In this document: positions 1-63,720 of the stretch, piece after piece
How positions within the stretch are numbered: the first letter of the stretch is position 1
Layout of the letters: each line of letters opens with the position of its first letter
Origin: a virus
Length of the DNA: 63,720 nucleotides
IMG/VR virus record: IMGVR_UViG_3300025132_000035
Location: 1-63,720 of that record
Direction: 5' to 3' (one strand)
Notes under the pieces: generated by a model
What the model was told of the DNA's origin: nothing
Database searches by the model: none
Seen by the model: the letters and a program-made list of their open reading frames with translations, nothing else
Translations under genes and position numbers: made by a program

Positions 1-99
1 CTTAAAGGTATGAGAAAAAATACAGACAAAATGTCTAGTAAAGGTTGGGTTAGAAAAGCTGGTGCTTGGATGGGTATAGGTGCTTTAATAAAACAAAGT
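1..99. repeat. Terminal direct repeat, left copy
   Basis: Bases 1-99 are identical to 63622-63720. Both copies lie inside one open reading frame (start 63505, end 891) and the frame is kept across the junction. This is the signature of an assembly of a circular or circularly permuted molecule with a fixed-length overlap, not of a biological terminal repeat, although a real short repeat cannot be excluded. Confidence 0.9.
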
Positions 100-891
100 A
101 CTGTTGCTTCACAATGGACTGGGGGTTTTACTGCAATTCTTGGTGGTTATGTAAACCAATTATTATTACCTTTTAATCCTCTTATTTCTAGGTTATTGAA
201 AGTTTTTGCAATGCCTATGGCTTTTACAGCCTCATTGTCAAAATGGTTTCACATGGTTTTTGAAACGTATTTTCATATGATAGAACTAACTATTACTTAT
301 CTTTGGGGAACACTTTTAAATCTTAAAGGTTGGTTCGAAGGATTATCTTTGGAACAGTTAGTAGAAAACGTACAAAAAGTATACGACTGGAGTAAAAGTT
401 TTATTTCAGACTTAATCGATAAAATAAAAAATAAATTGTTTGGTGGGGAAGATAGTATAGGTGGGGCTATTAGTTCTGGAATGAAAACTGCTTTAGGACT
501 TTTTATGGCACCACTTGCACCACTTGCTGTTGCATCAAAAGTAGTTAGTAAAGGAATGGATTTCTTATCAGAAACATTTGATGGTTTAACTGGTGGTGGT
601 GGAAATGGGGGCATATCTCAAGGTGCTTTAGCTGGTCATTATACAGATGCTTGGTCAATGACACCGGGTACTGGAAGTGCTGGTAGGTTGCCTAGTGTTG
701 ATCATAGTACTATAAAAGGCTCTTGGGAAAAAACAGGAACTAAACACGTAGATGCTGGAAATGATGCTCTTGATAATAAAAATAATAATGCTGGACTCAC
801 AATAGACAGAATAATGCATGATACTACTAAAACAGTAAACACTTGGGTAAGTGGATCAACAAATTATGGTTCATATATTTTTGATGAGTAA
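1..891 (+). CDS. Tape-measure / tail-interior protein candidate, C-terminal part
   Basis: This is the right-hand part of a 335-residue protein whose start codon is at 63505; an internal ATG at 10 is not the real start. Several hydrophobic or amphipathic helices lie in roughly residues 65-150, followed by a Gly-rich stretch (GGGGNGG) and a polar tail. It sits between the tail assembly chaperone with its frameshift site and the distal tail proteins, the usual place of the tape-measure gene. At 335 residues it is short for a tape measure and would imply a short tail. Family identity is not recognised; the role is inferred from gene order and hydrophobicity. Confidence 0.55.
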   Translation, partial: LKGMRKNTDKMSSKGWVRKAGAWMGIGALIKQSTVASQWTGGFTAILGGYVNQLLLPFNPLISRLLKVFAMPMAFTASLSKWFHMVFETYFHMIELTITYLWGTLLNLKGWFEGLSLEQLVENVQKVYDWSKSFISDLIDKIKNKLFGGEDSIGGAISSGMKTALGLFMAPLAPLAVASKVVSKGMDFLSETFDGLTGGGGNGGISQGALAGHYTDAWSMTPGTGSAGRLPSVDHSTIKGSWEKTGTKHVDAGNDALDNKNNNAGLTIDRIMHDTTKTVNTWVSGSTNYGSYIFDE

Positions 892-904
892 TAAGGAGAA
901 ATAA

Positions 905-1456
905 GTGGATTCACCTATATCAGTTTTATTACGAGATGGTACACATAGTGGGGCTGATAATCATTTAGCTTTAAAAGTACACCAGATTGCTATTTCAATA
1001 GCAAGAGAACCGACACAAATTGCTGTACCGGGTGTTAGCCCACAACTGCAAGATTTAGGAACAGCAAGACCATCAATTACCATGTCTGGGATTATTGACA
1101 CTATTGGACAAGACCCAGCCAATACTGGTTCTGATAACAATACTCCAGAAACTTGGGGAATGGAATACATTTCTGTAACTGATGGGAGTACAACTAAAAA
1201 ATATTATATTCCTTATAAAAACTATTTAGAGGATAGATTAACAACATGGCTTACTAATACAGGTGGTATTGATTTACAAATAGAAATCGGTGATGCTACA
1301 AGACCAGTTGCAACAGGTAGTAGTAATTTAGCTACTGGTGGGGCTATATATAAAGTTGCATTAGGAAGAATGCAATTTACTCAAGAACCCGGAGAAGAAG
1401 ATCGTTGGATTTATACTATGCAATTTATATCTGAGTGGAGAGAAGGGATATCTTAA
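905..1456 (+). CDS. Distal tail protein candidate
   Basis: 183 residues. The start is GTG, chosen because AGGAGAAATAA stands directly before it; no ATG fits. The product is a soluble, beta-rich protein with no signal peptide or membrane segment. It lies 13 bp after the tape-measure candidate and 3 bp before the giant tail hub, a position typical of distal-tail or baseplate proteins. No family is recognised by eye, so the role rests on context. Confidence 0.55.
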   Translation: MDSPISVLLRDGTHSGADNHLALKVHQIAISIAREPTQIAVPGVSPQLQDLGTARPSITMSGIIDTIGQDPANTGSDNNTPETWGMEYISVTDGSTTKKYYIPYKNYLEDRLTTWLTNTGGIDLQIEIGDATRPVATGSSNLATGGAIYKVALGRMQFTQEPGEEDRWIYTMQFISEWREGIS

Positions 1457-1459
1457 AAA

Positions 1460-4400
1460 ATGGCTTTAGCTTCTGTAGTATCTTATTACGATAATAGTAC
1501 TATAACACAGCTAGATGGTGCTATATCTAGTACTCCAAGTGCTGGTGCCACAACAAGTGTTACAGTAGATTCAACAAATAATTTTCATGCTAGTCAATAT
1601 ATTGTTATTGATTCCGAAGAAATGACTGTTAGTTCAATAACAAATGCAACTACAGTTGTTCTAACTCGTGGTGTTAATGGCACAACAGTCGCAACACATT
1701 CAGATGACGCTACTGTTAAAAGTGCTCCATTATGGCAAGATGTTGTACAACCCAGTACGACAAAATCAGCACTGCTAGACCTTGAAATTTCCGAACATCT
1801 TGGTTCTGAAAGAACAGCAAGAATTATAATTCAAAACGCTACGTCATCCCCTAAAGGGGGTAGTGGTGGGGCAGCACAAGGGGCATATACCCCAGTATTC
1901 AAATCATATACACCAATAAGAGTTCGTGATGGAGAAAATGGACATATTCTTTTTTATGGCATTGTATACAATGTAAAAGAAATCTATACTTCTAGGGTAG
2001 GAATGACCATTGAATTAAATTGTTATGATCATTTACATCTTTTAAAAGATGTCACAACTGCTGGTGAATATGGGTATAACATCGATACTGCACAGGCTCT
2101 TAGTAAATTTGCTGACTACAATGATTCAGGTTTAAATGTTAACACTTTTCAATATGCAAACGCAGCTTCATCTAGAGGGGGTTTGATAAAGTCCTTAATA
2201 GCACAAAACGTTAATATTGACAATATAACTTTTGCGAATGATAGTAATAGATTTACAGAGTCAGTAAGAAAATTCCAAGATAGTTTTACTTATCAATTAG
2301 GTGAACGAGGAAAAAAATCAGTATTGGCACATATACGAGAGTTGTCAAACGATGACCCAACTGCTGCAGCTGGGGGCAATTTTGGTTTTGACTACTATGG
2401 CGATCCAAATTTTACCTCAACAGCAACAAACCACAAACCAGCGTTATTTTTTAATTATTTTAAAAGGGGTAACAGACCTAGTACAGAACCAGAAAAATAT
2501 GGTGCTAGATTTGCCCAACCATACACAGGATTTTTAAAAACTGGTAGATCACAACCAATACAAGATTTTGTTTTTGAAAACCCAAAAGAAGAAATTTATA
2601 CTGATGCAAAGGTTACTTTTCCTAGTTTTTCTAATAGTGCGACTACTTCTCGTGCTGAAAAAACAGTAGATTTTGAGTTATTACAAATATCTGACTATGC
2701 AATTGTACAATATACAACTTTGAATGAAGCATTGGATGACTCTGAAACAGCCATTGATGTATCTGATGCATCATCAGGTAATAGTGCTTCACAAGCCATA
2801 ATAGCTGGTATGACTATTAGAGTTGACGATGAAGAAATGTACGTAAGTTCGGTTTCAACTAACACTTTGACAGTAGTTAGGGGCGTTAACTATACAACTG
2901 CTGCTGCCCACGATAATAGTACAGCAGTAAAATCAGCTTTTACTTGGGGCAACCCAAACAATTTAATGGATAAAAATTATTATGGTACACTACAAGCACT
3001 TCATGCCCCAGAAAGATTAGACGTACAACTTACTCAGTTAGATGGGGCGCACACCAATACAAGTAGTACAGCATTTACAGTAGATTCAACTGCTGGTATG
3101 TATGTAAACCAAATGTTATTTATTGCTACTAGCACTACTGCTGGTGCAAGAGAATATATTTATGTAACAGCAGTTAATTCAAATGGTACAGATTTTACTG
3201 CTACTAGGGCGCAACTTAGTACTTCTGCTGCAACACACGTTGATAATTCTTATGTATTTGCTTATGACGTTGCAACAATGCAATACATTAGTAGAACAGA
3301 TACAAGTGGTGGTAATGACATAACAGCTTCAGCCCCAGCATTTGTTATGATCTCTGATGTTAGAAAAGCAATTATGGGTACAGCAACAAGAGAAGCCCAT
3401 TTAGCAGTTGGTTCGGTTGTTAGAGGACATTATAATTACCAAACAAATTTTACTATATTAAGTAGACCTAAAACCACACACCAAATAAAACGAACTTTAA
3501 ATATTACCATAGGTTCTTCTAGTAACCCAAACAATATTAGAGAAGAAGTTGCTGCTAGATTAATGAGGAGTACAGGTGAGGTTACTCGTGGTATGTTTTT
3601 CTCAAATGAAAAACCTTACTATTACGTTGATGCTACACCTACAGCAGTGGGAAGTTCGTCATCAGCTACTGTACAAGGAACAACAAAATATACAGAAACA
3701 CTTACATTCGGTAAAGTACTTGTTACTACTCTCAATGAGGCTTTAGATGATTCTGAAACAGCCATAGATGTTACATCAAGCGATGAAATGTATGTTGGAC
3801 AAACATTCCAAATAGACAGTGAAAAATTTGCAATAACAGCTATAAACAGTTCTACCAATATTTCAGCAGACAGGGGACAAGCTAGTACATCAGCAGCTGA
3901 ACACGACACTGGCACACAAATATATGACATATCAGCAAACCCATTAAATTTTGGCATTAGAATTGGAACAACTTTAAACGAATTAGATTCTAACTCAAAA
4001 CCAACATCAACGTATGGTTATGCATCAGCAGTTACGTCAACACAAGTAACTGGTACATGGGATACTGGGCAAATATCAACTAGTTCAGTAGTTCGATATT
4101 ATGTACCGATTAGGGTTGGTGATATATTACGATTGCGAAACGATCTTACTAATATTGACCAAAATTGTATTATAACAAAAGCGTGTTACTATGAATTAAA
4201 TGGGCAGTATTTTACACAGTATGAAGTAGCAAAATCATCAGATTCAAACGTTGATTTACCCATAAGAAGACTTTCTGGTACTGCTGCACTAGCAGAACAA
4301 ATAACTAGAGATGGTAATTTACCAGTAACAGGTGAGGTTCAAGGTGCTTCATCATCTTCAGAAATATCCCCAAACCCAGTCATATCGTTAGCGTGGTCAG

Positions 4401-5074
4401 CACCGGGTGCAGATAATGCTTATATGTTTAGATTACAAGCTGACGCAACAATCGGTGGAAAAAGCTACCTTAAAGGTGATATGTTATTTGTAAATATTAC
4501 TACTGGTGATTTACATTTTTCTTCTGACGTTAAAAGTGACAAAACAGGTGCTTTTGATTTAGGGGATAAAGATGGGGCTAACTGGAATAATTTATATGTA
4601 GAAGCAGTTGCATTTGAGTCTACTAGTAACACCTATGAAGAATTTGCTGGTATACAAGCACCAGCCAATTATTCAAGTGGTAATAGTGATACTGCAAGAT
4701 ATGTTTTGACATTACCAACTACTGCTCCGGGTGGGGACAGATTAATACAAACAGATAGTTCTGGGGTTTTAACATTTGTTTCGACATCTTCAAGCGTTGC
4801 TTACAAAGAAAATATAAAACCATTAGACATGGACACTTCAAGAATATTTGATCTAAAAGCTAAAAACTTTAACTATAAAGATGGGCATCAGTCTTTGTTA
4901 AATGGCTCAACATTTGGTTATTTAGCAGAAGATGTACAAAAGGTTTTACCAGAAATTGTCATACCAGATAAAGATGGAAAACCAGATGCCTTGCACTATC
5001 AACTATTATCTGTTCTACTGTTAGAAGAAGTTAAAAAAATGAAATCTAGATTAGACGTTTTGGAAGGGAAATAA
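1460..5074 (+). CDS. Tail hub/fibre with C-terminal S74 chaperone
   Basis: 1204 residues. The C-terminal ~94 residues match the Peptidase_S74 intramolecular chaperone (YKENIKPL, then F-Y-LAEDVQKVLPE, ending in a coiled coil). This domain trimerises a fibre and then cuts itself off with a Ser-Lys dyad; Ser1111 and Lys1116 have the expected S-x4-K spacing. The body carries four copies of a ~65-residue beta module (about nt 1510-1730, 2710-2955, 3035-3270, 3718-3935), each with a VDS...E...V..I...RG.....H pattern. Position after the tape-measure region suggests the central tail-tip protein. The S74 call is firm; the exact tail role is inferred. Confidence 0.8.
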   Translation: MALASVVSYYDNSTITQLDGAISSTPSAGATTSVTVDSTNNFHASQYIVIDSEEMTVSSITNATTVVLTRGVNGTTVATHSDDATVKSAPLWQDVVQPSTTKSALLDLEISEHLGSERTARIIIQNATSSPKGGSGGAAQGAYTPVFKSYTPIRVRDGENGHILFYGIVYNVKEIYTSRVGMTIELNCYDHLHLLKDVTTAGEYGYNIDTAQALSKFADYNDSGLNVNTFQYANAASSRGGLIKSLIAQNVNIDNITFANDSNRFTESVRKFQDSFTYQLGERGKKSVLAHIRELSNDDPTAAAGGNFGFDYYGDPNFTSTATNHKPALFFNYFKRGNRPSTEPEKYGARFAQPYTGFLKTGRSQPIQDFVFENPKEEIYTDAKVTFPSFSNSATTSRAEKTVDFELLQISDYAIVQYTTLNEALDDSETAIDVSDASSGNSASQAIIAGMTIRVDDEEMYVSSVSTNTLTVVRGVNYTTAAAHDNSTAVKSAFTWGNPNNLMDKNYYGTLQALHAPERLDVQLTQLDGAHTNTSSTAFTVDSTAGMYVNQMLFIATSTTAGAREYIYVTAVNSNGTDFTATRAQLSTSAATHVDNSYVFAYDVATMQYISRTDTSGGNDITASAPAFVMISDVRKAIMGTATREAHLAVGSVVRGHYNYQTNFTILSRPKTTHQIKRTLNITIGSSSNPNNIREEVAARLMRSTGEVTRGMFFSNEKPYYYVDATPTAVGSSSSATVQGTTKYTETLTFGKVLVTTLNEALDDSETAIDVTSSDEMYVGQTFQIDSEKFAITAINSSTNISADRGQASTSAAEHDTGTQIYDISANPLNFGIRIGTTLNELDSNSKPTSTYGYASAVTSTQVTGTWDTGQISTSSVVRYYVPIRVGDILRLRNDLTNIDQNCIITKACYYELNGQYFTQYEVAKSSDSNVDLPIRRLSGTAALAEQITRDGNLPVTGEVQGASSSSEISPNPVISLAWSAPGADNAYMFRLQADATIGGKSYLKGDMLFVNITTGDLHFSSDVKSDKTGAFDLGDKDGANWNNLYVEAVAFESTSNTYEEFAGIQAPANYSSGNSDTARYVLTLPTTAPGGDRLIQTDSSGVLTFVSTSSSVAYKENIKPLDMDTSRIFDLKAKNFNYKDGHQSLLNGSTFGYLAEDVQKVLPEIVIPDKDGKPDALHYQLLSVLLLEEVKKMKSRLDVLEGK

Positions 5075-5075
5075 C

Positions 5076-5282
5076 ATGGCACAATCATTTACAGTCAGTA
5101 TATCAGATGATTTATGGACAGAATGCCAAACCGAACTTAAAAATCTTGCTACTGATAACGAAGAAGAATCATTAACTGTGGCTAGAATGAATATATATTT
5201 ATCTGAAGTTGTATCATCAAGATTAAACTCTGCTATTCAAAAGAAAAAATTGCAAGAGTTTAGAAAGACACAATTCGGATAA
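5076..5282 (+). CDS. Small hypothetical protein after the tail hub
   Basis: 68 residues, starting 1 bp after the hub stop codon and overlapping the next start by one base, so translation is probably coupled. It opens like a beta strand (FTVSISDDLW) and continues with two acidic/basic helices. No family is recognised. Confidence 0.6.
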   Translation: MAQSFTVSISDDLWTECQTELKNLATDNEEESLTVARMNIYLSEVVSSRLNSAIQKKKLQEFRKTQFG

Positions 5283-5773
5283 TGTCTAAAGGTGGAACGA
5301 CTAAGTGGAGTAGAAAACGTAGAAGAAAAGAAATACTGCTCTATAAAGAATTACATCCATTAGCAACATTGACTGAAATAGGAGAACAGTTTGGTGTAAC
5401 CAAACAATATATCTCCCAGTTTTTAAGATCAAACAATATAGTACAAGGAAAAGCAAAGAGAAGAAAAGACAGCAGACCTATTAGGTACTGTAAGCACTGT
5501 GGAAAAAGAACCCAAATGGCATCTTACGGAGTATATTACCCAGTAGTATGTCCAGAATGCAAGTTCTACCATAAAAAATTATTGGTACACTGTGCTTTTT
5601 GTAAAACACCATTTTACAGAGAAAAGAAAACCATAAGATATAAGTTCCAGAATAAAGAAAAGATGATTTATTGTAGTTTGTCTTGTTATCACAAAGGTGA
5701 AAAAGATGGGCTAACAAAGAAACGAACGAAAGCCGAAATATATAGAAACGCTTTATATGGAAATAAACAATAA
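5282..5773 (+). CDS. Helix-turn-helix protein with zinc ribbons
   Basis: 163 residues. Residues ~15-55 form a helix-turn-helix (LATLTEIGEQFGVTKQYISQF). Zinc-type cysteine pairs follow: CKHC with CPEC, then CAFC with CSLSC. The very basic N-terminus also suits DNA binding. It is the first gene before the sigma factor and overlaps its start, so a regulatory role is plausible. A shorter protein at 37812-38129 has a similar helix-turn-helix (ELHPLATLTEIGEQF versus KEHPEATLQTIADKF), suggesting a paralogous pair. Confidence 0.65.
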   Translation: MSKGGTTKWSRKRRRKEILLYKELHPLATLTEIGEQFGVTKQYISQFLRSNNIVQGKAKRRKDSRPIRYCKHCGKRTQMASYGVYYPVVCPECKFYHKKLLVHCAFCKTPFYREKKTIRYKFQNKEKMIYCSLSCYHKGEKDGLTKKRTKAEIYRNALYGNKQ

Positions 5774-6272
5774 CCTTATAGAAAAATGGGAACCAAAAAT
5801 TCACAGGATGACTCAAAATCTATTCATAGTTGGAATGGATAAAGAGGACATACAACAAGAATTACGAATCGCAATTATGAAAGCAGCAAAATCCTTTGAT
5901 GACTCCAAAGGAGTTATATTCCACACTTACCTTCATACTAGTATGGTCAATACTATAAGAACGTTAATGACAAAAGCTGAAAAACGATTGGATCAAAAGT
6001 CATTAGATGTTTCATACGAAAACAATAGTGTAATTCCCTCAGAATTAATTAATGCCCTACGTGACCCTAAAAACTATGAGTTAGAAATTGAGGTTAACGA
6101 TATTTTAGATTCAAAAAATTTAACACATAGCGAAAAATCCTTCATAGAGTTACGAATGGAAGGTATGACTATGGAAGAAATAAGCGTTGATCTTGGTGAA
6201 TCTGCATATAAAGTAAGGGCTGGGCTAAGAGAAAAGTTTACAGAAATAGGTACTGATGAGGAAACCACATAG
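5757..6272 (+). CDS. Phage RNA polymerase sigma factor
   Basis: 171 residues. Residues ~25-75 resemble sigma region 2 (MDKEDIQQELRIAIMKAAKSF followed by HTYLHTSMVNTIRTL), and ~125-160 resemble region 4 with its helix-turn-helix (LTHSEKSFIELRMEGMTMEE). The length fits ECF-type or phage sigma factors. Such proteins redirect the host RNA polymerase to phage promoters. It overlaps the preceding helix-turn-helix gene by 17 bp. The TAGTATAATA boxes before the structural blocks could be its target, but that is inference. Confidence 0.75.
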   Translation: MEINNNLIEKWEPKIHRMTQNLFIVGMDKEDIQQELRIAIMKAAKSFDDSKGVIFHTYLHTSMVNTIRTLMTKAEKRLDQKSLDVSYENNSVIPSELINALRDPKNYELEIEVNDILDSKNLTHSEKSFIELRMEGMTMEEISVDLGESAYKVRAGLREKFTEIGTDEETT

Positions 6273-6483
6273 AAAAAAAGGTCAGTTAACACGTAAAGTA
6301 CCCCAACTTAATAATTATAAAGTTATTTGTCTTAATACTAAAACAAACCAATCTTGGGTAGAGGTTGAGTTGTTTTCTTTGAATGATGCTAAAGTATTTA
6401 TTGACAACAATACGTTACCCAATGTAGAATACTACGTACTATTTAAAGAAAGCAATCGAGTTCTTTACAAAAAAGAGGGTTGA
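6256..6483 (+). CDS. Small basic hypothetical protein
   Basis: 75 residues, overlapping the end of the sigma-factor gene by 17 bp. The N-terminus is very basic (MRKPHRKKGQ), followed by an alternating beta pattern. It lies between the sigma factor and the helicase. No family recognised. Confidence 0.55.
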   Translation: MRKPHRKKGQLTRKVPQLNNYKVICLNTKTNQSWVEVELFSLNDAKVFIDNNTLPNVEYYVLFKESNRVLYKKEG

Positions 6484-6487
6484 GTAC

Positions 6488-7735
6488 GTGTCAAGTTTTG
6501 AATACATAGAATCTGCTGTTATATTTAATCTCACTAACAAAGAAAATTTACGTTCGTTCCCATATGCCACACAAGATTTTTCCATACATGGTGAAGTATA
6601 TAAATTCCTAATAGACTTTTTTGACAAGCATGGTGAGTTTCCTGATGTGGCAACACTATGCCATAACTATCCTTATTTAGATAAAACAGCTAATTCAGTT
6701 AACTATGAATACGCTTTAGATATTTTTAAAGATCAAATATTACACAGAAAAGTTGTAAGTACAATTAATTCTGTTAGAGATACTGTAAAAACAGACCCCA
6801 AAACAGCTTTATCAAGGTTAATGATTGGATTAACTGACATAGAAGTATCAATCGATGAAGATATAAACTCTTTTAGTGAAAACAGTAGTAAAAGATTAGA
6901 TGAATGGAGAGATCGAGCAGACATACATAATTCAGATGAGGGTATGATGGGTATACCAACATCCCTTATTAGTATAAATAATACTGGTGTTGGGTGGATG
7001 GGTGGCGATCTTATAGGTCTTTATGCAAGACCAATGATAGGAAAAACATGGATGGCTATTCATTCAGCAGCTACAGCTATTTACAACAAAAAAAGAACTT
7101 TATTTATTAGTGCTGAACAATCGGTATCATCAATAAACATGAGATTAGATGTAGTTCTTGGCAAGTTATTGGGATATGACTTTAATCATTCATCTTTAAG
7201 AAATGGTTCACAAATAGATGAATCAAGATACTTAGATTATTTAGAAGAAATCAAAGGGTTGGAATTACTGGTGTGTGATCATATTTCTGGTAGAGATTCA
7301 ATATCGGTAGAATCTATCGCTAGTCTTGTTAGAAAACACAACCCAGAGTTTGTTATTATTGATGGCATTTATTTAATTGACATACCAAACAAGGCACAGG
7401 CTTCTTGGGAGAAAAACCACGAATTGGTACACGCAGTAAAAAATCTGGCGAAGGCTAGAAACATTCCTATTATGGTTATTACACAAGCTAACAGGGAAGC
7501 TAGGAATATATATGAACCACCTAAACCCAGTCACGTTGCTTTTGGTGATGGGCTTATGAGAGCAGCAGATGTTGTGCTTTCTATGTGTCAACTTGAAAAC
7601 GATGAGTCTAAACGTATTTTAGAGGTACAAAAATATCGTGAAGGCGAACTTGCTGGTAAGTTATTGGCTATGGATTGGAACGTTAATAATGGAACTATTA
7701 AAGAACTTCCAAATTTTAATTTTAATGATTTTTAA
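6488..7735 (+). CDS. DnaB-like replicative helicase
   Basis: 415 residues. The start is GTG, preceded by AGAGGG. The N-terminal ~110 residues are helical, like the DnaB N-terminal domain. The RecA-like core begins near residue 170 (GWMGGDLIGLYA) with a Walker A variant ARPMIGKT at 180-187, then FISAEQS as in DnaB, a Walker B-like EFVIIDGIYLI, and VITQANREA near the end of the core. It unwinds DNA 5'-3' at the fork. The neighbouring primase supports the call. Confidence 0.85.
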   Translation: MSSFEYIESAVIFNLTNKENLRSFPYATQDFSIHGEVYKFLIDFFDKHGEFPDVATLCHNYPYLDKTANSVNYEYALDIFKDQILHRKVVSTINSVRDTVKTDPKTALSRLMIGLTDIEVSIDEDINSFSENSSKRLDEWRDRADIHNSDEGMMGIPTSLISINNTGVGWMGGDLIGLYARPMIGKTWMAIHSAATAIYNKKRTLFISAEQSVSSINMRLDVVLGKLLGYDFNHSSLRNGSQIDESRYLDYLEEIKGLELLVCDHISGRDSISVESIASLVRKHNPEFVIIDGIYLIDIPNKAQASWEKNHELVHAVKNLAKARNIPIMVITQANREARNIYEPPKPSHVAFGDGLMRAADVVLSMCQLENDESKRILEVQKYREGELAGKLLAMDWNVNNGTIKELPNFNFNDF

Positions 7736-7750
7736 GAAAGGAGAAAAATC

Positions 7751-7960
7751 ATGGGTATTTTTAATTGGTTTGATAGTGGCAAGACAGTAGTTAAAACTGT
7801 TAAAGGTAAATATACAGGTAAACCACTTGATGTTACTGTTGATGATATACGTAAGAAATATATTATTGATGAACAAGGTCACAAAAACGAAATAGCCCTT
7901 TTCTTGAGGGAAAACTCGACAGATCGTAAAGCCAAACGAAAAATTATTGAGAATGCATAA
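7751..7960 (+). CDS. Small hypothetical protein between helicase and primase
   Basis: 69 residues, with AAAGGAGAAAAATC before the ATG. It is basic and mixed alpha/beta; its stop overlaps the primase start by one base (TAATG). No family is recognised. The position suggests a replication accessory role. Confidence 0.6.
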   Translation: MGIFNWFDSGKTVVKTVKGKYTGKPLDVTVDDIRKKYIIDEQGHKNEIALFLRENSTDRKAKRKIIENA

Positions 7961-8817
7961 TGGATTGGCATTCAATATTACTAAGCTATGGGGTAGATAT
8001 TCAGTATGAGGATGAATTTAACATACTTTGTCCATTCCATGAAGATTCAGTTTCCTCATGTTCTATAAACACTGAAAAGGGTGTGTGGATATGTTTTGCT
8101 GGTTGTGGTCAAGGTAGTTTAAAATACTTTATCTACAAACTATCAGGTAGAAATTGGACTGAGTTAAACCAAGAGTTAGAAGAAAAAACTTGGGAAATAG
8201 CTGACTTTTCATTTCCAGACATGGAGATAGATACACAGGAACCACAGGAAGTAGAACCTTTAGAAGGTTTAAGTAATATTTTGGATGACCATTGGATTTT
8301 CGATCGTGGGTTTACTAAAGAATGTATAGATAAATGGGACTGTAAGAAAAACAGATATAACGATTTGTGTATACCAGTTGATAACAAAGATAACAAAACA
8401 ATTGGGTATATAACAAGAAGGCATGAAATGATCCCTAAATATATGTTTTCTAAAGGCTTTAAAAAATCAAGGGCGTTATTTGGTATAAACCATGTCGTAG
8501 ATTCGGAGACACTTTATGTAGTTGAGGGTGCTTTAGATGCTATGTGGTTAGATCAAAATGGGTACAGTGCTATAGCAGTTCTTGGAGCAATAGTTTCAAA
8601 AACCCAGATAGATTTAATATCAACATTGAGACCATCTGAAGTAGTTATATGTTTAGACAATGATGAAGCTGGTCGTATCGGAATATCAAAGGCAACCGAA
8701 GATATGCGAAATAGATTTATGCTTAGTTACGTTGATCTACAAGAGTTTAAAGATGTACAAGAAATAAGAGACAAGGTAAGATTACAAGCTATAGTAGAAG
8801 ATAGAAATTTTTGGTAA
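7960..8817 (+). CDS. DnaG-type DNA primase
   Basis: 285 residues. An N-terminal zinc-binding motif is formed by Cys24, His27 (CPFH), Cys45 and Cys49 (CFAGCG). A TOPRIM domain follows with the catalytic Glu189 (YVVEGALDAM) and the DxD pair Asp233/Asp235 (CLDNDEAGR). It makes RNA primers at the replication fork. It is shorter than bacterial DnaG (~580) and lacks a helicase-binding C-terminal domain, as is usual for phages with a separate helicase gene. Confidence 0.88.
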   Translation: MDWHSILLSYGVDIQYEDEFNILCPFHEDSVSSCSINTEKGVWICFAGCGQGSLKYFIYKLSGRNWTELNQELEEKTWEIADFSFPDMEIDTQEPQEVEPLEGLSNILDDHWIFDRGFTKECIDKWDCKKNRYNDLCIPVDNKDNKTIGYITRRHEMIPKYMFSKGFKKSRALFGINHVVDSETLYVVEGALDAMWLDQNGYSAIAVLGAIVSKTQIDLISTLRPSEVVICLDNDEAGRIGISKATEDMRNRFMLSYVDLQEFKDVQEIRDKVRLQAIVEDRNFW

Positions 8818-8828
8818 AGGAGAACAAT

Positions 8829-9455
8829 ATGCCAGATAATGAAAAATTTAAAATTTTAATGACAAAACCTAACGATATAGTTTATTTCACACCAGTAGCA
8901 AGTAGTTTCTATGAAAAAGAACACATAGAAGAATTAGAAATGTACTTTCTTGATGGGAGATACAAACTTAAACAAGAAGGTGAGGATGTTCAAGCAAGAA
9001 AAAGATTAGCTATGTGGGCATACGTTTACTTTATATATCACGAAAATCGTGATAATGAAGAATGGGTTGAGAAAGAACTCGACTCAAAAAAGAAAATGTT
9101 TAAGGAAAACGTAGAAGATTTTAAGATTGTTGAATTTCCTTATGGGCAATGGGATAGAGAAACCAGAGTATATGCTAATAGACAGAAGTTTGACTCAGCT
9201 TGTGAATACAATCGTGGTTTAAATAAAAGTATTATTAAGTTAAGAAAATATGTTGATGGGCAATACACTAATTACTCAATCAGTGGTTTAGCAAATGAGG
9301 ATAATGCCCAACAAGTAGCTACTGATATAATAGAAAACAAGAAAGATGAAATTCAAAACCTACAACCATTAATGGATTTTTATCTTGGGAAAAATGAAAG
9401 TAAGAAAGAAGAACCTAAACCAACAAAAGATGACGAAAGTTTTGAGTTATTTTAA
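8829..9455 (+). CDS. Single-stranded DNA-binding protein candidate
   Basis: 208 residues. The ATG at 8829 is chosen because AAAGGAGAACAAT precedes it; an upstream TTG at 8811 has no such site. The fold is not recognised, but the last residues are acidic and end in an aromatic (DDESFELF), the hallmark of the C-terminal tip of SSB, T7 gp2.5 and T4 gp32. It lies between primase and polymerase and overlaps the polymerase start by one base. The role is inferred from tail and context. Confidence 0.55.
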   Translation: MPDNEKFKILMTKPNDIVYFTPVASSFYEKEHIEELEMYFLDGRYKLKQEGEDVQARKRLAMWAYVYFIYHENRDNEEWVEKELDSKKKMFKENVEDFKIVEFPYGQWDRETRVYANRQKFDSACEYNRGLNKSIIKLRKYVDGQYTNYSISGLANEDNAQQVATDIIENKKDEIQNLQPLMDFYLGKNESKKEEPKPTKDDESFELF

Positions 9456-11404
9456 TGACTATAGTACGTAACAGTACCTTTTATGAGGATATTAAATTAT
9501 TGCAAGAATGTTCACAGATAGTTGTGGATGTTGAAACTAATGGTTTGAATCCTCATAAAAATCAAATCTGTGGTATTGGGATCGGTGAACCATTTCATGG
9601 TGGCAAATCACAGTATTATCCTTTTAGGCACCATCAAGGTGAGAACCTAACTCAAGACCATTTAGACATTTTGATAGGGTGTTTAAACGAACTAACTGAA
9701 TACATTGGCTATAATGTAAAGTTTGATTTATCTTTTTTAGAACAAGAGGGTTTAATACTAACCGATAAAATTTTAACTGATGTAATTGTTATGGTAAGAC
9801 TTACTGAACATTCGGAAGTTAGGGAGATGGGTTTAACACCAACTGGTAAAAGAAGGTATGGGCAAAAAGCTGTTGATTACGACATTGATACTAAAAAGTT
9901 TCTGCGATCTAACAAATGGCACAAAGATTTTTCAATGGCACCATCAGATATATTAGGCGAATACTGTAAAAAAGATGTGGAGTTAACAGCAAGATTATAT
10001 CAAGATTCTTTGGAACTTATAAAGAAAACCGAGCAAGAACAAGTATTTGCCCTAGAAAAGGCTCTGACAAAGGTTTTATACAGCATGGAGTCCAAAGGTA
10101 TCATTGTGGACAGAAAACACGCTGAAGGGTCGAAAAAACGCATTTTAGAACGTTTAAAAGAGATAGAGAGCCAGATATATTTACTAGCTGGCATGGAATT
10201 TAATATTTCAAGTTCACAACAAATTGACGCTATGTTTAAGACTATGGATATTTACTCACCTGTAAAAACAGCAAAAGGTGCTAACAGTTGGAACGAAACA
10301 GCTTTAGTAAACATAAACAACCCAATTGCTGGTTTGATACGTCAATACAGAACATTAGATAAGTTGAATTCTACTTATATAGAACCTTATATGGATGCTG
10401 ACATAATGCATACGACTTTTTGTAATTGGGGGACAACGACAGGTAGGCTTTCTAGTAGAAGCCCAAACTTGCAAAACATACCAAGAAACCATTTTAAACT
10501 GAGTAATATAGACTTAGATGAAAAAGGTATTGAAGAAGTTCGTGGCAGAATACACGCTATGTTAAATTCTAAAGGAAACAGTGTAACAGTAGAGTTATCA
10601 CCAGAGGTAATAAAGACTTGGGCATTTATTGGCGATGAAAGTTATGATGAAACTGATAAAAGCCAGATATCAATAAGGCGTTTGTTTATTCCAAGACCAG
10701 AATACAATCTTGTTTCTTTTGATTATAGCCAAATGGAAGTACGTGTTTTTTTAAGTTACTTTAGAAACGAGACTATTGATGAACTATTATTTAAAGATGA
10801 TGTAGATTTTCATGGTGAAGCTGCAAAATTAGCTTTTAATGTTACGGAATCTGATGATCAGTTTAAGTTTTATAGGCAAATGGCTAAAGGTATTACTTTT
10901 GGCACAATATATGGAATTGGGAATAATGCTTTAGCTAGACAATTAGGAACAACAGTAGATGAAGCTAGTAAGTATAAACAGAAATACTTTCAAGGTTTAC
11001 GAGGTTCTAAAGATTTTTTTGAGAGAGTAGTAAAAACAGTTGCAAGAAGGGGGTGGATTAAGAATAAATATGGTAGAAAGTATGAAATACCAAAAAATTT
11101 AGGGTATAAAGGAGTAAATTACCTCGTACAAGGTACCAGTGCTGATCTTCTTAGTGAAAGAATGATAAAAATAGGAAAATTTTTAGAAAACACGAGAAGT
11201 TATATGCTTTTACAAGTACATGATGAGGTTATTTTAGAAATACACGATAGTGAACTTGATTATTTGCCAAATAAGATTCGAGAATTGTTGGAACAAAACA
11301 GTTTAGACATTCCTTTGAAGGTTGATATGGAAATATGTACTCCATCATGGGCAAGTAAAAAAGATTTACAACCAGCAACATACCAGACAAGTTTTAATTT
11401 TTAG
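9455..11404 (+). CDS. Family A DNA polymerase with 3'-5' exonuclease
   Basis: 649 residues, replicative. The exonuclease domain shows Exo I (DVETNG, Asp25 and Glu27), Exo II (GYNVKFDLSF) and Exo III (YCKKDVEL). The polymerase domain has TTGRLSSRSPNLQNIPR, motif A (FDYSQMEVRV), motif B (RQMAKGITFGTIYG) and motif C (QVHDEV, near residue 589). The position equivalent to E. coli Pol I Phe762 is Phe. No 5'-3' exonuclease domain is present, as in T7-type enzymes. It closes a primase/SSB/polymerase block with one-base overlaps. Confidence 0.95.
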   Translation: MTIVRNSTFYEDIKLLQECSQIVVDVETNGLNPHKNQICGIGIGEPFHGGKSQYYPFRHHQGENLTQDHLDILIGCLNELTEYIGYNVKFDLSFLEQEGLILTDKILTDVIVMVRLTEHSEVREMGLTPTGKRRYGQKAVDYDIDTKKFLRSNKWHKDFSMAPSDILGEYCKKDVELTARLYQDSLELIKKTEQEQVFALEKALTKVLYSMESKGIIVDRKHAEGSKKRILERLKEIESQIYLLAGMEFNISSSQQIDAMFKTMDIYSPVKTAKGANSWNETALVNINNPIAGLIRQYRTLDKLNSTYIEPYMDADIMHTTFCNWGTTTGRLSSRSPNLQNIPRNHFKLSNIDLDEKGIEEVRGRIHAMLNSKGNSVTVELSPEVIKTWAFIGDESYDETDKSQISIRRLFIPRPEYNLVSFDYSQMEVRVFLSYFRNETIDELLFKDDVDFHGEAAKLAFNVTESDDQFKFYRQMAKGITFGTIYGIGNNALARQLGTTVDEASKYKQKYFQGLRGSKDFFERVVKTVARRGWIKNKYGRKYEIPKNLGYKGVNYLVQGTSADLLSERMIKIGKFLENTRSYMLLQVHDEVILEIHDSELDYLPNKIRELLEQNSLDIPLKVDMEICTPSWASKKDLQPATYQTSFNF

Positions 11405-11418
11405 AGAGGAGTTAATAC

Positions 11419-11646
11419 ATGAAAATGTCACAAGCAAAAATAATAGAGAATTTGGTTTACAGTTCTAAAGAGCCAGTACCATCTTGGGGGCTACAAAAAA
11501 TTAACACCGAATGGGGTTGGTTAGGAACCTCAGCAGATAGAATAGCAAGAAAACTTGCTGAAGATGGCGTTTTAAACAGAGTCAGACATGGTAAATATGT
11601 ATACTATACACATGGTGATAAACAATTAGGATTTGACTGGGAATAA
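11419..11646 (+). CDS. Small winged-helix-like protein
   Basis: 75 residues with AGAGGAG before the ATG. The pattern of three helices, a basic segment (ADRIARKLAEDGVLNRV) and a hairpin (GKYVYYTH) resembles a winged-helix DNA-binding domain. It lies between polymerase and a DUF3310-like gene. No family name is claimed. Confidence 0.5.
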   Translation: MKMSQAKIIENLVYSSKEPVPSWGLQKINTEWGWLGTSADRIARKLAEDGVLNRVRHGKYVYYTHGDKQLGFDWE

Positions 11647-11648
11647 TT

Positions 11649-11903
11649 ATGAAATATAATGAAGATAAAACTATAACAGAAGTTGAAGAATATATAAGAA
11701 ATACATATGGTGAACACTATAGTGAGGGGGATATACAGACACTGGATTTTATTGAAGCGTGTGGGGATGCTATACCTTTTTGTAGGGCAAACATTTTGAA
11801 GTACGCTTCTCGGTATGATAAAAAGGGAAGTCCAAGAAAAGATATATTTAAGATAATACATTATGCTATGTTATTATTACATTTTACAGAAAAGGAGAAC
11901 TAG
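11649..11903 (+). CDS. DUF3310-like protein
   Basis: 84 residues. The C-terminal half (DFIEACGDAIPFCRANILKY, then the YDKKGSPRKDIFKIIHY segment) matches the pattern of DUF3310, a small phage family with conserved alternating helices; its biochemical function is not established. It starts 2 bp after the preceding gene and ends 1 bp before the next ATG. Confidence 0.65.
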   Translation: MKYNEDKTITEVEEYIRNTYGEHYSEGDIQTLDFIEACGDAIPFCRANILKYASRYDKKGSPRKDIFKIIHYAMLLLHFTEKEN

Positions 11904-11904
11904 A

Positions 11905-12114
11905 ATGGCAAAGGTAGGAGTAAAATTAGGTTATACTAAAAAGATAGGGGAATCTGATTTTTTAAAGGCTGATATTAGTATTGGAGAAATTGACACAGAT
12001 CAACCATTGGATATTCAATTAGGCAGTTCCGAAGATTACTTAAAAGCACTAATAGAAATGGCTAAAGAAAATATTAATGCCCAATTTAAACAACAGAAAA
12101 AGGATGCTGAATGA
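11905..12114 (+). CDS. Small hypothetical protein before the recombinase
   Basis: 69 residues. The ATG at 11905 is used because AAAGGAGAACTAGA precedes it, instead of the upstream in-frame ATG at 11863. It is an alternating beta segment followed by a long charged helix, overlapping the recombinase start by 4 bp. No family recognised; the position suggests a recombination or replication accessory. Confidence 0.6.
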   Translation: MAKVGVKLGYTKKIGESDFLKADISIGEIDTDQPLDIQLGSSEDYLKALIEMAKENINAQFKQQKKDAE

Positions 12115-13031
12115 CAAAAAAAGTAAAACCCATAAACTTTATTCGTGGTGACAGTAAAGAATTAGAGTTTGGTCGTATACCATTCAACATAAGAATTTTA
12201 GACGATCTGATCGCTGGGGGGATACCAAGAAAACATTTTACTATTATAAGTGGTATGCCCTCTGTTGGAAAAACGTACCTTGCATATAAATTAGCAAGAA
12301 GCGTTATTAACGAAGATAAAGAGAAAGTTTACTGGATAGATGCTGAAGACTCACATCAACCAAGTTGGGCAGAACACTGTGGTGTTGATACCACTATGCT
12401 TCAAGTATTTCAGCCAACCCATGCAGAGGAAGCATACGAAGCTATTAGATCAGCGATACACGACAACGCTAGTTTAATAGTTTTGGATTCTATAGCTTCT
12501 TTAGTGCCAACAGCAATGTTAGAACAAGATTTTGAGTACAATCCTATAGGGTTGTTGGCTAGAAGTCTAAGTGCTAATTTACCTAAAATTGCTGCTGATC
12601 TTAGGGAATCCCAAAACTCTACTTTAGTTGCTATAAACCAATTGAGGTCTGCTATATCGCAATATGCCCCAGACACTCTTGTTGGGGGAAGGGCGCAATC
12701 ATATCAGGCACATTTAATGTTAGAGTTAAGGAAAGAAGGGTACATGACTGTTGATAAAGAACGTCAAGGTCATTACATAAGAACTAAGTTAACGAAAACA
12801 AAAGTTGGTGGGAAAACAGACAGTTCAGTTCTTATACCATTTCATTATGAGGGTGGGATTGACAACGTTGAGATATCAATAGAAGCTGCATTGAAAAAGA
12901 AAATTATTCAAAATTCTGGGGCTTGGTACTATTACCAAGATAATAAAATACAAGGTAGAATTAAAGTAAAAGATTTTTTTGATGATAACCCAGAACTTTA
13001 TAAGGAACTAGAAATTGAACTTGCCACATAA
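12111..13031 (+). CDS. RecA/UvsX-like recombinase
   Basis: 306 residues. Walker A is GMPSVGKT (48-55), Walker B is LIVLDS (122-127), and a RecA-type NQLR segment (VAINQLRSAI) follows. The pattern RILDDLIAGGIPRKH before the P-loop is typical of RecA-family cores. It would form filaments on single-stranded DNA and promote strand exchange. Its neighbours are nucleases and a RuvC-like resolvase, forming a recombination block. It is shorter than bacterial RecA (~350). Confidence 0.85.
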   Translation: MTKKVKPINFIRGDSKELEFGRIPFNIRILDDLIAGGIPRKHFTIISGMPSVGKTYLAYKLARSVINEDKEKVYWIDAEDSHQPSWAEHCGVDTTMLQVFQPTHAEEAYEAIRSAIHDNASLIVLDSIASLVPTAMLEQDFEYNPIGLLARSLSANLPKIAADLRESQNSTLVAINQLRSAISQYAPDTLVGGRAQSYQAHLMLELRKEGYMTVDKERQGHYIRTKLTKTKVGGKTDSSVLIPFHYEGGIDNVEISIEAALKKKIIQNSGAWYYYQDNKIQGRIKVKDFFDDNPELYKELEIELAT

Positions 13032-13329
13032 AGATTTCACTAAACAAGAGCAAACAATTGCTAGTGTGTTAGATGAACTTGGATTACGCTATGTTCAACA
13101 AGAACAGTTTTTTAATTATTTCGTAGATTTTTGGTTGCCAGAATTATTGATGGTTGTTGAGGCTGATGGTATGTATGGTCATTTTGGAAAACGTGAGAAA
13201 AAGCGAAATGAAGCATTGCTTACTGTAAGTGTTATAGATCATGTATTACACATTAAAGCCACAAGCAAAAAAGAAATAAAGGAAATATTATGCAAGGAGA
13301 TCGACAAGATATCTGGCTCGTTGACTTAA
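13015..13329 (+). CDS. Vsr/DUF559-like endonuclease
   Basis: 104 residues. The start is TTG, preceded by AAGGA and overlapping the recombinase end by 17 bp. The segment NYFVDFWLPELLMVVEADG followed by GH and KKRNEAL resembles the Vsr/DUF559 branch of PD-(D/E)XK nucleases (D...E.DG.xH....D/KR). It probably cuts or nicks DNA in repair or recombination. Confidence 0.6.
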   Translation: MNLPHKDFTKQEQTIASVLDELGLRYVQQEQFFNYFVDFWLPELLMVVEADGMYGHFGKREKKRNEALLTVSVIDHVLHIKATSKKEIKEILCKEIDKISGSLT

Positions 13330-13919
13330 TTGACGAGCATTTGTATTCGACATTCAATCCACCAACAAAAGGGGTATTTTATCCATCTACACTAAGTAAT
13401 AAATGCGATAGGGCAGTTTGGTTGGCTTATCATGGGCATATGCCAGAACTACCACTACCTTCTAATTTAGCAAGAATATTTCAAAATGGTTCTTCATTAG
13501 AAGATAGAGTGTCTAAATGGTTTACCGATCTGGGAATTTTACAAGATCGAGAGGTAGTTGTTAAAAATGATGACCCACCAATCTCAGGTCGTATAGACTT
13601 TATAATAAACCACAAACATTATGGACTAATGCCAGTAGAATTAAAAAGTATTAACACTGCTGGTTTTTCTAAACTAAAGGGTGCTAAAGAAGATCACTAC
13701 ACACAACTTCAAATATATCTTAATTTAGCTGAGTACCCAATAGGTACAGTTTTATATGAAAATAAGAACGACCAAAAGATAAAAGCATTTTTTGTAGAAC
13801 GTGATGAGGAATTTTGGTCTATGATGGTTAGAAGGTGTTTAAACATCTCTAACATGAAAAAACCACCAGAAAAATGTGGTGGTTTATTCTACTGTAATTG
13901 TAGGCAAGTAAAAATATAA
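13290..13919 (+). CDS. Cas4/RecB-like PD-(D/E)XK nuclease
   Basis: 209 residues, overlapping the previous gene by 40 bp. A first cysteine (NKCDRAVWLAYHG) and three C-terminal cysteines (CGGLFYCNC) fit the iron-sulfur cluster arrangement of Cas4/AddB-type nucleases. The catalytic core is SGRIDFII...MPVELKSI (Asp, then E-x-K), followed by a QLQIYL helix. Such enzymes process DNA ends for recombination. There is no CRISPR array, so a recombination role is more likely than spacer acquisition. Confidence 0.78.
   Translation: MQGDRQDIWLVDLIDEHLYSTFNPPTKGVFYPSTLSNKCDRAVWLAYHGHMPELPLPSNLARIFQNGSSLEDRVSKWFTDLGILQDREVVVKNDDPPISGRIDFIINHKHYGLMPVELKSINTAGFSKLKGAKEDHYTQLQIYLNLAEYPIGTVLYENKNDQKIKAFFVERDEEFWSMMVRRCLNISNMKKPPEKCGGLFYCNCRQVKI
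13860..13885 (+). terminator. Terminator-like hairpin inside a coding region
   Basis: AAACCACC and GGTGGTTT pair perfectly (8 bp) around a 10-base loop, followed by ATT. It lies in the last 60 bases of the Cas4-like gene, in codons for CGGLF. Transcripts may partly end here, but the U-run is short. Confidence 0.3.
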
Positions 13920-13923
13920 AACC

Positions 13924-14460
13924 ATGAAAATTATACCTTATACAGAAGAAATGATACAAAAGGCTCGTAAAAAAGCATTTGAGTTAGGTAAATTAAATAA
14001 TTCTATTACTCGTGGCAAAGGAAATATAGCTGGATATTTAGGTGAAGAAGCAGTTGCTAGTTATATTAGTGCTAAAATAGTAAGTAATGATGTTGGTACA
14101 GATAAATTTAATCATGATTTATTGAAAGATAATTTAAGGATAGAGGTAAAAACTAAAAGACGTACTGTACCACCTAAAGATTTTTATGATGTTTCTATAG
14201 CTGAATCAAGTTTACATCAAAAACCAGACTTATACATTTTTGTTAGTTTACAGTTTAAAGAATCTTTTAAAGATAAAAATGGGGAAATTAGGTATAAGGA
14301 ACTAGAAAACGTTTGGTTATTAGGGCAGAAAGAACCTGATGAGTATTTGAAAATTGCTGTTGTATGGAAATCTGGAGATATAGATAAAAGCAATAGTTTT
14401 TTTACTCATGAAACTATGTATAATGTAGCTATTAAAGATTTAGATACGATAAATAAGTGA
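13924..14460 (+). CDS. PD-(D/E)XK-type endonuclease candidate
   Basis: 178 residues. AGYLGEEAVASY followed by DNLRIEVKTKRR gives a Glu, Asp and E-x-K set typical of restriction-like nuclease folds; a Gln/Ser-rich helix follows. It lies between the Cas4-like nuclease and the RuvC-like resolvase. It could be a Holliday-junction or restriction-type nuclease; the fold call is moderate and the substrate unknown. Confidence 0.6.
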   Translation: MKIIPYTEEMIQKARKKAFELGKLNNSITRGKGNIAGYLGEEAVASYISAKIVSNDVGTDKFNHDLLKDNLRIEVKTKRRTVPPKDFYDVSIAESSLHQKPDLYIFVSLQFKESFKDKNGEIRYKELENVWLLGQKEPDEYLKIAVVWKSGDIDKSNSFFTHETMYNVAIKDLDTINK

Positions 14461-14473
14461 AGGGTATAGAACT

Positions 14474-14932
14474 ATGATTTGGGATAGTAAAACTATTATA
14501 GATGACGTTACTGAAGAATATAATTTATATCAACTTCCTAGTTTTGGTGATGATGAAGAAATACCATTTGAGTCATTACGAGAATGTAGCAAAGAAGAAC
14601 TACAAAATTTATTTTTCCAATTCTCGCAACAAAAAATTTATATTGAGGAAATAAAAGCCATTCGAGAGTCTGAATTACATATCCAACAAGAAACTTATGG
14701 TCAGGAATATCAAATTGCTTTATACAATATTTCTAAAGAATATAAAGATAAAGGCATTAAGAAACCAACACAAGACGAGTTAAAAGCTGAGGTTGTGGCA
14801 AGAAACGAACAGTTAAGGAATATGAATAAAGAAATAATACACAATAAAAGTTTATTAACTAGGATAAAAGGCTTGTCAGAAAAAGTTTCTACTAAGTACT
14901 TTACCACTAAAGATTTTTTAAATAGGTTATGA
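14474..14932 (+). CDS. Coiled-coil hypothetical protein
   Basis: 152 residues, mostly charged helices with heptad-like spacing in residues ~35-150. It overlaps the RuvC-like start by 4 bp, so translation is coupled. No family recognised. Confidence 0.55.
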   Translation: MIWDSKTIIDDVTEEYNLYQLPSFGDDEEIPFESLRECSKEELQNLFFQFSQQKIYIEEIKAIRESELHIQQETYGQEYQIALYNISKEYKDKGIKKPTQDELKAEVVARNEQLRNMNKEIIHNKSLLTRIKGLSEKVSTKYFTTKDFLNRL

Positions 14933-15396
14933 ATTATTTAGGCATAGACTCATCAACACAGGCTATTCATTGTGTCGTTATAGACGACAAAGAACGTCTT
15001 ATTTCAACACAAAAGTTTTTTAGTAAAGGCAAGAAAACCTTAGACAGATTCCCAGAAATGATGGTAGGGTTTTTTGATTTTATTAGTACAATAAATAATA
15101 TATCATCAGTTGCTATAGAGGATTCAATACAGGCTCGTAATGGAGTTACAACGAAAACATTAGCAAGAGTTGTCGGTGGTGTTCACACTTGTTGTGTACT
15201 GAGTGATATTGAAACTGTTTTAATACATTTAGCGACTTGGAAAAAAGAAGTTATTGGTAGAGGAAATGCTACCAAATCAGATATATTAGAATTTGCTATA
15301 GAAAAGTGGGGAAATTGTTTCCCAGAACAAGATTATGCCGATGCAGCTTGTGTCGCATTATGGAATAAGAGGAGATCAAATGGCGAAAAGTGTTAA
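14929..15396 (+). CDS. RuvC-like Holliday-junction resolvase
   Basis: 155 residues. An RNase H-fold nuclease with acidic residues in the expected places: Asp7 (YLGIDSST), Glu64 (VAIEDS) and Asp135/Asp138 (EQDYADAACVALW). The length matches RuvC and phage resolvases (~150-170). It would resolve branched DNA before packaging. It sits at the end of the recombination block just before the terminase genes. Confidence 0.82.
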   Translation: MNYLGIDSSTQAIHCVVIDDKERLISTQKFFSKGKKTLDRFPEMMVGFFDFISTINNISSVAIEDSIQARNGVTTKTLARVVGGVHTCCVLSDIETVLIHLATWKKEVIGRGNATKSDILEFAIEKWGNCFPEQDYADAACVALWNKRRSNGEKC

Positions 15397-15880
15397 AAAA
15401 TTACGACCAGAAATACAAGTAAATTTTTACGATCCATTAAAGAAAGAAAAAAAAGAATATAAAGATACATTCCCAGATGACTTACCAACCCTTGAAGATG
15501 TAAAACAAAAACATGGTACTGTAGTTTGGTGTCAGTACACAGGTTGTCGCAACTATCAAGAAATAAAAGATTTACAAAGAACCTCTGGAAAGTTACTAAA
15601 GAACCGAACTTACAAACCATTAGCAGAACAAGAAGCGATATGGTCAGGGATATGTACAAGGGATGAAATTGGTATGGCATTTAATGTTGTAATTACATCA
15701 AATAATAATAAATTTAAAGTGCCACATTGTTTCGTAGCTTCCACAAGAAAAACAGGTCATATTGACTTCAGTAAATTTCTTAACAGTGATGGAAGCCCTA
15801 TTGGTGGTAGCATTGAAAGTAGACCAGCAGATTTGTCTGGGTATGACATACTTCAAGGCAATAACATCTGGGGCGTATAA
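15380..15880 (+). CDS. Hypothetical protein before terminase
   Basis: 166 residues. The ATG at 15380 is chosen because GAGGAGATCAA precedes it; it overlaps the resolvase end by 17 bp, and its stop overlaps the TerS start. It contains WCQYTGC and SGICTRDE segments that may bind metal, and a beta-rich C-terminal half. No family recognised. Confidence 0.6.
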   Translation: MAKSVKKLRPEIQVNFYDPLKKEKKEYKDTFPDDLPTLEDVKQKHGTVVWCQYTGCRNYQEIKDLQRTSGKLLKNRTYKPLAEQEAIWSGICTRDEIGMAFNVVITSNNNKFKVPHCFVASTRKTGHIDFSKFLNSDGSPIGGSIESRPADLSGYDILQGNNIWGV

Positions 15881-16377
15881 TGCCTAAGAAAACACCAGAT
15901 AGTATTAAACTCCAAGCTATGGAGTTGTTTGTAACAGGTAATTATACTGCTAAAGAAATAGCAGAAAAAATCTCAACAAAAGAACATAAGATTAAACCAG
16001 TTACTATTTATGCTTGGGCTAGGAGAGAAAACTGGAACGAAAGAGCAGTAATAGCTAAAGTTGAAGAACAAGAGAAAATCGTTAAAAACGATGCCAAAAG
16101 GTTTAACCAGCTTCAAGAAAAACAACTTGAAGCATACACAAAATTAGCAAACAAGGGAGCAGTTTCGCTTGACTACCTTGAGTTTGACAAGGCTTTAGAC
16201 GCTTCTAGGGCAATGGATTTAGGTATAAGAGGACAGAGAGACGTAATGCAAGGCATGGTAAACTTGCAGTTCGTTCAGGATTTACTAGGTATACTGGTAG
16301 ATGAAGTGAAAGACCAAGATCAGCTTAATAGAATTGCGACTAAAATGAAAACACTTGTTCAAAGTCAAGGGGAATAA
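15880..16377 (+). CDS. terS: Terminase small subunit
   Basis: 165 residues. N-terminal helix-turn-helix (LFVTGNYTAKEIAEKI, then PVTIYAWARRENW), followed by helical segments that would form the oligomerisation core. It recognises phage DNA for packaging. The one-base overlap with the TerL start supports the call. Family assignment rests on architecture and position. Confidence 0.75.
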   Translation: MPKKTPDSIKLQAMELFVTGNYTAKEIAEKISTKEHKIKPVTIYAWARRENWNERAVIAKVEEQEKIVKNDAKRFNQLQEKQLEAYTKLANKGAVSLDYLEFDKALDASRAMDLGIRGQRDVMQGMVNLQFVQDLLGILVDEVKDQDQLNRIATKMKTLVQSQGE

Positions 16378-17993
16378 TGGCGAAAGAATTAATCACAATA
16401 GAATCAGCTTTTAATATGCTTTCTGACGCTTTAGTAGAACAAGAAAAATATCAAGTTGGTTCGTTTAGAGATTTCCTACAAAATGTTTGGTGTTATAGTT
16501 ATGACAACCCAGAGTATTTTCAGGCTTGGCACGTTGGTGTTTTAGCAGATGATATAGAAGAATGTCTAGAAACTGGAATGAATTACTTGGCTGTTTTGCC
16601 AAGATTTCATTTTAAGTCAACAATACTTGGACACGCTTTTTCTGTTTGGCGATTAATGTCTGCATCAAGAGATTCAAGTATTTTGTATTTATCGTATTCT
16701 GATACTATGGCTCGATACCATATATCAGAGATAAATAAGGGTATATCAAGAAATCCGATCTTAACAGATTTAATAAAGAAACGAAATGCCCAAGCAGACT
16801 TTTCTGGTAGATACTATATTAATAAAAGACCAGTAGAAGTTATGCATGGTGGGTTGTTTTCATTCAAAAGAGGTATGCACGTTAATGGTGCTTTGATTGC
16901 AGATGACATACTTAGAGACCCTGAAAACCCATTAAACTTTGGGCAAATAACTAAAGTAGAAGATCACTTCATGACTGAATCTTTGTTTATTCCATTAAAG
17001 GGTGTACCAGTTATTGTTTTGGGAACCCCTATGATGCCCGGTGACTTAATAGCTAAACTGCAACAAGATAAAAGATTTAAGTCTAGGGTGTTACCAGCAT
17101 TAGACCCAATACCCGGTAGAAGGGTGTTAATGCCAGAGTTATATAGTGAACAATGGTTATTAGATCAACAATCTGCTAGACCAAAATCATTCGCATCAGA
17201 ATTTATGCTTACCCCTCATTTTGCAACAGAAGCATATTTTGATCCAGAAGATGTAGACAAATGCATTGATAATACTTTGCGAAACCATTCACCAAATATG
17301 GAATTTCATTTAGAAGTTGGGGATGAAATTTATGGTGGGTTTGACGTTGGTAAAAAACGACATCCATCACACTTAGTATTATTTAGAAAACGTGGTGAAA
17401 AGGTTGAACAAGTACATCAATCATTTTTACAAGGTTGGTCTTACAGTGACCAGATAGCTTACCTAAATGAAGTAGCTGAAAATTATAATTTATCTTATGG
17501 GTTTATAGATAACACTAGAGGTGAATTAGAAGATAGGGGTTTAGACAATAGATGGAGAGCCATGCATTTTACTGCTAAAAGTAAAAGGACAATGGCACAA
17601 GTATTAGAAACATTTGTTCATTCGAACAACTTAAAAATATTAGATGATGAACGACAAAAACAATCTTTACTTTCAGTAAGTAATGACTTAAAAGCACCTG
17701 ATACCCCTATGGGGCATGGAGATGCATTTTTTAGTATTGCAATGGCTTGTCAGGCTATACATGATCGCAATGCTTATAATTTTTCGAGTTTAGGTTCAGC
17801 TTCCGATTGGTTTGGGGCAAATAATCCTCAAGATAATTCACAGAAAGAGTTTGAGTCAAAGTTTAAACCTGTTAATGAACTAGCAACAATAGATGGCGCA
17901 CCAGACCCAACTTGTACTGATGTAGCGTGTATACCATCTTTTTGGGTTCCTGAACGAGGTTTGTGTTTATATTGTGGTTATCGTAAAAAATAG
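16377..17993 (+). CDS. terL: Terminase large subunit
   Basis: 538 residues. The packaging ATPase has a Walker A variant PRFHFKST (75-82) and a Walker B region ending in ALIADDI. The nuclease domain shows GGFDVGKKRHPSHLV, GFIDNTRGE and MGHGDAFFSIAMA, supplying the acidic residues of the RNase H-type site. After the usual end there is an extension ending in C-x4-C-x11-C-x2-C (CTDVAC ... CLYC), which looks like a zinc-binding tail; this is uncommon for TerL. It cuts and pumps DNA into the prohead. Confidence 0.92.
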   Translation: MAKELITIESAFNMLSDALVEQEKYQVGSFRDFLQNVWCYSYDNPEYFQAWHVGVLADDIEECLETGMNYLAVLPRFHFKSTILGHAFSVWRLMSASRDSSILYLSYSDTMARYHISEINKGISRNPILTDLIKKRNAQADFSGRYYINKRPVEVMHGGLFSFKRGMHVNGALIADDILRDPENPLNFGQITKVEDHFMTESLFIPLKGVPVIVLGTPMMPGDLIAKLQQDKRFKSRVLPALDPIPGRRVLMPELYSEQWLLDQQSARPKSFASEFMLTPHFATEAYFDPEDVDKCIDNTLRNHSPNMEFHLEVGDEIYGGFDVGKKRHPSHLVLFRKRGEKVEQVHQSFLQGWSYSDQIAYLNEVAENYNLSYGFIDNTRGELEDRGLDNRWRAMHFTAKSKRTMAQVLETFVHSNNLKILDDERQKQSLLSVSNDLKAPDTPMGHGDAFFSIAMACQAIHDRNAYNFSSLGSASDWFGANNPQDNSQKEFESKFKPVNELATIDGAPDPTCTDVACIPSFWVPERGLCLYCGYRKK

Positions 17994-18006
17994 GAGGAAA
18001 AAAGTA

Positions 18007-19869
18007 ATGACAACTGTATCAGTAGTATCTGAACAAGCAGAAGTTATATTAAATCATAGATATTATCTTAAAGATAATAACAATCAAGTAGTAGAAGATG
18101 CTAGTGCTATGTTCAATCGTGTGGCAAAAGCTGTGGCTGCCATCGAAAATCACTACTATACCTTACCTGTGGAAGCAGACTTAGTGGCATTAAATTTTTG
18201 GACAATGATGAAAAACTTAGAGTTTGTTCCCAATAGTCCAACGCTAATGAATGCTGGAACCGAACAAGGAACGCTGTCAGCGTGTTTTGTTTTACCATTA
18301 GAAGATTCTATGGAAGGAATTATGAAAGCTGCGACAGACAGTGCTATGGTGCAAAAGTTTGGGGGTGGTACAGGATTTGCATTATCTAAGATAAGACCAA
18401 AAGGCGATAGCATTAAAACTACACATGGGATAGCTTGTGGGGCAATTGAGGTGTTAAAAACACTTAGTAGAGTCTCATCAATGATAACTCAAGGTGGAAA
18501 ACGAGATGGGGCGAATATGGCAGTTATGTCGGTTTACCATCCTGATATTCTTGATTTTATTTCTTGCAAATCTGTTGAAGGCGATATCCATAATTTTAAC
18601 ATATCAGTGGGTGTTGATTCTCATTTTATGGAGTGTGTTGTAAATAAACTAAACTACAATTTAATCAACCCAAAAGACAATACTATTGTTGGTCAATTAC
18701 CAGCACAAGAAGTATTTTACAAAATAATTGAAGGGGCTTGGCGTAATGGTGAGCCGGGTATGGTATTTTTAGATACAATTAATCGTGACAATCATGTTTC
18801 GGATAGATATGGCGATATGATTGCAACCAACCCTTGTGGTGAGCAACCCTTATTGCCAAACGAAAGTTGTAACTTGGGATCAATAAACTTAGACAAATTC
18901 TTCATACCTTACGAAGGTGGATTTAAAGATGTTAAAAATAGATGGGAAGGTCAAATAAACTGGGAAAGACTAGAAGAAGTCACTAGACACGCTACTAGAT
19001 TCTTAGACAATGTTATTGATGCTAACTATTACGCAACACCTGAAATAGAAGAAATGACGAAATCCACTAGAAAAATAGGGTTAGGTGTTATGGGATTTGC
19101 AGATTTATTAACACAGTTACGAATTCCATATAATTCTGAGTTAGCTAGAACTGTGGGCAATAGAATTATACATCAAATTAGAATGTGGTCTGATAATGAA
19201 AGTATACAACTAGCAAAAGTTAGGGGGGTATTCCCAGCTTTTAAAGATAGTAACTACAGTGTAGATCAAGAATATAGAAACCATTGCAGACTTACAGTAG
19301 CACCTACTGGGACTATTAGTATGATTGCAGACTGTTCTAGTGGCATTGAGCCAACATTCGCATTGGCTTGGAAGAAGCAAAACATACTAGAAGGTAAAAC
19401 GCTAAACTATATAAACAGCCATTTTGAATCCGATGCTAGAAAATATGGTTTTTATTCAGAAGAACTTATGAACTATTTAGCTGAGGGTGGTTCTTTACAA
19501 GATGCAAAATTTAAAATGCCTGATTGGGTAAAACAAGTATATGTAACAGCCCCAGAAATATCACCAAAAGATCATGTGTTAATGCAATCTGTTTTTCAAG
19601 AACACGTGGATAGTGGTATTAGCAAAACAATAAATTTTCCTAACAACGCTACTCTTGATGATGTCGAACAGGCTTATATGTTAGCTTGGCAGTCTGGGTG
19701 TAAAGGTATAACTGTTTATCGTGCTGGTTCTAGGGATAAAGAAGTATTAGTAAAAGGAACATCGGAAGAATCAAGTACTGAACCATGTTGTGAAAACCAA
19801 TACATAGTAGAAGAATCAGGTTGCCAAACTTGTAAATCTTGTGGTTGGTCTGCTTGTCTAATTGCATAA
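18007..19869 (+). CDS. nrdJ: B12-dependent (class II) ribonucleotide reductase
   Basis: 620 residues. The ATG at 18007 is preceded by AGGAGGAAAAAAGTA. Active-site features of the RNR alpha fold are present: LSACFVLP (redox Cys), [34 protein letters not shown] (Asn/Cys/Glu radical site and second redox Cys), and [18 protein letters not shown]. The C-terminus is Cys-rich ([12 protein letters not shown]). No separate small subunit is present, which fits class II. It converts ribonucleotides to deoxyribonucleotides for phage DNA synthesis. Its place between terL and the portal gene is unusual. Confidence 0.92.
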
Positions 19870-19892
19870 TCAGTAAATAACCACAATAATAG

Positions 19893-19898
19893 TATAAT
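19893..19898 (+). promoter_or_regulatory. Late-type promoter box (TATAAT without -35)
   Basis: The box is AATAGTATAATATAAAT. No TTGACA-like element stands 16-18 bp upstream. It matches the TAGTATAATA box found before other structural blocks. It lies 27 bp before the ATG at 19925. Confidence 0.45.
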
Positions 19899-19924
19899 AT
19901 AAATAGAAAAGTATAGGAGATGTT

Positions 19925-20353
19925 ATGGCTATAGGCAATATTTTAGATGGTGGAGACCAACAGTATGTAGCTGTTAAAGACACCACAGGTACTTGGAGAG
20001 TGTTAAATACTTGGCATAATGATTTAAAATTATTAGATGCTGACTCTGATATACCTGATGATTCTGAAGCAATAACAATTTTAAGTGAAGGTCAATTTAT
20101 TGCTTTAATAAAAGAAGCTGCAAGTCAAGGTGTTTTATCGAACGCTACTTTCAGTGCTAATACAGAAGAACTAGAGAATGAATTGGCTAATGTTTGTAAC
20201 GAACGAGATCAGTTAAAAGAAGAATTAGATAAAGTTAATAGTATCCAAAGTAAACCAAAACGTTCGGAGAAATACGATCTAAAGGAAAAGGCTATGGACA
20301 GCATACTAAAACTAGTTTCAATGCAAGACATGGCTGATCTAAGTAAGGAATAA
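19925..20353 (+). CDS. Hypothetical protein before portal
   Basis: 142 residues. AGGAGATGTT precedes the ATG. The N-terminal half is beta-rich; residues ~75-125 form a charged coiled coil (TEELENELANVCNERDQLKE). It ends 2 bp before the portal start. The position suggests a packaging or head-assembly accessory. No family recognised. Confidence 0.6.
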   Translation: MAIGNILDGGDQQYVAVKDTTGTWRVLNTWHNDLKLLDADSDIPDDSEAITILSEGQFIALIKEAASQGVLSNATFSANTEELENELANVCNERDQLKEELDKVNSIQSKPKRSEKYDLKEKAMDSILKLVSMQDMADLSKE

Positions 20354-20355
20354 AC

Positions 20356-22290
20356 ATGAAATTATCTGATTATATGCCACAACTTCCACAGTTAACTGAA
20401 CGGATGACAACAGTCAATCGACAGATTTCAATGTTGGATATGTTTAAATCAGCTGGAGATGTAGGCGCACCACCACAAATAGGGCTAGATACTGTAGTAA
20501 ATTCTATGGTAAGAAATTCTATTCAACATAGAATGCAACTTATTCGTGATGTTCAGACTATCGTAATGTCAGTTGAGGAAATTCGTGGGCCGCTAAACCA
20601 CATTACCTCTGAAGTATTTAGAAGGGGTTTGCATTTTGCATCAACTGTAGAAAACCCAGACCCAATGCAAAAAGAAAAATTAGAGGACATTAGAGATAGT
20701 TGTAATATCTTTGGGCAATCTTTAGAAGAAGTATTACGACAATTCCATCATGATTTAATATCTTTAGATGATGCTTTTTTGCATTTTAGCAAAGAATATA
20801 AAGATTTAGGTAATGGAAAACTAACTTCAAGGTTGTTAGAAATCAGAAGATTAAACCCAGCAATGGTTGAATTTGATATTGATGCAGAGGGTTTACCAAA
20901 GAATGCTAACTTCCTTTGTCCTATACATAGAGAAACAGCACATACCAAAAGAGGTAAATGCGAAAATGATGATTGTGATATTGAATTACAGCCAGTAATG
21001 TATAAATTAAAATATAGAAACAAAGAAACATTCCTACTTGAAAACGAAGTAGTACACTTATCTAAGTTTAGCCCAAGTGAAACCTATGGTTGGAGTCCAG
21101 TTCTTACGATCTTTGAAAAAGCATTAACATTAATAGGTATGGATAAGAACCTATTCAATTATTTTTTCCAGCGCAAGATGCCAGCTAGTATGTTACTTAT
21201 AACTACTGATGACCCAGAATCATTACGTAGAGAAAGAGAACATATCGCAGCACAAACAAGGGCTGATCCTAACTATATCCCAATGGTTGCAGTTTCATCT
21301 AGGAACCAAAGAGGTAGAGTTGATATGGTACGTATGTTTCATACTTTACAAGAAATGGATTACTTACCTGTTAGGCAAGAGATTCGTGAAAGAGTTGCTG
21401 CTATATGGGGTGTTACAGCTTCTTGGCAAGGCGCACCAGATGCTTTTGGTGGGTTATCTAGCCAAACACAACAGTTAACTGTTATGAGTCGTGTTGTAGA
21501 AGCTGACCAAAGATTGTTTACCGAAAAAGTATTTCCACAATTAATTAAATGTTTAGCCATAACAGATTTTGAAATTGAGTTACCACAACCAGAAGAAAAG
21601 GCTGAAAACACTAAATTGTCTTTTGCTATGCAGAAAATAAACATAGCTTCACAGTTTTCAAAGTTAGGATTTGAAGTATCACTAAAAGAACAAAATGCTG
21701 ATGTTATTGATGCTGAGTTTGTAGTAAGTGGTAAGGCAACTAAAACAGCCAACCTTGCTGAGGAAAAAACAAAACTAGACATTGAAAATCAAAAGAAACA
21801 AATGGAACAAGAAGAAGCTCAACAGCAACAGCAAGAAGCTCAACAGCAACAGCAAGAACAACAGCAACAACAAGAAATGTTTGGAATGTCGGATGATACA
21901 CCAGATATGGATAAGTTAATACCAGATCGTTCTGCTGATAGAAAGTTTAAAGGTAGAACTGGGGGATTAACTCCTAACAGTGCTGACAAAGCACCTAACG
22001 AAGAACGAGATTTAGATAGTTATGCTGAAGCTAGAAGTATGGAACTATCTAAAAACTGGATAGATACTTTAGTAGAAAAAGGATTTACAAGCCCTTTGAT
22101 TAAAGAAGTATCACCTGATCTTAAACAAATGTGGTTTTCTCAAGACAACATTGACTATGTTGCTCAACTATCTAGTAATGGTGTTGGGTTTATTGAAAAA
22201 GCTACTTTCAGTAATCCAGAGGCGTTTAAACACACTAAAGAACAACCAAAAAGCCCTAACCCTATTAAGGTAGACTTAGATGAAAGTTAA
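20356..22290 (+). CDS. Portal protein
   Basis: 644 residues. The central region (residues ~200-400) has the portal pattern: FLLENEVVHLSKFSPSE with YGWSPVLTIFEKAL, then a long stem-like helix and GVTASWQGAPDAFGGLSSQT. An inserted C-x2-H ... C-x4-C motif (CPIH ... CENDDC) near residue 190 looks like a zinc-binding loop. A Gln-rich tract (about 484-508) is encoded by CAG/CAA tandem repeats. The long C-terminal extension may face the capsid interior. It forms the dodecameric DNA channel at the head vertex. Confidence 0.85.
   Translation: MKLSDYMPQLPQLTERMTTVNRQISMLDMFKSAGDVGAPPQIGLDTVVNSMVRNSIQHRMQLIRDVQTIVMSVEEIRGPLNHITSEVFRRGLHFASTVENPDPMQKEKLEDIRDSCNIFGQSLEEVLRQFHHDLISLDDAFLHFSKEYKDLGNGKLTSRLLEIRRLNPAMVEFDIDAEGLPKNANFLCPIHRETAHTKRGKCENDDCDIELQPVMYKLKYRNKETFLLENEVVHLSKFSPSETYGWSPVLTIFEKALTLIGMDKNLFNYFFQRKMPASMLLITTDDPESLRREREHIAAQTRADPNYIPMVAVSSRNQRGRVDMVRMFHTLQEMDYLPVRQEIRERVAAIWGVTASWQGAPDAFGGLSSQTQQLTVMSRVVEADQRLFTEKVFPQLIKCLAITDFEIELPQPEEKAENTKLSFAMQKINIASQFSKLGFEVSLKEQNADVIDAEFVVSGKATKTANLAEEKTKLDIENQKKQMEQEEAQQQQQEAQQQQQEQQQQQEMFGMSDDTPDMDKLIPDRSADRKFKGRTGGLTPNSADKAPNEERDLDSYAEARSMELSKNWIDTLVEKGFTSPLIKEVSPDLKQMWFSQDNIDYVAQLSSNGVGFIEKATFSNPEAFKHTKEQPKSPNPIKVDLDES
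21814..21873 (+). repeat. CAG/CAA tandem repeat in portal gene
   Basis: A 21-base unit (GAAGCTCAACAGCAACAGCA plus A) is repeated exactly at 21814-21834 and 21835-21855, followed by a shorter degenerate copy to 21873. It encodes the poly-Gln tract of the portal C-terminal region and is likely prone to length change. Confidence 0.85.
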
Positions 22291-22612
22291 AAAAGATTTC
22301 GGTGGGACAGTTGTTACGTCAGCAGATTCTGGAACTTTTACCCCTACTTATGGTGGGCATAAAAAGAAAAAGAAGAAAGATGGCATAGATCGTTTGAACG
22401 GATTTATTAATAATAAAACCCCAACGTTACGTATGTATAATAAGTCTTTAGTAGCACTTACTAAATGGATTGCAAAACAAGAAGATAATGAACAAAAAGA
22501 TAAGATGAAGAAAATAAAAGAAAAAGAAAAACATGAAGAAAGTGTTGATGAGGCAGCACCATTTACTGGGCATTCTGATTTAGCACTACCAATATTGAAT
22601 TATGAAAAATAA
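22280..22612 (+). CDS. Small basic hypothetical protein
   Basis: 110 residues, overlapping the portal end by 11 bp. Lys-rich (HKKKKKKDG and a KEKEKHEE helix). It may bind DNA or the portal interior. No family recognised. Confidence 0.55.
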   Translation: MKVKKDFGGTVVTSADSGTFTPTYGGHKKKKKKDGIDRLNGFINNKTPTLRMYNKSLVALTKWIAKQEDNEQKDKMKKIKEKEKHEESVDEAAPFTGHSDLALPILNYEK

Positions 22613-22907
22613 TAATTGCCCTAAATGTAATGGATTAATGTTCTTGAATGAGGACAAAGATTTACACTGTTTTATGTGTGGAAAAACAATTGTACTGACA
22701 GTCAGGAGAAGCTATGATGAGAGAACAGGGGATTTACGATATAATAAAGTGGAGACAAGAGGGGAACACATGGGAACAGATTTCGGAGAAAGTATACGAA
22801 GATTATGGGATAAAAGTTCACAGGACAACGATTCAACGTTGGCACGACAGGTCACTGGTCTCGGTACAGGACTTTACGGAATCAGAAGGCATAGAAGATA
22901 CATTTGA
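22602..22907 (+). CDS. Zinc-ribbon protein overlapping the phosphoesterase
   Basis: 101 residues. The N-terminus is a clear zinc ribbon (CPKC ... CFMC). The last ~65 residues are read in a different frame from the downstream phosphoesterase over 194 bp. Only the N-terminal ribbon is well supported; the remainder could be a by-product of the overlap. The ribosome-binding site is weak. Confidence 0.45.
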   Translation: MKNNNCPKCNGLMFLNEDKDLHCFMCGKTIVLTVRRSYDERTGDLRYNKVETRGEHMGTDFGESIRRLWDKSSQDNDSTLARQVTGLGTGLYGIRRHRRYI

Positions 22908-24033
22908 AGATAAGATAATAAAAGCTGATAGAAGGATTGAATACCTTAAATCAGAAGCATCTTTTTACCGAAAACTTTACAATACTGTTACTAAACAGTC
23001 AGCCAAAGAAGATTTATTATTAGATATCATCCACGATATCTCCCCTAGTTTTAAAGAAGTTCCAAAGATACCCTACAAACAAATCAAGGGTAAAGCAGAA
23101 CATTCACAAACAGTTATAGCCCCACTAACAGATACCCACATCGGAGAGTACATCAACGAAAAACAAATGATCGGTATGAACAAATACGATATGGAATTGT
23201 TCAACAAACGTTTGTATGGGTGGGCAAATCAACTACTAGCGTTAGTCAATTACAGAAGAAACATAGCCAACATTGATACCCTTATTATTCCCATGTTAGG
23301 AGATATGATCTCTGGTGATATTCACGATGAGTTAGCAAGGTCTAACGTAGAAAATAATATGATGCAAATGTTAAAGGGAGCATACTTAATCTCCCAAGCT
23401 ATTCTATTATTAGCCCCACACTTTAAAGAAATAAAAGTCCCATGTGTTGTTGGTAATCATGGTCGCATGACACATAAACCAGTAATGAAAAACAGAGTAA
23501 CTACCGACTGGGATTATATGTTATACCAGTGGATAGCTGCATTTCTTAAAAATCAAAAGCATATAAAGTTTGAAATACCAGAATCTTTTTTTCATATCTT
23601 CAATGTGTATAACAATAGAGTGTTAATAATGCATGGGGATAGTATTGCTGGTGGTGGAAGTAGTATGTCCATATCAAAAGCAGTATCTAATTTACGAGGG
23701 GCATTACAATATAAGAACAACCTTAACACTGAGTTAGGGGTTGATACTCAAGAACTAAACCATTTTGATACTGTATTTATGGGGCATTTTCATAGAGTAG
23801 ACGAGATGGACATTGGAACTGGGGAGTTACACATCTGTGGCTGTATAAAAGGTGTGGATGAGTTTGCTTTACAACGTTTACACGTATCAGCAAAACCTAA
23901 ACAAATAGCTACGTACTGGCATCCACTTCATGGTTATCTAGGAAAAGAAGTTATTTATCTATCAAGATATGATCAATCAGATAATAAATTTGATGATAAT
24001 ATAAATTCCACGTGGGCAAACATGATTTTTTAG
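22714..24033 (+). CDS. Calcineurin-like metallophosphoesterase with N-terminal HTH
   Basis: 439 residues. AGGAG precedes the ATG. Residues ~5-50 look like a helix-turn-helix (GNTWEQISEKV ... RTTIQRWHD). The catalytic domain carries the metal-binding set: LTDTHIGE (140-142), LGDMISGDIH (196-204), GNHGR (247-251), MHGD, and GHFHR. Such enzymes hydrolyse phosphodiesters (SbcD/Mre11-type nucleases or phosphatases). It lies between portal and neck genes, so a role in packaging or DNA-end processing is possible but unproven. Confidence 0.82.
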   Translation: MMREQGIYDIIKWRQEGNTWEQISEKVYEDYGIKVHRTTIQRWHDRSLVSVQDFTESEGIEDTFEDKIIKADRRIEYLKSEASFYRKLYNTVTKQSAKEDLLLDIIHDISPSFKEVPKIPYKQIKGKAEHSQTVIAPLTDTHIGEYINEKQMIGMNKYDMELFNKRLYGWANQLLALVNYRRNIANIDTLIIPMLGDMISGDIHDELARSNVENNMMQMLKGAYLISQAILLLAPHFKEIKVPCVVGNHGRMTHKPVMKNRVTTDWDYMLYQWIAAFLKNQKHIKFEIPESFFHIFNVYNNRVLIMHGDSIAGGGSSMSISKAVSNLRGALQYKNNLNTELGVDTQELNHFDTVFMGHFHRVDEMDIGTGELHICGCIKGVDEFALQRLHVSAKPKQIATYWHPLHGYLGKEVIYLSRYDQSDNKFDDNINSTWANMIF

Positions 24034-24039
24034 TATAAT
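24034..24039 (+). promoter_or_regulatory. Late-type promoter box
   Basis: The sequence is TTTAGTATAATAATATT. The TAG of the box is the stop codon of the phosphoesterase. The start of the HK97-gp10-like gene is only 7 bp downstream of the box, so any transcript start would be very close to that ATG or inside the gene. Confidence 0.35.
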
Positions 24040-24045
24040 AATATT

Positions 24046-24543
24046 ATGATACTACAATTTAAAAAACTTAAAAGAGTTTTAAAAAGGTTCCAAAAAGTCG
24101 AACCTCAAATGTTTGACAATATTGGATACCTAGTTTTCAGGGAAGCACAAGAGACTTGCCCTGTAGATACTGGTAGATTAAAAGCATCTGGTACATACAA
24201 TGCAACACCTTATGGTTGGAACATTGAATATAAAGCACCTTATGCAATGGAAGTTCATAGTGGTATTAGGAGAAAACCTAAACCGAACCCATATGAATCA
24301 AATGTTAGGGGGCATATTAGAAATGGTTCTTATGTCCGACCACATTTGAGAACACAGAAAAAAGATGTTAAACCAATGTTTATATCAGGTTTAAACACAT
24401 GGAGAAATATAGATACAACAAAACCAATAAAAGCAAATGGTTGGTTAGAGAAGGCTTACCAAAAAATAAAAGGGGAATTACCATTTCAAATACAAGGTCA
24501 ATTCCCAGATTCGATAGTAAGGAGTAATAGGAATGGATATTAA
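24046..24543 (+). CDS. HK97 gp10-like neck/tail-completion protein
   Basis: 165 residues. The pattern EAQETCPVDTGRLKASGTYN ... YAMEVHSGIRRKP, then RPHLRTQK, matches the HK97-gp10-like family of neck or tail-completion proteins (signature P-V-D-T-G-x-L). It joins head and tail. It overlaps the next gene by 11 bp. Confidence 0.75.
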   Translation: MILQFKKLKRVLKRFQKVEPQMFDNIGYLVFREAQETCPVDTGRLKASGTYNATPYGWNIEYKAPYAMEVHSGIRRKPKPNPYESNVRGHIRNGSYVRPHLRTQKKDVKPMFISGLNTWRNIDTTKPIKANGWLEKAYQKIKGELPFQIQGQFPDSIVRSNRNGY

Positions 24544-24742
24544 TAAAGTATCACAGACACAAGAATACATCATGGCAAGGCATAGTAGAATGGTTGGTAG
24601 GGTCTTGGACTTAGTAGAAGCTAGTCTACCTGAAGGCAACCAATGTGAAAAGCTAAAGAAACTTTTACAACAACCACTATATGATTTTCGAAACGAAATG
24701 ATCGATTTAGATTCTAAGGGTATTCCTGAAGATGACAAATAA
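24533..24742 (+). CDS. Small helical protein, paralog of 28991-29203
   Basis: 69 residues, helical. RVLDLVEASLPEGNQCEKLK aligns with EVMNLLEGSLPETSATQALK of the 70-residue protein following the capsid gene, so the two are paralogs. Both lie among head genes. Function unknown. Confidence 0.6.
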   Translation: MDINKVSQTQEYIMARHSRMVGRVLDLVEASLPEGNQCEKLKKLLQQPLYDFRNEMIDLDSKGIPEDDK

Positions 24743-24765
24743 AAAACCCCTCTAATTGAGGGGTT
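24741..24765 (-). terminator. Terminator of the leftward operon (possibly bidirectional)
   Basis: AACCCCTC / GAGGGGTT stem of 8 bp with a 5-base loop. On the minus strand it is followed by TTTTTT, so it ends the 25932-24779 operon; on the plus strand the T-run is weaker. Confidence 0.85.
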
Positions 24766-24778
24766 CTTATAATTTTTC

Positions 24779-24961
24779 TTAGTAAGGAATTTCTTCATCT
24801 GGTTCGATTGTTTCTCCCATCTCGATCATCTCATAGTAGCCATTACCACCATACTTAGACCATCCACAGAAGCACCTAACTAAACCATCATGGAAATCAC
24901 ATACCATACAGACATCAGCCCCACAATGGGGGCTATAGTCATATTGGTGTTCACAGTTCAT
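24779..24961 (-). CDS. Small zinc-binding protein
   Basis: 60 residues; AAAGGAGTGAGAGA precedes the ATG. Cys/His pairs (CEH, HCGADVCMVC, CFC) suggest one or two zinc sites; the C-terminus is acidic. Last gene of the leftward operon. Confidence 0.6.
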   Translation of the reverse strand: MNCEHQYDYSPHCGADVCMVCDFHDGLVRCFCGWSKYGGNGYYEMIEMGETIEPDEEIPY

Positions 24962-24985
24962 TCTCTCACTCCTTTTTTAGTTGAT

Positions 24986-25639
24986 TTATTCTGACCACGT
25001 AATTGTTGAGTCAGAATCAGATATATAGTGAAGCTGGTCTTCAGGAAAATCTTCTATAATTGCTACATACTCATCAATGGATTTTTCTGGCTGATAGTAT
25101 TGAATTTTTTTCTTGTCAGAATCAGAAACTTCATAAGAATCATAATAAGCATATTGTGAGGTATATGTTCTTGTTGAATATCTTTTAACTGGGAAAACAC
25201 ACTCTGCAAAATCATGTTTTCCAGTTAATAAATCAATCCAATTTTTAGCATCAGTTGACTGAATAAACATTGAATTAAAATTCATCATATTTAGTCCACC
25301 TACTATCACACCCTCAGCTTTATACCTATTGATGTTTGATCTATCAATAATACTCATAATAGCATTTGGTATAAGTTGGTTTCTAAGTGAGTTAGCCCAG
25401 TTTATTTGTTTTTCTGAACCCTCAGTAAGAGTTGGAAGATGAACAATCTTTAAAATAGCATCAAGCACTTTTTGAGAATCAGATTTTTTATCTGATACAA
25501 AACAAGCCTTACAAACTCTAGTTTCATGAAAAGCTATGTTTCTAGCAATGGTGGCTTTTTGCTGACGTTCTCTAGGCATACTAACCTCATGTCCACATTT
25601 GTGGGTAACTGTATATGTTTTTTCTATTGTACTAACCAT
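24986..25639 (-). CDS. Zn-binding hypothetical protein of the leftward operon
   Basis: 217 residues. An N-terminal KCGHE ... CKAC set probably binds zinc. The segment LTEGSEKQINWANSLRNQLI resembles short motifs seen in many phage and plasmid accessory proteins. Residues ~150-215 are acidic and Tyr-rich. It overlaps the upstream gene stop by one base. Probably an early anti-host protein, but the function is unknown. Confidence 0.6.
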   Translation of the reverse strand: MVSTIEKTYTVTHKCGHEVSMPRERQQKATIARNIAFHETRVCKACFVSDKKSDSQKVLDAILKIVHLPTLTEGSEKQINWANSLRNQLIPNAIMSIIDRSNINRYKAEGVIVGGLNMMNFNSMFIQSTDAKNWIDLLTGKHDFAECVFPVKRYSTRTYTSQYAYYDSYEVSDSDKKKIQYYQPEKSIDEYVAIIEDFPEDQLHYISDSDSTITWSE

Positions 25640-25932
25640 TATTCCACTCTCCCTTCGAGTCTAGCAGTTTCCTCACGACAAGCCTCGCTTAAAAATTCGA
25701 CTGCTTGGCACAAGTCTGCATAACTCATTTTTTCAAAGTTATAGTGATAGCCCTTACGACCAAAGGCATATTTATGTTCTTCATAAAGATAGATTTCTAA
25801 ATCTTCACGAGAATAATAATCCTTGTCTAAAATGTCAGCGTGGTTTGGTAAAGTTGAATTATTTTGAAGTTCATCCTCAAAAACATCAAAATTATTTTTA
25901 GAGTTAACTCTAGCTGTTCTTGTATTTGCCAT
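25639..25932 (-). CDS. Hypothetical protein, first gene of leftward operon
   Basis: 97 residues; AAAAGGAGTGTGAAAT precedes the ATG, 33 bp downstream of a strong promoter. Acidic, helical; contains YYSREDLEIYLYEEH. No family recognised. Confidence 0.6.
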   Translation of the reverse strand: MANTRTARVNSKNNFDVFEDELQNNSTLPNHADILDKDYYSREDLEIYLYEEHKYAFGRKGYHYNFEKMSYADLCQAVEFLSEACREETARLEGRVE

Positions 25933-25964
25933 ATTTCACACTCCTTTTTATTTACTATAATCAT

Positions 25965-25992
25965 AGTATAACACAATAAATCTATTTGTCAA
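25965..25992 (-). promoter_or_regulatory. Sigma70-type promoter (leftward)
   Basis: On the minus strand TTGACA and TATACT are separated by 16 bp. It drives the 25932-24779 operon. Confidence 0.8.
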
Positions 25993-26010
25993 CACTTTAT
26001 TTAATAAATA

Positions 26011-26034
26011 AAAAACCCCTCAATTTAGAGGGGT
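26011..26034 (-). terminator. Terminator between two leftward operons
   Basis: ACCCCTC / GAGGGGT stem with a 6-base loop, followed on the minus strand by TTTTT. It ends the 26594-26067 operon. Confidence 0.85.
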
Positions 26035-26066
26035 CTTTCATATAGTCATAAAGAGAGGTGAAATCT

Positions 26067-26243
26067 TTATGCCATGTTTGTCATTGCATAATCCCAATCT
26101 CTTTTCATTTGAGTTGGGTCTTTTTTCCAAGAATTTATAACTTGTTCTCTTGTCATTTCAAACTCATTACAAATGGTCGGTAATATAAATTCTTTTGTTT
26201 CATGATCTAACTCAAACGTAAATTTTCTATTGCCTTTTCTCAT
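26067..26243 (-). CDS. Small hypothetical protein
   Basis: 58 residues; AAAGGAGATTTAAAT precedes the ATG. Helical, charged (FEMTREQVINSWKKD). Third gene of a three-gene operon whose members share near-identical ribosome-binding sites. No family recognised. Confidence 0.55.
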   Translation of the reverse strand: MRKGNRKFTFELDHETKEFILPTICNEFEMTREQVINSWKKDPTQMKRDWDYAMTNMA

Positions 26244-26245
26244 AT

Positions 26246-26464
26246 TTAAATCTCCTTTGCTATTATTTCTTTTAGTTCTGGTACACTCATTTCATTTAAT
26301 CCATTAACTCCATACCTATAAAGATACTCAATCAGTTCGGTAAGTTGGTTGATTGCTTCTGCACGAGTTTCACAAGCCATGCCATTGTTATAATTTTCCA
26401 AAGTACGATGAAATATTATTTTCTCTATATAGTATTTTTGTTCACCTGTTATTTTAGTAACCAT
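26246..26464 (-). CDS. Small hypothetical protein
   Basis: 72 residues; AAAGGAGATTTAAA precedes the ATG and is shared with its neighbours. Contains GEQKYYIEKIIFHRTLENYN and a C-terminal charged helix. Function unknown. Confidence 0.55.
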   Translation of the reverse strand: MVTKITGEQKYYIEKIIFHRTLENYNNGMACETRAEAINQLTELIEYLYRYGVNGLNEMSVPELKEIIAKEI

Positions 26465-26465
26465 T

Positions 26466-26594
26466 TTAAATCTCCTTTGCTATTTTTTTAGAAATACAAA
26501 CTCCCTTGTAATACACTTTGATCTCACGCTTGGGGGGAAAATACCCCTTAGCATTAATCCTGTCAATTTCCTTTTTAATTTCTGTGTTTATCAT
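26466..26594 (-). CDS. Small basic hypothetical protein
   Basis: 42 residues (MINTEIKKEIDRIN ... KKIAKEI); GAGGTGACT precedes the ATG. First gene after the promoter at 26630-26658; the next ATG begins one base after its stop. Basic and helical. No family recognised. Confidence 0.55.
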   Translation of the reverse strand: MINTEIKKEIDRINAKGYFPPKREIKVYYKGVCISKKIAKEI

Positions 26595-26629
26595 AGTCAC
26601 CTCACTACAATTCATACTAAATTACAAAC

Positions 26630-26658
26630 AGTATATATTTAATTATTTAAAATGTCAA
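26630..26658 (-). promoter_or_regulatory. Sigma70-type promoter (leftward)
   Basis: On the minus strand TTGACA and TATACT are separated by 17 bp, a near-consensus promoter for the 26594-26067 operon. It is divergent from the scaffold/capsid transcription unit. Confidence 0.85.
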
Positions 26659-26724
26659 CAGTTTGTTATGCAAATAGTTATACACGTTTGTTTATAAATG
26701 TATAAAATAATACATTTTGAATAG

Positions 26725-26738
26725 GAAATTCGAATTTC
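26725..26738. promoter_or_regulatory. 14-bp perfect palindrome, operator candidate
   Basis: GAAATTCGAATTTC is its own reverse complement. It lies in the 267-bp divergent intergenic region, 5 bp before the TAGTATAATA box of the capsid block, where a bound repressor or activator would control that promoter. Confidence 0.5.
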
Positions 26739-26743
26739 GTTAG

Positions 26744-26749
26744 TATAAT
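26744..26749 (+). promoter_or_regulatory. Late-type promoter box for the capsid block
   Basis: The sequence is GTTAGTATAATAATAATG with no good -35 element. The leader of about 110 bases before the ATG at 26862 contains GTTTAAAC at 26831. Confidence 0.5.
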
Positions 26750-26861
26750 AATAATGACGTTTTTTGTATAACGTTATATTTATTATATTTTGTCAATAGG
26801 TCGGATGGCTAAGACCAACCTTTTTGATGCGTTTAAACAACATCTGATTGGAGGTATACAT

Positions 26862-27548
26862 ATGTCAGATGAAGTACAACAGTCCAATGAAGGGGTAACT
26901 TTAGCACTGAGTGCAGTAGCTGAGGTTTTATCTAAAATGGATGAACGATTGGCAAAGCAAGAAGCTGAGGAAATCAAAAAGGCAGAGTTAGCCGAAGCTG
27001 AATTGCAAAAGTCAGAATTAGCAGAAATGATAAAGAGTATCGTTTCTCAAGCAGTAGCAGAGTTTACAAAAGCAGATGAAGAAGATGATCAAGATGAAGA
27101 AGACGCTGATGACTTCATAGAAGATATCAAGGAAGAAGAAGAAGCAGAGGAAGAAGAAGAAATAGATAAAGCAGACGAAGATGACGATGACGAAGAAGAA
27201 GTCGATAAAGGAAAATACATGAAATCCAAAGACTCTGATTCTGAAATTGCTTCATTAAAGAAACAAATAGCTGAGTTACAATCTGGAATTGATGAGAAAA
27301 TCCAAAAAGAAGCTGATACAAGACTTCGAAAATTAGGTTTCCGAGAGGAAACTGGTCTTAAAGCACCTGAAATTGTTCGATATGACACAATGGGTGTTGA
27401 GGATACAACCCCAATACAGAAATCCGAAGAACCAACTAATGTAGTAGAACAACTCGCAAAGATGTCTTATACACAACTTCGAACTTTACAACATAAAATT
27501 CAATCTGGTGATACCGATGGAGTTCCAAGAGAACTAATCGAAGGCTAA
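26862..27548 (+). CDS. Scaffold-like acidic head protein
   Basis: 228 residues. The ATG at 26862 is chosen because GGAGGTATACAT precedes it; in-frame starts at 26790 and 26805 lack a ribosome-binding site. Residues ~70-120 are almost entirely Asp/Glu, flanked by long helices, and the C-terminus is helical. This composition and the place directly before the major capsid gene fit a scaffolding protein that shapes the prohead. Family identity is not established. Confidence 0.65.
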   Translation: MSDEVQQSNEGVTLALSAVAEVLSKMDERLAKQEAEEIKKAELAEAELQKSELAEMIKSIVSQAVAEFTKADEEDDQDEEDADDFIEDIKEEEEAEEEEEIDKADEDDDDEEEVDKGKYMKSKDSDSEIASLKKQIAELQSGIDEKIQKEADTRLRKLGFREETGLKAPEIVRYDTMGVEDTTPIQKSEEPTNVVEQLAKMSYTQLRTLQHKIQSGDTDGVPRELIEG

Positions 27549-27578
27549 TCACTTAAAAATTATAGGAGAAATATATAA

Positions 27579-28916
27579 ATGGCTAATCCAAGTTTATCAG
27601 AATATTTAGCCCAGTCTCAAAGAGGATTGTATCAATCAGTATTTGGTGAAGACTTCTTATCGAAGCAGTCATACTTCACAGTCGATACTTCGACCAATAT
27701 ATTTACCACAACTTTTGGTAGAAAAGTATTTGAGGCTCTAAATAACAAAACAAGATTTTTTAATGCACTACCTAAAACAGTTTGGGGAAATACTGCTGGT
27801 TGGAGAATACGATCCGATCGTGGTTCCAACAGAAGTTTACCAATAACTGAAACTGGAAGTCTCCCAACTGTAGACGTCAGTGCTATTCAAACAGTTAGTT
27901 CACTACCTAGAATCGTTGGTACCACATTCGGTGCTTCCGTTAAAGCAGTATTTACTGCTGGTTTAGAGGGTGGTGTTGGTGATGTTCTCGGAATGGAATC
28001 TGAGAATGCAGAAAGAGACCACATTAAAGAAATTGGTCAACAAATGAACGCTGGTACTGCTTTCTTAGCATCTGCTGGTGGAACAACATCAGTAACAATC
28101 CCAGCAGCAATAGCTACTAGTTCTTTCAGAATTGGTGATGCAGTTGGTCAGTATGATGTATCTGCAACTGGATATGACAGAACTTCTGGTTCTGCTATCT
28201 CAGCAATCAATACTTCTACTGGTGCTATGACTGTTGCTTCAGGTACTACATTCGCAGATGGTGACGTAGTTTTCGTTTATTCACGTGCTGGTATGACATC
28301 TATTGATGACATCGTTGCTGAAGATGGTTCTGCTGTTGGTGGTGGTGCTGCTCGATCCAGAGCATACGACTTAACACAAGCTGGTAGAACATCTGGTGGT
28401 TGGAATGCTGCTGCTTCCTCAAGCTACAACAGTGGTACAGGTCGAGACCTAACATTAACATTGTTAGACACAGCAATCCAAAAGATTCGTGAAAATGGTG
28501 GTGAGCCATCATTAATCCTTATGGGTCACGATCAATACTTTAAATTAGAAAGACTTCTTAACTCCCAACAAAGATATATGGGTCAAGAAGAATTCCAAGT
28601 TGGTATCGGTGATGAAAAGACCTATCCGGGTACACGAACTGGAATGACTTTGGCTACCTACATGGGTATACCAATCCTTCCAGATGCTGATACAGCTAAG
28701 TCAGTTTCAACTGCAGACGCTGTATTAGGCTCTAATGTCTATGTATTAAGCACAGACAGTTTAGAGGTAGCAATAGCAAGTCCAACACAGTATGTTGAAA
28801 ACCGAGACTTCTTCGCAGCTAATGCTTTAGTTGTTCGAGGATTGATCTATACTATGGCTGAACTTCGTTGCACAAACTTTATTCACCAAGCAAAAATTGC
28901 TGACTTGAATTCATAA
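27579..28916 (+). CDS. Major capsid protein
   Basis: 445 residues with TAGGAGAAATATATAA before the ATG. The N-terminal half (FNALPKTVWGNTAGWRIRSD, and the EEF/GDEKTYPGTRTGM region later) fits an HK97-fold capsid protein. Residues ~165-250 hold a Thr/Ser/Ala-rich beta insertion (SVTIPAAIATSSFRIGDAVG) resembling the modules of the tail proteins. Scaffold candidate upstream, terminator downstream and protease nearby support the call. Confidence 0.82.
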   Translation: MANPSLSEYLAQSQRGLYQSVFGEDFLSKQSYFTVDTSTNIFTTTFGRKVFEALNNKTRFFNALPKTVWGNTAGWRIRSDRGSNRSLPITETGSLPTVDVSAIQTVSSLPRIVGTTFGASVKAVFTAGLEGGVGDVLGMESENAERDHIKEIGQQMNAGTAFLASAGGTTSVTIPAAIATSSFRIGDAVGQYDVSATGYDRTSGSAISAINTSTGAMTVASGTTFADGDVVFVYSRAGMTSIDDIVAEDGSAVGGGAARSRAYDLTQAGRTSGGWNAAASSSYNSGTGRDLTLTLLDTAIQKIRENGGEPSLILMGHDQYFKLERLLNSQQRYMGQEEFQVGIGDEKTYPGTRTGMTLATYMGIPILPDADTAKSVSTADAVLGSNVYVLSTDSLEVAIASPTQYVENRDFFAANALVVRGLIYTMAELRCTNFIHQAKIADLNS

Positions 28917-28934
28917 TAAAGTTTTAAAGTTTAT

Positions 28935-28962
28935 GGTGGGGTATTTCGGTATCCCACCTTTA
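28935..28962 (+). terminator. Terminator after the major capsid gene
   Basis: GGTGGGGTA / TATCCCACC stem with one G-T pair and a TTTCGG loop, followed by TTTAACTATTT. It would limit read-through from the highly expressed capsid gene. Confidence 0.75.
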
Positions 28963-28990
28963 ACTATTTATTAATATGTAAAGTAATGTA

Positions 28991-29203
28991 ATGGTGGATA
29001 TGCGAACTGTGTATGTAGAGAATGTTACAACCTCGTTGGACATTCAAACAAAAAGATTAGTTGGTGAGGTAATGAATCTATTAGAAGGTTCACTACCAGA
29101 GACATCAGCAACACAAGCCCTAAAAAAGTCTGTGAAACAAGCAATCTGGCGTACTAGTCGCAACATTCAAGTTGATGTGAATAGCTTGAATATGAAGGAA
29201 TGA
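28991..29203 (+). CDS. Small helical protein, paralog of 24533-24742
   Basis: 70 residues. It shares the segment L-L/V-E-x-SLPE with the 69-residue gene after the gp10-like gene. The start could also be an in-frame ATG 9 bases later. Function unknown. Confidence 0.55.
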   Translation: MVDMRTVYVENVTTSLDIQTKRLVGEVMNLLEGSLPETSATQALKKSVKQAIWRTSRNIQVDVNSLNMKE

Positions 29204-29207
29204 AAAA

Positions 29208-29864
29208 ATGGTAAAACATAATTTTAAACAATCTGAAGCAACTGGGGATACTAGAATACTGGCTCGGTCTGCATTAGGATATGACTGGAATTATCTGGCT
29301 GATGCTGAAACTTTGCTTTTCGGTAGCACAGATGAAACTGCTTTTAGAATGCAAAACATGAGTGCTGGTACTGGTATCACAGGTGGTACTGGAACTGTTT
29401 ACAAAGCCAATGTAGAAGTTGCTGGGGATTTAATAACCACAACTATTCTTATTGATCTAACAGGTCTAAGGAATACAGCAGCTGGAGATATAATTGGTGT
29501 AAATGGTACTTCCAATGTTTGTCATATAGGACAAATAACAGCAGCCCTTAATGGTACAATATTTGCTGGAGAGATGACTTGTCTAGAAACCCCAGCTGGT
29601 GGTGAGCCTGATATTGATTTATATTCGGCTGACGAAGGTACTGGAATTGAAGATGGGGCAGTTAGTTCCCTTACAGAAAATGCTCTAGTAACTGCTGGTC
29701 AAGATTGGATAGCTGGACTTTCAGCTAATCAGTATAACAGTGCTGGATTAACAGCATTCCCAGCTGCTGACGAATACTTGTATTTAGTCGGTGGTGGTGG
29801 AACTACTGATGCTGATTATACAGCTGGAATATTTAGGATTACCCTTTATGGTTATCCAGCGTAA
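29208..29864 (+). CDS. Head decoration protein candidate
   Basis: 218 residues, Gly/Thr/Ala-rich and beta-rich, no membrane segment (TTILIDLTGLRN; YLYLVGGGG near the end). It lies between capsid and head-fibre-like genes and ends before a terminator, as expected for a virion surface protein. No family recognised. Confidence 0.55.
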   Translation: MVKHNFKQSEATGDTRILARSALGYDWNYLADAETLLFGSTDETAFRMQNMSAGTGITGGTGTVYKANVEVAGDLITTTILIDLTGLRNTAAGDIIGVNGTSNVCHIGQITAALNGTIFAGEMTCLETPAGGEPDIDLYSADEGTGIEDGAVSSLTENALVTAGQDWIAGLSANQYNSAGLTAFPAADEYLYLVGGGGTTDADYTAGIFRITLYGYPA

Positions 29865-29877
29865 TTAGGATAATTAA

Positions 29878-29913
29878 GTAGCCACCTCTACTAAGGGGTG
29901 GCTACTCTTTATT
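29878..29913 (+). terminator. Terminator after decoration gene
   Basis: GTAGCCACC / GGTGGCTAC stem of 9 bp with a ~10-base loop, followed by TCTTTATT. Confidence 0.75.
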
Positions 29914-29939
29914 ATAAAGATCGGAACGTAGGAAGTGAA

Positions 29940-30203
29940 ATGGCTCGTGATGCTATCCAAACAGAAGTAAATCTTGCAGTTTATATGGAACGATTAGATT
30001 CATATATAAATAAACAAACAGATATCAACACTTCATTAAAAGAAAGTTTGGATAATGCTAACGAACAAATAAGCGATATAAATGATTGGAGAACCAAGAT
30101 TTATGGCGCTAGGGTATTAATGATAGCTTTAGGAGTTATAGCACTTCACACAACAGCAATACTTGGTTCAATTGCTGCGATGATAAACCTAATGAACAAA
30201 TAG
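29940..30203 (+). CDS. Small membrane protein with coiled coil
   Basis: 87 residues. The ATG at 29940 follows AGGAAGTGAA; a GTG at 29898 lies inside the terminator and is rejected. Residues ~1-50 are a charged coiled coil, followed by a membrane segment (RVLMIALGVIALHTTAILGS). Possible holin-like or virion membrane protein. Confidence 0.55.
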   Translation: MARDAIQTEVNLAVYMERLDSYINKQTDINTSLKESLDNANEQISDINDWRTKIYGARVLMIALGVIALHTTAILGSIAAMINLMNK

Positions 30204-30215
30204 AGGAGAAATTAT

Positions 30216-31145
30216 ATGGCATTATTAGACCATACAGATGTGAAAGGATATGAATACGATGGTTCAACAAGGGCTAGTACACATCCCCACACTAAATATC
30301 AACCTTTCAGAGAAGCAACATCAACAAGTTTATCTACGTTGTTTTCTGTTGCAAGAGGGGAAACAGCCACAAACCTTGTTACAAACCCAAGAGTAGAGAG
30401 TTCTACAATATCAATGTTCACTGCAAGTGGTTCTGCGATATCAAGAGATACTGGACAACAATCTGTTGGTGCAGCATCTTTACTTGTTAACCCAGCAAAC
30501 TCAGCAGCTGGTGAAGGAATGTACTGGGAGAGTCCAACAATACCTTATAGTGTCCATCCACAATTCTTAACAGTAGCTGTGGAACATAGAGGGGCATCAG
30601 CTTCTGGTAATGTCAAAATTGATATTAGGGATAATGCTGGAACAACTATTCATGCTACCTCAGGTAGTGATAACTTAGCAACTAGTTGGAGAAGAATAAC
30701 AGCACAATACACTATCCCACCACTTACTGATGCAACAACTTATCGATTGTATGTAGTATCAAATACTCAACACAACATTAACTGGTACCTAGACAAATTC
30801 CAATTTGAATTACGACATGATACCACAGCAGTATCTGACTACACTGATGGATCATTTGGAATCAACCATTTCTGGACAGGTACAGCTAATGCATCTGAAT
30901 CCTATCAAAGACACGCTATGAGTATTATTCGTGGGATAACTATTAAGAATGAAAGTAGTACAGCTGCTGACATTGTTTATGTAGGGTTTGATACCGATGC
31001 CACATCAAGTACTGGTATACCCTTAATAGGGGGAGATACATTCCAAACCAACTTCCCAATACACTATACAAAGAAAATAACTTTAATAGCTGCACAAAAC
31101 ACTCCTACTGTTAGTGGAGTTATATGGGGGGCAAGTTCATTCTAA
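30216..31145 (+). CDS. Head-fibre-like virion protein with jelly-roll domain
   Basis: 309 residues. The start MALLDHTDVKGYEYDGSTRA is followed by a ~150-residue domain resembling CBM-type jelly rolls (SWRRITAQYTIPPLTDATTY, RLYVVSNTQHNINWYLDKFQ). The C-terminal ~80 residues (IVYVGFDTDAT ... GVIWGASSF) resemble the 107-residue protein at 54815. It probably decorates the capsid and may bind carbohydrate; the role is inferred. Confidence 0.55.
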   Translation: MALLDHTDVKGYEYDGSTRASTHPHTKYQPFREATSTSLSTLFSVARGETATNLVTNPRVESSTISMFTASGSAISRDTGQQSVGAASLLVNPANSAAGEGMYWESPTIPYSVHPQFLTVAVEHRGASASGNVKIDIRDNAGTTIHATSGSDNLATSWRRITAQYTIPPLTDATTYRLYVVSNTQHNINWYLDKFQFELRHDTTAVSDYTDGSFGINHFWTGTANASESYQRHAMSIIRGITIKNESSTAADIVYVGFDTDATSSTGIPLIGGDTFQTNFPIHYTKKITLIAAQNTPTVSGVIWGASSF

Positions 31146-33109
31146 TGACTACTGAAACAAGATATATTAATGAAATACAACAAGATAGTCCTATCATATT
31201 CTTAGAAAAGGCTACAGATGGTAAAGTAGCATTAGAAGATATATCCAAAGCCTTAGATGAATATGAAAGATTATATAAAGCTGGTTTCGCAACCCCAGCT
31301 GAATTACTAACATTATCAAGAGCATACCCAGAAAATGATGAATACTCTAAAGCCCTACAAAAAATGGGTATCGGAGATGATGATTCGTTAGTGATAGGCG
31401 GCCCAGCATCTATTGAACTGATAGATCGTGAAGGGCATCTTATCACTACGAAAGCATTAGAACCAGCATTTGAAAAGTATATGAACAATATTAGAAATAG
31501 AAATGTTATGGTTCTTCATAGTGATGTCCAAGTAGGTTGGGCATTACCAGCATATATTTCCTCTGAGGGGAGTATATTTAAATCTGGTGTAGATGACACT
31601 GGGTTATTCTTTATAGCAGAACTAAGGAATGATACTAAAATATCTAAGAAGGTAAGAGATCAAATTTCTTCTGGTCAAATGAAATCATATAGTATTGCTG
31701 GGTCAGCATTAAAAACCCAGACAATTGAAAAAGGTTTGTTGAAAGTTATGCAAGTAGATGAATTAGAACTTGCTGAGGTTACTATCTGTGAAAAGGGAGT
31801 TAACCAAGAAGCTGGATTCGAAATTTTAAAAGGCGATAACGTACCAACTAAGTCCTGTTCTGATGGAAGTTGCTTAACAAAAATGCAAGAATGCGAATGT
31901 CAAAATGCAACACCAGAGGTAGAGGCTAAACCTATTGTACATAAACCTATGCAATTATTAACTAAGAAAGATGGTAAGCCAGATTATTTTGCATCTTTGC
32001 AAAAATGGATCAACAAGGGTTCTGTAAATGGTGAGGACTTTGATTACTCTGATGCTGGTTTACAAGAAGCCATAGACTATGCTACTGGTTTAATGAGGGA
32101 CAAAAAGAAAGTTGTTTTCGAATGGGGAGATTATAAAAAGGGGTATAACAATATGGCAACAAAAGATAACATATTAAAACTAGCAGTTGAGGTTTTAAAA
32201 GAACTACCAGAGGGGGCTGAATATGCAGATGCTAATACTCCAGCTGATGCAATAAAACCAAACCCAAGTGGTCGAGGTAGAGGGCATTGGTTCCCAGAAC
32301 AATACGCTGCTCAAAAACAAAAAGGCGAATTTGGGAGTAGAATGACAGACGAAGATTATGGTATTAAAGAGTCTGAATCTACTTTTGAAGATTATGGTAT
32401 TGATAAAAATAATACAGAGGATTTGGGAAATGAGGATATTGTCTCACCTCTTTATACAACCACAAAAGGTGGTAAAAAAGTTGATATGTTTATAACTAGA
32501 GTTACTAATGAAAGTGTTGAGCCTCGATATCAAGGTAAATATCATATCAAGGACAGCAATAAAATGACTTATCTTTATGGATACAACTTTTCCTCTATTG
32601 GGGAAGCTAAAATAGCTATTTCTAGGGTTGGTAAAGTTGGCTACCATTCAATGACTAATGATGAAAGATATATGTACAATGGTCTTCTTGGAGATACACT
32701 AGCAAGGGATACTCAAGAAGCGAAGGATTTAAGAGCAGAAGCACTGTCACAAGATCGATATAAAGAATGGAATTATATAATACGAGCAGCAATGATTGAA
32801 GGTGTAAAAAATCAAGAGTTTCGTGTAAAAAAAGAGTATTATCAATATATTCTTGGAAACCTTTATGGGTCAGCTATAGATTCATCCGACCGAAGTGGTG
32901 CTGAAAAAGAGGAGGCACGTAAACACATATATAGAGCAGTCACGTACACAATTAACAAATTCCTACAGGATTGTTTTATTGATGGGGATTACGAAGCAGA
33001 ACTTTGTCATCCAAAGTTTGACACTGGCGTTACGTACGATCTTGAGGGTAGAAGTACTCCTAAAGACCTATCAAGAATAACTACTGTGGGAAGATATGAA
33101 AGGCGATAA
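31145..33109 (+). CDS. XkdF-like prohead protease with C-terminal extension
   Basis: 654 residues from the TAATG overlap; an earlier ATG (31124) adds seven residues and has a GGAG, so either start is possible. The pattern VMVLHSDVQVGWALP ... ISSGQMKSYSIAGSA ... ELAEVTICEKGVNQEAGF matches XkdF-like head maturation proteases (probable His125 and Ser181/183). After residue ~240 there is a Cys-rich linker and a long extension of unknown fold. A segment near residue 340 (LKLAVEVLKELPEGA) recurs at the start of the next gene. It processes capsid and scaffold. Confidence 0.7.
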   Translation: MTTETRYINEIQQDSPIIFLEKATDGKVALEDISKALDEYERLYKAGFATPAELLTLSRAYPENDEYSKALQKMGIGDDDSLVIGGPASIELIDREGHLITTKALEPAFEKYMNNIRNRNVMVLHSDVQVGWALPAYISSEGSIFKSGVDDTGLFFIAELRNDTKISKKVRDQISSGQMKSYSIAGSALKTQTIEKGLLKVMQVDELELAEVTICEKGVNQEAGFEILKGDNVPTKSCSDGSCLTKMQECECQNATPEVEAKPIVHKPMQLLTKKDGKPDYFASLQKWINKGSVNGEDFDYSDAGLQEAIDYATGLMRDKKKVVFEWGDYKKGYNNMATKDNILKLAVEVLKELPEGAEYADANTPADAIKPNPSGRGRGHWFPEQYAAQKQKGEFGSRMTDEDYGIKESESTFEDYGIDKNNTEDLGNEDIVSPLYTTTKGGKKVDMFITRVTNESVEPRYQGKYHIKDSNKMTYLYGYNFSSIGEAKIAISRVGKVGYHSMTNDERYMYNGLLGDTLARDTQEAKDLRAEALSQDRYKEWNYIIRAAMIEGVKNQEFRVKKEYYQYILGNLYGSAIDSSDRSGAEKEEARKHIYRAVTYTINKFLQDCFIDGDYEAELCHPKFDTGVTYDLEGRSTPKDLSRITTVGRYERR

Positions 33110-33156
33110 TAAACTTTAAGCTATATATATATAAAATAATGCGGGTATTAGTATAA

Positions 33157-33996
33157 ATGTTAAACCATAAGCTATTAAAACTAGCCATAGACGTTCTTAA
33201 AGAACTTCCACAAGGGGCTGTGTATTCTACTACAAGAAAGCCACCAAAGGGGGCTAAAGTTTTTACAACTACTGGGGGTACAGAATATTGGATGCCTAGC
33301 CAACAAGATAAAAAACCTACTCCACAAAACCAAAAAAATACTAATGAAGCAATAGCTAAACTAGTACAGGAAAAAGTTAAAAGGGGTGACACTGGTGAAG
33401 GTAGAGAAGTTGAACTATCTAAAGATGAATTATCTTACGTCTTGAGTACTGGTAGTTATGCGTTGGTTTCTGGGGGTAGAAACTCAAACATCAAAGAAGA
33501 AGCAGACTTGGATGAACAAGATGAAAAGTTTGTACAACGTCACGAAGAACTTAAATCTGAATTAGTTAATTCAGGTTATGCCCACACCGAAATAACTGGA
33601 CACTATGGGGGTGAGGAGAAATCTTTCCTAGTTATGGTTCACGATCAAGATGAATCAGAAATGAAAGAACTAGGTAAAAAATATAATCAAGACTCTGTAA
33701 TTGTAGCAAATCAAGGCAAACAAAAAATGTTTTTTACCACAGGAGAAAACGAAGGATCATATTTCTCAGGTAGTGGATGGGAACAAACTCAGGATGCCAA
33801 AACAGATTACACATTATTTAAAACTTCTGATGGGACATTAATAAAGTTCTCATTAAATTTTGACTTCGATAATATGAATACTGATGAAGGCGAATCTGCA
33901 CAAATTGAAAAAGCAATCATCGAACAATTTCTACATATCATACATAGAAAACCACCAGATCAAAACTTAAAAAAAATAACGAGGGTATTAGTATAA
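33157..33996 (+). CDS. DUF3293-like head-associated protein
   Basis: 279 residues. The N-terminus (LKLAIDVLKELPQGAVY) repeats a segment of the preceding protease. Residues ~100-210 (YALVSGGRNSN ... ELVNSGYAHTEITGHYGG ... SFLVMVHD ... LGKKYNQDSVIVANQG) resemble DUF3293. Its placement after the protease suggests a protein carried in the head, possibly injected. Biochemical function unknown. Confidence 0.5.
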   Translation: MLNHKLLKLAIDVLKELPQGAVYSTTRKPPKGAKVFTTTGGTEYWMPSQQDKKPTPQNQKNTNEAIAKLVQEKVKRGDTGEGREVELSKDELSYVLSTGSYALVSGGRNSNIKEEADLDEQDEKFVQRHEELKSELVNSGYAHTEITGHYGGEEKSFLVMVHDQDESEMKELGKKYNQDSVIVANQGKQKMFFTTGENEGSYFSGSGWEQTQDAKTDYTLFKTSDGTLIKFSLNFDFDNMNTDEGESAQIEKAIIEQFLHIIHRKPPDQNLKKITRVLV

Positions 33997-33997
33997 T
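33992..33997 (+). promoter_or_regulatory. Late-type promoter box
   Basis: The sequence is TATTAGTATAATAAGAC. It overlaps the stop of the DUF3293-like gene, 5 bp before the next ATG. A similar TATTAGTATAAATG lies before 33157. Confidence 0.35.
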
Positions 33998-34002
33998 AAG
34001 AC

Positions 34003-34191
34003 ATGGTGAAAAGATTATTTTCCTTACTCCGAAAATATATATTAGACCCATCAGACGAGTCAATAGAAAAGACCCAGCTGATGGAATATTGTCGTATTGA
34101 AAATACTAAAGTAAAAAGAAGGACAATAAAAAGACCAAGTTTATATCGTAGAGCATTAAGGCTAATGTTGGAGAACAGGAGATACAAATGA
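34003..34191 (+). CDS. Small basic protein
   Basis: 62 residues, rich in Arg/Lys (KVKRRTIKRPSLYRRALRLM). It overlaps the following TM protein by 4 bp. Possibly nucleic-acid binding; no family recognised. Confidence 0.5.
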   Translation: MVKRLFSLLRKYILDPSDESIEKTQLMEYCRIENTKVKRRTIKRPSLYRRALRLMLENRRYK

Positions 34192-34343
34192 ATATGGGTA
34201 AACTCAGACCCCAAATCTTTTTAGCGATTTTAGTTTTAGGAGTTCTAGCAGTAATTGCTACATTCCTAGATGTAGCTGAAGTTGCAACAGCTACGATTGG
34301 GGGGGTAATCGCTTTAGGCATGAAGGTGCTTGAGGCAGAATAA
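34188..34343 (+). CDS. Single-span membrane micro-protein
   Basis: 51 residues; AGGAGATACAA precedes the ATG. A clear membrane segment (IFLAILVLGVLAVIATFL) and a second hydrophobic stretch (ATATIGGVIALGM). Holin-like in size and hydropathy; assignment by context only. Confidence 0.55.
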   Translation: MNMGKLRPQIFLAILVLGVLAVIATFLDVAEVATATIGGVIALGMKVLEAE

Positions 34344-34364
34344 TTAGTATACTGGGGGAAACAA

Positions 34365-34535
34365 ATGGCAACAGAGGGTAACTGTAATTGCATAGTTGAT
34401 AATCAATGTATTTGTAATAAGAATCTTTGTACTTGTGATTGCGAATGTGTATGGTGTGTTGTTTTAGAGGAAGCTGATAACGAACAGAATTTATGTGCCT
34501 GTGGCAATGGGTTCTGTGGATGTAGAAATAATTAA
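34365..34535 (+). CDS. Cysteine-rich metallothionein-like micro-protein
   Basis: 56 residues with 13 cysteines at positions 7, 9, 15, 17, 22, 24, 26, 28, 31, 44, 46, 51 and 53, mostly as C-x-C pairs (CNC, CIC, CTCDCEC, CAC, CGC). GGGGGAAACAA precedes the ATG and the reading frame is clean. This spacing is the hallmark of metal-cluster peptides such as metallothioneins. It may store or sequester Zn/Cu, or act as a virion or lysis factor. It lies between a TM micro-protein and small helical genes. Confidence 0.65.
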   Translation: MATEGNCNCIVDNQCICNKNLCTCDCECVWCVVLEEADNEQNLCACGNGFCGCRNN

Positions 34536-34551
34536 GGATAAAGGAGAACAG

Positions 34552-34779
34552 ATGAAAAATTTTATATCACTAGCTATTTCAATGTATAACCTCAATAAGA
34601 ATGTACCCCAAGCTGGGCAGATCGTTCTTAAAGAAGGGCTAGATGTAATTAAAGCTATTAGTTCAGCATTGAAAGATAACAAACTAACTCAAGAAGAAAA
34701 AAATGCAATCGTTGCTGAAATCCAACAGTTCTCAAAAGCTGGTATAAAAATGTTAGATAGTATAAAAATACCTAAGTAG
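34552..34779 (+). CDS. Small helical protein
   Basis: 75 residues; AAAGGAGAACAG precedes the ATG at 34552. An earlier GTG at 34495 lies in the Cys-rich gene and is rejected. Helical with a moderately hydrophobic N-terminus and QEEKNAIVAEIQQFSKAG. Function unknown. Confidence 0.5.
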   Translation: MKNFISLAISMYNLNKNVPQAGQIVLKEGLDVIKAISSALKDNKLTQEEKNAIVAEIQQFSKAGIKMLDSIKIPK

Positions 34780-34783
34780 TATC

Positions 34784-35071
34784 ATGAGTAATATAGATAT
34801 CACAAAAATAAAACTGGATATAGCTGTCGTAGGATTTTTGTTTATACAGTTAGTTGGTATTGTTTGGTGGTTATCTGGACTGGATTCTAAAGTTGATAAT
34901 GTGGTTGCTATTACTGAAGAACTAAAAGGCGAAACCAGTATGGCAGTATTAGAGGTACGTATCTCTCAACTAGAAGCAACCGACAAACTACTTGATGAAA
35001 AGATAAAAGAGATTCAAGAAGAATTAGATAGTAAACAAGGTACGTCATTCTCTTTGTTTGGAAATAAGTAA
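34784..35071 (+). CDS. Membrane-anchored coiled-coil protein A
   Basis: 95 residues: a membrane segment at ~12-32 (IAVVGFLFIQLVGIVWWL) then a coiled coil. Paralogous to the next gene (SGLDSKVDNVV versus AQLDSTVSNLD). The architecture resembles inner-membrane spanins or tail-anchored virion proteins. It overlaps gene B by one base. Confidence 0.55.
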   Translation: MSNIDITKIKLDIAVVGFLFIQLVGIVWWLSGLDSKVDNVVAITEELKGETSMAVLEVRISQLEATDKLLDEKIKEIQEELDSKQGTSFSLFGNK

Positions 35072-35499
35072 TGAATATGTTTGGAAATCTTAAATTACCA
35101 ATAGGAATAATCGGAGTCGTTATTGCCCAAGCGTTTGGGATAATATGGTATGTAGCACAACTAGACTCAACTGTTTCTAATCTTGATCAATCAGTTAACA
35201 CTATGCAAGAACAAGCTACCTCAATAGATGTTGCTGTACTCCAAACTGATTTAGAAAACATCAAAGAAAAAATAACTATGATGGATGAAATGCATTCTGC
35301 TAAGTTTGACCCAACAGATTTAGAGGAAGCCATTGAAGAACTAGAAGATCGGATTGCTAAACTAGAAACCAAAGATGCCTTGATTGAAAATGAAATGCGA
35401 ACCATAATGTCAGACCATGAAAATATTGGGAAAGCATTAGAAGGTTTGGGTGCTGGTGGTCATGCTGAAACTAGACAATATGGTAATTATGGTTACTAG
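35071..35499 (+). CDS. Membrane-anchored coiled-coil protein B
   Basis: 142 residues: membrane segment at ~10-28 (IGIIGVVIAQAFGIIWYV), then a long coiled coil and a Gly/Tyr-rich end (QYGNYGY). A duplication of protein A. Possibly lysis-related (spanin-like) or virion membrane-interacting. No lipobox is seen. Confidence 0.55.
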   Translation: MNMFGNLKLPIGIIGVVIAQAFGIIWYVAQLDSTVSNLDQSVNTMQEQATSIDVAVLQTDLENIKEKITMMDEMHSAKFDPTDLEEAIEELEDRIAKLETKDALIENEMRTIMSDHENIGKALEGLGAGGHAETRQYGNYGY

Positions 35500-35501
35500 G
35501 T

Positions 35502-35936
35502 ATGAAGAATTATATTGGTGATATTCCCAATACCCACATAAGAGATTTCCAAAGAAAGAAGTTATATCAAGCTGAAGAAGATTGCCTATTTTGGAACAAC
35601 ATTTACATACTTCCCACTAATGAAGTAACCAACATAATTCAGAAAATATCAAACTTCTTTAGTATTAAAACCCCAGTCATTGCTACAACAGGGCATGAAC
35701 TTGTTTATGCTACTCAGGATTTAATATCAATCCCATATCCCACATCTAAATCATTACCTTATATTTGCCATGAGATGAGTCATGTTATTAATTACAATGA
35801 CCCAGACAAAGCAGATCATCATGGGGCTAATTTTGCTGGAACATATCTACAAGTAGTGAAAGAATTTATTGGCGAAGAAGATTATCAAGAGTTACTAAAT
35901 GCGTTTAAACATAGGAAGGTAAAGTACAATGTCTAA
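35502..35936 (+). CDS. Zinc metallopeptidase-like protein
   Basis: 144 residues. ICHEMSHVINYND gives an HExxH zinc site (His90, Glu91, His94), with further histidines in ADHHGAN (106-107) as a possible third ligand. It resembles short minimal metallopeptidases. No cell-wall-binding domain is present. It could act in lysis or capsid maturation; unproven. Confidence 0.6.
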   Translation: MKNYIGDIPNTHIRDFQRKKLYQAEEDCLFWNNIYILPTNEVTNIIQKISNFFSIKTPVIATTGHELVYATQDLISIPYPTSKSLPYICHEMSHVINYNDPDKADHHGANFAGTYLQVVKEFIGEEDYQELLNAFKHRKVKYNV

Positions 35937-36099
35937 CATAATGCAATATATGCTCAACCAAACAGATGAGTTTAGAGATGCCTACGCAGAAATAATTGAG
36001 AAAATGGATGATGTGTTGGATAAATTATCTTTGATAGAACTAAGGTTATTAGATGTTGAAGTAAGGGTTAATCAAAACCGAAATACCGAACAAAAATAG
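35929..36099 (+). CDS. Small coiled-coil protein
   Basis: 56 residues (MSNIMQYMLNQTDEF ... NQNRNTEQK), heptad-like. It overlaps the preceding gene by 8 bp; GTTTAAAC ends 18 bp upstream of its start. Its TAG stop is part of a TAGTATAATA box. Confidence 0.5.
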   Translation: MSNIMQYMLNQTDEFRDAYAEIIEKMDDVLDKLSLIELRLLDVEVRVNQNRNTEQK

Positions 36100-36105
36100 T
36101 ATAAT
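36100..36105 (+). promoter_or_regulatory. Late-type promoter box
   Basis: The sequence is AATAGTATAATATACT, ending 6 bp before the ATG at 36112, so any transcript start would be very close to that ATG or inside the gene. Confidence 0.35.
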
Positions 36106-36111
36106 ATACTA

Positions 36112-36327
36112 ATGATAAATTTAATTTCCTATCAATACAATTTAGGCAAGGCATATGTAATTGCAATGTTTTGCTCTCTTTCTGGGCATAAAAGCCCACC
36201 ACTTATTGAATCTTCGCAAAATACTTCAGGTAAACCACGATCTGTTTATTTATGTAGAAGGTGTTTAAAAACAATGGGAGAAAAACCTTATGGCGAACGA
36301 AAACCTGTACGAAGCAGATTTCGATGA
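36112..36327 (+). CDS. Small hypothetical protein
   Basis: 71 residues, no ribosome-binding site before the ATG. It contains CRRC and a distal Cys. Its last 38 bp overlap the next gene. Weakly supported. Confidence 0.4.
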   Translation: MINLISYQYNLGKAYVIAMFCSLSGHKSPPLIESSQNTSGKPRSVYLCRRCLKTMGEKPYGERKPVRSRFR

Positions 36328-36784
36328 AGATTCTCACTTATATGAAGAAAAACAATTAACCCTAACAAGAAACGAAGCATTATATCTATCAGATTCTATA
36401 ACAATACTTCTTGAGCATTCAGTTGAATCAGGTAGAATTCACAAACCAAGTGGTAGTTTATTACCCTCAGCTAAAGTTGCTGTACCTATAGAAACTGTAG
36501 AAAAAATAGGGATGGCTTGTTTAGATGCAACCGATCCCAATAATTTTCTTGGGGTAGCTACTATAAGTTTACCTATTACCGATCTTTATTTATTACGAGA
36601 ATGCTGTCAATCATATGTTAAAGTAAACAACGAACTAGTGGGGTTTAACCTACTAAGAAAAATCTATAGCCTTATTCTAGAGTCCGACATAAAAGAAAAG
36701 GAGTTAGTAGAAAATTTAACTAGAGAAATAGATCAGGCTTTTTTAGAAGCTGTTAAAAAAGGAAAAAGCATAGAGGAGATATAA
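36290..36784 (+). CDS. Hypothetical protein
   Basis: 164 residues; GGGAG precedes the ATG. Mainly helical, acidic N-terminus, ends 1 bp before the next ATG. No family recognised. Confidence 0.55.
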   Translation: MANENLYEADFDEDSHLYEEKQLTLTRNEALYLSDSITILLEHSVESGRIHKPSGSLLPSAKVAVPIETVEKIGMACLDATDPNNFLGVATISLPITDLYLLRECCQSYVKVNNELVGFNLLRKIYSLILESDIKEKELVENLTREIDQAFLEAVKKGKSIEEI

Positions 36785-36785
36785 T

Positions 36786-37115
36786 ATGACTTACCATCAA
36801 TCATTACCAGAAACAATTAAACTACAAGCCCACTTTGTTGGCATACCCAAGATCACAGAAAAAACCCATGAGGAATTTTTTAAGCGTGGGAAAATGTTAC
36901 AAGCATTGGGAGTTGGTTTTATGCAAGAAGGCAGAATGCCAACACTACAAGAAGTGAAAGATAATATTGGCACAGAAATCGTGGAAGCAAAACCCTTAAA
37001 CGCTAATCAATGGAAGTCTGCCCTATTTTCTATGGTGCAAGACCTCTCTAAGGAAATAATTAGGCGTGAAACAAGCCTTGTAAAGACCTCACATGAGGAA
37101 TTAGTCACGAAATAA
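36786..37115 (+). CDS. Hypothetical protein
   Basis: 109 residues; GAGGAGATATA precedes the ATG. Helical and charged. Last clearly coding gene of the head/lysis block. No family recognised. Confidence 0.55.
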   Translation: MTYHQSLPETIKLQAHFVGIPKITEKTHEEFFKRGKMLQALGVGFMQEGRMPTLQEVKDNIGTEIVEAKPLNANQWKSALFSMVQDLSKEIIRRETSLVKTSHEELVTK

Positions 37116-37193
37116 ATTAAAATCGTTTCTCGTTGATCCTCGTGCGAAATAGCACTTTAGGGCGTTTAAACATACTTAAAATAAGGAAAAAGA

Positions 37194-37361
37194 ATGGAAA
37201 ATAAGGATTTAATAGATAAATTAGCAAAAGCAGCGATCAAAATAAAGATGCTTCAAGAAATTAATGAGGCTCACAGAGAGATGAATGGTGAATTACGAGA
37301 GGAAATAAAAAAACTTAAGGGGGTGAAAAAGCAACACCCCTATGAGAATCAAGTACCTTAA
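37194..37361 (+). CDS. Small coiled-coil protein
   Basis: 55 residues (MENKDLIDKLAKAAI ... ENQVP), Lys/Glu-rich helix; AAGGAAAAAGA precedes the ATG and GTTTAAAC ends 22 bp upstream. Function unknown. Confidence 0.5.
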   Translation: MENKDLIDKLAKAAIKIKMLQEINEAHREMNGELREEIKKLKGVKKQHPYENQVP

Positions 37362-37446
37362 AACTAGCACCATAGCTATAAGGTATGTTTTCATAGGGGG
37401 GTTGGTGTGTTGCTTGGCAATTCCAAACTACATTGGAGCATTCTAA
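37342..37446 (+). CDS. Possible membrane micro-peptide
   Basis: 34 residues with a hydrophobic core (RYVFIGGLVCCLAIPNYIGA). It overlaps the previous gene by 20 bp in another frame. GGGGG lies rather far upstream, so translation is uncertain. Confidence 0.35.
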   Translation: MRIKYLKTSTIAIRYVFIGGLVCCLAIPNYIGAF

Positions 37447-37475
37447 TATAGTTCAGAGGGTGAATTGCCCAGAAG

Positions 37476-37568
37476 CTACCTCGTTCGTTGAATAGCTTCA
37501 GTTATTATCCATGCTGTAGTAATTTCTTTTTTAAGGTCTTTACCTTTACATACTATTCTAAAATTCAT
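37476..37568 (-). CDS. Small leader-type peptide
   Basis: 30 residues (MNFRIVCKGKDLKKE ... TEAIQRTR); AAAAGGAGTAGAGT precedes the ATG. It is the first frame after the promoter at 37689-37716 and follows a ~110-base leader containing the inverted repeat AACTAGTG/CACTAGTT. Confidence 0.45.
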   Translation of the reverse strand: MNFRIVCKGKDLKKEITTAWIITEAIQRTR

Positions 37569-37688
37569 ACTCTACTCCTTTTTATTTAACTAGTGCCTAT
37601 CACAGATGCTAGTAATCGGGTAGCACCAAGATTCCCAAGTTATACGTAATGTATATAAATCTCATTTAAATAGACACTAGTTAGAAAT

Positions 37689-37716
37689 ATTATACATTAA
37701 TTATCCATTTTGTCAA
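37689..37716 (-). promoter_or_regulatory. Consensus sigma70-type promoter (leftward)
   Basis: On the minus strand TTGACA and TATAAT are separated by 16 bp, both hexamers perfect. The -35 hexamer lies inside the last codons of the small gene at 37697-37858. Confidence 0.85.
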
Positions 37717-37858
37717 ACTCCCCACCTAACAATCTATTCATCTTTATGGTTTCGTTTAGCACATCAATTGAAACATCTAGTAATTCTTTAGAAACTATAT
37801 AGATTTTCCAATTAATATAAATAATTAAGGTCGTAACCAGAATCAAAAAAATCTCCAT
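37697..37858 (-). CDS. Small membrane protein overlapping the HTH gene
   Basis: 53 residues (MEIFLILVTTLIIYINW ... FDKMDN): an N-terminal membrane segment and a soluble helix. The ATG lies 47 bp inside the end of the helix-turn-helix gene in a different frame. No strong ribosome-binding site; likely coupled translation. Confidence 0.45.
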   Translation of the reverse strand: MEIFLILVTTLIIYINWKIYIVSKELLDVSIDVLNETIKMNRLLGGEFDKMDN

Positions 37859-38129
37859 TATCTACAGTCCCCATTTTCTTTTGTGCTTCGATCATTTCTT
37901 TTTTACCTGTAACACTAGTCGGAATATTCATTTTTTTTAATATTACCCTGACTCTCTCTCTACTACCAATATTAAATTTATCAGCAATAGTTTGGAGTGT
38001 AGCTTCTGGATGTTCTTTCTTATACAGGTAAATCTCTTTATCTCTTTCCTTGTTAAAGGTAACATACTTCCCAAATAAAACCACATCATCTTTGTAACTG
38101 GCTATCGTAATCTGTCCTTTATATCTCAT
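37812..38129 (-). CDS. Helix-turn-helix protein
   Basis: 105 residues; GGAAGGATAGTAA precedes the ATG. KEHPEATLQTIADKFNIGSR followed by RVRVILKKMNIP is a helix-turn-helix related to the one in 5282-5773. Probably a transcription regulator of the accessory region. Confidence 0.6.
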   Translation of the reverse strand: MRYKGQITIASYKDDVVLFGKYVTFNKERDKEIYLYKKEHPEATLQTIADKFNIGSRERVRVILKKMNIPTSVTGKKEMIEAQKKMGTVDNGDFFDSGYDLNYLY

Positions 38130-38142
38130 TTACTATCCTTCC

Positions 38143-38298
38143 TTATTTATCTTCTTCATAAAAATCTTCTTGTTCATCATCTTCCTCATAGAATTCTGAG
38201 TGTTCGTGGCAACTACCACAAAAACCAAACCCTAAAGCGATGTCTCTATCTACTATCGCACCAGCTGGGGGAGCATCACAACATTCACTAAGTTCCAT
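38143..38298 (-). CDS. Small zinc-ribbon protein
   Basis: 51 residues; the ATG at 38298 follows AAAAGGAGAGACATC. SECCDAPP ... CGSCHEHSEF, then an acidic tail. Such ribbon proteins are common in phage accessory regions; specific function unknown. Confidence 0.6.
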   Translation of the reverse strand: MELSECCDAPPAGAIVDRDIALGFGFCGSCHEHSEFYEEDDEQEDFYEEDK

Positions 38299-38380
38299 GA
38301 TGTCTCTCCTTTTTTGTTGATATATATAATAATAGAATAATAAAAATTTCGGCAAACCAAACTAGCATATAATTAATCAT
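38288..38380 (-). CDS. Possible membrane micro-peptide
   Basis: 30 residues with one membrane segment (MLVWFAEIFIILLLYI), start overlapping the preceding gene's end (ATGATTAA) and end overlapping the zinc-ribbon gene. Weak ribosome-binding site. Confidence 0.35.
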   Translation of the reverse strand: MINYMLVWFAEIFIILLLYISTKKERHHGT

Positions 38381-38501
38381 TATCCACACCCTTAGTATCT
38401 TTATTACTTTGTTCTAAGTCATATACCCTATCACTTAACTTAGCAATCATGCTATATAAGTTCACTATTAATTCTGATTGTTCTTCTTCTTTTATTTTCA
38501 T
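38373..38501 (-). CDS. Small coiled-coil protein
   Basis: 42 residues (MKIKEEEQSELIVNLY ... KGVDND); AAAAAAGGGAGTTTACA precedes the ATG. Heptad-like helix. Function unknown. Confidence 0.5.
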   Translation of the reverse strand: MKIKEEEQSELIVNLYSMIAKLSDRVYDLEQSNKDTKGVDND

Positions 38502-38569
38502 TGTAAACTCCCTTTTTTATGTGTATTACTGTATAAATCCTTTTCCAATGCAATTACAATCATTACCAT
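38498..38569 (-). CDS. Possible leader peptide
   Basis: 23 residues (MVMIVIALEKDL ... KGSLQ) with AAGGGGAATTAT before the ATG; overlaps the next start by 4 bp. Too short to judge by composition. Confidence 0.3.
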   Translation of the reverse strand: MVMIVIALEKDLYSNTHKKGSLQ

Positions 38570-38807
38570 ATAATTCCCCTTTGTGTATATTTACTCATTT
38601 ATAAAAATAGTTCTATGTAATTTAATTTTATAGTTATTACCATGCCTAGAAGGTATCAAAATTCCTTAGCATAGCATTTTAAAGACCAACTTGATGCCCA
38701 ACCTTATACCGACAAATAAAAAGCGTTCCAGAGCATCAAGCCAGTCTCTCCTATTTTCGTTTTCGATCTTCTCCTTTCTGTCATTACCTTATCATTGGGG
38801 CAAGGTC
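38570..38807. other. Intergenic stretch without recognised gene
   Basis: AT-rich, many stops in all frames. No promoter, terminator or structured element is convincing here. Confidence 0.5.
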
Positions 38808-38936
38808 ATGTCAACCCCTTATTACGAGCCAAAATCGTTTTACGAATTTCGTAACCAAGTAGCTATGTATCGTAACCCTCGACAAGGCAAACGATACCCC
38901 TATGCAATCTCTCAAAAGGTCGTAAATAATAATTAA
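38808..38936 (+). CDS. Small basic hypothetical protein
   Basis: 42 residues starting MSTPYYEPKSFYEF, with GGGGCAAGGTC before the ATG. An in-frame extension up to 38691 exists but has no ribosome-binding site. Weakly supported. Confidence 0.35.
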   Translation: MSTPYYEPKSFYEFRNQVAMYRNPRQGKRYPYAISQKVVNNN

Positions 38937-38940
38937 GGTG

Positions 38941-38969
38941 TTGACAAAGTAACCAAAATATGTTATGAT
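38941..38969 (+). promoter_or_regulatory. Sigma70-type promoter with extended -10 (P1)
   Basis: TTGACA, 17 bp, TATGAT, with TG upstream of the -10 (TGTTATGAT). No protein gene lies downstream on this strand before the terminator at 39057; a short RNA is likely. Confidence 0.85.
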
Positions 38970-38975
38970 ATAAGT

Positions 38976-39086
38976 ATATAGTAAAACCCAGAGGTACTTA
39001 GGGAGGATGGGACACGCCCTCATTTTTGGCAAGGTCAAAATATAAAGGCACAAAAAAACTCCCCATATTTCAGGGGAGTTAATTTT
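38976..39086 (+). ncRNA. Small RNA candidate 1
   Basis: Region from the predicted start of P1 to the bidirectional terminator. It holds the 39-base element at 38991-39029, repeated at 39749-39787 (28 of 39 identical, no gaps), with a GGG...CCC hairpin and a T5 run. A 12-codon frame (MGHALIFGKVKI) overlaps it but is not conserved in copy 2. Confidence 0.5.
39057..39086. terminator. Bidirectional terminator
   Basis: AACTCCCC / GGGGAGTT stem, 8-base loop. The minus strand has T7 after the stem (end of 39089-39376); the plus strand has AATTTT. Confidence 0.85.
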
Positions 39087-39088
39087 GC

Positions 39089-39376
39089 TTAGTCTTTTGA
39101 GGGGTGCAACTCAGGGTTGCAGTTACCCATTCCATGACAAGAACCCATGCAAATACAAGCACAGGATTTAGAACCATTAAGGCATCTGCTGTCACATACT
39201 TCTTTTTGAGTTGGGTGGTTTTTAGTTAACTTAATAACTCGAGCAGTCGCTGTGAAGTCCTTACAGCCTTGCTTATAACAATAAGCCTTATTGTCATTGA
39301 AGTTCCCCATACTTGGATATTGTTCCGTTCCATGCTTTGGGCAATCAGCCCAGAAGGTGTAAATTGCTCTACTCAT
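39089..39376 (-). CDS. Cysteine-rich zinc-binding protein
   Basis: 95 residues; AAAGGAGTTTAAA precedes the ATG. Ten cysteines, with CDSRCLNGSKSCACICMG then CHGMGNC near the end. Probably binds two or more metal ions. Second gene after the promoter at 39548-39576. Function unknown. Confidence 0.6.
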   Translation of the reverse strand: MSRAIYTFWADCPKHGTEQYPSMGNFNDNKAYCYKQGCKDFTATARVIKLTKNHPTQKEVCDSRCLNGSKSCACICMGSCHGMGNCNPELHPSKD

Positions 39377-39387
39377 TTTAAACTCCT

Positions 39388-39513
39388 TTATTTTACTTGG
39401 TCGTGCATAACACTTTTTGGAAACAAAGATAATAAGGTTTTGATCTTGGCTTGTGAGATTTTTCGTGTTGCCTTTTTTGCCCCAACCTTGCTTATGTTAA
39501 CTTGCCTATTCAT
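39388..39513 (-). CDS. Small basic protein
   Basis: 41 residues (MNRQVNISKVGAKKA ... VMHDQVK), GGAGGGTTCAA before the ATG, 11 Lys/Arg residues. First gene of the operon with the Cys-rich protein. Possibly nucleic-acid binding. Confidence 0.5.
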   Translation of the reverse strand: MNRQVNISKVGAKKATRKISQAKIKTLLSLFPKSVMHDQVK

Positions 39514-39547
39514 TTGAACCCTCCAGTCAAATTTATATTATGCTTAT

Positions 39548-39576
39548 ATTCTAGCAGATAATTATTATAATGTCAA
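39548..39576 (-). promoter_or_regulatory. Sigma70-type promoter (leftward)
   Basis: On the minus strand TTGACA and TAGAAT are separated by 17 bp. It drives 39513-39089 and is divergent from P2 and P3. Confidence 0.8.
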
Positions 39577-39613
39577 TACCTTATCATTATAATATTGACT
39601 TTTGTTTTAGGTG

Positions 39614-39642
39614 TTGACACAGATGTTAAAATATGATATAAT
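39614..39642 (+). promoter_or_regulatory. Consensus promoter with extended -10 (P2)
   Basis: TTGACA, 17 bp, TATAAT, with TGA before the -10. Both hexamers are perfect. It is in tandem with P3, 79 bp upstream. Confidence 0.9.
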
Positions 39643-39692
39643 GAAAGGTTAACCCCTTTTATAAATTGACCCAAGCAATTTTATTAAAGGTG

Positions 39693-39721
39693 TTGACAAC
39701 ATTGTTAATTTATGGTATTAT
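39693..39721 (+). promoter_or_regulatory. Sigma70-type promoter (P3)
   Basis: TTGACA, 17 bp, TATTAT, with TGG before the -10. It feeds the second copy of the 39-base element. Confidence 0.85.
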
Positions 39722-39727
39722 GTAGTT

Positions 39728-39943
39728 AACATAAAAGAAACCTAGTGAGAGATACTGAAGGAGAGGGGAACTCGCCCTACTTTTTCGTGATCAAGACAAG
39801 CGTTATTTTTCCCCATGTGGTGTTCTTCCTAAGTCCCTACTGGATATATCTATTTTATACTTAAAGTATAGCATTTTTTTAAAGTGTTGTCAATACATTA
39901 TTTTAAGTTCTTGGTAAATCCCCACAGGTATGATGTGGGGATT
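39728..39943 (+). ncRNA. Small RNA candidate 2
   Basis: From the predicted start of P3 to the strong hairpin at 39917-39943. No protein gene follows on this strand before 40718. Contains the second copy of the 39-base element (39749-39787), here with a clear AGGG/CCCT stem and T5, so most transcripts may stop near 39787. Confidence 0.45.
39917..39943 (-). terminator. Strong hairpin after the Zn-protein gene
   Basis: AATCCCCACA / TGTGGGGATT, 10 bp, 7-base loop. It follows the end of 39970-40329 on the minus strand; the U-run is short. Confidence 0.6.
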
Positions 39944-39969
39944 CATAATGAATATATATAATAAACTAA

Positions 39970-40329
39970 TTATTCAGAATCATCAGTTAACATTTTGGAC
40001 ATGCTTGTACGTTGTCGTTCAATGTATTCATGTATGCTTGTAGTAGCTTCATCTGTTATAGTCTTTACATGATCATCTAGCACCTTAACTCCAGCGTTTC
40101 TGGCACGTTCTAAACATTCACTACACATATAACAATTTCGCATCTCTGGCTCACCCTCTAGCTTCATGCGTACTGAATAAACATCTAGTTCAAAGAAGAA
40201 TCTTTTAAACTTGTTTTCCTCAGACTGGCACTTATCACAAAAGTATATTGGGTAATCAGGAGTGGCAACATGTTCATCTACAAAAAAAGTTAACATCTCA
40301 TTTTGTTTACGGACTTCATCGCTAATCAT
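39970..40329 (-). CDS. Zinc-binding hypothetical protein
   Basis: 119 residues; AGAGGTGAACT precedes the ATG. CDKC and CYMCSEC form a likely zinc site, followed by a helical C-terminus. Monocistronic, with its own promoter at 40424-40452. Probably an early accessory protein. Confidence 0.6.
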   Translation of the reverse strand: MISDEVRKQNEMLTFFVDEHVATPDYPIYFCDKCQSEENKFKRFFFELDVYSVRMKLEGEPEMRNCYMCSECLERARNAGVKVLDDHVKTITDEATTSIHEYIERQRTSMSKMLTDDSE

Positions 40330-40423
40330 AGTTCACCTCTGGTATTTTCTTATTAGAAAACATCGACCTAGTTCCATACCGACTTTTTGTTTTCTATGAA
40401 GTATAACTTTACTTACATATTTT

Positions 40424-40452
40424 ATCTTATCAGATATCTCCTTTAATGTCAA
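40424..40452 (-). promoter_or_regulatory. Sigma70-type promoter (leftward)
   Basis: On the minus strand TTGACA and TAAGAT are separated by 17 bp; leader of about 90 bases before the ATG at 40329. Confidence 0.8.
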
Positions 40453-40579
40453 TACCTCTAGTAAAATCGACCCCCCTGTTGTGGGTATTTTGCCATTTTT
40501 GCTCACATATAATCTCGTCTAAGAACAAAAAAAATTTTCAAAAAAAAGCCATACTTTAAATACGAATTTGCAAGAAGTG

Positions 40580-40608
40580 TTGACATTATTGTAGGGATGT
40601 GTTATGAT
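40580..40608 (+). promoter_or_regulatory. Sigma70-type promoter with extended -10
   Basis: TTGACA, 17 bp, TATGAT, preceded by TGT. The leader contains a GTGA/TCAC hairpin. It drives the ATPase gene at 40718. Confidence 0.85.
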
Positions 40609-40717
40609 TTAATCATTAAATATAAAAACGTGATTGAGGTGTCACAACATAAATACCATTAATATGGTTAGTCGAATGGATTACTTTAAAAATTAAATAC
40701 TAAAAGGAGAAAGTACA

Positions 40718-41491
40718 ATGTTACTCTCGAAAGCTAAAAGAACCGATTTGTCGTTGGCTGAAATGCACTTAACTCAAACCGAACCAAAACAAAATAACAT
40801 ATCATTTTTGTCTTGGTCTAAAATACTATCCAAAAAGGATGGTGGGGTTATAGTGATCACTGGTCATCGAGGACAGGGTAAATCAGCACTAGGTTGGTGG
40901 TTAGCCCAAAAGATTAATAAAGAACAGAAGAAGAATATTGTTGCTGTAGGATTTCCCCATGAAGCAAGAAGTCTTTTCCCCAAGAGGGGATTTGGATCAG
41001 GTGGAATTCGATGGGCTACTGGGATTGAAGAAGTTGACTCGATTAATAAACCAAGCGTTTTAGTTTGTGATGAAGCATCATTTATAGCAAACGCTAGGGA
41101 AGCAATGACTAAGAATAATCAGGCTTGGCTTCGGTTAATAAATACTAGTAGGCAAAAAGAACATTGGTTGCTTTTCATAACTCAAAATTCAGATCAACTG
41201 GATAAACAACTTATGATGAATGCTGACTTTGTTCTGATGAAGAAACCTACTGAGCAACATCGTAGGGGTTGCAATAAAATGTATTTACCAGAAATGAATG
41301 AAGCAATAAACCAATTTAGCCATAAAAAGGATACCAAGAAATTCGTGTTTGCAGTTGATTACAACTACGAATATGGAAAACCAAAATTGCTTTCAGCTGG
41401 AATCCCTACTTGGTGGAACAGCAAAGTTTCAAAAGCGTTTAGCACTGCTACTGTTATTAAACAAAGTGGTAGTTCAAACGACAGTTGTTAG
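40718..41491 (+). CDS. P-loop ATPase (Zot/FtsK-like)
   Basis: 257 residues; AAAAGGAGAAAGTACA precedes the ATG. Walker A GHRGQGKS (49-56), Walker B SVLVCDEAS (113-121), and a QNSDQLDKQLM sensor-like segment. The pattern of a short P-loop domain acting on single targets resembles Zot-type ATPases. It is monocistronic between a strong promoter and a terminator, so it is probably made early; role unknown. Confidence 0.65.
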   Translation: MLLSKAKRTDLSLAEMHLTQTEPKQNNISFLSWSKILSKKDGGVIVITGHRGQGKSALGWWLAQKINKEQKKNIVAVGFPHEARSLFPKRGFGSGGIRWATGIEEVDSINKPSVLVCDEASFIANAREAMTKNNQAWLRLINTSRQKEHWLLFITQNSDQLDKQLMMNADFVLMKKPTEQHRRGCNKMYLPEMNEAINQFSHKKDTKKFVFAVDYNYEYGKPKLLSAGIPTWWNSKVSKAFSTATVIKQSGSSNDSC

Positions 41492-41501
41492 AATGCTTAA
41501 T

Positions 41502-41529
41502 AAATGCCCTCTGAAATATGAGGGCATTT
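41502..41529 (+). terminator. Terminator after ATPase gene
   Basis: AAATGCCCTC / GAGGGCATTT stem of 10 bp with an 8-base loop. Confidence 0.8.
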
Positions 41530-41560
41530 AATAAAACAAAAAGTAATATTATAAAAAGTG

Positions 41561-41589
41561 TTGACTTTAATGTTTTACTATGATAAGAT
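41561..41589 (+). promoter_or_regulatory. Sigma70-type promoter with extended -10
   Basis: TTGACT, 17 bp, TAAGAT, preceded by TGA. GTTTAAAC (41611-41618) lies in the leader before the SprT-like gene. Confidence 0.8.
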
Positions 41590-41633
41590 ATAAACAGTTA
41601 AGTTAAAAGTGTTTAAACGAAGGGAGCATTAAA

Positions 41634-42347
41634 GTGAAAGCATTAGAGAAAAAGTTTGAGTTTAAAGAACAGTATCTTTATGAGGCTGCAAAGATTATGA
41701 AGGATAAGCTGTTTAAACCAGTTGGAGTTGAATTACCAGAAGACATAGAGTTCAGTGCTAGTTTCCCAGCAAGGGCAGCACTACCATCTTCAAATGGTGG
41801 TTCCCATACTGTAGGGGTTTGTTACCCTAGAGAGATGTCTCAGGACAAACATATACTAGTTCATGTTTCTCCATTAATAGGAGACGAACTTGAAGCATTA
41901 GCAATTTTGGCTCATGAACTCGTCCATGCTAGTGATAACTGCCACTCAGGGCATCGCAATCATTTTCGAAAGACTGCACTAGGCATTGGACTAGAAGGAA
42001 AAATGACCTCTACCCATGCTGGTGATCAGCTAATAGCAAAACTAAAAGGAATGGTAGATGTGCTTGGTGAATACCCACAAGTATCTCTCGCAGTTCAGAA
42101 AAGAGTTTCTGGTACTAGAAACTTATTGATCGAATGTGTTAATCCTCAATGTGGATTAAAAATGAGAACATCAAAGAAACAAATTGATGAAGGCATTAAA
42201 TTAAATGGATGGGTAATATGTTCAAAATGTAGTTCACTTGGTTCTCTAAGATTTAATATAGATGATAGTGTTTATACTAGACAAGAATATATCGATATTG
42301 TGAGGGCATGGGAAAAAGGAATGTTTACAGAAGAAGATGAAGAATAA
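41634..42347 (+). CDS. SprT-like zinc protease
   Basis: 237 residues; GTG start with GGGAG upstream. ILAHELVHASDNCHSGHRNH gives the HExxH set (His94, Glu95, His98) with a further His110 of the SprT/Spartan fold. The C-terminus has a four-Cys ribbon (CVNPQC ... CSKC). SprT/Spartan proteases cleave proteins crosslinked to DNA; the phage may use it on DNA-bound host proteins or modified DNA. Confidence 0.78.
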   Translation: MKALEKKFEFKEQYLYEAAKIMKDKLFKPVGVELPEDIEFSASFPARAALPSSNGGSHTVGVCYPREMSQDKHILVHVSPLIGDELEALAILAHELVHASDNCHSGHRNHFRKTALGIGLEGKMTSTHAGDQLIAKLKGMVDVLGEYPQVSLAVQKRVSGTRNLLIECVNPQCGLKMRTSKKQIDEGIKLNGWVICSKCSSLGSLRFNIDDSVYTRQEYIDIVRAWEKGMFTEEDEE

Positions 42348-42357
42348 GACAATTAAA

Positions 42358-42389
42358 ACTAGGGGACTTGTTTAAACATCTCCCCTAGT
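42358..42389 (+). terminator. Terminator with GTTTAAAC in the loop
   Basis: ACTAGGGGA / TCCCCTAGT stem of 9 bp; the 14-base loop contains GTTTAAAC at 42370-42377. Followed by AAAAAATTT. It sits 29 bp before the next ATG, so it may act as attenuator rather than end of the operon. Confidence 0.65.
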
Positions 42390-42417
42390 AAAAAATTTAT
42401 AAAAAAGGAGAGAAAAT

Positions 42418-42612
42418 ATGGTGATGATTAATAGTGATTTAGAAGCAATAGAAATTATTGAAGGAATGCAAGAACCAGAATCAGAAGAACAGTATATCCA
42501 AGCATGGCAACACTTAGTTAACACAGGTACTGTTTGGCACTTACAAGGTTCTTATGGTAGAACAGCAATGCAATTAATAGAAAATGAAATTATAAAATTA
42601 AAAGGAGAGTAA
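42418..42612 (+). CDS. Small hypothetical protein
   Basis: 64 residues; AAAAGGAGAGAAAAT precedes the ATG. Acidic helical N-terminus, then WQHLVNTGTVWHLQGSYGR. Function unknown. Confidence 0.55.
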   Translation: MVMINSDLEAIEIIEGMQEPESEEQYIQAWQHLVNTGTVWHLQGSYGRTAMQLIENEIIKLKGE

Positions 42613-42617
42613 ATAAA

Positions 42618-42845
42618 ATGTTAAAGATAGAAATAAAAATAAATACAGACAACTCAGCATTTACAAAAGATAAGGAATCTGAAATTATGCGCATCGTAAA
42701 TAAATTTTTTAATGAGTCTGGTAAGTATGTAAATTGTGATAATACAGAGGTTTCTGGTTTTGGTTGCAATGATTGCGAACACACATTAACAGATAGCAAT
42801 GGTAACAAAGTAGGGACAATTGAATTAATAGAAGCTACTTGCTAA
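42618..42845 (+). CDS. Small hypothetical protein
   Basis: 75 residues; AAAGGAGAGTAAATAAA precedes the ATG. Beta-helix-beta pattern with three Cys (NCDN, CNDCE). Function unknown. Confidence 0.55.
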   Translation: MLKIEIKINTDNSAFTKDKESEIMRIVNKFFNESGKYVNCDNTEVSGFGCNDCEHTLTDSNGNKVGTIELIEATC

Positions 42846-42899
42846 TAGTATTGAAATTTATTAAATAGAAACGTTTAAACATATCTAAGGAGTTTTAAA

Positions 42900-43256
42900 A
42901 TGAGTATAATGTTAGCTAATAAAATATTTAGAGGTCTACCTAAAAATCAATTAGAGGTAGAGGAATTAATAGAAGCAATAGAGTTTCATTACCAAGAATT
43001 TTACTTTGAAAATTTTCTTGAGGAAATTGCAGAACACCATCACTATGCACCAAATAGTTCCCATGAAGATTTTTATACTACAGTTATTTGCGATCCTACG
43101 ATTCAAAAAAGTATCGTTACTACTTATAACTGTTTTGTAAGATATGAAATATTGCTTGATGAAAATGGGAACCAACAAGATATTTATTATCAAGCTGGAA
43201 CTATTAAGGCAACAGAACTTTTACAAGCTATTATTAAATTTGCAGAGGGGTTTTAA
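42900..43256 (+). CDS. Hypothetical protein
   Basis: 118 residues; AAGGAGTTTTAAA precedes the ATG, GTTTAAAC ends 19 bp before it. Acidic, contains EEIAEHHHYAPNSSHED. Function unknown. Confidence 0.55.
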   Translation: MSIMLANKIFRGLPKNQLEVEELIEAIEFHYQEFYFENFLEEIAEHHHYAPNSSHEDFYTTVICDPTIQKSIVTTYNCFVRYEILLDENGNQQDIYYQAGTIKATELLQAIIKFAEGF

Positions 43257-43258
43257 TT

Positions 43259-43372
43259 ATGTTAGATAAATGGGCAGTAATGGAACAAGCTATAGAAAAA
43301 TTAGAAGATGAGTTGGGACGTGAGCCAACAAGAGAAGAACTAGATCAAGAAATAGAAAGAAGGAGTGAGTAA
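43259..43372 (+). CDS. Small acidic helical peptide
   Basis: 37 residues (MLDKWAVMEQAIEKLED ... EIERRSE) with GAGGGG before the ATG. The REPTREEL segment resembles part of sigma-factor linkers. It ends 1 bp before the next ATG. Confidence 0.5.
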   Translation: MLDKWAVMEQAIEKLEDELGREPTREELDQEIERRSE

Positions 43373-43373
43373 A

Positions 43374-44015
43374 ATGACTAAGGTAAATGGGCATAGCAAA
43401 AACAAAATAGTAGAATCCTTGATTTCATATATTATATTAGATGTTGAATTTGAAGCATTTAATGAGATAAAAGAATTTGAGTACGGCCCGGAATATTATG
43501 ATGAAATCGGAAATGCAGATATGGGTGATCTACTTAAAAAAGAATGGAATAAAGACTCTAATTTTTTTGCAGATTATGTTGATAAAATTGTAAGTGATAA
43601 CGTTAGAATTGCCTTTAGTATTACTAATCGTATAGAGGGGTATTTTGATACGTTTGGTATAAAATCAAACACAATAAAAAAGGAAGTAACAGACTTTTTT
43701 AGATTACCATTTCTCCCCAATTATGCTACCGAAACTAGGGTTAATCTTTATACACCTATTATTATCCAAAAGATTAAAAACCATCTTTTAAATAACACTA
43801 GCCCATTTGAAGTTTATGATATTAGGGATGAAGAAGATAGTGATGATTGTCGCTACAATGAGACATCTAAGAATTATTTTGAATTTCCCCTTAATAAACT
43901 TATTATAGCAAATACCTATCAAGTGAAGGGTTTTGAGGGATGCTTTAAAGATGTCTTTGAGAGGTTTTTAGAATTTGATTATTTAGATAAAGCAAAAATT
44001 AATTACACAATCTAA
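43374..44015 (+). CDS. Hypothetical protein
   Basis: 213 residues from the ATG at 43374 (AAGGAG upstream). Acidic and aromatic, no recognised domain. Middle of the 42.4-44.2 kb operon. Confidence 0.55.
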   Translation: MTKVNGHSKNKIVESLISYIILDVEFEAFNEIKEFEYGPEYYDEIGNADMGDLLKKEWNKDSNFFADYVDKIVSDNVRIAFSITNRIEGYFDTFGIKSNTIKKEVTDFFRLPFLPNYATETRVNLYTPIIIQKIKNHLLNNTSPFEVYDIRDEEDSDDCRYNETSKNYFEFPLNKLIIANTYQVKGFEGCFKDVFERFLEFDYLDKAKINYTI

Positions 44016-44025
44016 GGGGTAGAAT

Positions 44026-44190
44026 ATGGATATAATATTATTTATGTTATTTATGTGGGGTCTTTATGAACTAGCTGTTTTTATCTGGGGCAAAATCATT
44101 TCTATTAAAAATAGTATCGTAGATCAAGTATCCCCAAAAAACTCAAAACTATTTACTGATCATATTATTGGAGATATTTACCTCAATTAA
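44026..44190 (+). CDS. Small membrane protein
   Basis: 54 residues (MDIILFMLFMWGLYELAV ... GDIYLN); membrane segment at 1-22, AAGGGGTAGAAT before the ATG. Function unknown. Confidence 0.5.
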   Translation: MDIILFMLFMWGLYELAVFIWGKIISIKNSIVDQVSPKNSKLFTDHIIGDIYLN

Positions 44191-44200
44191 TAATAAACTG

Positions 44201-44229
44201 TTGACAAATAGTTGTTTATGCCCTATACT
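44201..44229 (+). promoter_or_regulatory. Sigma70-type promoter
   Basis: TTGACA, 17 bp, TATACT. It drives the winged-helix gene at 44266 as a single-gene unit. Confidence 0.85.
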
Positions 44230-44265
44230 GTATTTATAGTAAATTAATTATAAGGAGTGTAGATT

Positions 44266-44691
44266 ATGAGTAAGTTTATAAATAAAGATATTTCTAAGAT
44301 GGATGACTATCAAGGCAAATTGCACAAAGAAGAAAAAATGAGTTTTATTCTAAAAGAACTTGGTTTCGCAAAGACTGATTTAACAGATAATGAAATTGCA
44401 GTTCTTTCTAAGATGTTGGGTTTTTGTGATTATAAATTTCCTGAACAATTTGGTGAACTTCTTGAAGAATCTGTAGAAATGACTCTTGAGTTAAATGAAA
44501 TAAACGAACTTCTTAATTGGAATGACCATCAAGTATCAGGGTTAATAAGTTCTTTAGAATCTAAGGGATTAGCATATAGTTTTAATGTTGATGGACGTAC
44601 ATTCCTTAACATAAGTCATAGAGGTATACACATACAAGTTCAGCAATTCGCAAACGTAGATGTAGACCCATCAGATTGTAATTGGTGTTAA
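44266..44691 (+). CDS. Winged-helix protein
   Basis: 141 residues; AAGGAGTGTAGATT precedes the ATG. LNEINELLNWNDHQVSGLIS, then SLESKGLAYSFNVDGRTFLN, fits a winged helix with its beta hairpin. Own promoter and terminator suggest a regulator. Confidence 0.55.
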   Translation: MSKFINKDISKMDDYQGKLHKEEKMSFILKELGFAKTDLTDNEIAVLSKMLGFCDYKFPEQFGELLEESVEMTLELNEINELLNWNDHQVSGLISSLESKGLAYSFNVDGRTFLNISHRGIHIQVQQFANVDVDPSDCNWC

Positions 44692-44728
44692 TTTGATATT
44701 TAAACCAAGAACATAGAACAATAATCAG

Positions 44729-44755
44729 GGGGTTACGAAAGTAGCCCCTTTTTTA
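44729..44755 (+). terminator. Terminator after winged-helix gene
   Basis: GGGG(T/T)AC GAAA GTAGCCCC stem with a GAAA tetraloop, then TTTTTTT. Confidence 0.85.
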
Positions 44756-44941
44756 TTTGCCTAACCACCCCTTGACGTGCTTTTGTCGTGCGATAGCCGC
44801 AATCAAAATACCAAAGAGTATAGTTCCTACCAACAACATTGAGTAATGTATTTCTGTATATCTTCCCAGAGCAATTAATATAGCATCTTCTGCAAAATGT
44901 AAAACACTAACAAAGGTTGCTATGTAACTAAATTTTTTCAT
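44753..44941 (-). CDS. Small membrane protein, holin-like candidate
   Basis: 62 residues with two hydrophobic segments (FSYIATFVSVLHFAEDAILI and YSMLLVGTILFGILIAAIA) and a basic tail (RQKHVKGWLGK). The size and shape fit a class II holin, but no endolysin is beside it. Start overlaps the upstream stop by 4 bp. Confidence 0.5.
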   Translation of the reverse strand: MKKFSYIATFVSVLHFAEDAILIALGRYTEIHYSMLLVGTILFGILIAAIARQKHVKGWLGK

Positions 44942-45117
44942 GGTTGTTTGTTCCTTGCGATTGTAAGATTACTAGCAATAACCATTAAAGTATTGGCATC
45001 TACTTTTGGATATTGCTTTTGTAGTTTCATAAAGTACAAATTAAATGCAGAATAAACATCATCATTTGCCCCTATTGGTTGATCTGACTTATTTAAATAA
45101 ACTCTCTTTATGTCCAT
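44938..45117 (-). CDS. Small hypothetical protein
   Basis: 59 residues (MDIKRVYLNKSDQ ... IARNKQP). A TATAAT (minus strand, 45122-45127) lies only 4 bp upstream of the start. Forms a pair with the membrane protein. Function unknown. Confidence 0.5.
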   Translation of the reverse strand: MDIKRVYLNKSDQPIGANDDVYSAFNLYFMKLQKQYPKVDANTLMVIASNLTIARNKQP

Positions 45118-45163
45118 ACTTTATTATACTTTATACCAATTTATTTTTATTTTAAAAAAAGTG

Positions 45164-45192
45164 TTGACAATATAATATTTATATAGTACTAT
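45164..45192 (+). promoter_or_regulatory. Sigma70-type promoter of the structured RNA
   Basis: TTGACA, 17 bp, TACTAT; predicted start near 45199. Same GTGTTGACA context as the other accessory promoters. No protein gene follows before the terminator at 45531. Confidence 0.85.
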
Positions 45193-45198
45193 ATATAC

Positions 45199-45559
45199 AT
45201 GAGATGAACTTAAACGATCTGGCACTGCATTAGTAGAAGGATTGAATCAACTTTCTAGAGTTGAACAAGAAATTCGAAGTTTGGAATCCAATGTAACGTT
45301 AAGGGTCTAGAGTAATTGATCTTAAGGGATAGGGGTGGTTAGCACCACACCTAATAGATAAAGGACTGGCAAGTCCTCTGGATAGATCAATGAAGACTAA
45401 TTCTAGGGAAGTGGGGGTTTAAGTTTGGGGACTAGAAAACTCAAACTGATTCCCCTTCCTGACTGGAGTCTTATTTAACAAGAAGGGAGGAAATCATGCT
45501 TTGTTCATAGGACTTATTAAACAAACTTAAAAGAGCCTAAAATTTTAGGCTCTTTTTTT
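45199..45559 (+). ncRNA. Highly structured non-coding RNA, ~360 nt
   Basis: Bounded by a strong promoter and a strong terminator. Predicted elements: hairpin TCAACT/AGTTGA (45247-45264); a three-way junction closed by ATTGATCT/AGATCAAT (45315-45322 with 45384-45391) holding hairpins 45331-45352 and AGGACT/AGTCCT (45362-45377); a second domain closed by AAGACT/AGTCTT (45393-45398 with 45467-45472) with a long stem AGGGAAGTGGG/CCCCTTCCT and inner AGTTT/AAACT. Near the end a perfect ribosome-binding site (GGGAGGAAATC) precedes a four-residue frame MLCS. It matches no RNA family known to me (not tRNA, tmRNA, 6S, RNase P or group I intron). Confidence 0.7.
45531..45559. terminator. Terminator between the RNA and the Mom-like gene
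   Basis: A perfect 24-bp palindrome (AAGAGCCTAAAA / TTTTAGGCTCTT) followed by TTTTT on the plus strand; on the minus strand it lies just after the Mom-like stop and can serve both units. Confidence 0.9.
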
Positions 45560-45560
45560 A

Positions 45561-46523
45561 TTACAATAACTTTAATTGTTGTGGGGTGAGTTTGGGCAAC
45601 TTTTTTAAGTCAATTAAATTACGAGGATTTTTTAAATAGGATTCACAAAACCACTTAATTGAAGGATTAGTATGTGCCTGTTCTAACACATAATTTAAAT
45701 TACTAGGGTTAATTAATTTCAGGGCTTTATTAGCATATTCGTCATCCCCTATCAATTTATACATTACGCTTAACCTAGCCAACAAATTTTCGGAATGTGT
45801 GAACACTGTATCAGTCATACCTTTTTCATAAGGTGGGTAAGGTAATTCTGGGAGTAGTATTTCTTTCGTTTTGTTTAAACAATATATATATCTATAAGTT
45901 TTAACTTTAAATGCTCGTAATTTATTGTCTAAGTACAGACGATTCTTATTTAAAAATCCTGTTGGTCGCTTTGTATTCTCTAATGGAACTTTATGGAATA
46001 ATTCTTTACTGTTAATATCTTGCAAAAATACAGAATTAGAATGTCCATAATATTTAAAATTAGCTGCTTTATATATTGTTCCACATCCTAATCTACCATC
46101 AGCAAAAGATTGAATAGTATATATATATGGATATAACTTTTTTATAATTTTAAAAGATGCTCCTATTAGCGTGGTTTCAGCATTGTACCCTAATTCGTCA
46201 TCGATCCATAGTCTATTTAACTCTACTACATTTTCTTTATCAAAATCTGGGTTAAGTTTTTTATAACTATTTGGGTTCATTAAATTACCAAATACGGCAG
46301 CACCTAAGAGAGTACCATCTCTAAATACACCTATATTCACTAAACCAAACGAGGTGTTCCATTTATGCGAATAATGATATTTAACCATCATATTCTTTGC
46401 TGTTTGATATGGAATTTCTCGGAAGATTAAGGTGCCATTGGTTTTAGTTTCTTTAATAATTTTCAAGCTATTACCACTAACAGTTACAAGACCATTCAAA
46501 TAAGGGAGTATTCTCCCCAACAT
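45561..46523 (-). CDS. Mom-like DNA adenine modification enzyme
   Basis: 320 residues from the ATG at 46523; a TTG at 46466 is an alternative that would remove the 47-bp overlap with the upstream gene. The pattern KYHYSHKW (48-55), GAAVFG (75-79), ELNRLWIDDELG (101-112) and IQSFADGRLGCGTIYKAANF (137-156) matches the Mom family of phage Mu, a GNAT-fold enzyme that turns adenine in DNA into N6-carbamoylmethyl adenine and protects phage DNA from restriction. The C-terminal ~130 residues are an extension not present in Mu Mom. Read-out of the actual base modification is not possible here. Confidence 0.75.
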   Translation of the reverse strand: MLGRILPYLNGLVTVSGNSLKIIKETKTNGTLIFREIPYQTAKNMMVKYHYSHKWNTSFGLVNIGVFRDGTLLGAAVFGNLMNPNSYKKLNPDFDKENVVELNRLWIDDELGYNAETTLIGASFKIIKKLYPYIYTIQSFADGRLGCGTIYKAANFKYYGHSNSVFLQDINSKELFHKVPLENTKRPTGFLNKNRLYLDNKLRAFKVKTYRYIYCLNKTKEILLPELPYPPYEKGMTDTVFTHSENLLARLSVMYKLIGDDEYANKALKLINPSNLNYVLEQAHTNPSIKWFCESYLKNPRNLIDLKKLPKLTPQQLKLL

Positions 46524-46740
46524 ATGCACCCAGAGTATTAAATTCAAACCATTCCAAAGACTCTTTATCACACCAATCATTATCTTCCATAAGTTGTTGA
46601 ATGCATTTTTCACTTGAATAAAGAACCACAGGAATGTTATTTCGAAAACCTATTCCCTTAATTGCCCTATCGTACCCATCTGCAAACAATGCATCAGGGT
46701 TAATTTTTACTATGTATTTTTCAATTATCTTTCTATCCAT
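46477..46740 (-). CDS. Conserved phage protein upstream of Mom-like gene
   Basis: 87 residues; AAGGAGTAATT precedes the ATG. INPDALFADGYDRAIKGIGF, then WFEFNTLGAYVGENTPLF, follows the pattern of a small family found in many phages, function unknown. GTTTAAAC (46768-46775) lies 27 bp before the start. It overlaps the Mom-like gene. Confidence 0.65.
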   Translation of the reverse strand: MDRKIIEKYIVKINPDALFADGYDRAIKGIGFRNNIPVVLYSSEKCIQQLMEDNDWCDKESLEWFEFNTLGAYVGENTPLFEWSCNC

Positions 46741-46785
46741 AATTACTCCTTATGCATAAATAAAGACGTTTAAACACCTTTAGTG

Positions 46786-47868
46786 CTAAAATAAAGACAT
46801 TTGTTCTTTGCTTTTGGTATCTAGGGTCAAACCCCAATTCTCTAAATCTTGTTTCCATTCTGAGTTAATTTCACCAATATATTCATGAGTATAACAGATT
46901 CTTTTTGTATCAACTCTCCAATGATCAAAACCAGATTTTTTTGATAGACGTCTTGGTTTTAAGTTATGGACTGTTGGTCTCCATAAAGGACTTTTCTCTC
47001 TGTACTCTCCTAACAAAACATTAGAGGTTTTAGTAAACATTCTTTTCCCATTTTGTACATAAAGTTGGCTGATATAATGTGATAGTCTGGTACCAATTCC
47101 TAATCCTTGATATTTAGGTACTGTTACTAATCTATGTGACCTAAAAGCATTTTTAAGACTTCCTGATGGCAATGTCTGAATGGCTTGAAACCCAGCTGGT
47201 TTGCCATCAACATAGGCTTCATAACAACGTGAACTTATGTTTAAATTACCTGTTAAATAATGATGCTTTTTATAATACTCCCATCTTTGATAAGGAACTC
47301 TTTTAATATCAAATTGATAAGATAAATCTAAAGTTTGTTTTTTAAAAGAAGCAGTTTCAACATTATATATCCAGTCTGCTTTTAACCATTCTGTAATATC
47401 CTCGTGACCAGTAGCAACAACTATGTTTTTTCTTGTAATGCCTTTATTAATAGAACTACATATTGATTTCGCAGACTCTCTATCTAGGGTACTGGTAAAT
47501 TCATCTACCAAATAAATTGGCTTGTCTTTTGAAAACGTTAACGCTAGTTTAGCCCTGTATTGTTCTCCCATAGATAAAGTGTCTATTGATCTTATCCATG
47601 TGGGAACGCTGTTTAGCCCAACACTTTTAAAGTAATGAATTGCTTCCTCAGAATCAGAAAAACTTTCGCAAATAGGGTTATTGTCATATGAGTCAAGGTC
47701 TAAAACATCCCCTAAAGATTTTAATATAGTTGTTTTACCACTACCACTTGCACCAATAATGATCCCAACACCAAAGTCTTTTGGAAAAGTTGGAATAAAT
47801 ATTTTTTCCAAATAGTGATCAGATTCTGCCAAATCAAATTTTACTTTTATATCATCTACTATATTCAA
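46786..47868 (-). CDS. ABC-ATPase fused to GNAT acetyltransferase
   Basis: 360 residues; TTG start with GGGG upstream. ABC ATPase part: Walker A GASGSGKT (39-46), signature LSMGEQ (98-103), Walker B IYLVDE (118-123), His155 switch. From ~190 a GNAT domain with acetyl-CoA loop QGLGIG (254-259) and RLSHYI. No membrane segments, so it is not a transporter. Such fusions occur in phage DNA-modification neighbourhoods; placed two genes from the Mom-like enzyme it probably takes part in base hypermodification or its energy-dependent control (inference). Confidence 0.72.
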   Translation of the reverse strand: MNIVDDIKVKFDLAESDHYLEKIFIPTFPKDFGVGIIIGASGSGKTTILKSLGDVLDLDSYDNNPICESFSDSEEAIHYFKSVGLNSVPTWIRSIDTLSMGEQYRAKLALTFSKDKPIYLVDEFTSTLDRESAKSICSSINKGITRKNIVVATGHEDITEWLKADWIYNVETASFKKQTLDLSYQFDIKRVPYQRWEYYKKHHYLTGNLNISSRCYEAYVDGKPAGFQAIQTLPSGSLKNAFRSHRLVTVPKYQGLGIGTRLSHYISQLYVQNGKRMFTKTSNVLLGEYREKSPLWRPTVHNLKPRRLSKKSGFDHWRVDTKRICYTHEYIGEINSEWKQDLENWGLTLDTKSKEQMSLF

Positions 47869-47892
47869 TCTATTACCCCTATTAAAACAAAA

Positions 47893-47940
47893 GGAACCAT
47901 CATATCAGACTGTAATAAGCCCTTAATGTACAATGGTTCC
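47893..47940 (-). promoter_or_regulatory. Leader stem before the ABC-GNAT gene
   Basis: GGAACCAT and ATGGTTCC are complementary across 32 bases, in the 5' leader of the ABC-GNAT gene, with a second hairpin CCAGA/TCTGG at 48009-48027. Possible RNA-level control. Confidence 0.4.
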
Positions 47941-48082
47941 AGTTGCCATACCAAAGGAGAGAGAGTTTTTTTTGTAGCGTTGTTATTTATCTCTTTTTTC
48001 AATAAGTGCCAGACATAACATATCTGGACTTTAATAAAATAAATGTTCTCTCTCGTGCTATGGTATTACTATATCACAATAA

Positions 48083-48544
48083 TTATGAATAAACAACAGC
48101 AGAATAATCGTAATTTATACTTTGTTGGTTTATTGATAATATTTCAGCACCTAATCTTGTGTGAAACTTGTGAGCCATATCTGTTTTTGGACTCATTGTC
48201 ATAAACTTAGTAACTTCGAAATAGTTTGATTGGATGTAGTCTACTGTACTAAATAACATACGTTTGCCATAACCAGCTTTGTTTGCCCAGATCGTATAAA
48301 ATACAGCTATTGAATCTTTATCATCTGGAGAACAATTGTAGTCACGTAAATCATGTACAGTGGTTGGAATTTCTTTGCAGTAAGCAACACATACTGTTGC
48401 TAAAACCTGATCATCTTTGATAAGGGAATAAACTTCTCTGTCATCGGAAGTTCTAAATAGAGCATCAAGTTCTGGTCTAATGGGGTCATCGTGAATTCTT
48501 TGAAGGGCTAAGTGGTGGTTTCTTTCTAATAAATCCTCAGTCAT
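48083..48544 (-). CDS. GNAT-family acetyltransferase
   Basis: 153 residues; ATG at 48544 chosen because GGAGATAGAAAC precedes it. VYSLIKDDQVLATVCVAYCK and FYTIWANKAGYGKRMLFSTV fit GNAT beta strands and the acetyl-CoA loop; FHTRLGAEIL is the typical C-terminal part. Substrate unknown; a third GNAT-fold protein beside the Mom-like and ABC-GNAT genes. Confidence 0.65.
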   Translation of the reverse strand: MTEDLLERNHHLALQRIHDDPIRPELDALFRTSDDREVYSLIKDDQVLATVCVAYCKEIPTTVHDLRDYNCSPDDKDSIAVFYTIWANKAGYGKRMLFSTVDYIQSNYFEVTKFMTMSPKTDMAHKFHTRLGAEILSINQQSINYDYSAVVYS

Positions 48545-48585
48545 GTTTCTATCTCCTGTTTTCTTTACCACGTTCTTAGTTCACG

Positions 48586-48789
48586 TTATTCTTCCCTTTT
48601 TTTGCCTGATCGATCAAACTGGTATTGTTTCAAATCCCAACAATCAAGGCATAACCCATTTCCTAAGATTTGTGGTTCAATGTTGCCACATCTTTTATAT
48701 TTAGCACAGATTCCATAAGATTCAGTAGGTAGCTGAACTGGGTTAAACATATAAGCATAAACAGGTTTACCCTTACGAGCAGACATCAA
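48586..48789 (-). CDS. Small zinc-ribbon protein
   Basis: 67 residues. ICAKYKRCGN ... GLCLDCWD gives four Cys. Start overlaps the preceding stop by 4 bp. In Mu, a zinc-finger protein (Com) is needed for mom translation; a similar role here is only a possibility. Confidence 0.55.
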   Translation of the reverse strand: MMSARKGKPVYAYMFNPVQLPTESYGICAKYKRCGNIEPQILGNGLCLDCWDLKQYQFDRSGKKREE

Positions 48790-48974
48790 ATTTTTAATAT
48801 TTCTAACTCATCTCTCCAGATTTCTGCATTTCTTGATTTCTGGGTTCTCAGTTCAACTCGACCCTTAAAATCAAATCTCATATTTTGTATGAGCCTTGTT
48901 ACTTTCTTTGCATCTTCTGAATCGCTAAGTTCTACTCTTATGTAATCTTTAAAAACTTCTTTTCTTAATCCCAA
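48786..48974 (-). CDS. Small hypothetical protein
   Basis: 62 residues; TTG start with AGGAGATTTTAG upstream. Charged alpha/beta. First gene after the structured leader at 48975-49138. Function unknown. Confidence 0.5.
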   Translation of the reverse strand: MGLRKEVFKDYIRVELSDSEDAKKVTRLIQNMRFDFKGRVELRTQKSRNAEIWRDELEILKI

Positions 48975-49138
48975 ACTAAAATCTCCTTTTCTTTTGTAGG
49001 GAGATCGTAGGCTTTTAATCTCCCTCGATATGGATTATGACCACTTTACACCCTTTACTCTGCTACGCTATGGGTACCATGTAGTCAGAATAAATCTACC
49101 ATCCGACCAAGTAAAGTACCATATACTTTATTATACTT
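48975..49138 (-). promoter_or_regulatory. Structured 5' leader
   Basis: About 160 bases between the promoter and the TTG start: hairpin GGGAGAT/ATCTCCC (48999-49005 with 49018-49024), pairing CTTTACT/AGTAAAG further upstream and GGTACC repeats. The hairpin lies directly before the ribosome-binding site. Riboswitch-like, no known class recognised. Confidence 0.45.
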
Positions 49139-49166
49139 ATAATACTAAGTTTTTATTTTATGTCAA
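49139..49166 (-). promoter_or_regulatory. Sigma70-type promoter
   Basis: On the minus strand TTGACA and TATTAT are separated by 16 bp, overlapping the end of the 49158-49454 gene. Confidence 0.7.
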
Positions 49167-49454
49167 ATTTTCATCATCAGTAAATGCTTTTAAAAATACG
49201 TCAGGAATCTTGGTTGGTTCCTCTATTTCTTCAGGTTTTTTGCCTGTCATTTTTTGCCACATTGAATTGTATTGTGCTTGATGCAAAACATCACCATTAA
49301 TTGTTGTTTCAAAACGTTTCGCAATAGTTGATAACAACTCAAACATTTTTTCATCTTCAGGTAAACCCTGTTCAACAGTAATAGTAATATGTGGTAATTT
49401 GTGTTTCTTTAACGTTGTTAAAATGTATTCTCTAAAGGCATCATTAAATTTCAT
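49158..49454 (-). CDS. Hypothetical protein after NadA
   Basis: 98 residues; AGGATG upstream, overlapping the nadA stop by 4 bp. Helical, with LPHITITVEQGLPEDEKMFE. Co-transcribed with nadA; function unknown. Confidence 0.55.
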   Translation of the reverse strand: MKFNDAFREYILTTLKKHKLPHITITVEQGLPEDEKMFELLSTIAKRFETTINGDVLHQAQYNSMWQKMTGKKPEEIEEPTKIPDVFLKAFTDDENLT

Positions 49455-50644
49455 AGTACTAGCATCCTATTCAAAGCACGTTTAGCGTAATATTTAGTTT
49501 CTTCATCAACCTCTATTATATTAACAGGTTTTTTGTCATCATACATTATACTTTCTAAAACCCACAATAAATAAGCTGGATGAATCCTATACATTGTGGC
49601 ACATGGACACACCATAGAATCAAGACAAAATATTGTTTTGTCTGGGTTGGTTTTAGCTAATCTATTAACAAGATTTATTTCTGTCCCAATTGCCCAAATA
49701 GATTTTGGTTTAGAGTTATTAACCATGTTTATTATTGCCTCAGTTGAGCCAGTTCTGTCAGCTTTCATGACAACATCATTAGTACATTCAGGATGAACAA
49801 CAACTTTCACATTAGGATACTTTTGACGTGCCATTTCTATTTGTTTTGTTGTAAATCTAGTGTGAACCGAACAATGCCCTTGCCAAAGAATTACTGTGGC
49901 TTTTGTTAATTCTTCTAGTGTATGCCCACCTAAAGGTTTGTTAGGGTTCCAAACAATTATCTGGTCATCTGGAATATCCCATTTTTTAGCAACATTTCTC
50001 CCTAAGTGTTGATCTGGTAAAAAGAATATTTTGTTTCCTTTATCCATTGCCCATTTAAATGCTTTAGTTGCATTAGAACTTGTGCAAATAATCCCCTTGT
50101 TTCTACCACATAGTGCTTTGATCTCAGCAGTAGAGTTCATATATGCTACTGGAATAACATCAACCCAAGAACCAACATTGGCTAAAATATCTAACCAAGC
50201 ATCTTGAACTTTCTCAGTTGGAGCCATATCAGCCATTGAACAACCAGCTGCTAAATTAGGCAATATAACTTTTTGCCAATCATCACTAACCACATCAGCT
50301 GTTTCTGCCATAAACCTTACACCACAAAAAACGATCCATTTAGATTTTTGTATTGCTGAGTATTGAGAGAGTTTAAACGAATCCCCTGTTACATCTGCAA
50401 ATTGGATTACTTCCTCTCTTTGGTAATGATGCCCAAGAATAGTTACTGCTGTTGAAAGTTTTGCTTTTGCACTAAATATTCGTTCTTTTATTACTTGGGG
50501 ATCAAGACGTAAATATGCTTGTGGAACTTCTTGCCAGTTCACATTTATTTCAAGTTCTTCTATTAGTGGTTTTGTTACCAACTGAGATTCTTCTTGGCAG
50601 AATGCTGCCTGTTCTAACTCTGTAACAGGTATTCGAGTTACCAT
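49451..50644 (-). CDS. nadA: Quinolinate synthase NadA
   Basis: 397 residues, full family length. Iron-sulfur ligands are in place: Cys135 (AAGCSMAD), Cys258 (WQGHCSVH) and Cys346/348 (VCPCATMYRIHP). Substrate-site segments GHHYQ (71-75), FMAETADVV, and HPE (284-286) are kept. It condenses iminoaspartate with dihydroxyacetone phosphate to quinolinate in de novo NAD synthesis. No nadB or nadC is present, so it would rely on host enzymes. ATG overlaps the upstream stop (TGATG). Confidence 0.92.
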   Translation of the reverse strand: MVTRIPVTELEQAAFCQEESQLVTKPLIEELEINVNWQEVPQAYLRLDPQVIKERIFSAKAKLSTAVTILGHHYQREEVIQFADVTGDSFKLSQYSAIQKSKWIVFCGVRFMAETADVVSDDWQKVILPNLAAGCSMADMAPTEKVQDAWLDILANVGSWVDVIPVAYMNSTAEIKALCGRNKGIICTSSNATKAFKWAMDKGNKIFFLPDQHLGRNVAKKWDIPDDQIIVWNPNKPLGGHTLEELTKATVILWQGHCSVHTRFTTKQIEMARQKYPNVKVVVHPECTNDVVMKADRTGSTEAIINMVNNSKPKSIWAIGTEINLVNRLAKTNPDKTIFCLDSMVCPCATMYRIHPAYLLWVLESIMYDDKKPVNIIEVDEETKYYAKRALNRMLVL

Positions 50645-50826
50645 CAATAATCCTTTAGTGATTTCGAAAGTTTGTTAGTGAAGTGTGCCTGTGTTAATGA
50701 TGCTGCTGTTTGAACCCTAAGATCGGTACCATACACATCAATGCCTTTTTCTGAAACTACCTGAGACACAACATCGTAATAATGTTTAAACGTTTCTTTA
50801 ACTTCATCGTATTCTTCAGTAACCAT
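50644..50826 (-). CDS. Small hypothetical protein before nadA
   Basis: 60 residues from the ATG at 50826 (AAGGAGAGAATT upstream); an in-frame extension to 50889 lacks support. Acidic helical with ETFKHYYDVVSQVVSEKGI. Translationally coupled to nadA. Confidence 0.6.
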   Translation of the reverse strand: MVTEEYDEVKETFKHYYDVVSQVVSEKGIDVYGTDLRVQTAASLTQAHFTNKLSKSLKDY

Positions 50827-50848
50827 AATTCTCTCCTTCCCTAACAAT

Positions 50849-50854
50849 ATTATA
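50849..50854 (-). promoter_or_regulatory. Late-type promoter box (leftward)
   Basis: On the minus strand CAGTATAATATTG, 22 bp before the ATG at 50826, with no TTGACA. It drives the nadA operon and is divergent from the box at 50962. Confidence 0.45.
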
Positions 50855-50961
50855 CTGAGTTTAAGTATAATATTATAAAGGGGTATCATAATGCAATACT
50901 TCTTTTCTTTTATTTTAATTTTCTTTTTTTACACCAAGAATAGATATTTAGAATAAAAGAG

Positions 50962-50967
50962 TATAAT
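50962..50967 (+). promoter_or_regulatory. Late-type promoter box (rightward)
   Basis: The sequence is AGAGTATAATAATAG. Leader of about 75 bases with an AT hairpin before the ATG at 51046. Start of the long late transcription unit. Confidence 0.45.
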
Positions 50968-50980
50968 AATAGTGGAGTTA

Positions 50981-51015
50981 CAATATATATATATATTATA
51001 AATATATATATATTG
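50981..51015. repeat. Perfect AT inverted repeat
   Basis: CAATATATATATATAT and ATATATATATATTG face each other in a 35-base hairpin in the leader of 51046. It may stabilise the 5' end of the late mRNA. Confidence 0.7.
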
Positions 51016-51045
51016 TAAAATTAAAAAACCAAAGGAGATACGCTA

Positions 51046-52395
51046 ATGAAAAAAATCGGAAGTTTTTTTAAACGACTGCTACCGAAACCCCACTTTCGTT
51101 TACCAACTATACAACTACCAAAGGTTCGTTTTACGATCAAGGTTCCCCAAACAAACATACCTTTTAGAAAAATAGGTCTTGTTTTTAGAGACTTAATTTC
51201 TACTGTATTGATTGTTTCTGGTGGTATTGGTTTGTTAGTTTCTTATATTAACCCATTACCATTCATAAATAAGTATTACATTACTAGTGAGTTGGTTAAT
51301 CAACAGGTTGTTTTGCTATATAAAAACCTTGAGGTTGCTATAGGCGTATCAATTGCTTTAGTTCTTGTTGGACTTTTGATGCACGTCACTAATTTTAAAA
51401 CGTGGGCAAAAAATATAAAAGCTACTCCAAGAGCAATATTAAATTCTCCTATAGCTTTTTATAACAAACTAAAGAAATTTAGAGATTGGTTATTAGCTAA
51501 AATTGAACATCTTAACGAGGAAAGTGCTAAGTGGCGTAAAGCATTTACAGTAATGAGATCACCATACTCTTTACTTAGATCACTTGGTTTTTCTCCTCAA
51601 ATGGCACTAGGTCTTTTGGTAACTACCTCAACAGTTGGTACTGGTGTGGTAGTTAATGAGACAGTACTGGCTGAGAAATCCTTTGCTGCTGGTGATTCTG
51701 GTATCTACGCTGCGTCAGTTATTGGTGGTGGTGCTGACCTAGACATACCTACTACGTACTCTGATGAATACAACACGTTACGAGTTGATCTAGGAGCAAC
51801 CCCAGTTAAAGAAATTACTATATCTGATATCAGCGTAGGAACAGCTTTTACAAATAGTGCGCTACCGAATGGTCAGACAACTGCTTTACAAATATCAGGA
51901 AACCCAAATGCAGAAAACTTTAATCCAACCCGTTTAGAAATAGGAGAGTTCATTTTCGAAAAAAATCGTTGCAAAACCCTAACTTTAAGTGATATAAATG
52001 CCCACACATTAATCGTAGAAGGCAATGCGTCTGATGGTCAAAGTCTAGCCCCTAGTCCCGGTTCTGCACGAATGAGAACTGTGCTTGGTGGTCATTTCAC
52101 AGCAGATAAAATGGAAACAAAAGGTGGACTATATGACCGAGTTTGGATTCAAGCCCCTACTAGTGGCGTTAATGGACAAATCGGAAAACTTACTGTATCG
52201 AACATTGTGACAAAAGGTGGTTCATGCGTTTTAAGTAAAATTGATGTTGGGACTATGACAGTACGTTTAAACACAACCGGGAATGGCGATGGGTTCGCCA
52301 CTAAAGATTTCCAGATAGAAACTAGCGTTGAAGTAGCCAATTTACAAATGAATGACAACGTAGAAGTAAGTATTTCTGAACCAGCTACACAATAA
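51046..52395 (+). CDS. Membrane-anchored virion protein candidate
   Basis: 449 residues; AAAGGAGATACGCTA precedes the ATG. Very basic N-terminus (FFKRLLPKPHFRL), two membrane segments (STVLIVSGGIGLLVSYI and VAIGVSIALVLVGLLMHV), a helical linker, then from ~200 a beta-rich domain (DISVGTAF ... IGKLTVSN). Possibly a virion protein or a membrane docking factor. No family recognised. Confidence 0.5.
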   Translation: MKKIGSFFKRLLPKPHFRLPTIQLPKVRFTIKVPQTNIPFRKIGLVFRDLISTVLIVSGGIGLLVSYINPLPFINKYYITSELVNQQVVLLYKNLEVAIGVSIALVLVGLLMHVTNFKTWAKNIKATPRAILNSPIAFYNKLKKFRDWLLAKIEHLNEESAKWRKAFTVMRSPYSLLRSLGFSPQMALGLLVTTSTVGTGVVVNETVLAEKSFAAGDSGIYAASVIGGGADLDIPTTYSDEYNTLRVDLGATPVKEITISDISVGTAFTNSALPNGQTTALQISGNPNAENFNPTRLEIGEFIFEKNRCKTLTLSDINAHTLIVEGNASDGQSLAPSPGSARMRTVLGGHFTADKMETKGGLYDRVWIQAPTSGVNGQIGKLTVSNIVTKGGSCVLSKIDVGTMTVRLNTTGNGDGFATKDFQIETSVEVANLQMNDNVEVSISEPATQ

Positions 52396-52405
52396 CAGGA
52401 TAAAT

Positions 52406-52729
52406 ATGGAAATAGATTACGCCATAGGCATATTTAAAAATATTATAGAAAAAAGAGTAACACGATCTGGGGAAACTTTTAGGGCATACAATACTCCTAA
52501 AAGAACCCCAAATCATCCTACTAAAAGCCATGCTGTTTTAGCGAAAGTAAAAGACAAAATCAAATTAATTCGGTTTGGTCAGCAAGGTGTTAAAGGCGAA
52601 GGCGATCCAGCTAAGTCTGACACTAAAGCTGAAAAAGCCAGACGTAAAGCATTTAAAGCTAGACACAAAGAAAATATTAAACGTGGCAAAATGTCAGCTG
52701 CATACTGGGCTAACAAAGTTAAATGGTAA
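52406..52729 (+). CDS. DUF5872-like basic protein
   Basis: 107 residues. KAFKARHKENIKRGKMSAAY, then WANKVKW, matches a short motif shared by phages and large DNA viruses (DUF5872-like); preceded by KIKLIRFGQQGVKGEG. Function unknown; may bind DNA (Lys-rich). Confidence 0.6.
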   Translation: MEIDYAIGIFKNIIEKRVTRSGETFRAYNTPKRTPNHPTKSHAVLAKVKDKIKLIRFGQQGVKGEGDPAKSDTKAEKARRKAFKARHKENIKRGKMSAAYWANKVKW

Positions 52730-52730
52730 T

Positions 52731-52838
52731 ATGAAAAAATCATGGGTTCGTTGTAAATGTGGAGTAAAGCTACACGCTAAATCTGGTGTGAGGCAATGTT
52801 ATAAATGCAAACAAAAGGAAATGAAAAGAAATGTATGA
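52731..52838 (+). CDS. Zinc-ribbon micro-protein
   Basis: 35 residues with CKC and CYKC (RCKCGVKLH ... QCYKCKQ). Overlaps the thermonuclease start by 8 bp. Probably coupled translation. Confidence 0.5.
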   Translation: MKKSWVRCKCGVKLHAKSGVRQCYKCKQKEMKRNV

Positions 52839-53253
52839 GTATAATGCTATTGTAACAAGAGTAGTTGATGGTGACACAATTGATGTAAATATCCAGTTGG
52901 GTTTTAATGTTATGCTGTTTAAACAACGTGTTAGACTATATGGAATTGATACCCCTGAGTCCAGAACTAGGGATAAAGAAGAAAAAGTTCGTGGGTTACT
53001 TTCAAAAGCATATGTACAAGAAAAATGCCCAATAAATAGTACAATTAGATTAAAGAGTTATGATCGTGGTAAGTTTGGGAGAATATTAGGCGATATATAT
53101 GAACTTGATTCCGACATAAGTATTAATCAAAGAATGATAGAAGAAGGATATGCAGTCCCTTATACTGGTGGCAACAAAGAAGAATTGATAAAATTACATG
53201 AAGCAAACAAACAAAAATTAATACAAAAAGGCGTTTTACCAAATGAAAATTAA
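52831..53253 (+). CDS. Staphylococcal-nuclease-like thermonuclease
   Basis: 140 residues. SNase fold signature: VVDGDTIDV, RVRLYGIDTPESR and SYDRGKFGRILGDI. Ca2+-dependent nuclease; in phages it may degrade host DNA or act in DNA processing. No signal peptide. The extended REEGYAVPY-like segment (MIEEGYAVPY) also fits the family. Confidence 0.85.
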   Translation: MYEYNAIVTRVVDGDTIDVNIQLGFNVMLFKQRVRLYGIDTPESRTRDKEEKVRGLLSKAYVQEKCPINSTIRLKSYDRGKFGRILGDIYELDSDISINQRMIEEGYAVPYTGGNKEELIKLHEANKQKLIQKGVLPNEN

Positions 53254-53437
53254 AAAAATAGACCCAATAGTACCCTTAAGTGCATTAGCTGGTTGGCTAT
53301 TAGCTGGTAGAAACAAAGAAGACTTGTCTACTGAAGATCGAAAAGAATTTGAAAGACAAGTGAAAGAGTCTTTAAAAAGAAACAAGAAAAAGGCACTTGG
53401 AAAGTTACTTAAATACACAATGACCGAAAGGAAGTAA
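53243..53437 (+). CDS. Small basic protein
   Basis: 64 residues, overlapping the nuclease end by 11 bp. Hydrophobic segment (PLSALAGWLLAG) then a Lys-rich helix. Function unknown. Confidence 0.5.
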   Translation: MKIKKIDPIVPLSALAGWLLAGRNKEDLSTEDRKEFERQVKESLKRNKKKALGKLLKYTMTERK

Positions 53438-53438
53438 A

Positions 53439-53831
53439 ATGGCAGAAGAAAAGAAAAAAACTACAACAAAGAAAATTGAAAAAGAAGAAACCCCTATTGT
53501 TGAAAAAGAAATAAAAATATGTGATTTACTAGCACCTATTTTTATGACCATCAACTCTGACGAAACTAGACAACACGTTGGAGATATGATGTTTAAGGCA
53601 TCAACAAAAGAATTAGAAGTAATCCCACTTGTCGCAAATGTTGCAGCAGAATTAGAAAATGCTGTATTAGGTGATGCATCAATTAGAGACGAAAAAACAG
53701 GTGCAATAACTATGGTATCAAGAGAAGAAGAACCAGAGCAATGGATAAGAAACCTTGTAAACTCTTTAGAGTTTTCTGGAAATCCATTCATAGCAGACCC
53801 TGTTATTGAAATATGTGATAATGAAGTTTAG
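53439..53831 (+). CDS. Hypothetical protein
   Basis: 130 residues. Lys/Glu-rich N-terminus, then a helical domain. It overlaps the coiled-coil gene by 11 bp. No family recognised. Confidence 0.5.
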   Translation: MAEEKKKTTTKKIEKEETPIVEKEIKICDLLAPIFMTINSDETRQHVGDMMFKASTKELEVIPLVANVAAELENAVLGDASIRDEKTGAITMVSREEEPEQWIRNLVNSLEFSGNPFIADPVIEICDNEV

Positions 53832-54825
53832 TGAATACGTAAACAAAAAAAGAATACCAACCCAAAGAAAAACAACACAGTTTGTTTTAGGTAACACACT
53901 AGCTGAGTCAAAATTACAAAATGAGGTTTCAGATTTAAACTCTGAAATTACACGACTCCGATCTGTTCAACAAGATCGTGATGATGCTGTTAGTAAGTTA
54001 ACACACGAAAAAACCAAGTTTAAAGAAGCGTCAATAATCTTCGATAAAACCAAAGAAGAAAACTTTTTGTTACATAAAAACATCGAGTTTTTAAACAAAC
54101 AAATCAAAGAACTAGAAAAAACTAAGGTTTTATATAAAGAAACTAGTTCTAAATTTGGTGATCTAAACAATAAATTTACGCTTTTACAATCTCAAATGTC
54201 TAAAAAGATAAACGACTATGTTTTGTTACAAAAACAAACAGAAGGGTTAAAGTCCGAAAACAAACAATTGGTTGCAGAATCCACACAAGCAGTAGCTAAT
54301 AGTGTGTCTGCTGAAGAAGAAAGAAAACAAGTTCTTAATAAAAACCAAGAATTAAAAAGTTTTGCTGACGAAACTAGTAAAATAAATATAAGACTAAAAG
54401 AAGATAACAAAACTTTACGAGATGAAAACAACTATCATCGCAAGGAATCAGAAGAAAGAGCAATAGCTTTAGATGAATCTAAACAATTAGAAGCAAAGTT
54501 AAGAGAATGGGTAACTGCATTAGAAACAACACAATCTAGCACAAGTAGTAAAAATGTTGGATTGAATAAAAAGATATCACTTTTGCAAGATACAACTAAA
54601 GATATGGGAAATACTATAGAGCAATTAATTAAAGAAATGGGTTTCCTTAGAGAATTAAATAAAAAATATCGTGTTGAGTTGGGAAAACCTAGATACATAT
54701 CAATGGCAACAATAGCGAAAAAAGAAAACTTTACAATGCCAACTGAGGTTGTATATAGAAGAAGTATTGGAAATGCAGCACAACCTTTAATTAAGTTTAA
54801 ACAGGGAGAAAAAGATGACAACTAG
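53821..54825 (+). CDS. Long coiled-coil protein
   Basis: 334 residues from the ATG at 53821. Residues ~30-290 are almost pure coiled coil (SEITRLRSVQQDRDDAVSKL and similar). The C-terminus (MATIAKKENFTMPTEVVYRR) is globular. Could be a virion fibre or scaffold element. It overlaps the next gene by 11 bp; GTTTAAAC ends 12 bp before that start. Confidence 0.6.
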   Translation: MKFSEYVNKKRIPTQRKTTQFVLGNTLAESKLQNEVSDLNSEITRLRSVQQDRDDAVSKLTHEKTKFKEASIIFDKTKEENFLLHKNIEFLNKQIKELEKTKVLYKETSSKFGDLNNKFTLLQSQMSKKINDYVLLQKQTEGLKSENKQLVAESTQAVANSVSAEEERKQVLNKNQELKSFADETSKINIRLKEDNKTLRDENNYHRKESEERAIALDESKQLEAKLREWVTALETTQSSTSSKNVGLNKKISLLQDTTKDMGNTIEQLIKEMGFLRELNKKYRVELGKPRYISMATIAKKENFTMPTEVVYRRSIGNAAQPLIKFKQGEKDDN

Positions 54826-55138
54826 ACCATTTAGACAGGAAATAGAGTTATTACAAAATTACTCTAAAGTAAAAACTTTTACTATGACCACATCAGGGAG
54901 TTCAGCAGAAGATGCTGTAACTTTGGCTGGTGTTATGGAAGAAGCCAATAAGGTAAGTTTTGTTGTTGAGTTAGGCGATGCTTATATTGCTTTTGATGAA
55001 ACAGCAACAAGTTCGAGTATGTTAATTCCAGCTGGAGAAGGGTATTCAGATGAAGGTGTTTATTTTGGAACAAAAATATCAATAATACGATCTGGATCAA
55101 CCAATGCCAGAATTCGTGGCATCATATGGGGGAGATAA
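54815..55138 (+). CDS. Small virion protein candidate
   Basis: 107 residues; GGGAG precedes the ATG. Beta-rich C-terminal half ending IRGIIWGR, resembling the end of the head-fibre-like protein at 30216 (VSGVIWGASSF). Probably a structural protein next to the tail fibre. Confidence 0.55.
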   Translation: MTTRPFRQEIELLQNYSKVKTFTMTTSGSSAEDAVTLAGVMEEANKVSFVVELGDAYIAFDETATSSSMLIPAGEGYSDEGVYFGTKISIIRSGSTNARIRGIIWGR

Positions 55139-58100
55139 ATGCCTAGTAGATATAGAAGTGGTGGCTTGGGTAAAGCCAACCTATTCGATACAAATGTAAA
55201 AGCGACACAGATTGATGAGGATATATTTACCGACAAAGAGGTGTTATCTTCTATTGCTGATGATGACTTAGTGTTGTTATTAGATGTCAGTGAAGACCCA
55301 GACGAAATAAAATATATGACAAAATCTAATTTTGTTTCTGGACTCACAGTATTGACTGGCAGTACGGATAATACACTGGTGTCTGTTACTGGTGCTAATG
55401 CAATAAGTGGTGAAGCCAATCTATTATTTGATGGGACTATACTCACTAACGATGGTGGTGAAATTGATATTGATATTAGTTCTGGTGACCCACATCTAAG
55501 TTTTCAAATAGGGGGTACTGATGAGTTTACTATTGGAGTAGATGATTCAGATTCCGATATTTTTAAAATTGATACTGGTGGAACTGTCGGTGGTGCTACT
55601 AAACTTTCAATTGACAGTTCTGGAAATGTAATAATCGCTGGTGGTCTTACCACTGGCTCAACTTCTTTTGTAAACAGTTCTGGAGTAATCCAAGTTGCAT
55701 CACAAACGAATATTACTGGTCTGGGAACTATATCCACAGGAACATGGCAAGGTACTGCAATTGCCTCAGCGTATCTTGACTCAGATACAGCACATTTAAC
55801 TGGTACACAAACCTTTAGTGGGGTAAAAACTTTTTCTTCAGGATTCGCTAGGGGCAGTGATGCAGAAGGCGATATTTTATATTCTAATGGCTCGGCTTAT
55901 GTACGACTGGCTAGAGGGTCTGATGATCAAGTTCTTACGTTAGCTTCTGGAGTACCTAGTTGGGCAACACCAACTGTCGGTGACATAACTGGCGTGACAG
56001 CCGGAGTTGGTTTAAGTGGTGGTGGCACTACTGGTGGAGTAACTCTTACCTTAGATTTAAGTGAGTTATCCGATGTTACCCCAGCAAATGGGGATAAATT
56101 ATCTACATTAGATTCTGATGGTTCTACTGAACAATTAACAACAGTTGCCTCTTTGGCTACCCTCTTTGCTGGTACAGGTTTGACTGCCAGTAGTTCGGTA
56201 ATTGGGGTCGATGCCAGTCAAGCAATAACAGCTTTAACTGGTGGCGATTTAACGATCTACGAGGATGCAAATAACGCAGACGTCAGTTTAAAAATGGGGA
56301 CTTCAGCCACAGAATCTTTAAGCATAGAAGTATTAAATGGTGGGGCTAATAAAACTGCTGAAGAAATACGAATAACAACTGCTACAGCTTCTGGTACTGC
56401 AAATCATGGTAAGATCGCAATATATATTGATGGTGCTGAAATACTAGATATTGACGATGGTGGTATTGATATGGCATCAGGTATGACTGTTGCTTTAAAT
56501 GGTACTGACATTGAATCAGCGTCAGGTGCTAACACAGCACTAACATCAATATATAATACATCTCTTAAAATGGGTAGAGATTCAGAAAATCTAATAGATT
56601 TCGCAACTACTGATAATAAAATTATCCTTAGAGTTAACAATGTTGATGAAGTAGAGTTGGTAGAAAATGCCCTATCACCAGTAACAAGTGATGGTGTTGC
56701 ATTAGGTACAGGCTCATTAATGTGGTCAGACTTATTTGTAGCTTCAGGGGCTGTTGTTAATTTTAACAATGGCGATGTTTTGCTTACTCACGCTTCTAAT
56801 ACGTTAACACTTACTGGTGGTGATTTTGTTATAGGCGTAGATGATACTGGGCATGATGTTAAATTCTTTGGAGCATCAGCTGGTGCATATATGTTATACG
56901 ATCAATCCGAAGATCAGCTTGTAGTTATGGGAGCATCAGCAGATGCAACCACAAGTACAGGTAAATTACTTCTTGCCACAAGTTTAACAGACATTAATGC
57001 TAATGACGTTATTGGTAAAATTGACTTTCAAGCACCACATGAAGGTGGTGGAACAGACGCTATTACAGTTGCTGCTTCTATTCAAGCAATTGCTCAAGGT
57101 ACTTTTAGTTCTTCAGTAAATGCTACAGACTTAGTATTTTATACAGGACATTCCGAAGCTGCTACAGAAAAATTCAGATTTACTTCACAAGGTGAGATTG
57201 GTATTGGTGGTGCTAACTATGGTACTGATGGTCAAGTCTTAACTTCTGGTGGAGCTGGTGCTGCTCCAGCTTGGGAAGATGCTGGTGGTGGGGGTGGTAC
57301 AACTACTTTGGTAGCTGATGGAGCCATTGCCGCAGGAGCGCCAGTCTATGTACACACAGACGGAAAAGCCAAACAGGCAACATCTGGTATAGGTATGCCA
57401 CAAGTAATGGATAGCGAAAATGCACAAGGTATAGCTTCGAATGGTGGGTATGTAATAGACCTTAATATATCTGGTTCTGGAAATTCGAGAGTTTTTGCTT
57501 ATTGGAAACAAAGCAGTAACGGATATATGTGGGGTTGCGTTGGAACTGTCCAAAGTAACAATTCCGTTACTTGGGGAACACCTGCGGCTATAAAGGAAGC
57601 AGCTGGTGACCTTGGGCCGGTGTGCCAAGCATCTGACGATTTCACAAAAGTTTTTTGTGGATATACTATTTCAAGTGTACCAAAAGGTGTAATTGTTACT
57701 GTGGATAATAGTGACAATACCTTTTCTGTAGGTACAGAACGAACAACAGGTGATACTGGTGAAAATAATTATAATGGTTATTCTGCTTGTTGGGACGATA
57801 ATAGAAATAAAGTGTTTGTTGCCTACAATGATGTAAACCTTGGTGGTGCTGGTAATACCAGTTATAGAAGAATGAAAGTTCGTTCATTTGATCCAGATAA
57901 TGGATTTACTGGAACTGTTTTGTTTATGCAAAATTCCAATACTGGTGGTAGTAGCACAGGTGTTAAAGATGATTCTAATGCTTATTATATTGTTGCCGCA
58001 TACAATCCTAGTAGCCAACAAAATGTTGTGACATGGAGACAGCAAAAAGATGGAGGCAGTGTCGAAACAGCATGGGGGGCAACATTTGCCATGCCATCTG

Positions 58101-58855
58101 GGACAGGTGCTTGTACAACTGGAGGGGCTGTAGAAATTAAAGCGAGTATAAATGGAATAATGGATTTAGAATATGACCCAGACACATCTGGAAACTATAT
58201 GGTTGTGGCTTACAATGTTGGTAACGAGATTTTTCTTAACACACTAGACCACGCAGCTTCAGGGAACACCTTAGATTTAGGGACTGAAAGAGATACTAAC
58301 TTAGCTTATAATTATGCGTCATTGGCTTATGACACCGAAGAAAATAAAATGATGTGTATTGCGTATAAACCTGATAGTGGTGGTATATTTACCTTTACTA
58401 TTCCTAGTGGCAACCCTAGTGCTGCTGGAACAGTTGCAACTTGGACTGACACAGACCCATATCCTGAACAGTATGGGCAACTTGCAGCTTGTTGGTCAGA
58501 AGAACATAATAAAATAATTTTTGTTTATAGAGATGGAGAAAATTCTAACAGATTTACAACCATTGTTTTTACAGAACCATATACTGCTGGAGATTTAGAC
58601 GATTCAAGTAATGGTTTTATTGGATATAATACCTCAGCAGTTTCTGATGGGGCTACTGCAACAATAACAGTTGCTGGAGGGGTAAACGAAAACCAGACAG
58701 GGCTAACTGTAGGAACAAGATACTACGCAGATGGTGGTGGGAATTTACACACTACAAACTCAGGTATTGCTAGACCTATTTATGCAGGAGTTGCCACAGC
58801 AGCGACTAAATTATTAGTAAATGGGGCATATATTTCAACTGATGTTTCAAGTTAG
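55139..58855 (+). CDS. Tail fibre / receptor-binding protein
   Basis: 1238 residues, starts directly after the previous stop. The N-terminus (RSGGLGKANLFDTN) is followed by a Gly/Thr/Asp-rich, beta-helical fibre (repeated LDSDG, GGDLTIYED, DSSGNVIIAGG). Residues ~730-1170 look propeller-like (several S/Y-A-Y/C-W-D-x-x-x-N-K blades), and the end (GTRYYADGGGNLHTT, APIYAGVAT-like) is typical of phage fibres. It probably binds the host surface. Confidence 0.75.
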   Translation: MPSRYRSGGLGKANLFDTNVKATQIDEDIFTDKEVLSSIADDDLVLLLDVSEDPDEIKYMTKSNFVSGLTVLTGSTDNTLVSVTGANAISGEANLLFDGTILTNDGGEIDIDISSGDPHLSFQIGGTDEFTIGVDDSDSDIFKIDTGGTVGGATKLSIDSSGNVIIAGGLTTGSTSFVNSSGVIQVASQTNITGLGTISTGTWQGTAIASAYLDSDTAHLTGTQTFSGVKTFSSGFARGSDAEGDILYSNGSAYVRLARGSDDQVLTLASGVPSWATPTVGDITGVTAGVGLSGGGTTGGVTLTLDLSELSDVTPANGDKLSTLDSDGSTEQLTTVASLATLFAGTGLTASSSVIGVDASQAITALTGGDLTIYEDANNADVSLKMGTSATESLSIEVLNGGANKTAEEIRITTATASGTANHGKIAIYIDGAEILDIDDGGIDMASGMTVALNGTDIESASGANTALTSIYNTSLKMGRDSENLIDFATTDNKIILRVNNVDEVELVENALSPVTSDGVALGTGSLMWSDLFVASGAVVNFNNGDVLLTHASNTLTLTGGDFVIGVDDTGHDVKFFGASAGAYMLYDQSEDQLVVMGASADATTSTGKLLLATSLTDINANDVIGKIDFQAPHEGGGTDAITVAASIQAIAQGTFSSSVNATDLVFYTGHSEAATEKFRFTSQGEIGIGGANYGTDGQVLTSGGAGAAPAWEDAGGGGGTTTLVADGAIAAGAPVYVHTDGKAKQATSGIGMPQVMDSENAQGIASNGGYVIDLNISGSGNSRVFAYWKQSSNGYMWGCVGTVQSNNSVTWGTPAAIKEAAGDLGPVCQASDDFTKVFCGYTISSVPKGVIVTVDNSDNTFSVGTERTTGDTGENNYNGYSACWDDNRNKVFVAYNDVNLGGAGNTSYRRMKVRSFDPDNGFTGTVLFMQNSNTGGSSTGVKDDSNAYYIVAAYNPSSQQNVVTWRQQKDGGSVETAWGATFAMPSGTGACTTGGAVEIKASINGIMDLEYDPDTSGNYMVVAYNVGNEIFLNTLDHAASGNTLDLGTERDTNLAYNYASLAYDTEENKMMCIAYKPDSGGIFTFTIPSGNPSAAGTVATWTDTDPYPEQYGQLAACWSEEHNKIIFVYRDGENSNRFTTIVFTEPYTAGDLDDSSNGFIGYNTSAVSDGATATITVAGGVNENQTGLTVGTRYYADGGGNLHTTNSGIARPIYAGVATAATKLLVNGAYISTDVSS

Positions 58856-58868
58856 ATAGGATAATAAT

Positions 58869-59228
58869 ATGAAGGTAAATTTAGTTTGTATAAATAATAA
58901 ATTACTTATTGGAGAAGATAGCAATAAAATTTCTTTTAGAGATAATATTACTGCCAATGTTTATTGGGAAAAAACTTTAGAATCTCCAGTTGCTTTTGAT
59001 TTTGTTATTTTAGAGAAAAGCCAATGTTTTTATTTAGCATTAGAAAACGGAAAAATATTAGCTATAAATTTTGAAGATGGTGAAGTTTTATGGACTTGCG
59101 ATACTAGTGGAGCATTATTTGGGAATTTTACTATTAAAAACGATTATATTTATGGAGTAAACACAGCAAATAAAATTTTTAAAATTAATTTATATACAGG
59201 GCAACTTGTATATCATGTATCAGTATAA
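58869..59228 (+). CDS. PQQ-like beta-propeller fragment protein
   Basis: 119 residues; TAGGATAATAAT before the ATG. Two PQQ-type repeats (LALENGKILAINFEDGEVLW and YGVNTANKIFKINLYTGQLV). Its location after the fibre suggests a fibre accessory. Function unknown. Confidence 0.55.
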   Translation: MKVNLVCINNKLLIGEDSNKISFRDNITANVYWEKTLESPVAFDFVILEKSQCFYLALENGKILAINFEDGEVLWTCDTSGALFGNFTIKNDYIYGVNTANKIFKINLYTGQLVYHVSV

Positions 59229-59246
59229 AAAAGAAAGGATATAGCA

Positions 59247-59489
59247 ATGACAGAAGAACAGATAGCAGAATATCAAAATGATTTAGGACTTATTGAAAAA
59301 GATTACACTAGAATGGCGCAACAACGTGATGAAAAAATAAAAGAAATACGAGAAATAGATACTAGAGTAGCACATTTACAAGGGGCTGCAGCTTGGATTA
59401 GGGGAAAACTAAATCCCCAACAAGTTGATGAACCAGAAATAGAACAAGTTACTATTGAAGAAAATGAGGATAACACCGAAGGAGAATAA
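59247..59489 (+). CDS. Small coiled-coil protein
   Basis: 80 residues; AAAGAAAGGATATAGCA precedes the ATG. Charged helix with acidic C-terminus, stop overlaps the next ATG by one base. Possibly a fibre or connector chaperone. Confidence 0.5.
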   Translation: MTEEQIAEYQNDLGLIEKDYTRMAQQRDEKIKEIREIDTRVAHLQGAAAWIRGKLNPQQVDEPEIEQVTIEENEDNTEGE

Positions 59490-60604
59490 TGCCTACTACA
59501 GCTGGTAGTGAATTTACAAAAGTTTTTACATTTGATGGTAGCAGTTATACTGACGTTACACTAGAATCGCAATCCCCAGCTGGGACTGCTTTTTCCATTC
59601 TCGGTGGAACAAGTCATTATTTATATTTAGGTCATGATGCTCGGTTTGATATGGCTGTCTTTGATGTTGACACTACTGGGAGTCTTGGTGCTTTAACATG
59701 GGCTTACTATAATGGTTCTGGGTGGGTACAATTTACCCCAATGTCAGGCAGATACGAAATAGACGTAGATGACAATGAGGGCGTTCCATATGACTTTTCT
59801 AGAGATGGTGTGGAAATGTTCCCACAAAACATATTAAGCGATTGGGCAACAGAAACAATAAATAGTGCAAACAAATATTGGATTAGAGTTTCTACTGCTA
59901 GTGTTTCACAAGCCCCAACAATTAAAAGAATACAAATGAGGGCATTAGCAGCATACTGTACTCCACAGGATGTGTTTGATCTATTGCAATTAAAGAATGT
60001 TCTAGGAACAACAAACTTTACTTCCTCTACAGTCCCAACAATCTCTATGGTGGAACAAAACATCTTAGAAGCACAATCATATATAGATAGTTACACTAGA
60101 AAATCGTGGAGACCAAACTATATAGCTGCTGAATACCATCAGTTTAATATTAATGGAATAAGACTTGATTATACTTTTCCCTACAAAATACTTTCGTTAA
60201 AAATTTGGAATGGTAGTTCATGGGATACTAAAGTACAGGGTAGAGGGCAAGATTTTTTCTTAGTTCCTGATACCTCTATGATTCAGTTTGCTAGATATTT
60301 TGCATTACCAGCAAAATTTACTACTTACAATGCACCGATCTGGAGATGGGGTGGGGGTGAATTTAGTAATGCTGTAAAAATATCTTATTTAGCTGGTAGA
60401 GATATAAATTTAGACATAAGGCAAGGTAATTTAATTACTGACATTTGTACAAAAATAGCTTCTATTGAAGTGGTCAGACAAGCTGACTTTGGTGGTGCAG
60501 TAGTTAATGGGTTAGATAGAATTGGTTTGCAAGAAAGAGTTTCTGGATGGGAAGAAGAAACTTCAAATAATTTAGACAACCTGAAAGCATTTGAGGTGTT
60601 TTAA
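59489..60604 (+). CDS. Head-tail connector/adaptor protein
   Basis: 371 residues. The C-terminal ~230 residues (YCTPQDVFDLLQL ... VEQNILEAQSYIDSYTRKSW) fit the helical pattern of head-tail adaptor proteins (gp6/gp15 type), preceded by a beta domain of ~150 residues (WAYYNGSGWVQF) not usually present. One-base overlap with the following tail-completion gene supports the call. Confidence 0.65.
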   Translation: MPTTAGSEFTKVFTFDGSSYTDVTLESQSPAGTAFSILGGTSHYLYLGHDARFDMAVFDVDTTGSLGALTWAYYNGSGWVQFTPMSGRYEIDVDDNEGVPYDFSRDGVEMFPQNILSDWATETINSANKYWIRVSTASVSQAPTIKRIQMRALAAYCTPQDVFDLLQLKNVLGTTNFTSSTVPTISMVEQNILEAQSYIDSYTRKSWRPNYIAAEYHQFNINGIRLDYTFPYKILSLKIWNGSSWDTKVQGRGQDFFLVPDTSMIQFARYFALPAKFTTYNAPIWRWGGGEFSNAVKISYLAGRDINLDIRQGNLITDICTKIASIEVVRQADFGGAVVNGLDRIGLQERVSGWEEETSNNLDNLKAFEVF

Positions 60605-61041
60605 TGGCTGATGAACCGATACCTATAGATGCAATAATGACAGATTTAAACAGTCAATGGAACGCATCAAACGTAACAAAACCTACGTTAATAACAGTAA
60701 ATAAAACAAATGACCCAATACGTTATGATTTAAATCGTGGCGATATGTTAATTGGTCGAACAGGAACACCATCATTTGATGAACAACCTATTGGAAACTG
60801 GAAATATGGCAACAGGGCATACAATGTTGAAATAGAATTATGGACATTGAATAGTAGGCAAAGACTTTACAATTTAATGCAAGAAGTTAGAAGAATTTGC
60901 CATGCTCGTATGCATTCTTTAACAAACTTTCAAAGACAAGAATTTATTGATTTTAATGAGGAAGTTAGTGACCAAGTAAATCTTTGGACTGGAACGCTTG
61001 GTATACAACTGCAAAATAACGGAGTTTTGTTAGACACTTAG
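60604..61041 (+). CDS. Tail terminator/completion protein
   Basis: 145 residues. Beta-rich with RAYNVEIELWTLNSRQRLYN then a helix with RRICHARMHSL, as in tail-terminator or head-closure proteins. Directly before the tail tube. Confidence 0.6.
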   Translation: MADEPIPIDAIMTDLNSQWNASNVTKPTLITVNKTNDPIRYDLNRGDMLIGRTGTPSFDEQPIGNWKYGNRAYNVEIELWTLNSRQRLYNLMQEVRRICHARMHSLTNFQRQEFIDFNEEVSDQVNLWTGTLGIQLQNNGVLLDT

Positions 61042-61047
61042 TATAAT
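61042..61047 (+). promoter_or_regulatory. Late-type promoter box before the tail tube
   Basis: The sequence is ACTTAGTATAATATAATATG. The TAG is the stop codon of the completion protein. A GGAG ribosome-binding site follows before the ATG at 61077. Confidence 0.45.
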
Positions 61048-61076
61048 ATAATATGAAACAAAATTGGAGAACATAA

Positions 61077-62888
61077 ATGGGAGTATACAGAAGTGACCAA
61101 GCGCAACTAACATTCGCAGCAGAATTTGGTGGGCAAGGTGCAGACGCTGAAATGATTGAAGCTACAGTAAGTGGTAGTACTGCTTTATTAGCTGCTGACG
61201 TTTCTGCTGGATCAAGAACAATAACAGTAGATACAATAGCTACAGCAGCACTTGTTGTAGGGGATTTTATTCGTATTGGTACTGTTGCTGGAACAGCATC
61301 AGCGACAGTTAATGAACATGAAGTTCGAAGGGTTGAAGCATTAAGTGGAACACAACAAGTTGGTACATCACCCGGTAATGTAATAACAGTACTTTTAGAT
61401 CGAGCAACAGCGTTTTTTCACGCTAATAATGAAGAAGTGAAAGAAGCCACAGCAATAGGTGGTGATGCAACTCGAAACGATAAAGCTAAATACATTACCT
61501 TTATACCCGGTGTCTACGACACTGTTGATACCCCAGACCCAGAAATGACTATCGAGGGTAGAAGGTTTTTATCAACTCAGAGTAAAAGAAACTTTTCAGT
61601 AGCATATGCTGGGCAACAATCTTTAAGTGGATCAGTCAGTGATTTTATACTATTAAATGGTTGGGCTTTACGATTCCCTATAGGAAAAGTTGTAACAACC
61701 CCATCAGCATTAGAAGGTTCTACCATATTATTAAACGGAGCAACTAAAAAAGGTGATGTTTACATATCAGCAGATGGTGCAAATGTAAGTAATTTAGCTG
61801 TAGGTGATTATATAAACATTGATGATGGTTCCTCAACAGTATCTGAGGTTAGAAGAATTATTGCAGAACCAGCATCAGATACGTTTAAACTGGATTACCC
61901 ATTACAATTTGACCATGATGATGATGTATCTATTGATGAAGTTAGCACTAGTGCTTATTACACACACGTTATTACTGAAACAACTGATTTAGATTCTATG
62001 TCTTGGCACGTTCATATGAAAGACAGCACAGAAACAGCTGCTAAAGATTTTAACCGAAGATATGTTGGTGGAATGGTTAATTCTGCAACAATAAGTGCCG
62101 AAGAAGGTGGTATGGTTACCATGTCTTGGGATGATGTTGAATTTTTAAACATGGTTCATAATCAACAAGAACAAACTACTGTAGGAACAAATCTTTATAA
62201 TGGTGCTAGTATTCAAGCAAATATGCCTAGATTTGGTTTAATGCAACAAATAGACAAAGACGATATTAATATGGGTGCAATGGCAGTTGGTTCTGGTAAC
62301 GATGGAAGTGGATACCCAAGTACACAACCTTACTATTTTAGTCAAGGAACAATTAAATATTTTGGTGTAGAGTTTGCTAGAATTAGAAACTTTTCAATTT
62401 CAATAAACAATAACAATGAAGCAAGATATTACATGGGTAGACAAGGAGCCAGATCACGCGGCCCATATGAAATACACGAAGGTGCTAGAGATTATTCTTT
62501 ATCAGCTTCTGTTGTATTACCAGACGCTGACTTTGATGCTAACTCAGCTTATAATGTTTCAAACCTACAAACAGGAGCAACGGAGTTGTTTAAACAGCTT
62601 CTTCTTGAAGGAAATTATGGTGGTAGTACTCAAGCAACAGCTATGACTGGTATGACTGCTACCCTACAATTTACAAGAGGAACAAACGATTTTATTTATA
62701 TAGACATTCCAACAAGTAGTACAGCTGGTACACCAACAGCTGGTTCTAACGCACTTAACAGTCAAGGAATGTTTATAAATTCAGCACAACACAGTATTAC
62801 TGGCGATAACCCTTTTCAAGTTGATATAGATGCAATTTTTCAGGGTTTAAAAATAACAATAGAGGATTCAGTGCCAGTGTATCCTTAA
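61077..62888 (+). CDS. Major tail tube protein with inserted modules
   Basis: 603 residues. The tube core is seen as EMTIEGRRFLSTQSKRNFSV, SGSVSDFILLNGWALRFPIG, and later GTIKYFGVEFARIRNFSISI, YYMGRQGARSRGPYEIHEGA. Two insertions (~residues 27-110 and ~215-290) are beta modules of the kind found in the tail hub. No tail sheath gene is present, so the phage should have a non-contractile tail. Confidence 0.75.
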   Translation: MGVYRSDQAQLTFAAEFGGQGADAEMIEATVSGSTALLAADVSAGSRTITVDTIATAALVVGDFIRIGTVAGTASATVNEHEVRRVEALSGTQQVGTSPGNVITVLLDRATAFFHANNEEVKEATAIGGDATRNDKAKYITFIPGVYDTVDTPDPEMTIEGRRFLSTQSKRNFSVAYAGQQSLSGSVSDFILLNGWALRFPIGKVVTTPSALEGSTILLNGATKKGDVYISADGANVSNLAVGDYINIDDGSSTVSEVRRIIAEPASDTFKLDYPLQFDHDDDVSIDEVSTSAYYTHVITETTDLDSMSWHVHMKDSTETAAKDFNRRYVGGMVNSATISAEEGGMVTMSWDDVEFLNMVHNQQEQTTVGTNLYNGASIQANMPRFGLMQQIDKDDINMGAMAVGSGNDGSGYPSTQPYYFSQGTIKYFGVEFARIRNFSISINNNNEARYYMGRQGARSRGPYEIHEGARDYSLSASVVLPDADFDANSAYNVSNLQTGATELFKQLLLEGNYGGSTQATAMTGMTATLQFTRGTNDFIYIDIPTSSTAGTPTAGSNALNSQGMFINSAQHSITGDNPFQVDIDAIFQGLKITIEDSVPVYP

Positions 62889-62904
62889 AAAGATAGGAGA
62901 CAAT

Positions 62905-63276
62905 ATGGTTAAGGAAAGTAAAGGATTTGATTTATCTAAATATCAAATAGCTAACCAAACAAGATCGGTACCGATAGTTATTGAAGAAACAGGAGACGAA
63001 TTTGAGATTACTATTAAACAGTTATCTTGGAGTAAACGAAATCAGTTAGTTTCTAGTTGTTTATCGTTTAGTAATTCAGGTGAAACTGCATTTAATGGCG
63101 ATAAATACGTTAGAGAATGTTTAAAAGATATGATTATAGAAGCGCCATGGGGTAAAACAACTGAAGCGTTTTTGGTTACAATAGATGAAAGATTAGGGGC
63201 TGCTTTAGAAGCATTAGTGCCTAAAGCGTTTAGCACACCAGATGTTTTAGATGCTGATACAGTAAAAAAAGAGTAA
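62905..63276 (+). CDS. Tail assembly chaperone (gpG-like)
   Basis: 123 residues; ATAGGAGACAAT precedes the ATG. Beta-rich start and helical end (NQLVSSCLSFSNSG, LEALVPKAF). It is the short product of a frameshift pair: a slippery A7 run at 63264-63270 followed by GAG TAA. It keeps the tape-measure protein soluble during tail assembly. Confidence 0.75.
   Translation: MVKESKGFDLSKYQIANQTRSVPIVIEETGDEFEITIKQLSWSKRNQLVSSCLSFSNSGETAFNGDKYVRECLKDMIIEAPWGKTTEAFLVTIDERLGAALEALVPKAFSTPDVLDADTVKKE
63264..63270 (+). promoter_or_regulatory. Programmed -1 frameshift site
   Basis: GTA AAA AAA GAG TAA: A7 slippery sequence at the end of the chaperone gene; stop codon 3 bases downstream of the slip. Confidence 0.7.
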
Positions 63277-63494
63277 AGGCATTCATACGAAGGGTTGATA
63301 CTCAGAGTCCACAAGAAAAAATGACCTATGCATATTGGATGACAGTACTACAACTTTTAGAAATAGGGGTTTCGTGGGATGCCATTGATAAACTAAGTGA
63401 AAATGAAGTAAGTGTAATACTAGGTGTACATAGTGCTATTAGTGAATATAGGTCAGAGGTTGAAGCTAGTGCTAGGGCTATGAATAAAATATAA
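63270..63494 (+). CDS. Frameshift extension (gpT-like) of the tail chaperone
   Basis: The -1 frame after the slippery A AAA AAA G continues for 74 codons (RVKAFIRRVDTQSPQEKM ... ARAMNKI) and ends at 63494. The gpG-gpT fusion would be 196 residues. An ATG at 63321 could also start it separately. This arrangement is classical in lambda-like and many siphophages. Confidence 0.75.
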   Translation, partial: RVKAFIRRVDTQSPQEKMTYAYWMTVLQLLEIGVSWDAIDKLSENEVSVILGVHSAISEYRSEVEASARAMNKI

Positions 63495-63504
63495 GGAGTA
63501 AATT

Positions 63505-63720
63505 ATGCCATTACCATTAATAGGAATGCTAGGTAGAGCAGCGTTGATGTCTGCTGCTAGTGGTATGGGTGGTGCCAGAGAGGAATCGTCATCACAAGAA
63601 GATACAGGGGATTCTAAAAACCTTAAAGGTATGAGAAAAAATACAGACAAAATGTCTAGTAAAGGTTGGGTTAGAAAAGCTGGTGCTTGGATGGGTATAG
63701 GTGCTTTAATAAAACAAAGT
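63505..63720 (+). CDS. Tape-measure / tail-interior protein candidate, N-terminal part
   Basis: Start ATG at 63505 with AAGGAGTAAATT upstream. It continues at position 1 of the window in the same frame after the 99-base overlap and ends at 891. N-terminus MPLPLIGMLGRAALMSAASG is hydrophobic, followed by a Ser/Glu-rich linker. See the entry at 1-891. Confidence 0.7.
   Translation, partial: MPLPLIGMLGRAALMSAASGMGGAREESSSQEDTGDSKNLKGMRKNTDKMSSKGWVRKAGAWMGIGALIKQS
63622..63720. repeat. Terminal direct repeat, right copy
   Basis: Identical to bases 1-99. See left copy. Confidence 0.9.

Follow-up and report, generated by a model that had tools for sequence, protein, structure and literature searches.

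A viral contig of 63,720 bases (IMG/VR record IMGVR_UViG_3300025132_000035, analysed as one stretch and termed the window) carries a gene resembling mom of phage Mu close to a gene in which an ABC ATPase is fused to a GNAT domain, raising the question of whether the two products cooperate in building one elaborate DNA base or act on DNA separately. The window comprises the whole record and also encodes a DNA polymerase, DnaB-like helicase, RecA, ribonucleotide reductase, terminase, portal, and head genes. A first-pass annotation had favored a single cassette, in which Mom, the ABC-GNAT fusion, and a further small GNAT protein would together make a more complex base. The best explanation, at a probability of roughly 0.6, is instead that two independent DNA base-acylating modules stand side by side and are used by a tailed phage against restriction enzymes.

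The genes of interest occupy a minus-strand block (48974 to 45561) in the order 62-aa ORF, 67-aa possible zinc protein, small GNAT-like protein, ABC-GNAT, 87-aa ORF, and Mom (Table 1). The operon-like character first ascribed to this block was borne out, its neighbouring genes being separated by −3 to 215 bases, with a single good promoter-like candidate upstream and a terminator-like hairpin at its end. Outside the block, at 49451–50647 on the minus strand, is a homologue of quinolinate synthase NadA (TIGR00550, over cut-off) in which three iron-sulphur cysteine motifs (FCGV, HPEC, CPC) are present by eye. No nadB or nadC was recognised near it and only nine phage records match; the protein possibly serves NAD repletion during infection.

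Table 1. Coordinates, strand, and supporting evidence for the features of the block in the window.
Feature	Coordinates	Strand	Evidence and remarks
Bidirectional terminator-like hairpin	45529..45556		Directly 3' of mom
Mom family DNA base (adenine-N6) acyl/carbamoyl transferase (predicted)	45561..46466	-	PF25680, 8bv8; 301 aa, TTG start
87-aa ORF between abc-gnat and mom	46477..46740	-	phrog_13182; AAGGAG ribosome site
ABC ATPase-GNAT fusion, 360 aa, clade II of family (phrog_11143)	46786..47868	-	Profiles, AlphaFold2, tree
GNAT domain, residues 178-340	46849..47337	-	Family-specific HHYL motif and R-x-V-x-x-P-x-x-Q-G-x-G-x-G CoA loop
ABC ATPase domain, residues 1-172	47353..47868	-	GxSGSGKT, LSxGEQxR, VDEFTSxxDR, H155 intact; Foldseek
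Small GNAT-fold protein, 153 aa, MCD-C-terminal-like	48083..48544	-	ATG with AGGAG site; link to Mom doubtful
67-aa protein, possible zinc-binding	48586..48789	-	C-x5-C and C-x2-C; no family match; not Com
62-aa ORF	48786..48974	-	First gene after promoter-like site; without convincing family
Sigma-70-like promoter match	49139..49166	-	TTGACA-16-TATTAT, head of block; consensus match only

By its sequence, the protein encoded at the end of the block is a true member of the Mom family, with a match far beyond chance to the Mom profile (PF25680; E = 3.7e-55, 187 bits against a cut-off of 27.1, profile positions 2–201 of 202). It is also matched by phrog_1384, ‘Mom-like DNA modification protein’ (E = 1e-46), and by the solved Mu Mom (PDB 8bv8; E = 2e-25), to which it is related across the whole catalytic domain, with HYS kept and the ELNR.W, QSFAD, and Y.A.NF blocks in alignment. 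The identity that had been proposed from the motif set is thereby confirmed, and an HMM search, named at the outset as a check that could place the protein outside the Mom/GNAT family, puts it inside. The reading frame is open to 46613, and the most likely start is the TTG at 46466, because homologues begin there and the upstream frame belongs to the 87-aa ORF; the product is therefore about 301 aa long, not the roughly 320 residues first estimated. These homologues, from phages Lactococcus PMBT69, Aeromonas PX29, and Enterococcus vB_EfaS_159, are 49–54% identical and start at the residue matching this TTG. An extra C-terminal region does exist past the Mom domain, though it spans ~90 aa instead of the ~130 originally noted and, as it is common to all three relatives, is a trait of the subfamily and not a private addition. 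Mom very probably places a Mom-type acyl or carbamoyl group on the N6 of adenine in the phage DNA.

Compared to Mu Mom, the window protein differs in the ~90 residues after the Mom domain, in having no com gene, and in adjoining an ABC-GNAT gene. Com is a translational activator of mom (PMC6483171), and small zinc-ribbon proteins had been reported in the block with the window Mom. Only one nearby small protein, of 67 aa, has a zinc-binding look, and it was rejected as Com, having no match in Pfam, including to PF10122 (Com). No other Com was found for the window Mom. Most sampled Mom loci likewise lack Com, the control of mom by Com being known from Mu and not universal. The 87-aa ORF belongs to phrog_13182, elsewhere a common protein of Bacillus SPO1-like phages and not Mom-specific, and is probably a bystander; the 67-aa protein and the small GNAT are probably passengers as well.

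The small GNAT was correctly recognised in the initial annotation as a further GNAT-like enzyme, though the similarity is only at the level of the GNAT fold, to the C-terminal domain of malonyl-CoA decarboxylase (E = 4e-6). It shares G.GK and SP.T.MA..FH.R.GA motifs with a protein of Pelagibacter phage Mosig, and relatives occur in at least 498 other viral stretches, commonly in marine phages without Mom or ABC-GNAT. Among 80 loci surveyed, a small GNAT stands beside Mom in three, which look like one lineage, and beside ABC-GNAT in none except the window; its membership in a Mom cassette is not supported, as repeated adjacency to Mom or ABC-GNAT was not observed. The three Mom-adjacent cases (L263:618-1869, L267, and L262) are marine contigs with Mom followed by the small GNAT family, and the two genes overlap in L263 and L267.

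The ABC-GNAT fusion itself was verified. phrog_11143 matches residues 3–336 (E = 3e-86), Pfam matches include ABC_tran, Acetyltransf_7, and Acetyltransf_1, and the Walker A, signature, Walker B, H-loop, and R.V..P..QG.G.G motifs are kept across alignments of 11 and 61 relatives. The AlphaFold2 model, a structure prediction that had been recommended, is confident (pLDDT 87.4; GNAT domain 89), and in Foldseek searches of the PDB the ABC domain finds ABC folds and the GNAT domain finds GNATs (E = 1e-7 to 1e-5). Judged by its motifs, the protein is an intact ABC ATPase joined to an intact GNAT. A sequence search matched 79 phage records, the weakest of which align to the ABC part only; single-sequence scans of IMG/VR with either ABC-GNAT or the small GNAT gave no matches, and relatives came from alignment queries. 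In some phages the ABC and GNAT halves are separate adjacent genes, which supports the two as a functional unit. In Enterococcus phage 9184 (L004; 5926–9442) these two genes seem to interrupt the DNA polymerase gene toward its 3' end, so that a polymerase tail is fused behind the GNAT. In two further loci (L051:9381-9914 and L049:9457-9999) the gene directly before ABC-GNAT resembles a small NPPY-motif methyltransferase, overlapping ABC-GNAT by 4 bases in L051, where it has no Pfam match.

The conservation of the fusion or of the two-gene pair also bears on the suggestion that the ABC part derives from a transporter or defence ATPase and that its fusion to a GNAT is incidental. Many phage records do annotate these proteins as ABC or siderophore transporters, and PADLOC gives a weak match of the ABC signature region to mad3, but no permease family was conspicuous among the genes that recur around ABC-GNAT and the 25 NCBIfam matches listed were all below cut-off, with transporter matches far below curated cut-offs. 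This origin is highly improbable. The idea that Mom is particularly close to the GNAT domain of ABC-GNAT was also rejected (hhalign probability, 0.5%), and 8bv8 was not among the 50 best structural matches of that domain. The HY motif common to both proteins is suggestive only, and the ABC-GNAT of Pmp13 gave one weak match to the Mom profile, below cut-off.

ABC ATPase-coupled GNATs have been predicted by the Aravind group to be a DNA acylation system, with Tenacibaculum phage pT24 named as a carrier (PMC7824862). The window protein belongs to the same family, and pT24 is among its closest relatives (38.7% identity). Because DNA-base acylation has already been predicted for it, the family is not new.

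A neighbourhood survey of Mom homologs, as had been advised, covered IMG/VR loci with flanks of at most 10 kb, 80 of them for ABC-GNAT and 80 for Mom, and explored whether the two genes travel together. Adjacency to the fusion does recur, but besides the window Mom meets ABC-GNAT only in L051 and L099, ~1 kb apart; the two are farther apart in Aeromonas PX29 and in G003/L042. On the scale of whole records, Mom occurs in 3/50 ABC-GNAT records (PX29, G003, and G010) and ABC-GNAT in 2/50 Mom records, both PX29, though many records are fragments and absence of either gene from them is therefore weak evidence. Control records carrying the small GNAT have Mom in 2/48, a small set picked through a neighbour of the window's Mom that may overstate the background. 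The pairing is thus rare and not clearly above background (3/50 vs 2/48), and the single cassette first proposed is not borne out.

These counts weigh on the possibility of a sequential pathway, in which either Mom or ABC-GNAT acylates adenine and its counterpart then uses ATP to lengthen or replace the added group, giving a larger hypermodified base. The two genes are adjacent and co-directional in the window, and the pairing recurs in L051, L099, PX29, and G003/L042, with all five cases of co-occurrence in one ABC-GNAT clade, here clade II, which leaves room for functional pairing there. Most members of that clade, however, lack Mom within 10 kb, the whole-record frequency is close to that of the control, and in Mu-like phages ABC-GNAT replaces mom and does not join it. 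Action in sequence is accordingly judged quite unlikely. The distribution suggests that Mom and ABC-GNAT each act alone, normally replacing one another.

The replacement is clearest in Porphyromonas gingivalis phages 008a and 012a, which have flanks 81–88% identical and a right end (last 93 bases) 82% identical; a small ORF, ABC-GNAT, and a formyltransferase (L009:5433-7442) occur in one exactly where the other phage holds Mom (L010:5857-6737). An apparent second swap between Enterococcus loci L003, with Mom after the DNA polymerase, and L004 was rejected by alignment, the ABC-GNAT of L004 lying within the 3' part of the polymerase and so near the Mom slot of L003 but not in it. In Pseudomonas phage Komp_PAO1_1, Com (PF10122; E = 8e-21) precedes a small ORF and then ABC-GNAT. 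Across 80 genome loci of the Mu-like subclade, Com is upstream in 50, the small ORF is present in 74, and a formyltransferase is downstream in 65, fractions that describe that subclade only, since the sample was built from Mu-like seeds and contains some nearly identical loci. A separate sample of 755 gamma- and alphaproteobacterial genomes, drawn for Com without reference to ABC-GNAT, showed Com over cut-off to be rare (3/369 and 5/386 genomes). At the six new com loci the next gene was a D12 adenine methyltransferase (n = 3), a C5 cytosine methyltransferase (n = 1), Mom (n = 1), or ABC-GNAT with a formyltransferase (n = 1). All six thus lead into a DNA-modification gene or ABC-GNAT, in a sample that is small but was not chosen by outcome. 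ABC-GNAT of clade I stands behind com as mom does in the com-mom operon of Mu and as methyltransferases do at other com loci, whereas the window has no Com. The occupation of mom's regulated place in Mu-like phages argues for ABC-GNAT as an alternative to Mom and not its helper. The Formyl_trans_N protein that lies directly downstream of ABC-GNAT in 65 of these 80 Mu-like loci (L279–L358; an example is L033:8942-9559) may formylate the base or the donor; a formyltransferase was looked for in the window and not found. Full-text searches returned no paper describing the link between com and ABC-GNAT. The present analysis describes the com slot, the mom swap, the link to a formyltransferase, and the ParB-type partner, though the 2013 source survey may already note some of them.

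In other phages ABC-GNAT comes after a gene of the ParB_N family, and profile comparison shows homology between the small ORF of Mu-like phages and the very C-terminal end of these ParB-like proteins, with E values as low as 2e-9. A tree of 107 ABC-GNAT members divided the family in two, with a ParB-type C-terminal domain upstream in 48/50 members of clade I and 0/57 of clade II; the tree was midpoint-rooted with root support of 0.78 and 0.95, modest values that suffice for describing two clades but not for placing events in time. A ParB partner was sought in the window and rejected, none being found, and the absence of such a domain directly upstream places the window ABC-GNAT in clade II and not clade I. 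As clade II has neither Com nor the ParB-type partner (0/57), the evidence from clade I context transfers to the window protein only through family homology (26–34% identity).

The same context bears on whether ABC-GNAT targets something other than DNA, such as host RNA polymerase, tRNA, or a toxin, and lies near DNA-modification genes only as a moron. GNAT substrates are many, the structures matched best are acetyltransferases that act on proteins and small molecules, one phage GNAT, Rac, is cited in PMC7824862 as acetylating RNA polymerase, and there is a weak profile match to the RNA cytidine acetyltransferase NAT10 (E = 0.018), which is too weak to use as a GNAT-specific link. Set against these are a Com-controlled slot that otherwise holds DNA methyltransferases or Mom, the clean swap with mom, and the ParB-type upstream partner, and a target other than DNA is considered unlikely. 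TmcA/NAT10 itself combines a P-loop ATPase with a GNAT whose target for acetylation is the amine of a nucleobase. Its likeness to ABC-GNAT is one of concept, with the weak profile match and no shared membership, and it differs in having a RecD-like helicase ATPase in place of an ABC and in acting on RNA instead of DNA. From gene context, namely the com-linked slot, the mom swaps, and the ParB-type partner, ABC-GNAT too very probably modifies DNA.

In the favored arrangement of two independent modules, Mom would acylate the N6 of adenine in the phage DNA, and the ABC-GNAT would work separately. By analogy with other DNA-binding ABC ATPases, an ABC dimer may clamp on DNA, and ATP binding and hydrolysis by the dimer could present a base to the GNAT domain, which would then move a group, conjectured to be acyl, from CoA onto the base. 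The ParB-type domain of clade I may load or aim the enzyme. For clade II, it is conceivable though rather improbable that ABC-GNAT, having no such partner, is guided by Mom-modified DNA or by Mom itself, adding or extending an acyl group in an ATP-dependent step to give a two-step hypermodified adenine unlike any known. Elsewhere in the window (33157–33996, plus strand), a predicted protein of 279 aa ends in an S-adenosylmethionine lyase domain (PF23780; E = 4.5e-12), preceded by an extra N-terminal part; enzymes of this type are known to counter restriction. With Mom, ABC-GNAT, and this predicted lyase, the phage appears to have several independent routes round restriction.

The Aravind-group prediction rests on inference, and the finding of ABC-GNAT in mom's Com-controlled slot, together with the clean swap, makes it directly testable. 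Some carriers infect cultured bacteria, including Komp_PAO1_1 on Pseudomonas aeruginosa PAO1, with com, ABC-GNAT, and a formyltransferase, and PX29 on Aeromonas salmonicida, with Mom plus ABC-GNAT. Overall, the results suggest a second, ATP-driven class of acylated DNA across Mu-like prophages of many bacterial phyla, associated with a ParB-type partner domain and often with a formyltransferase.
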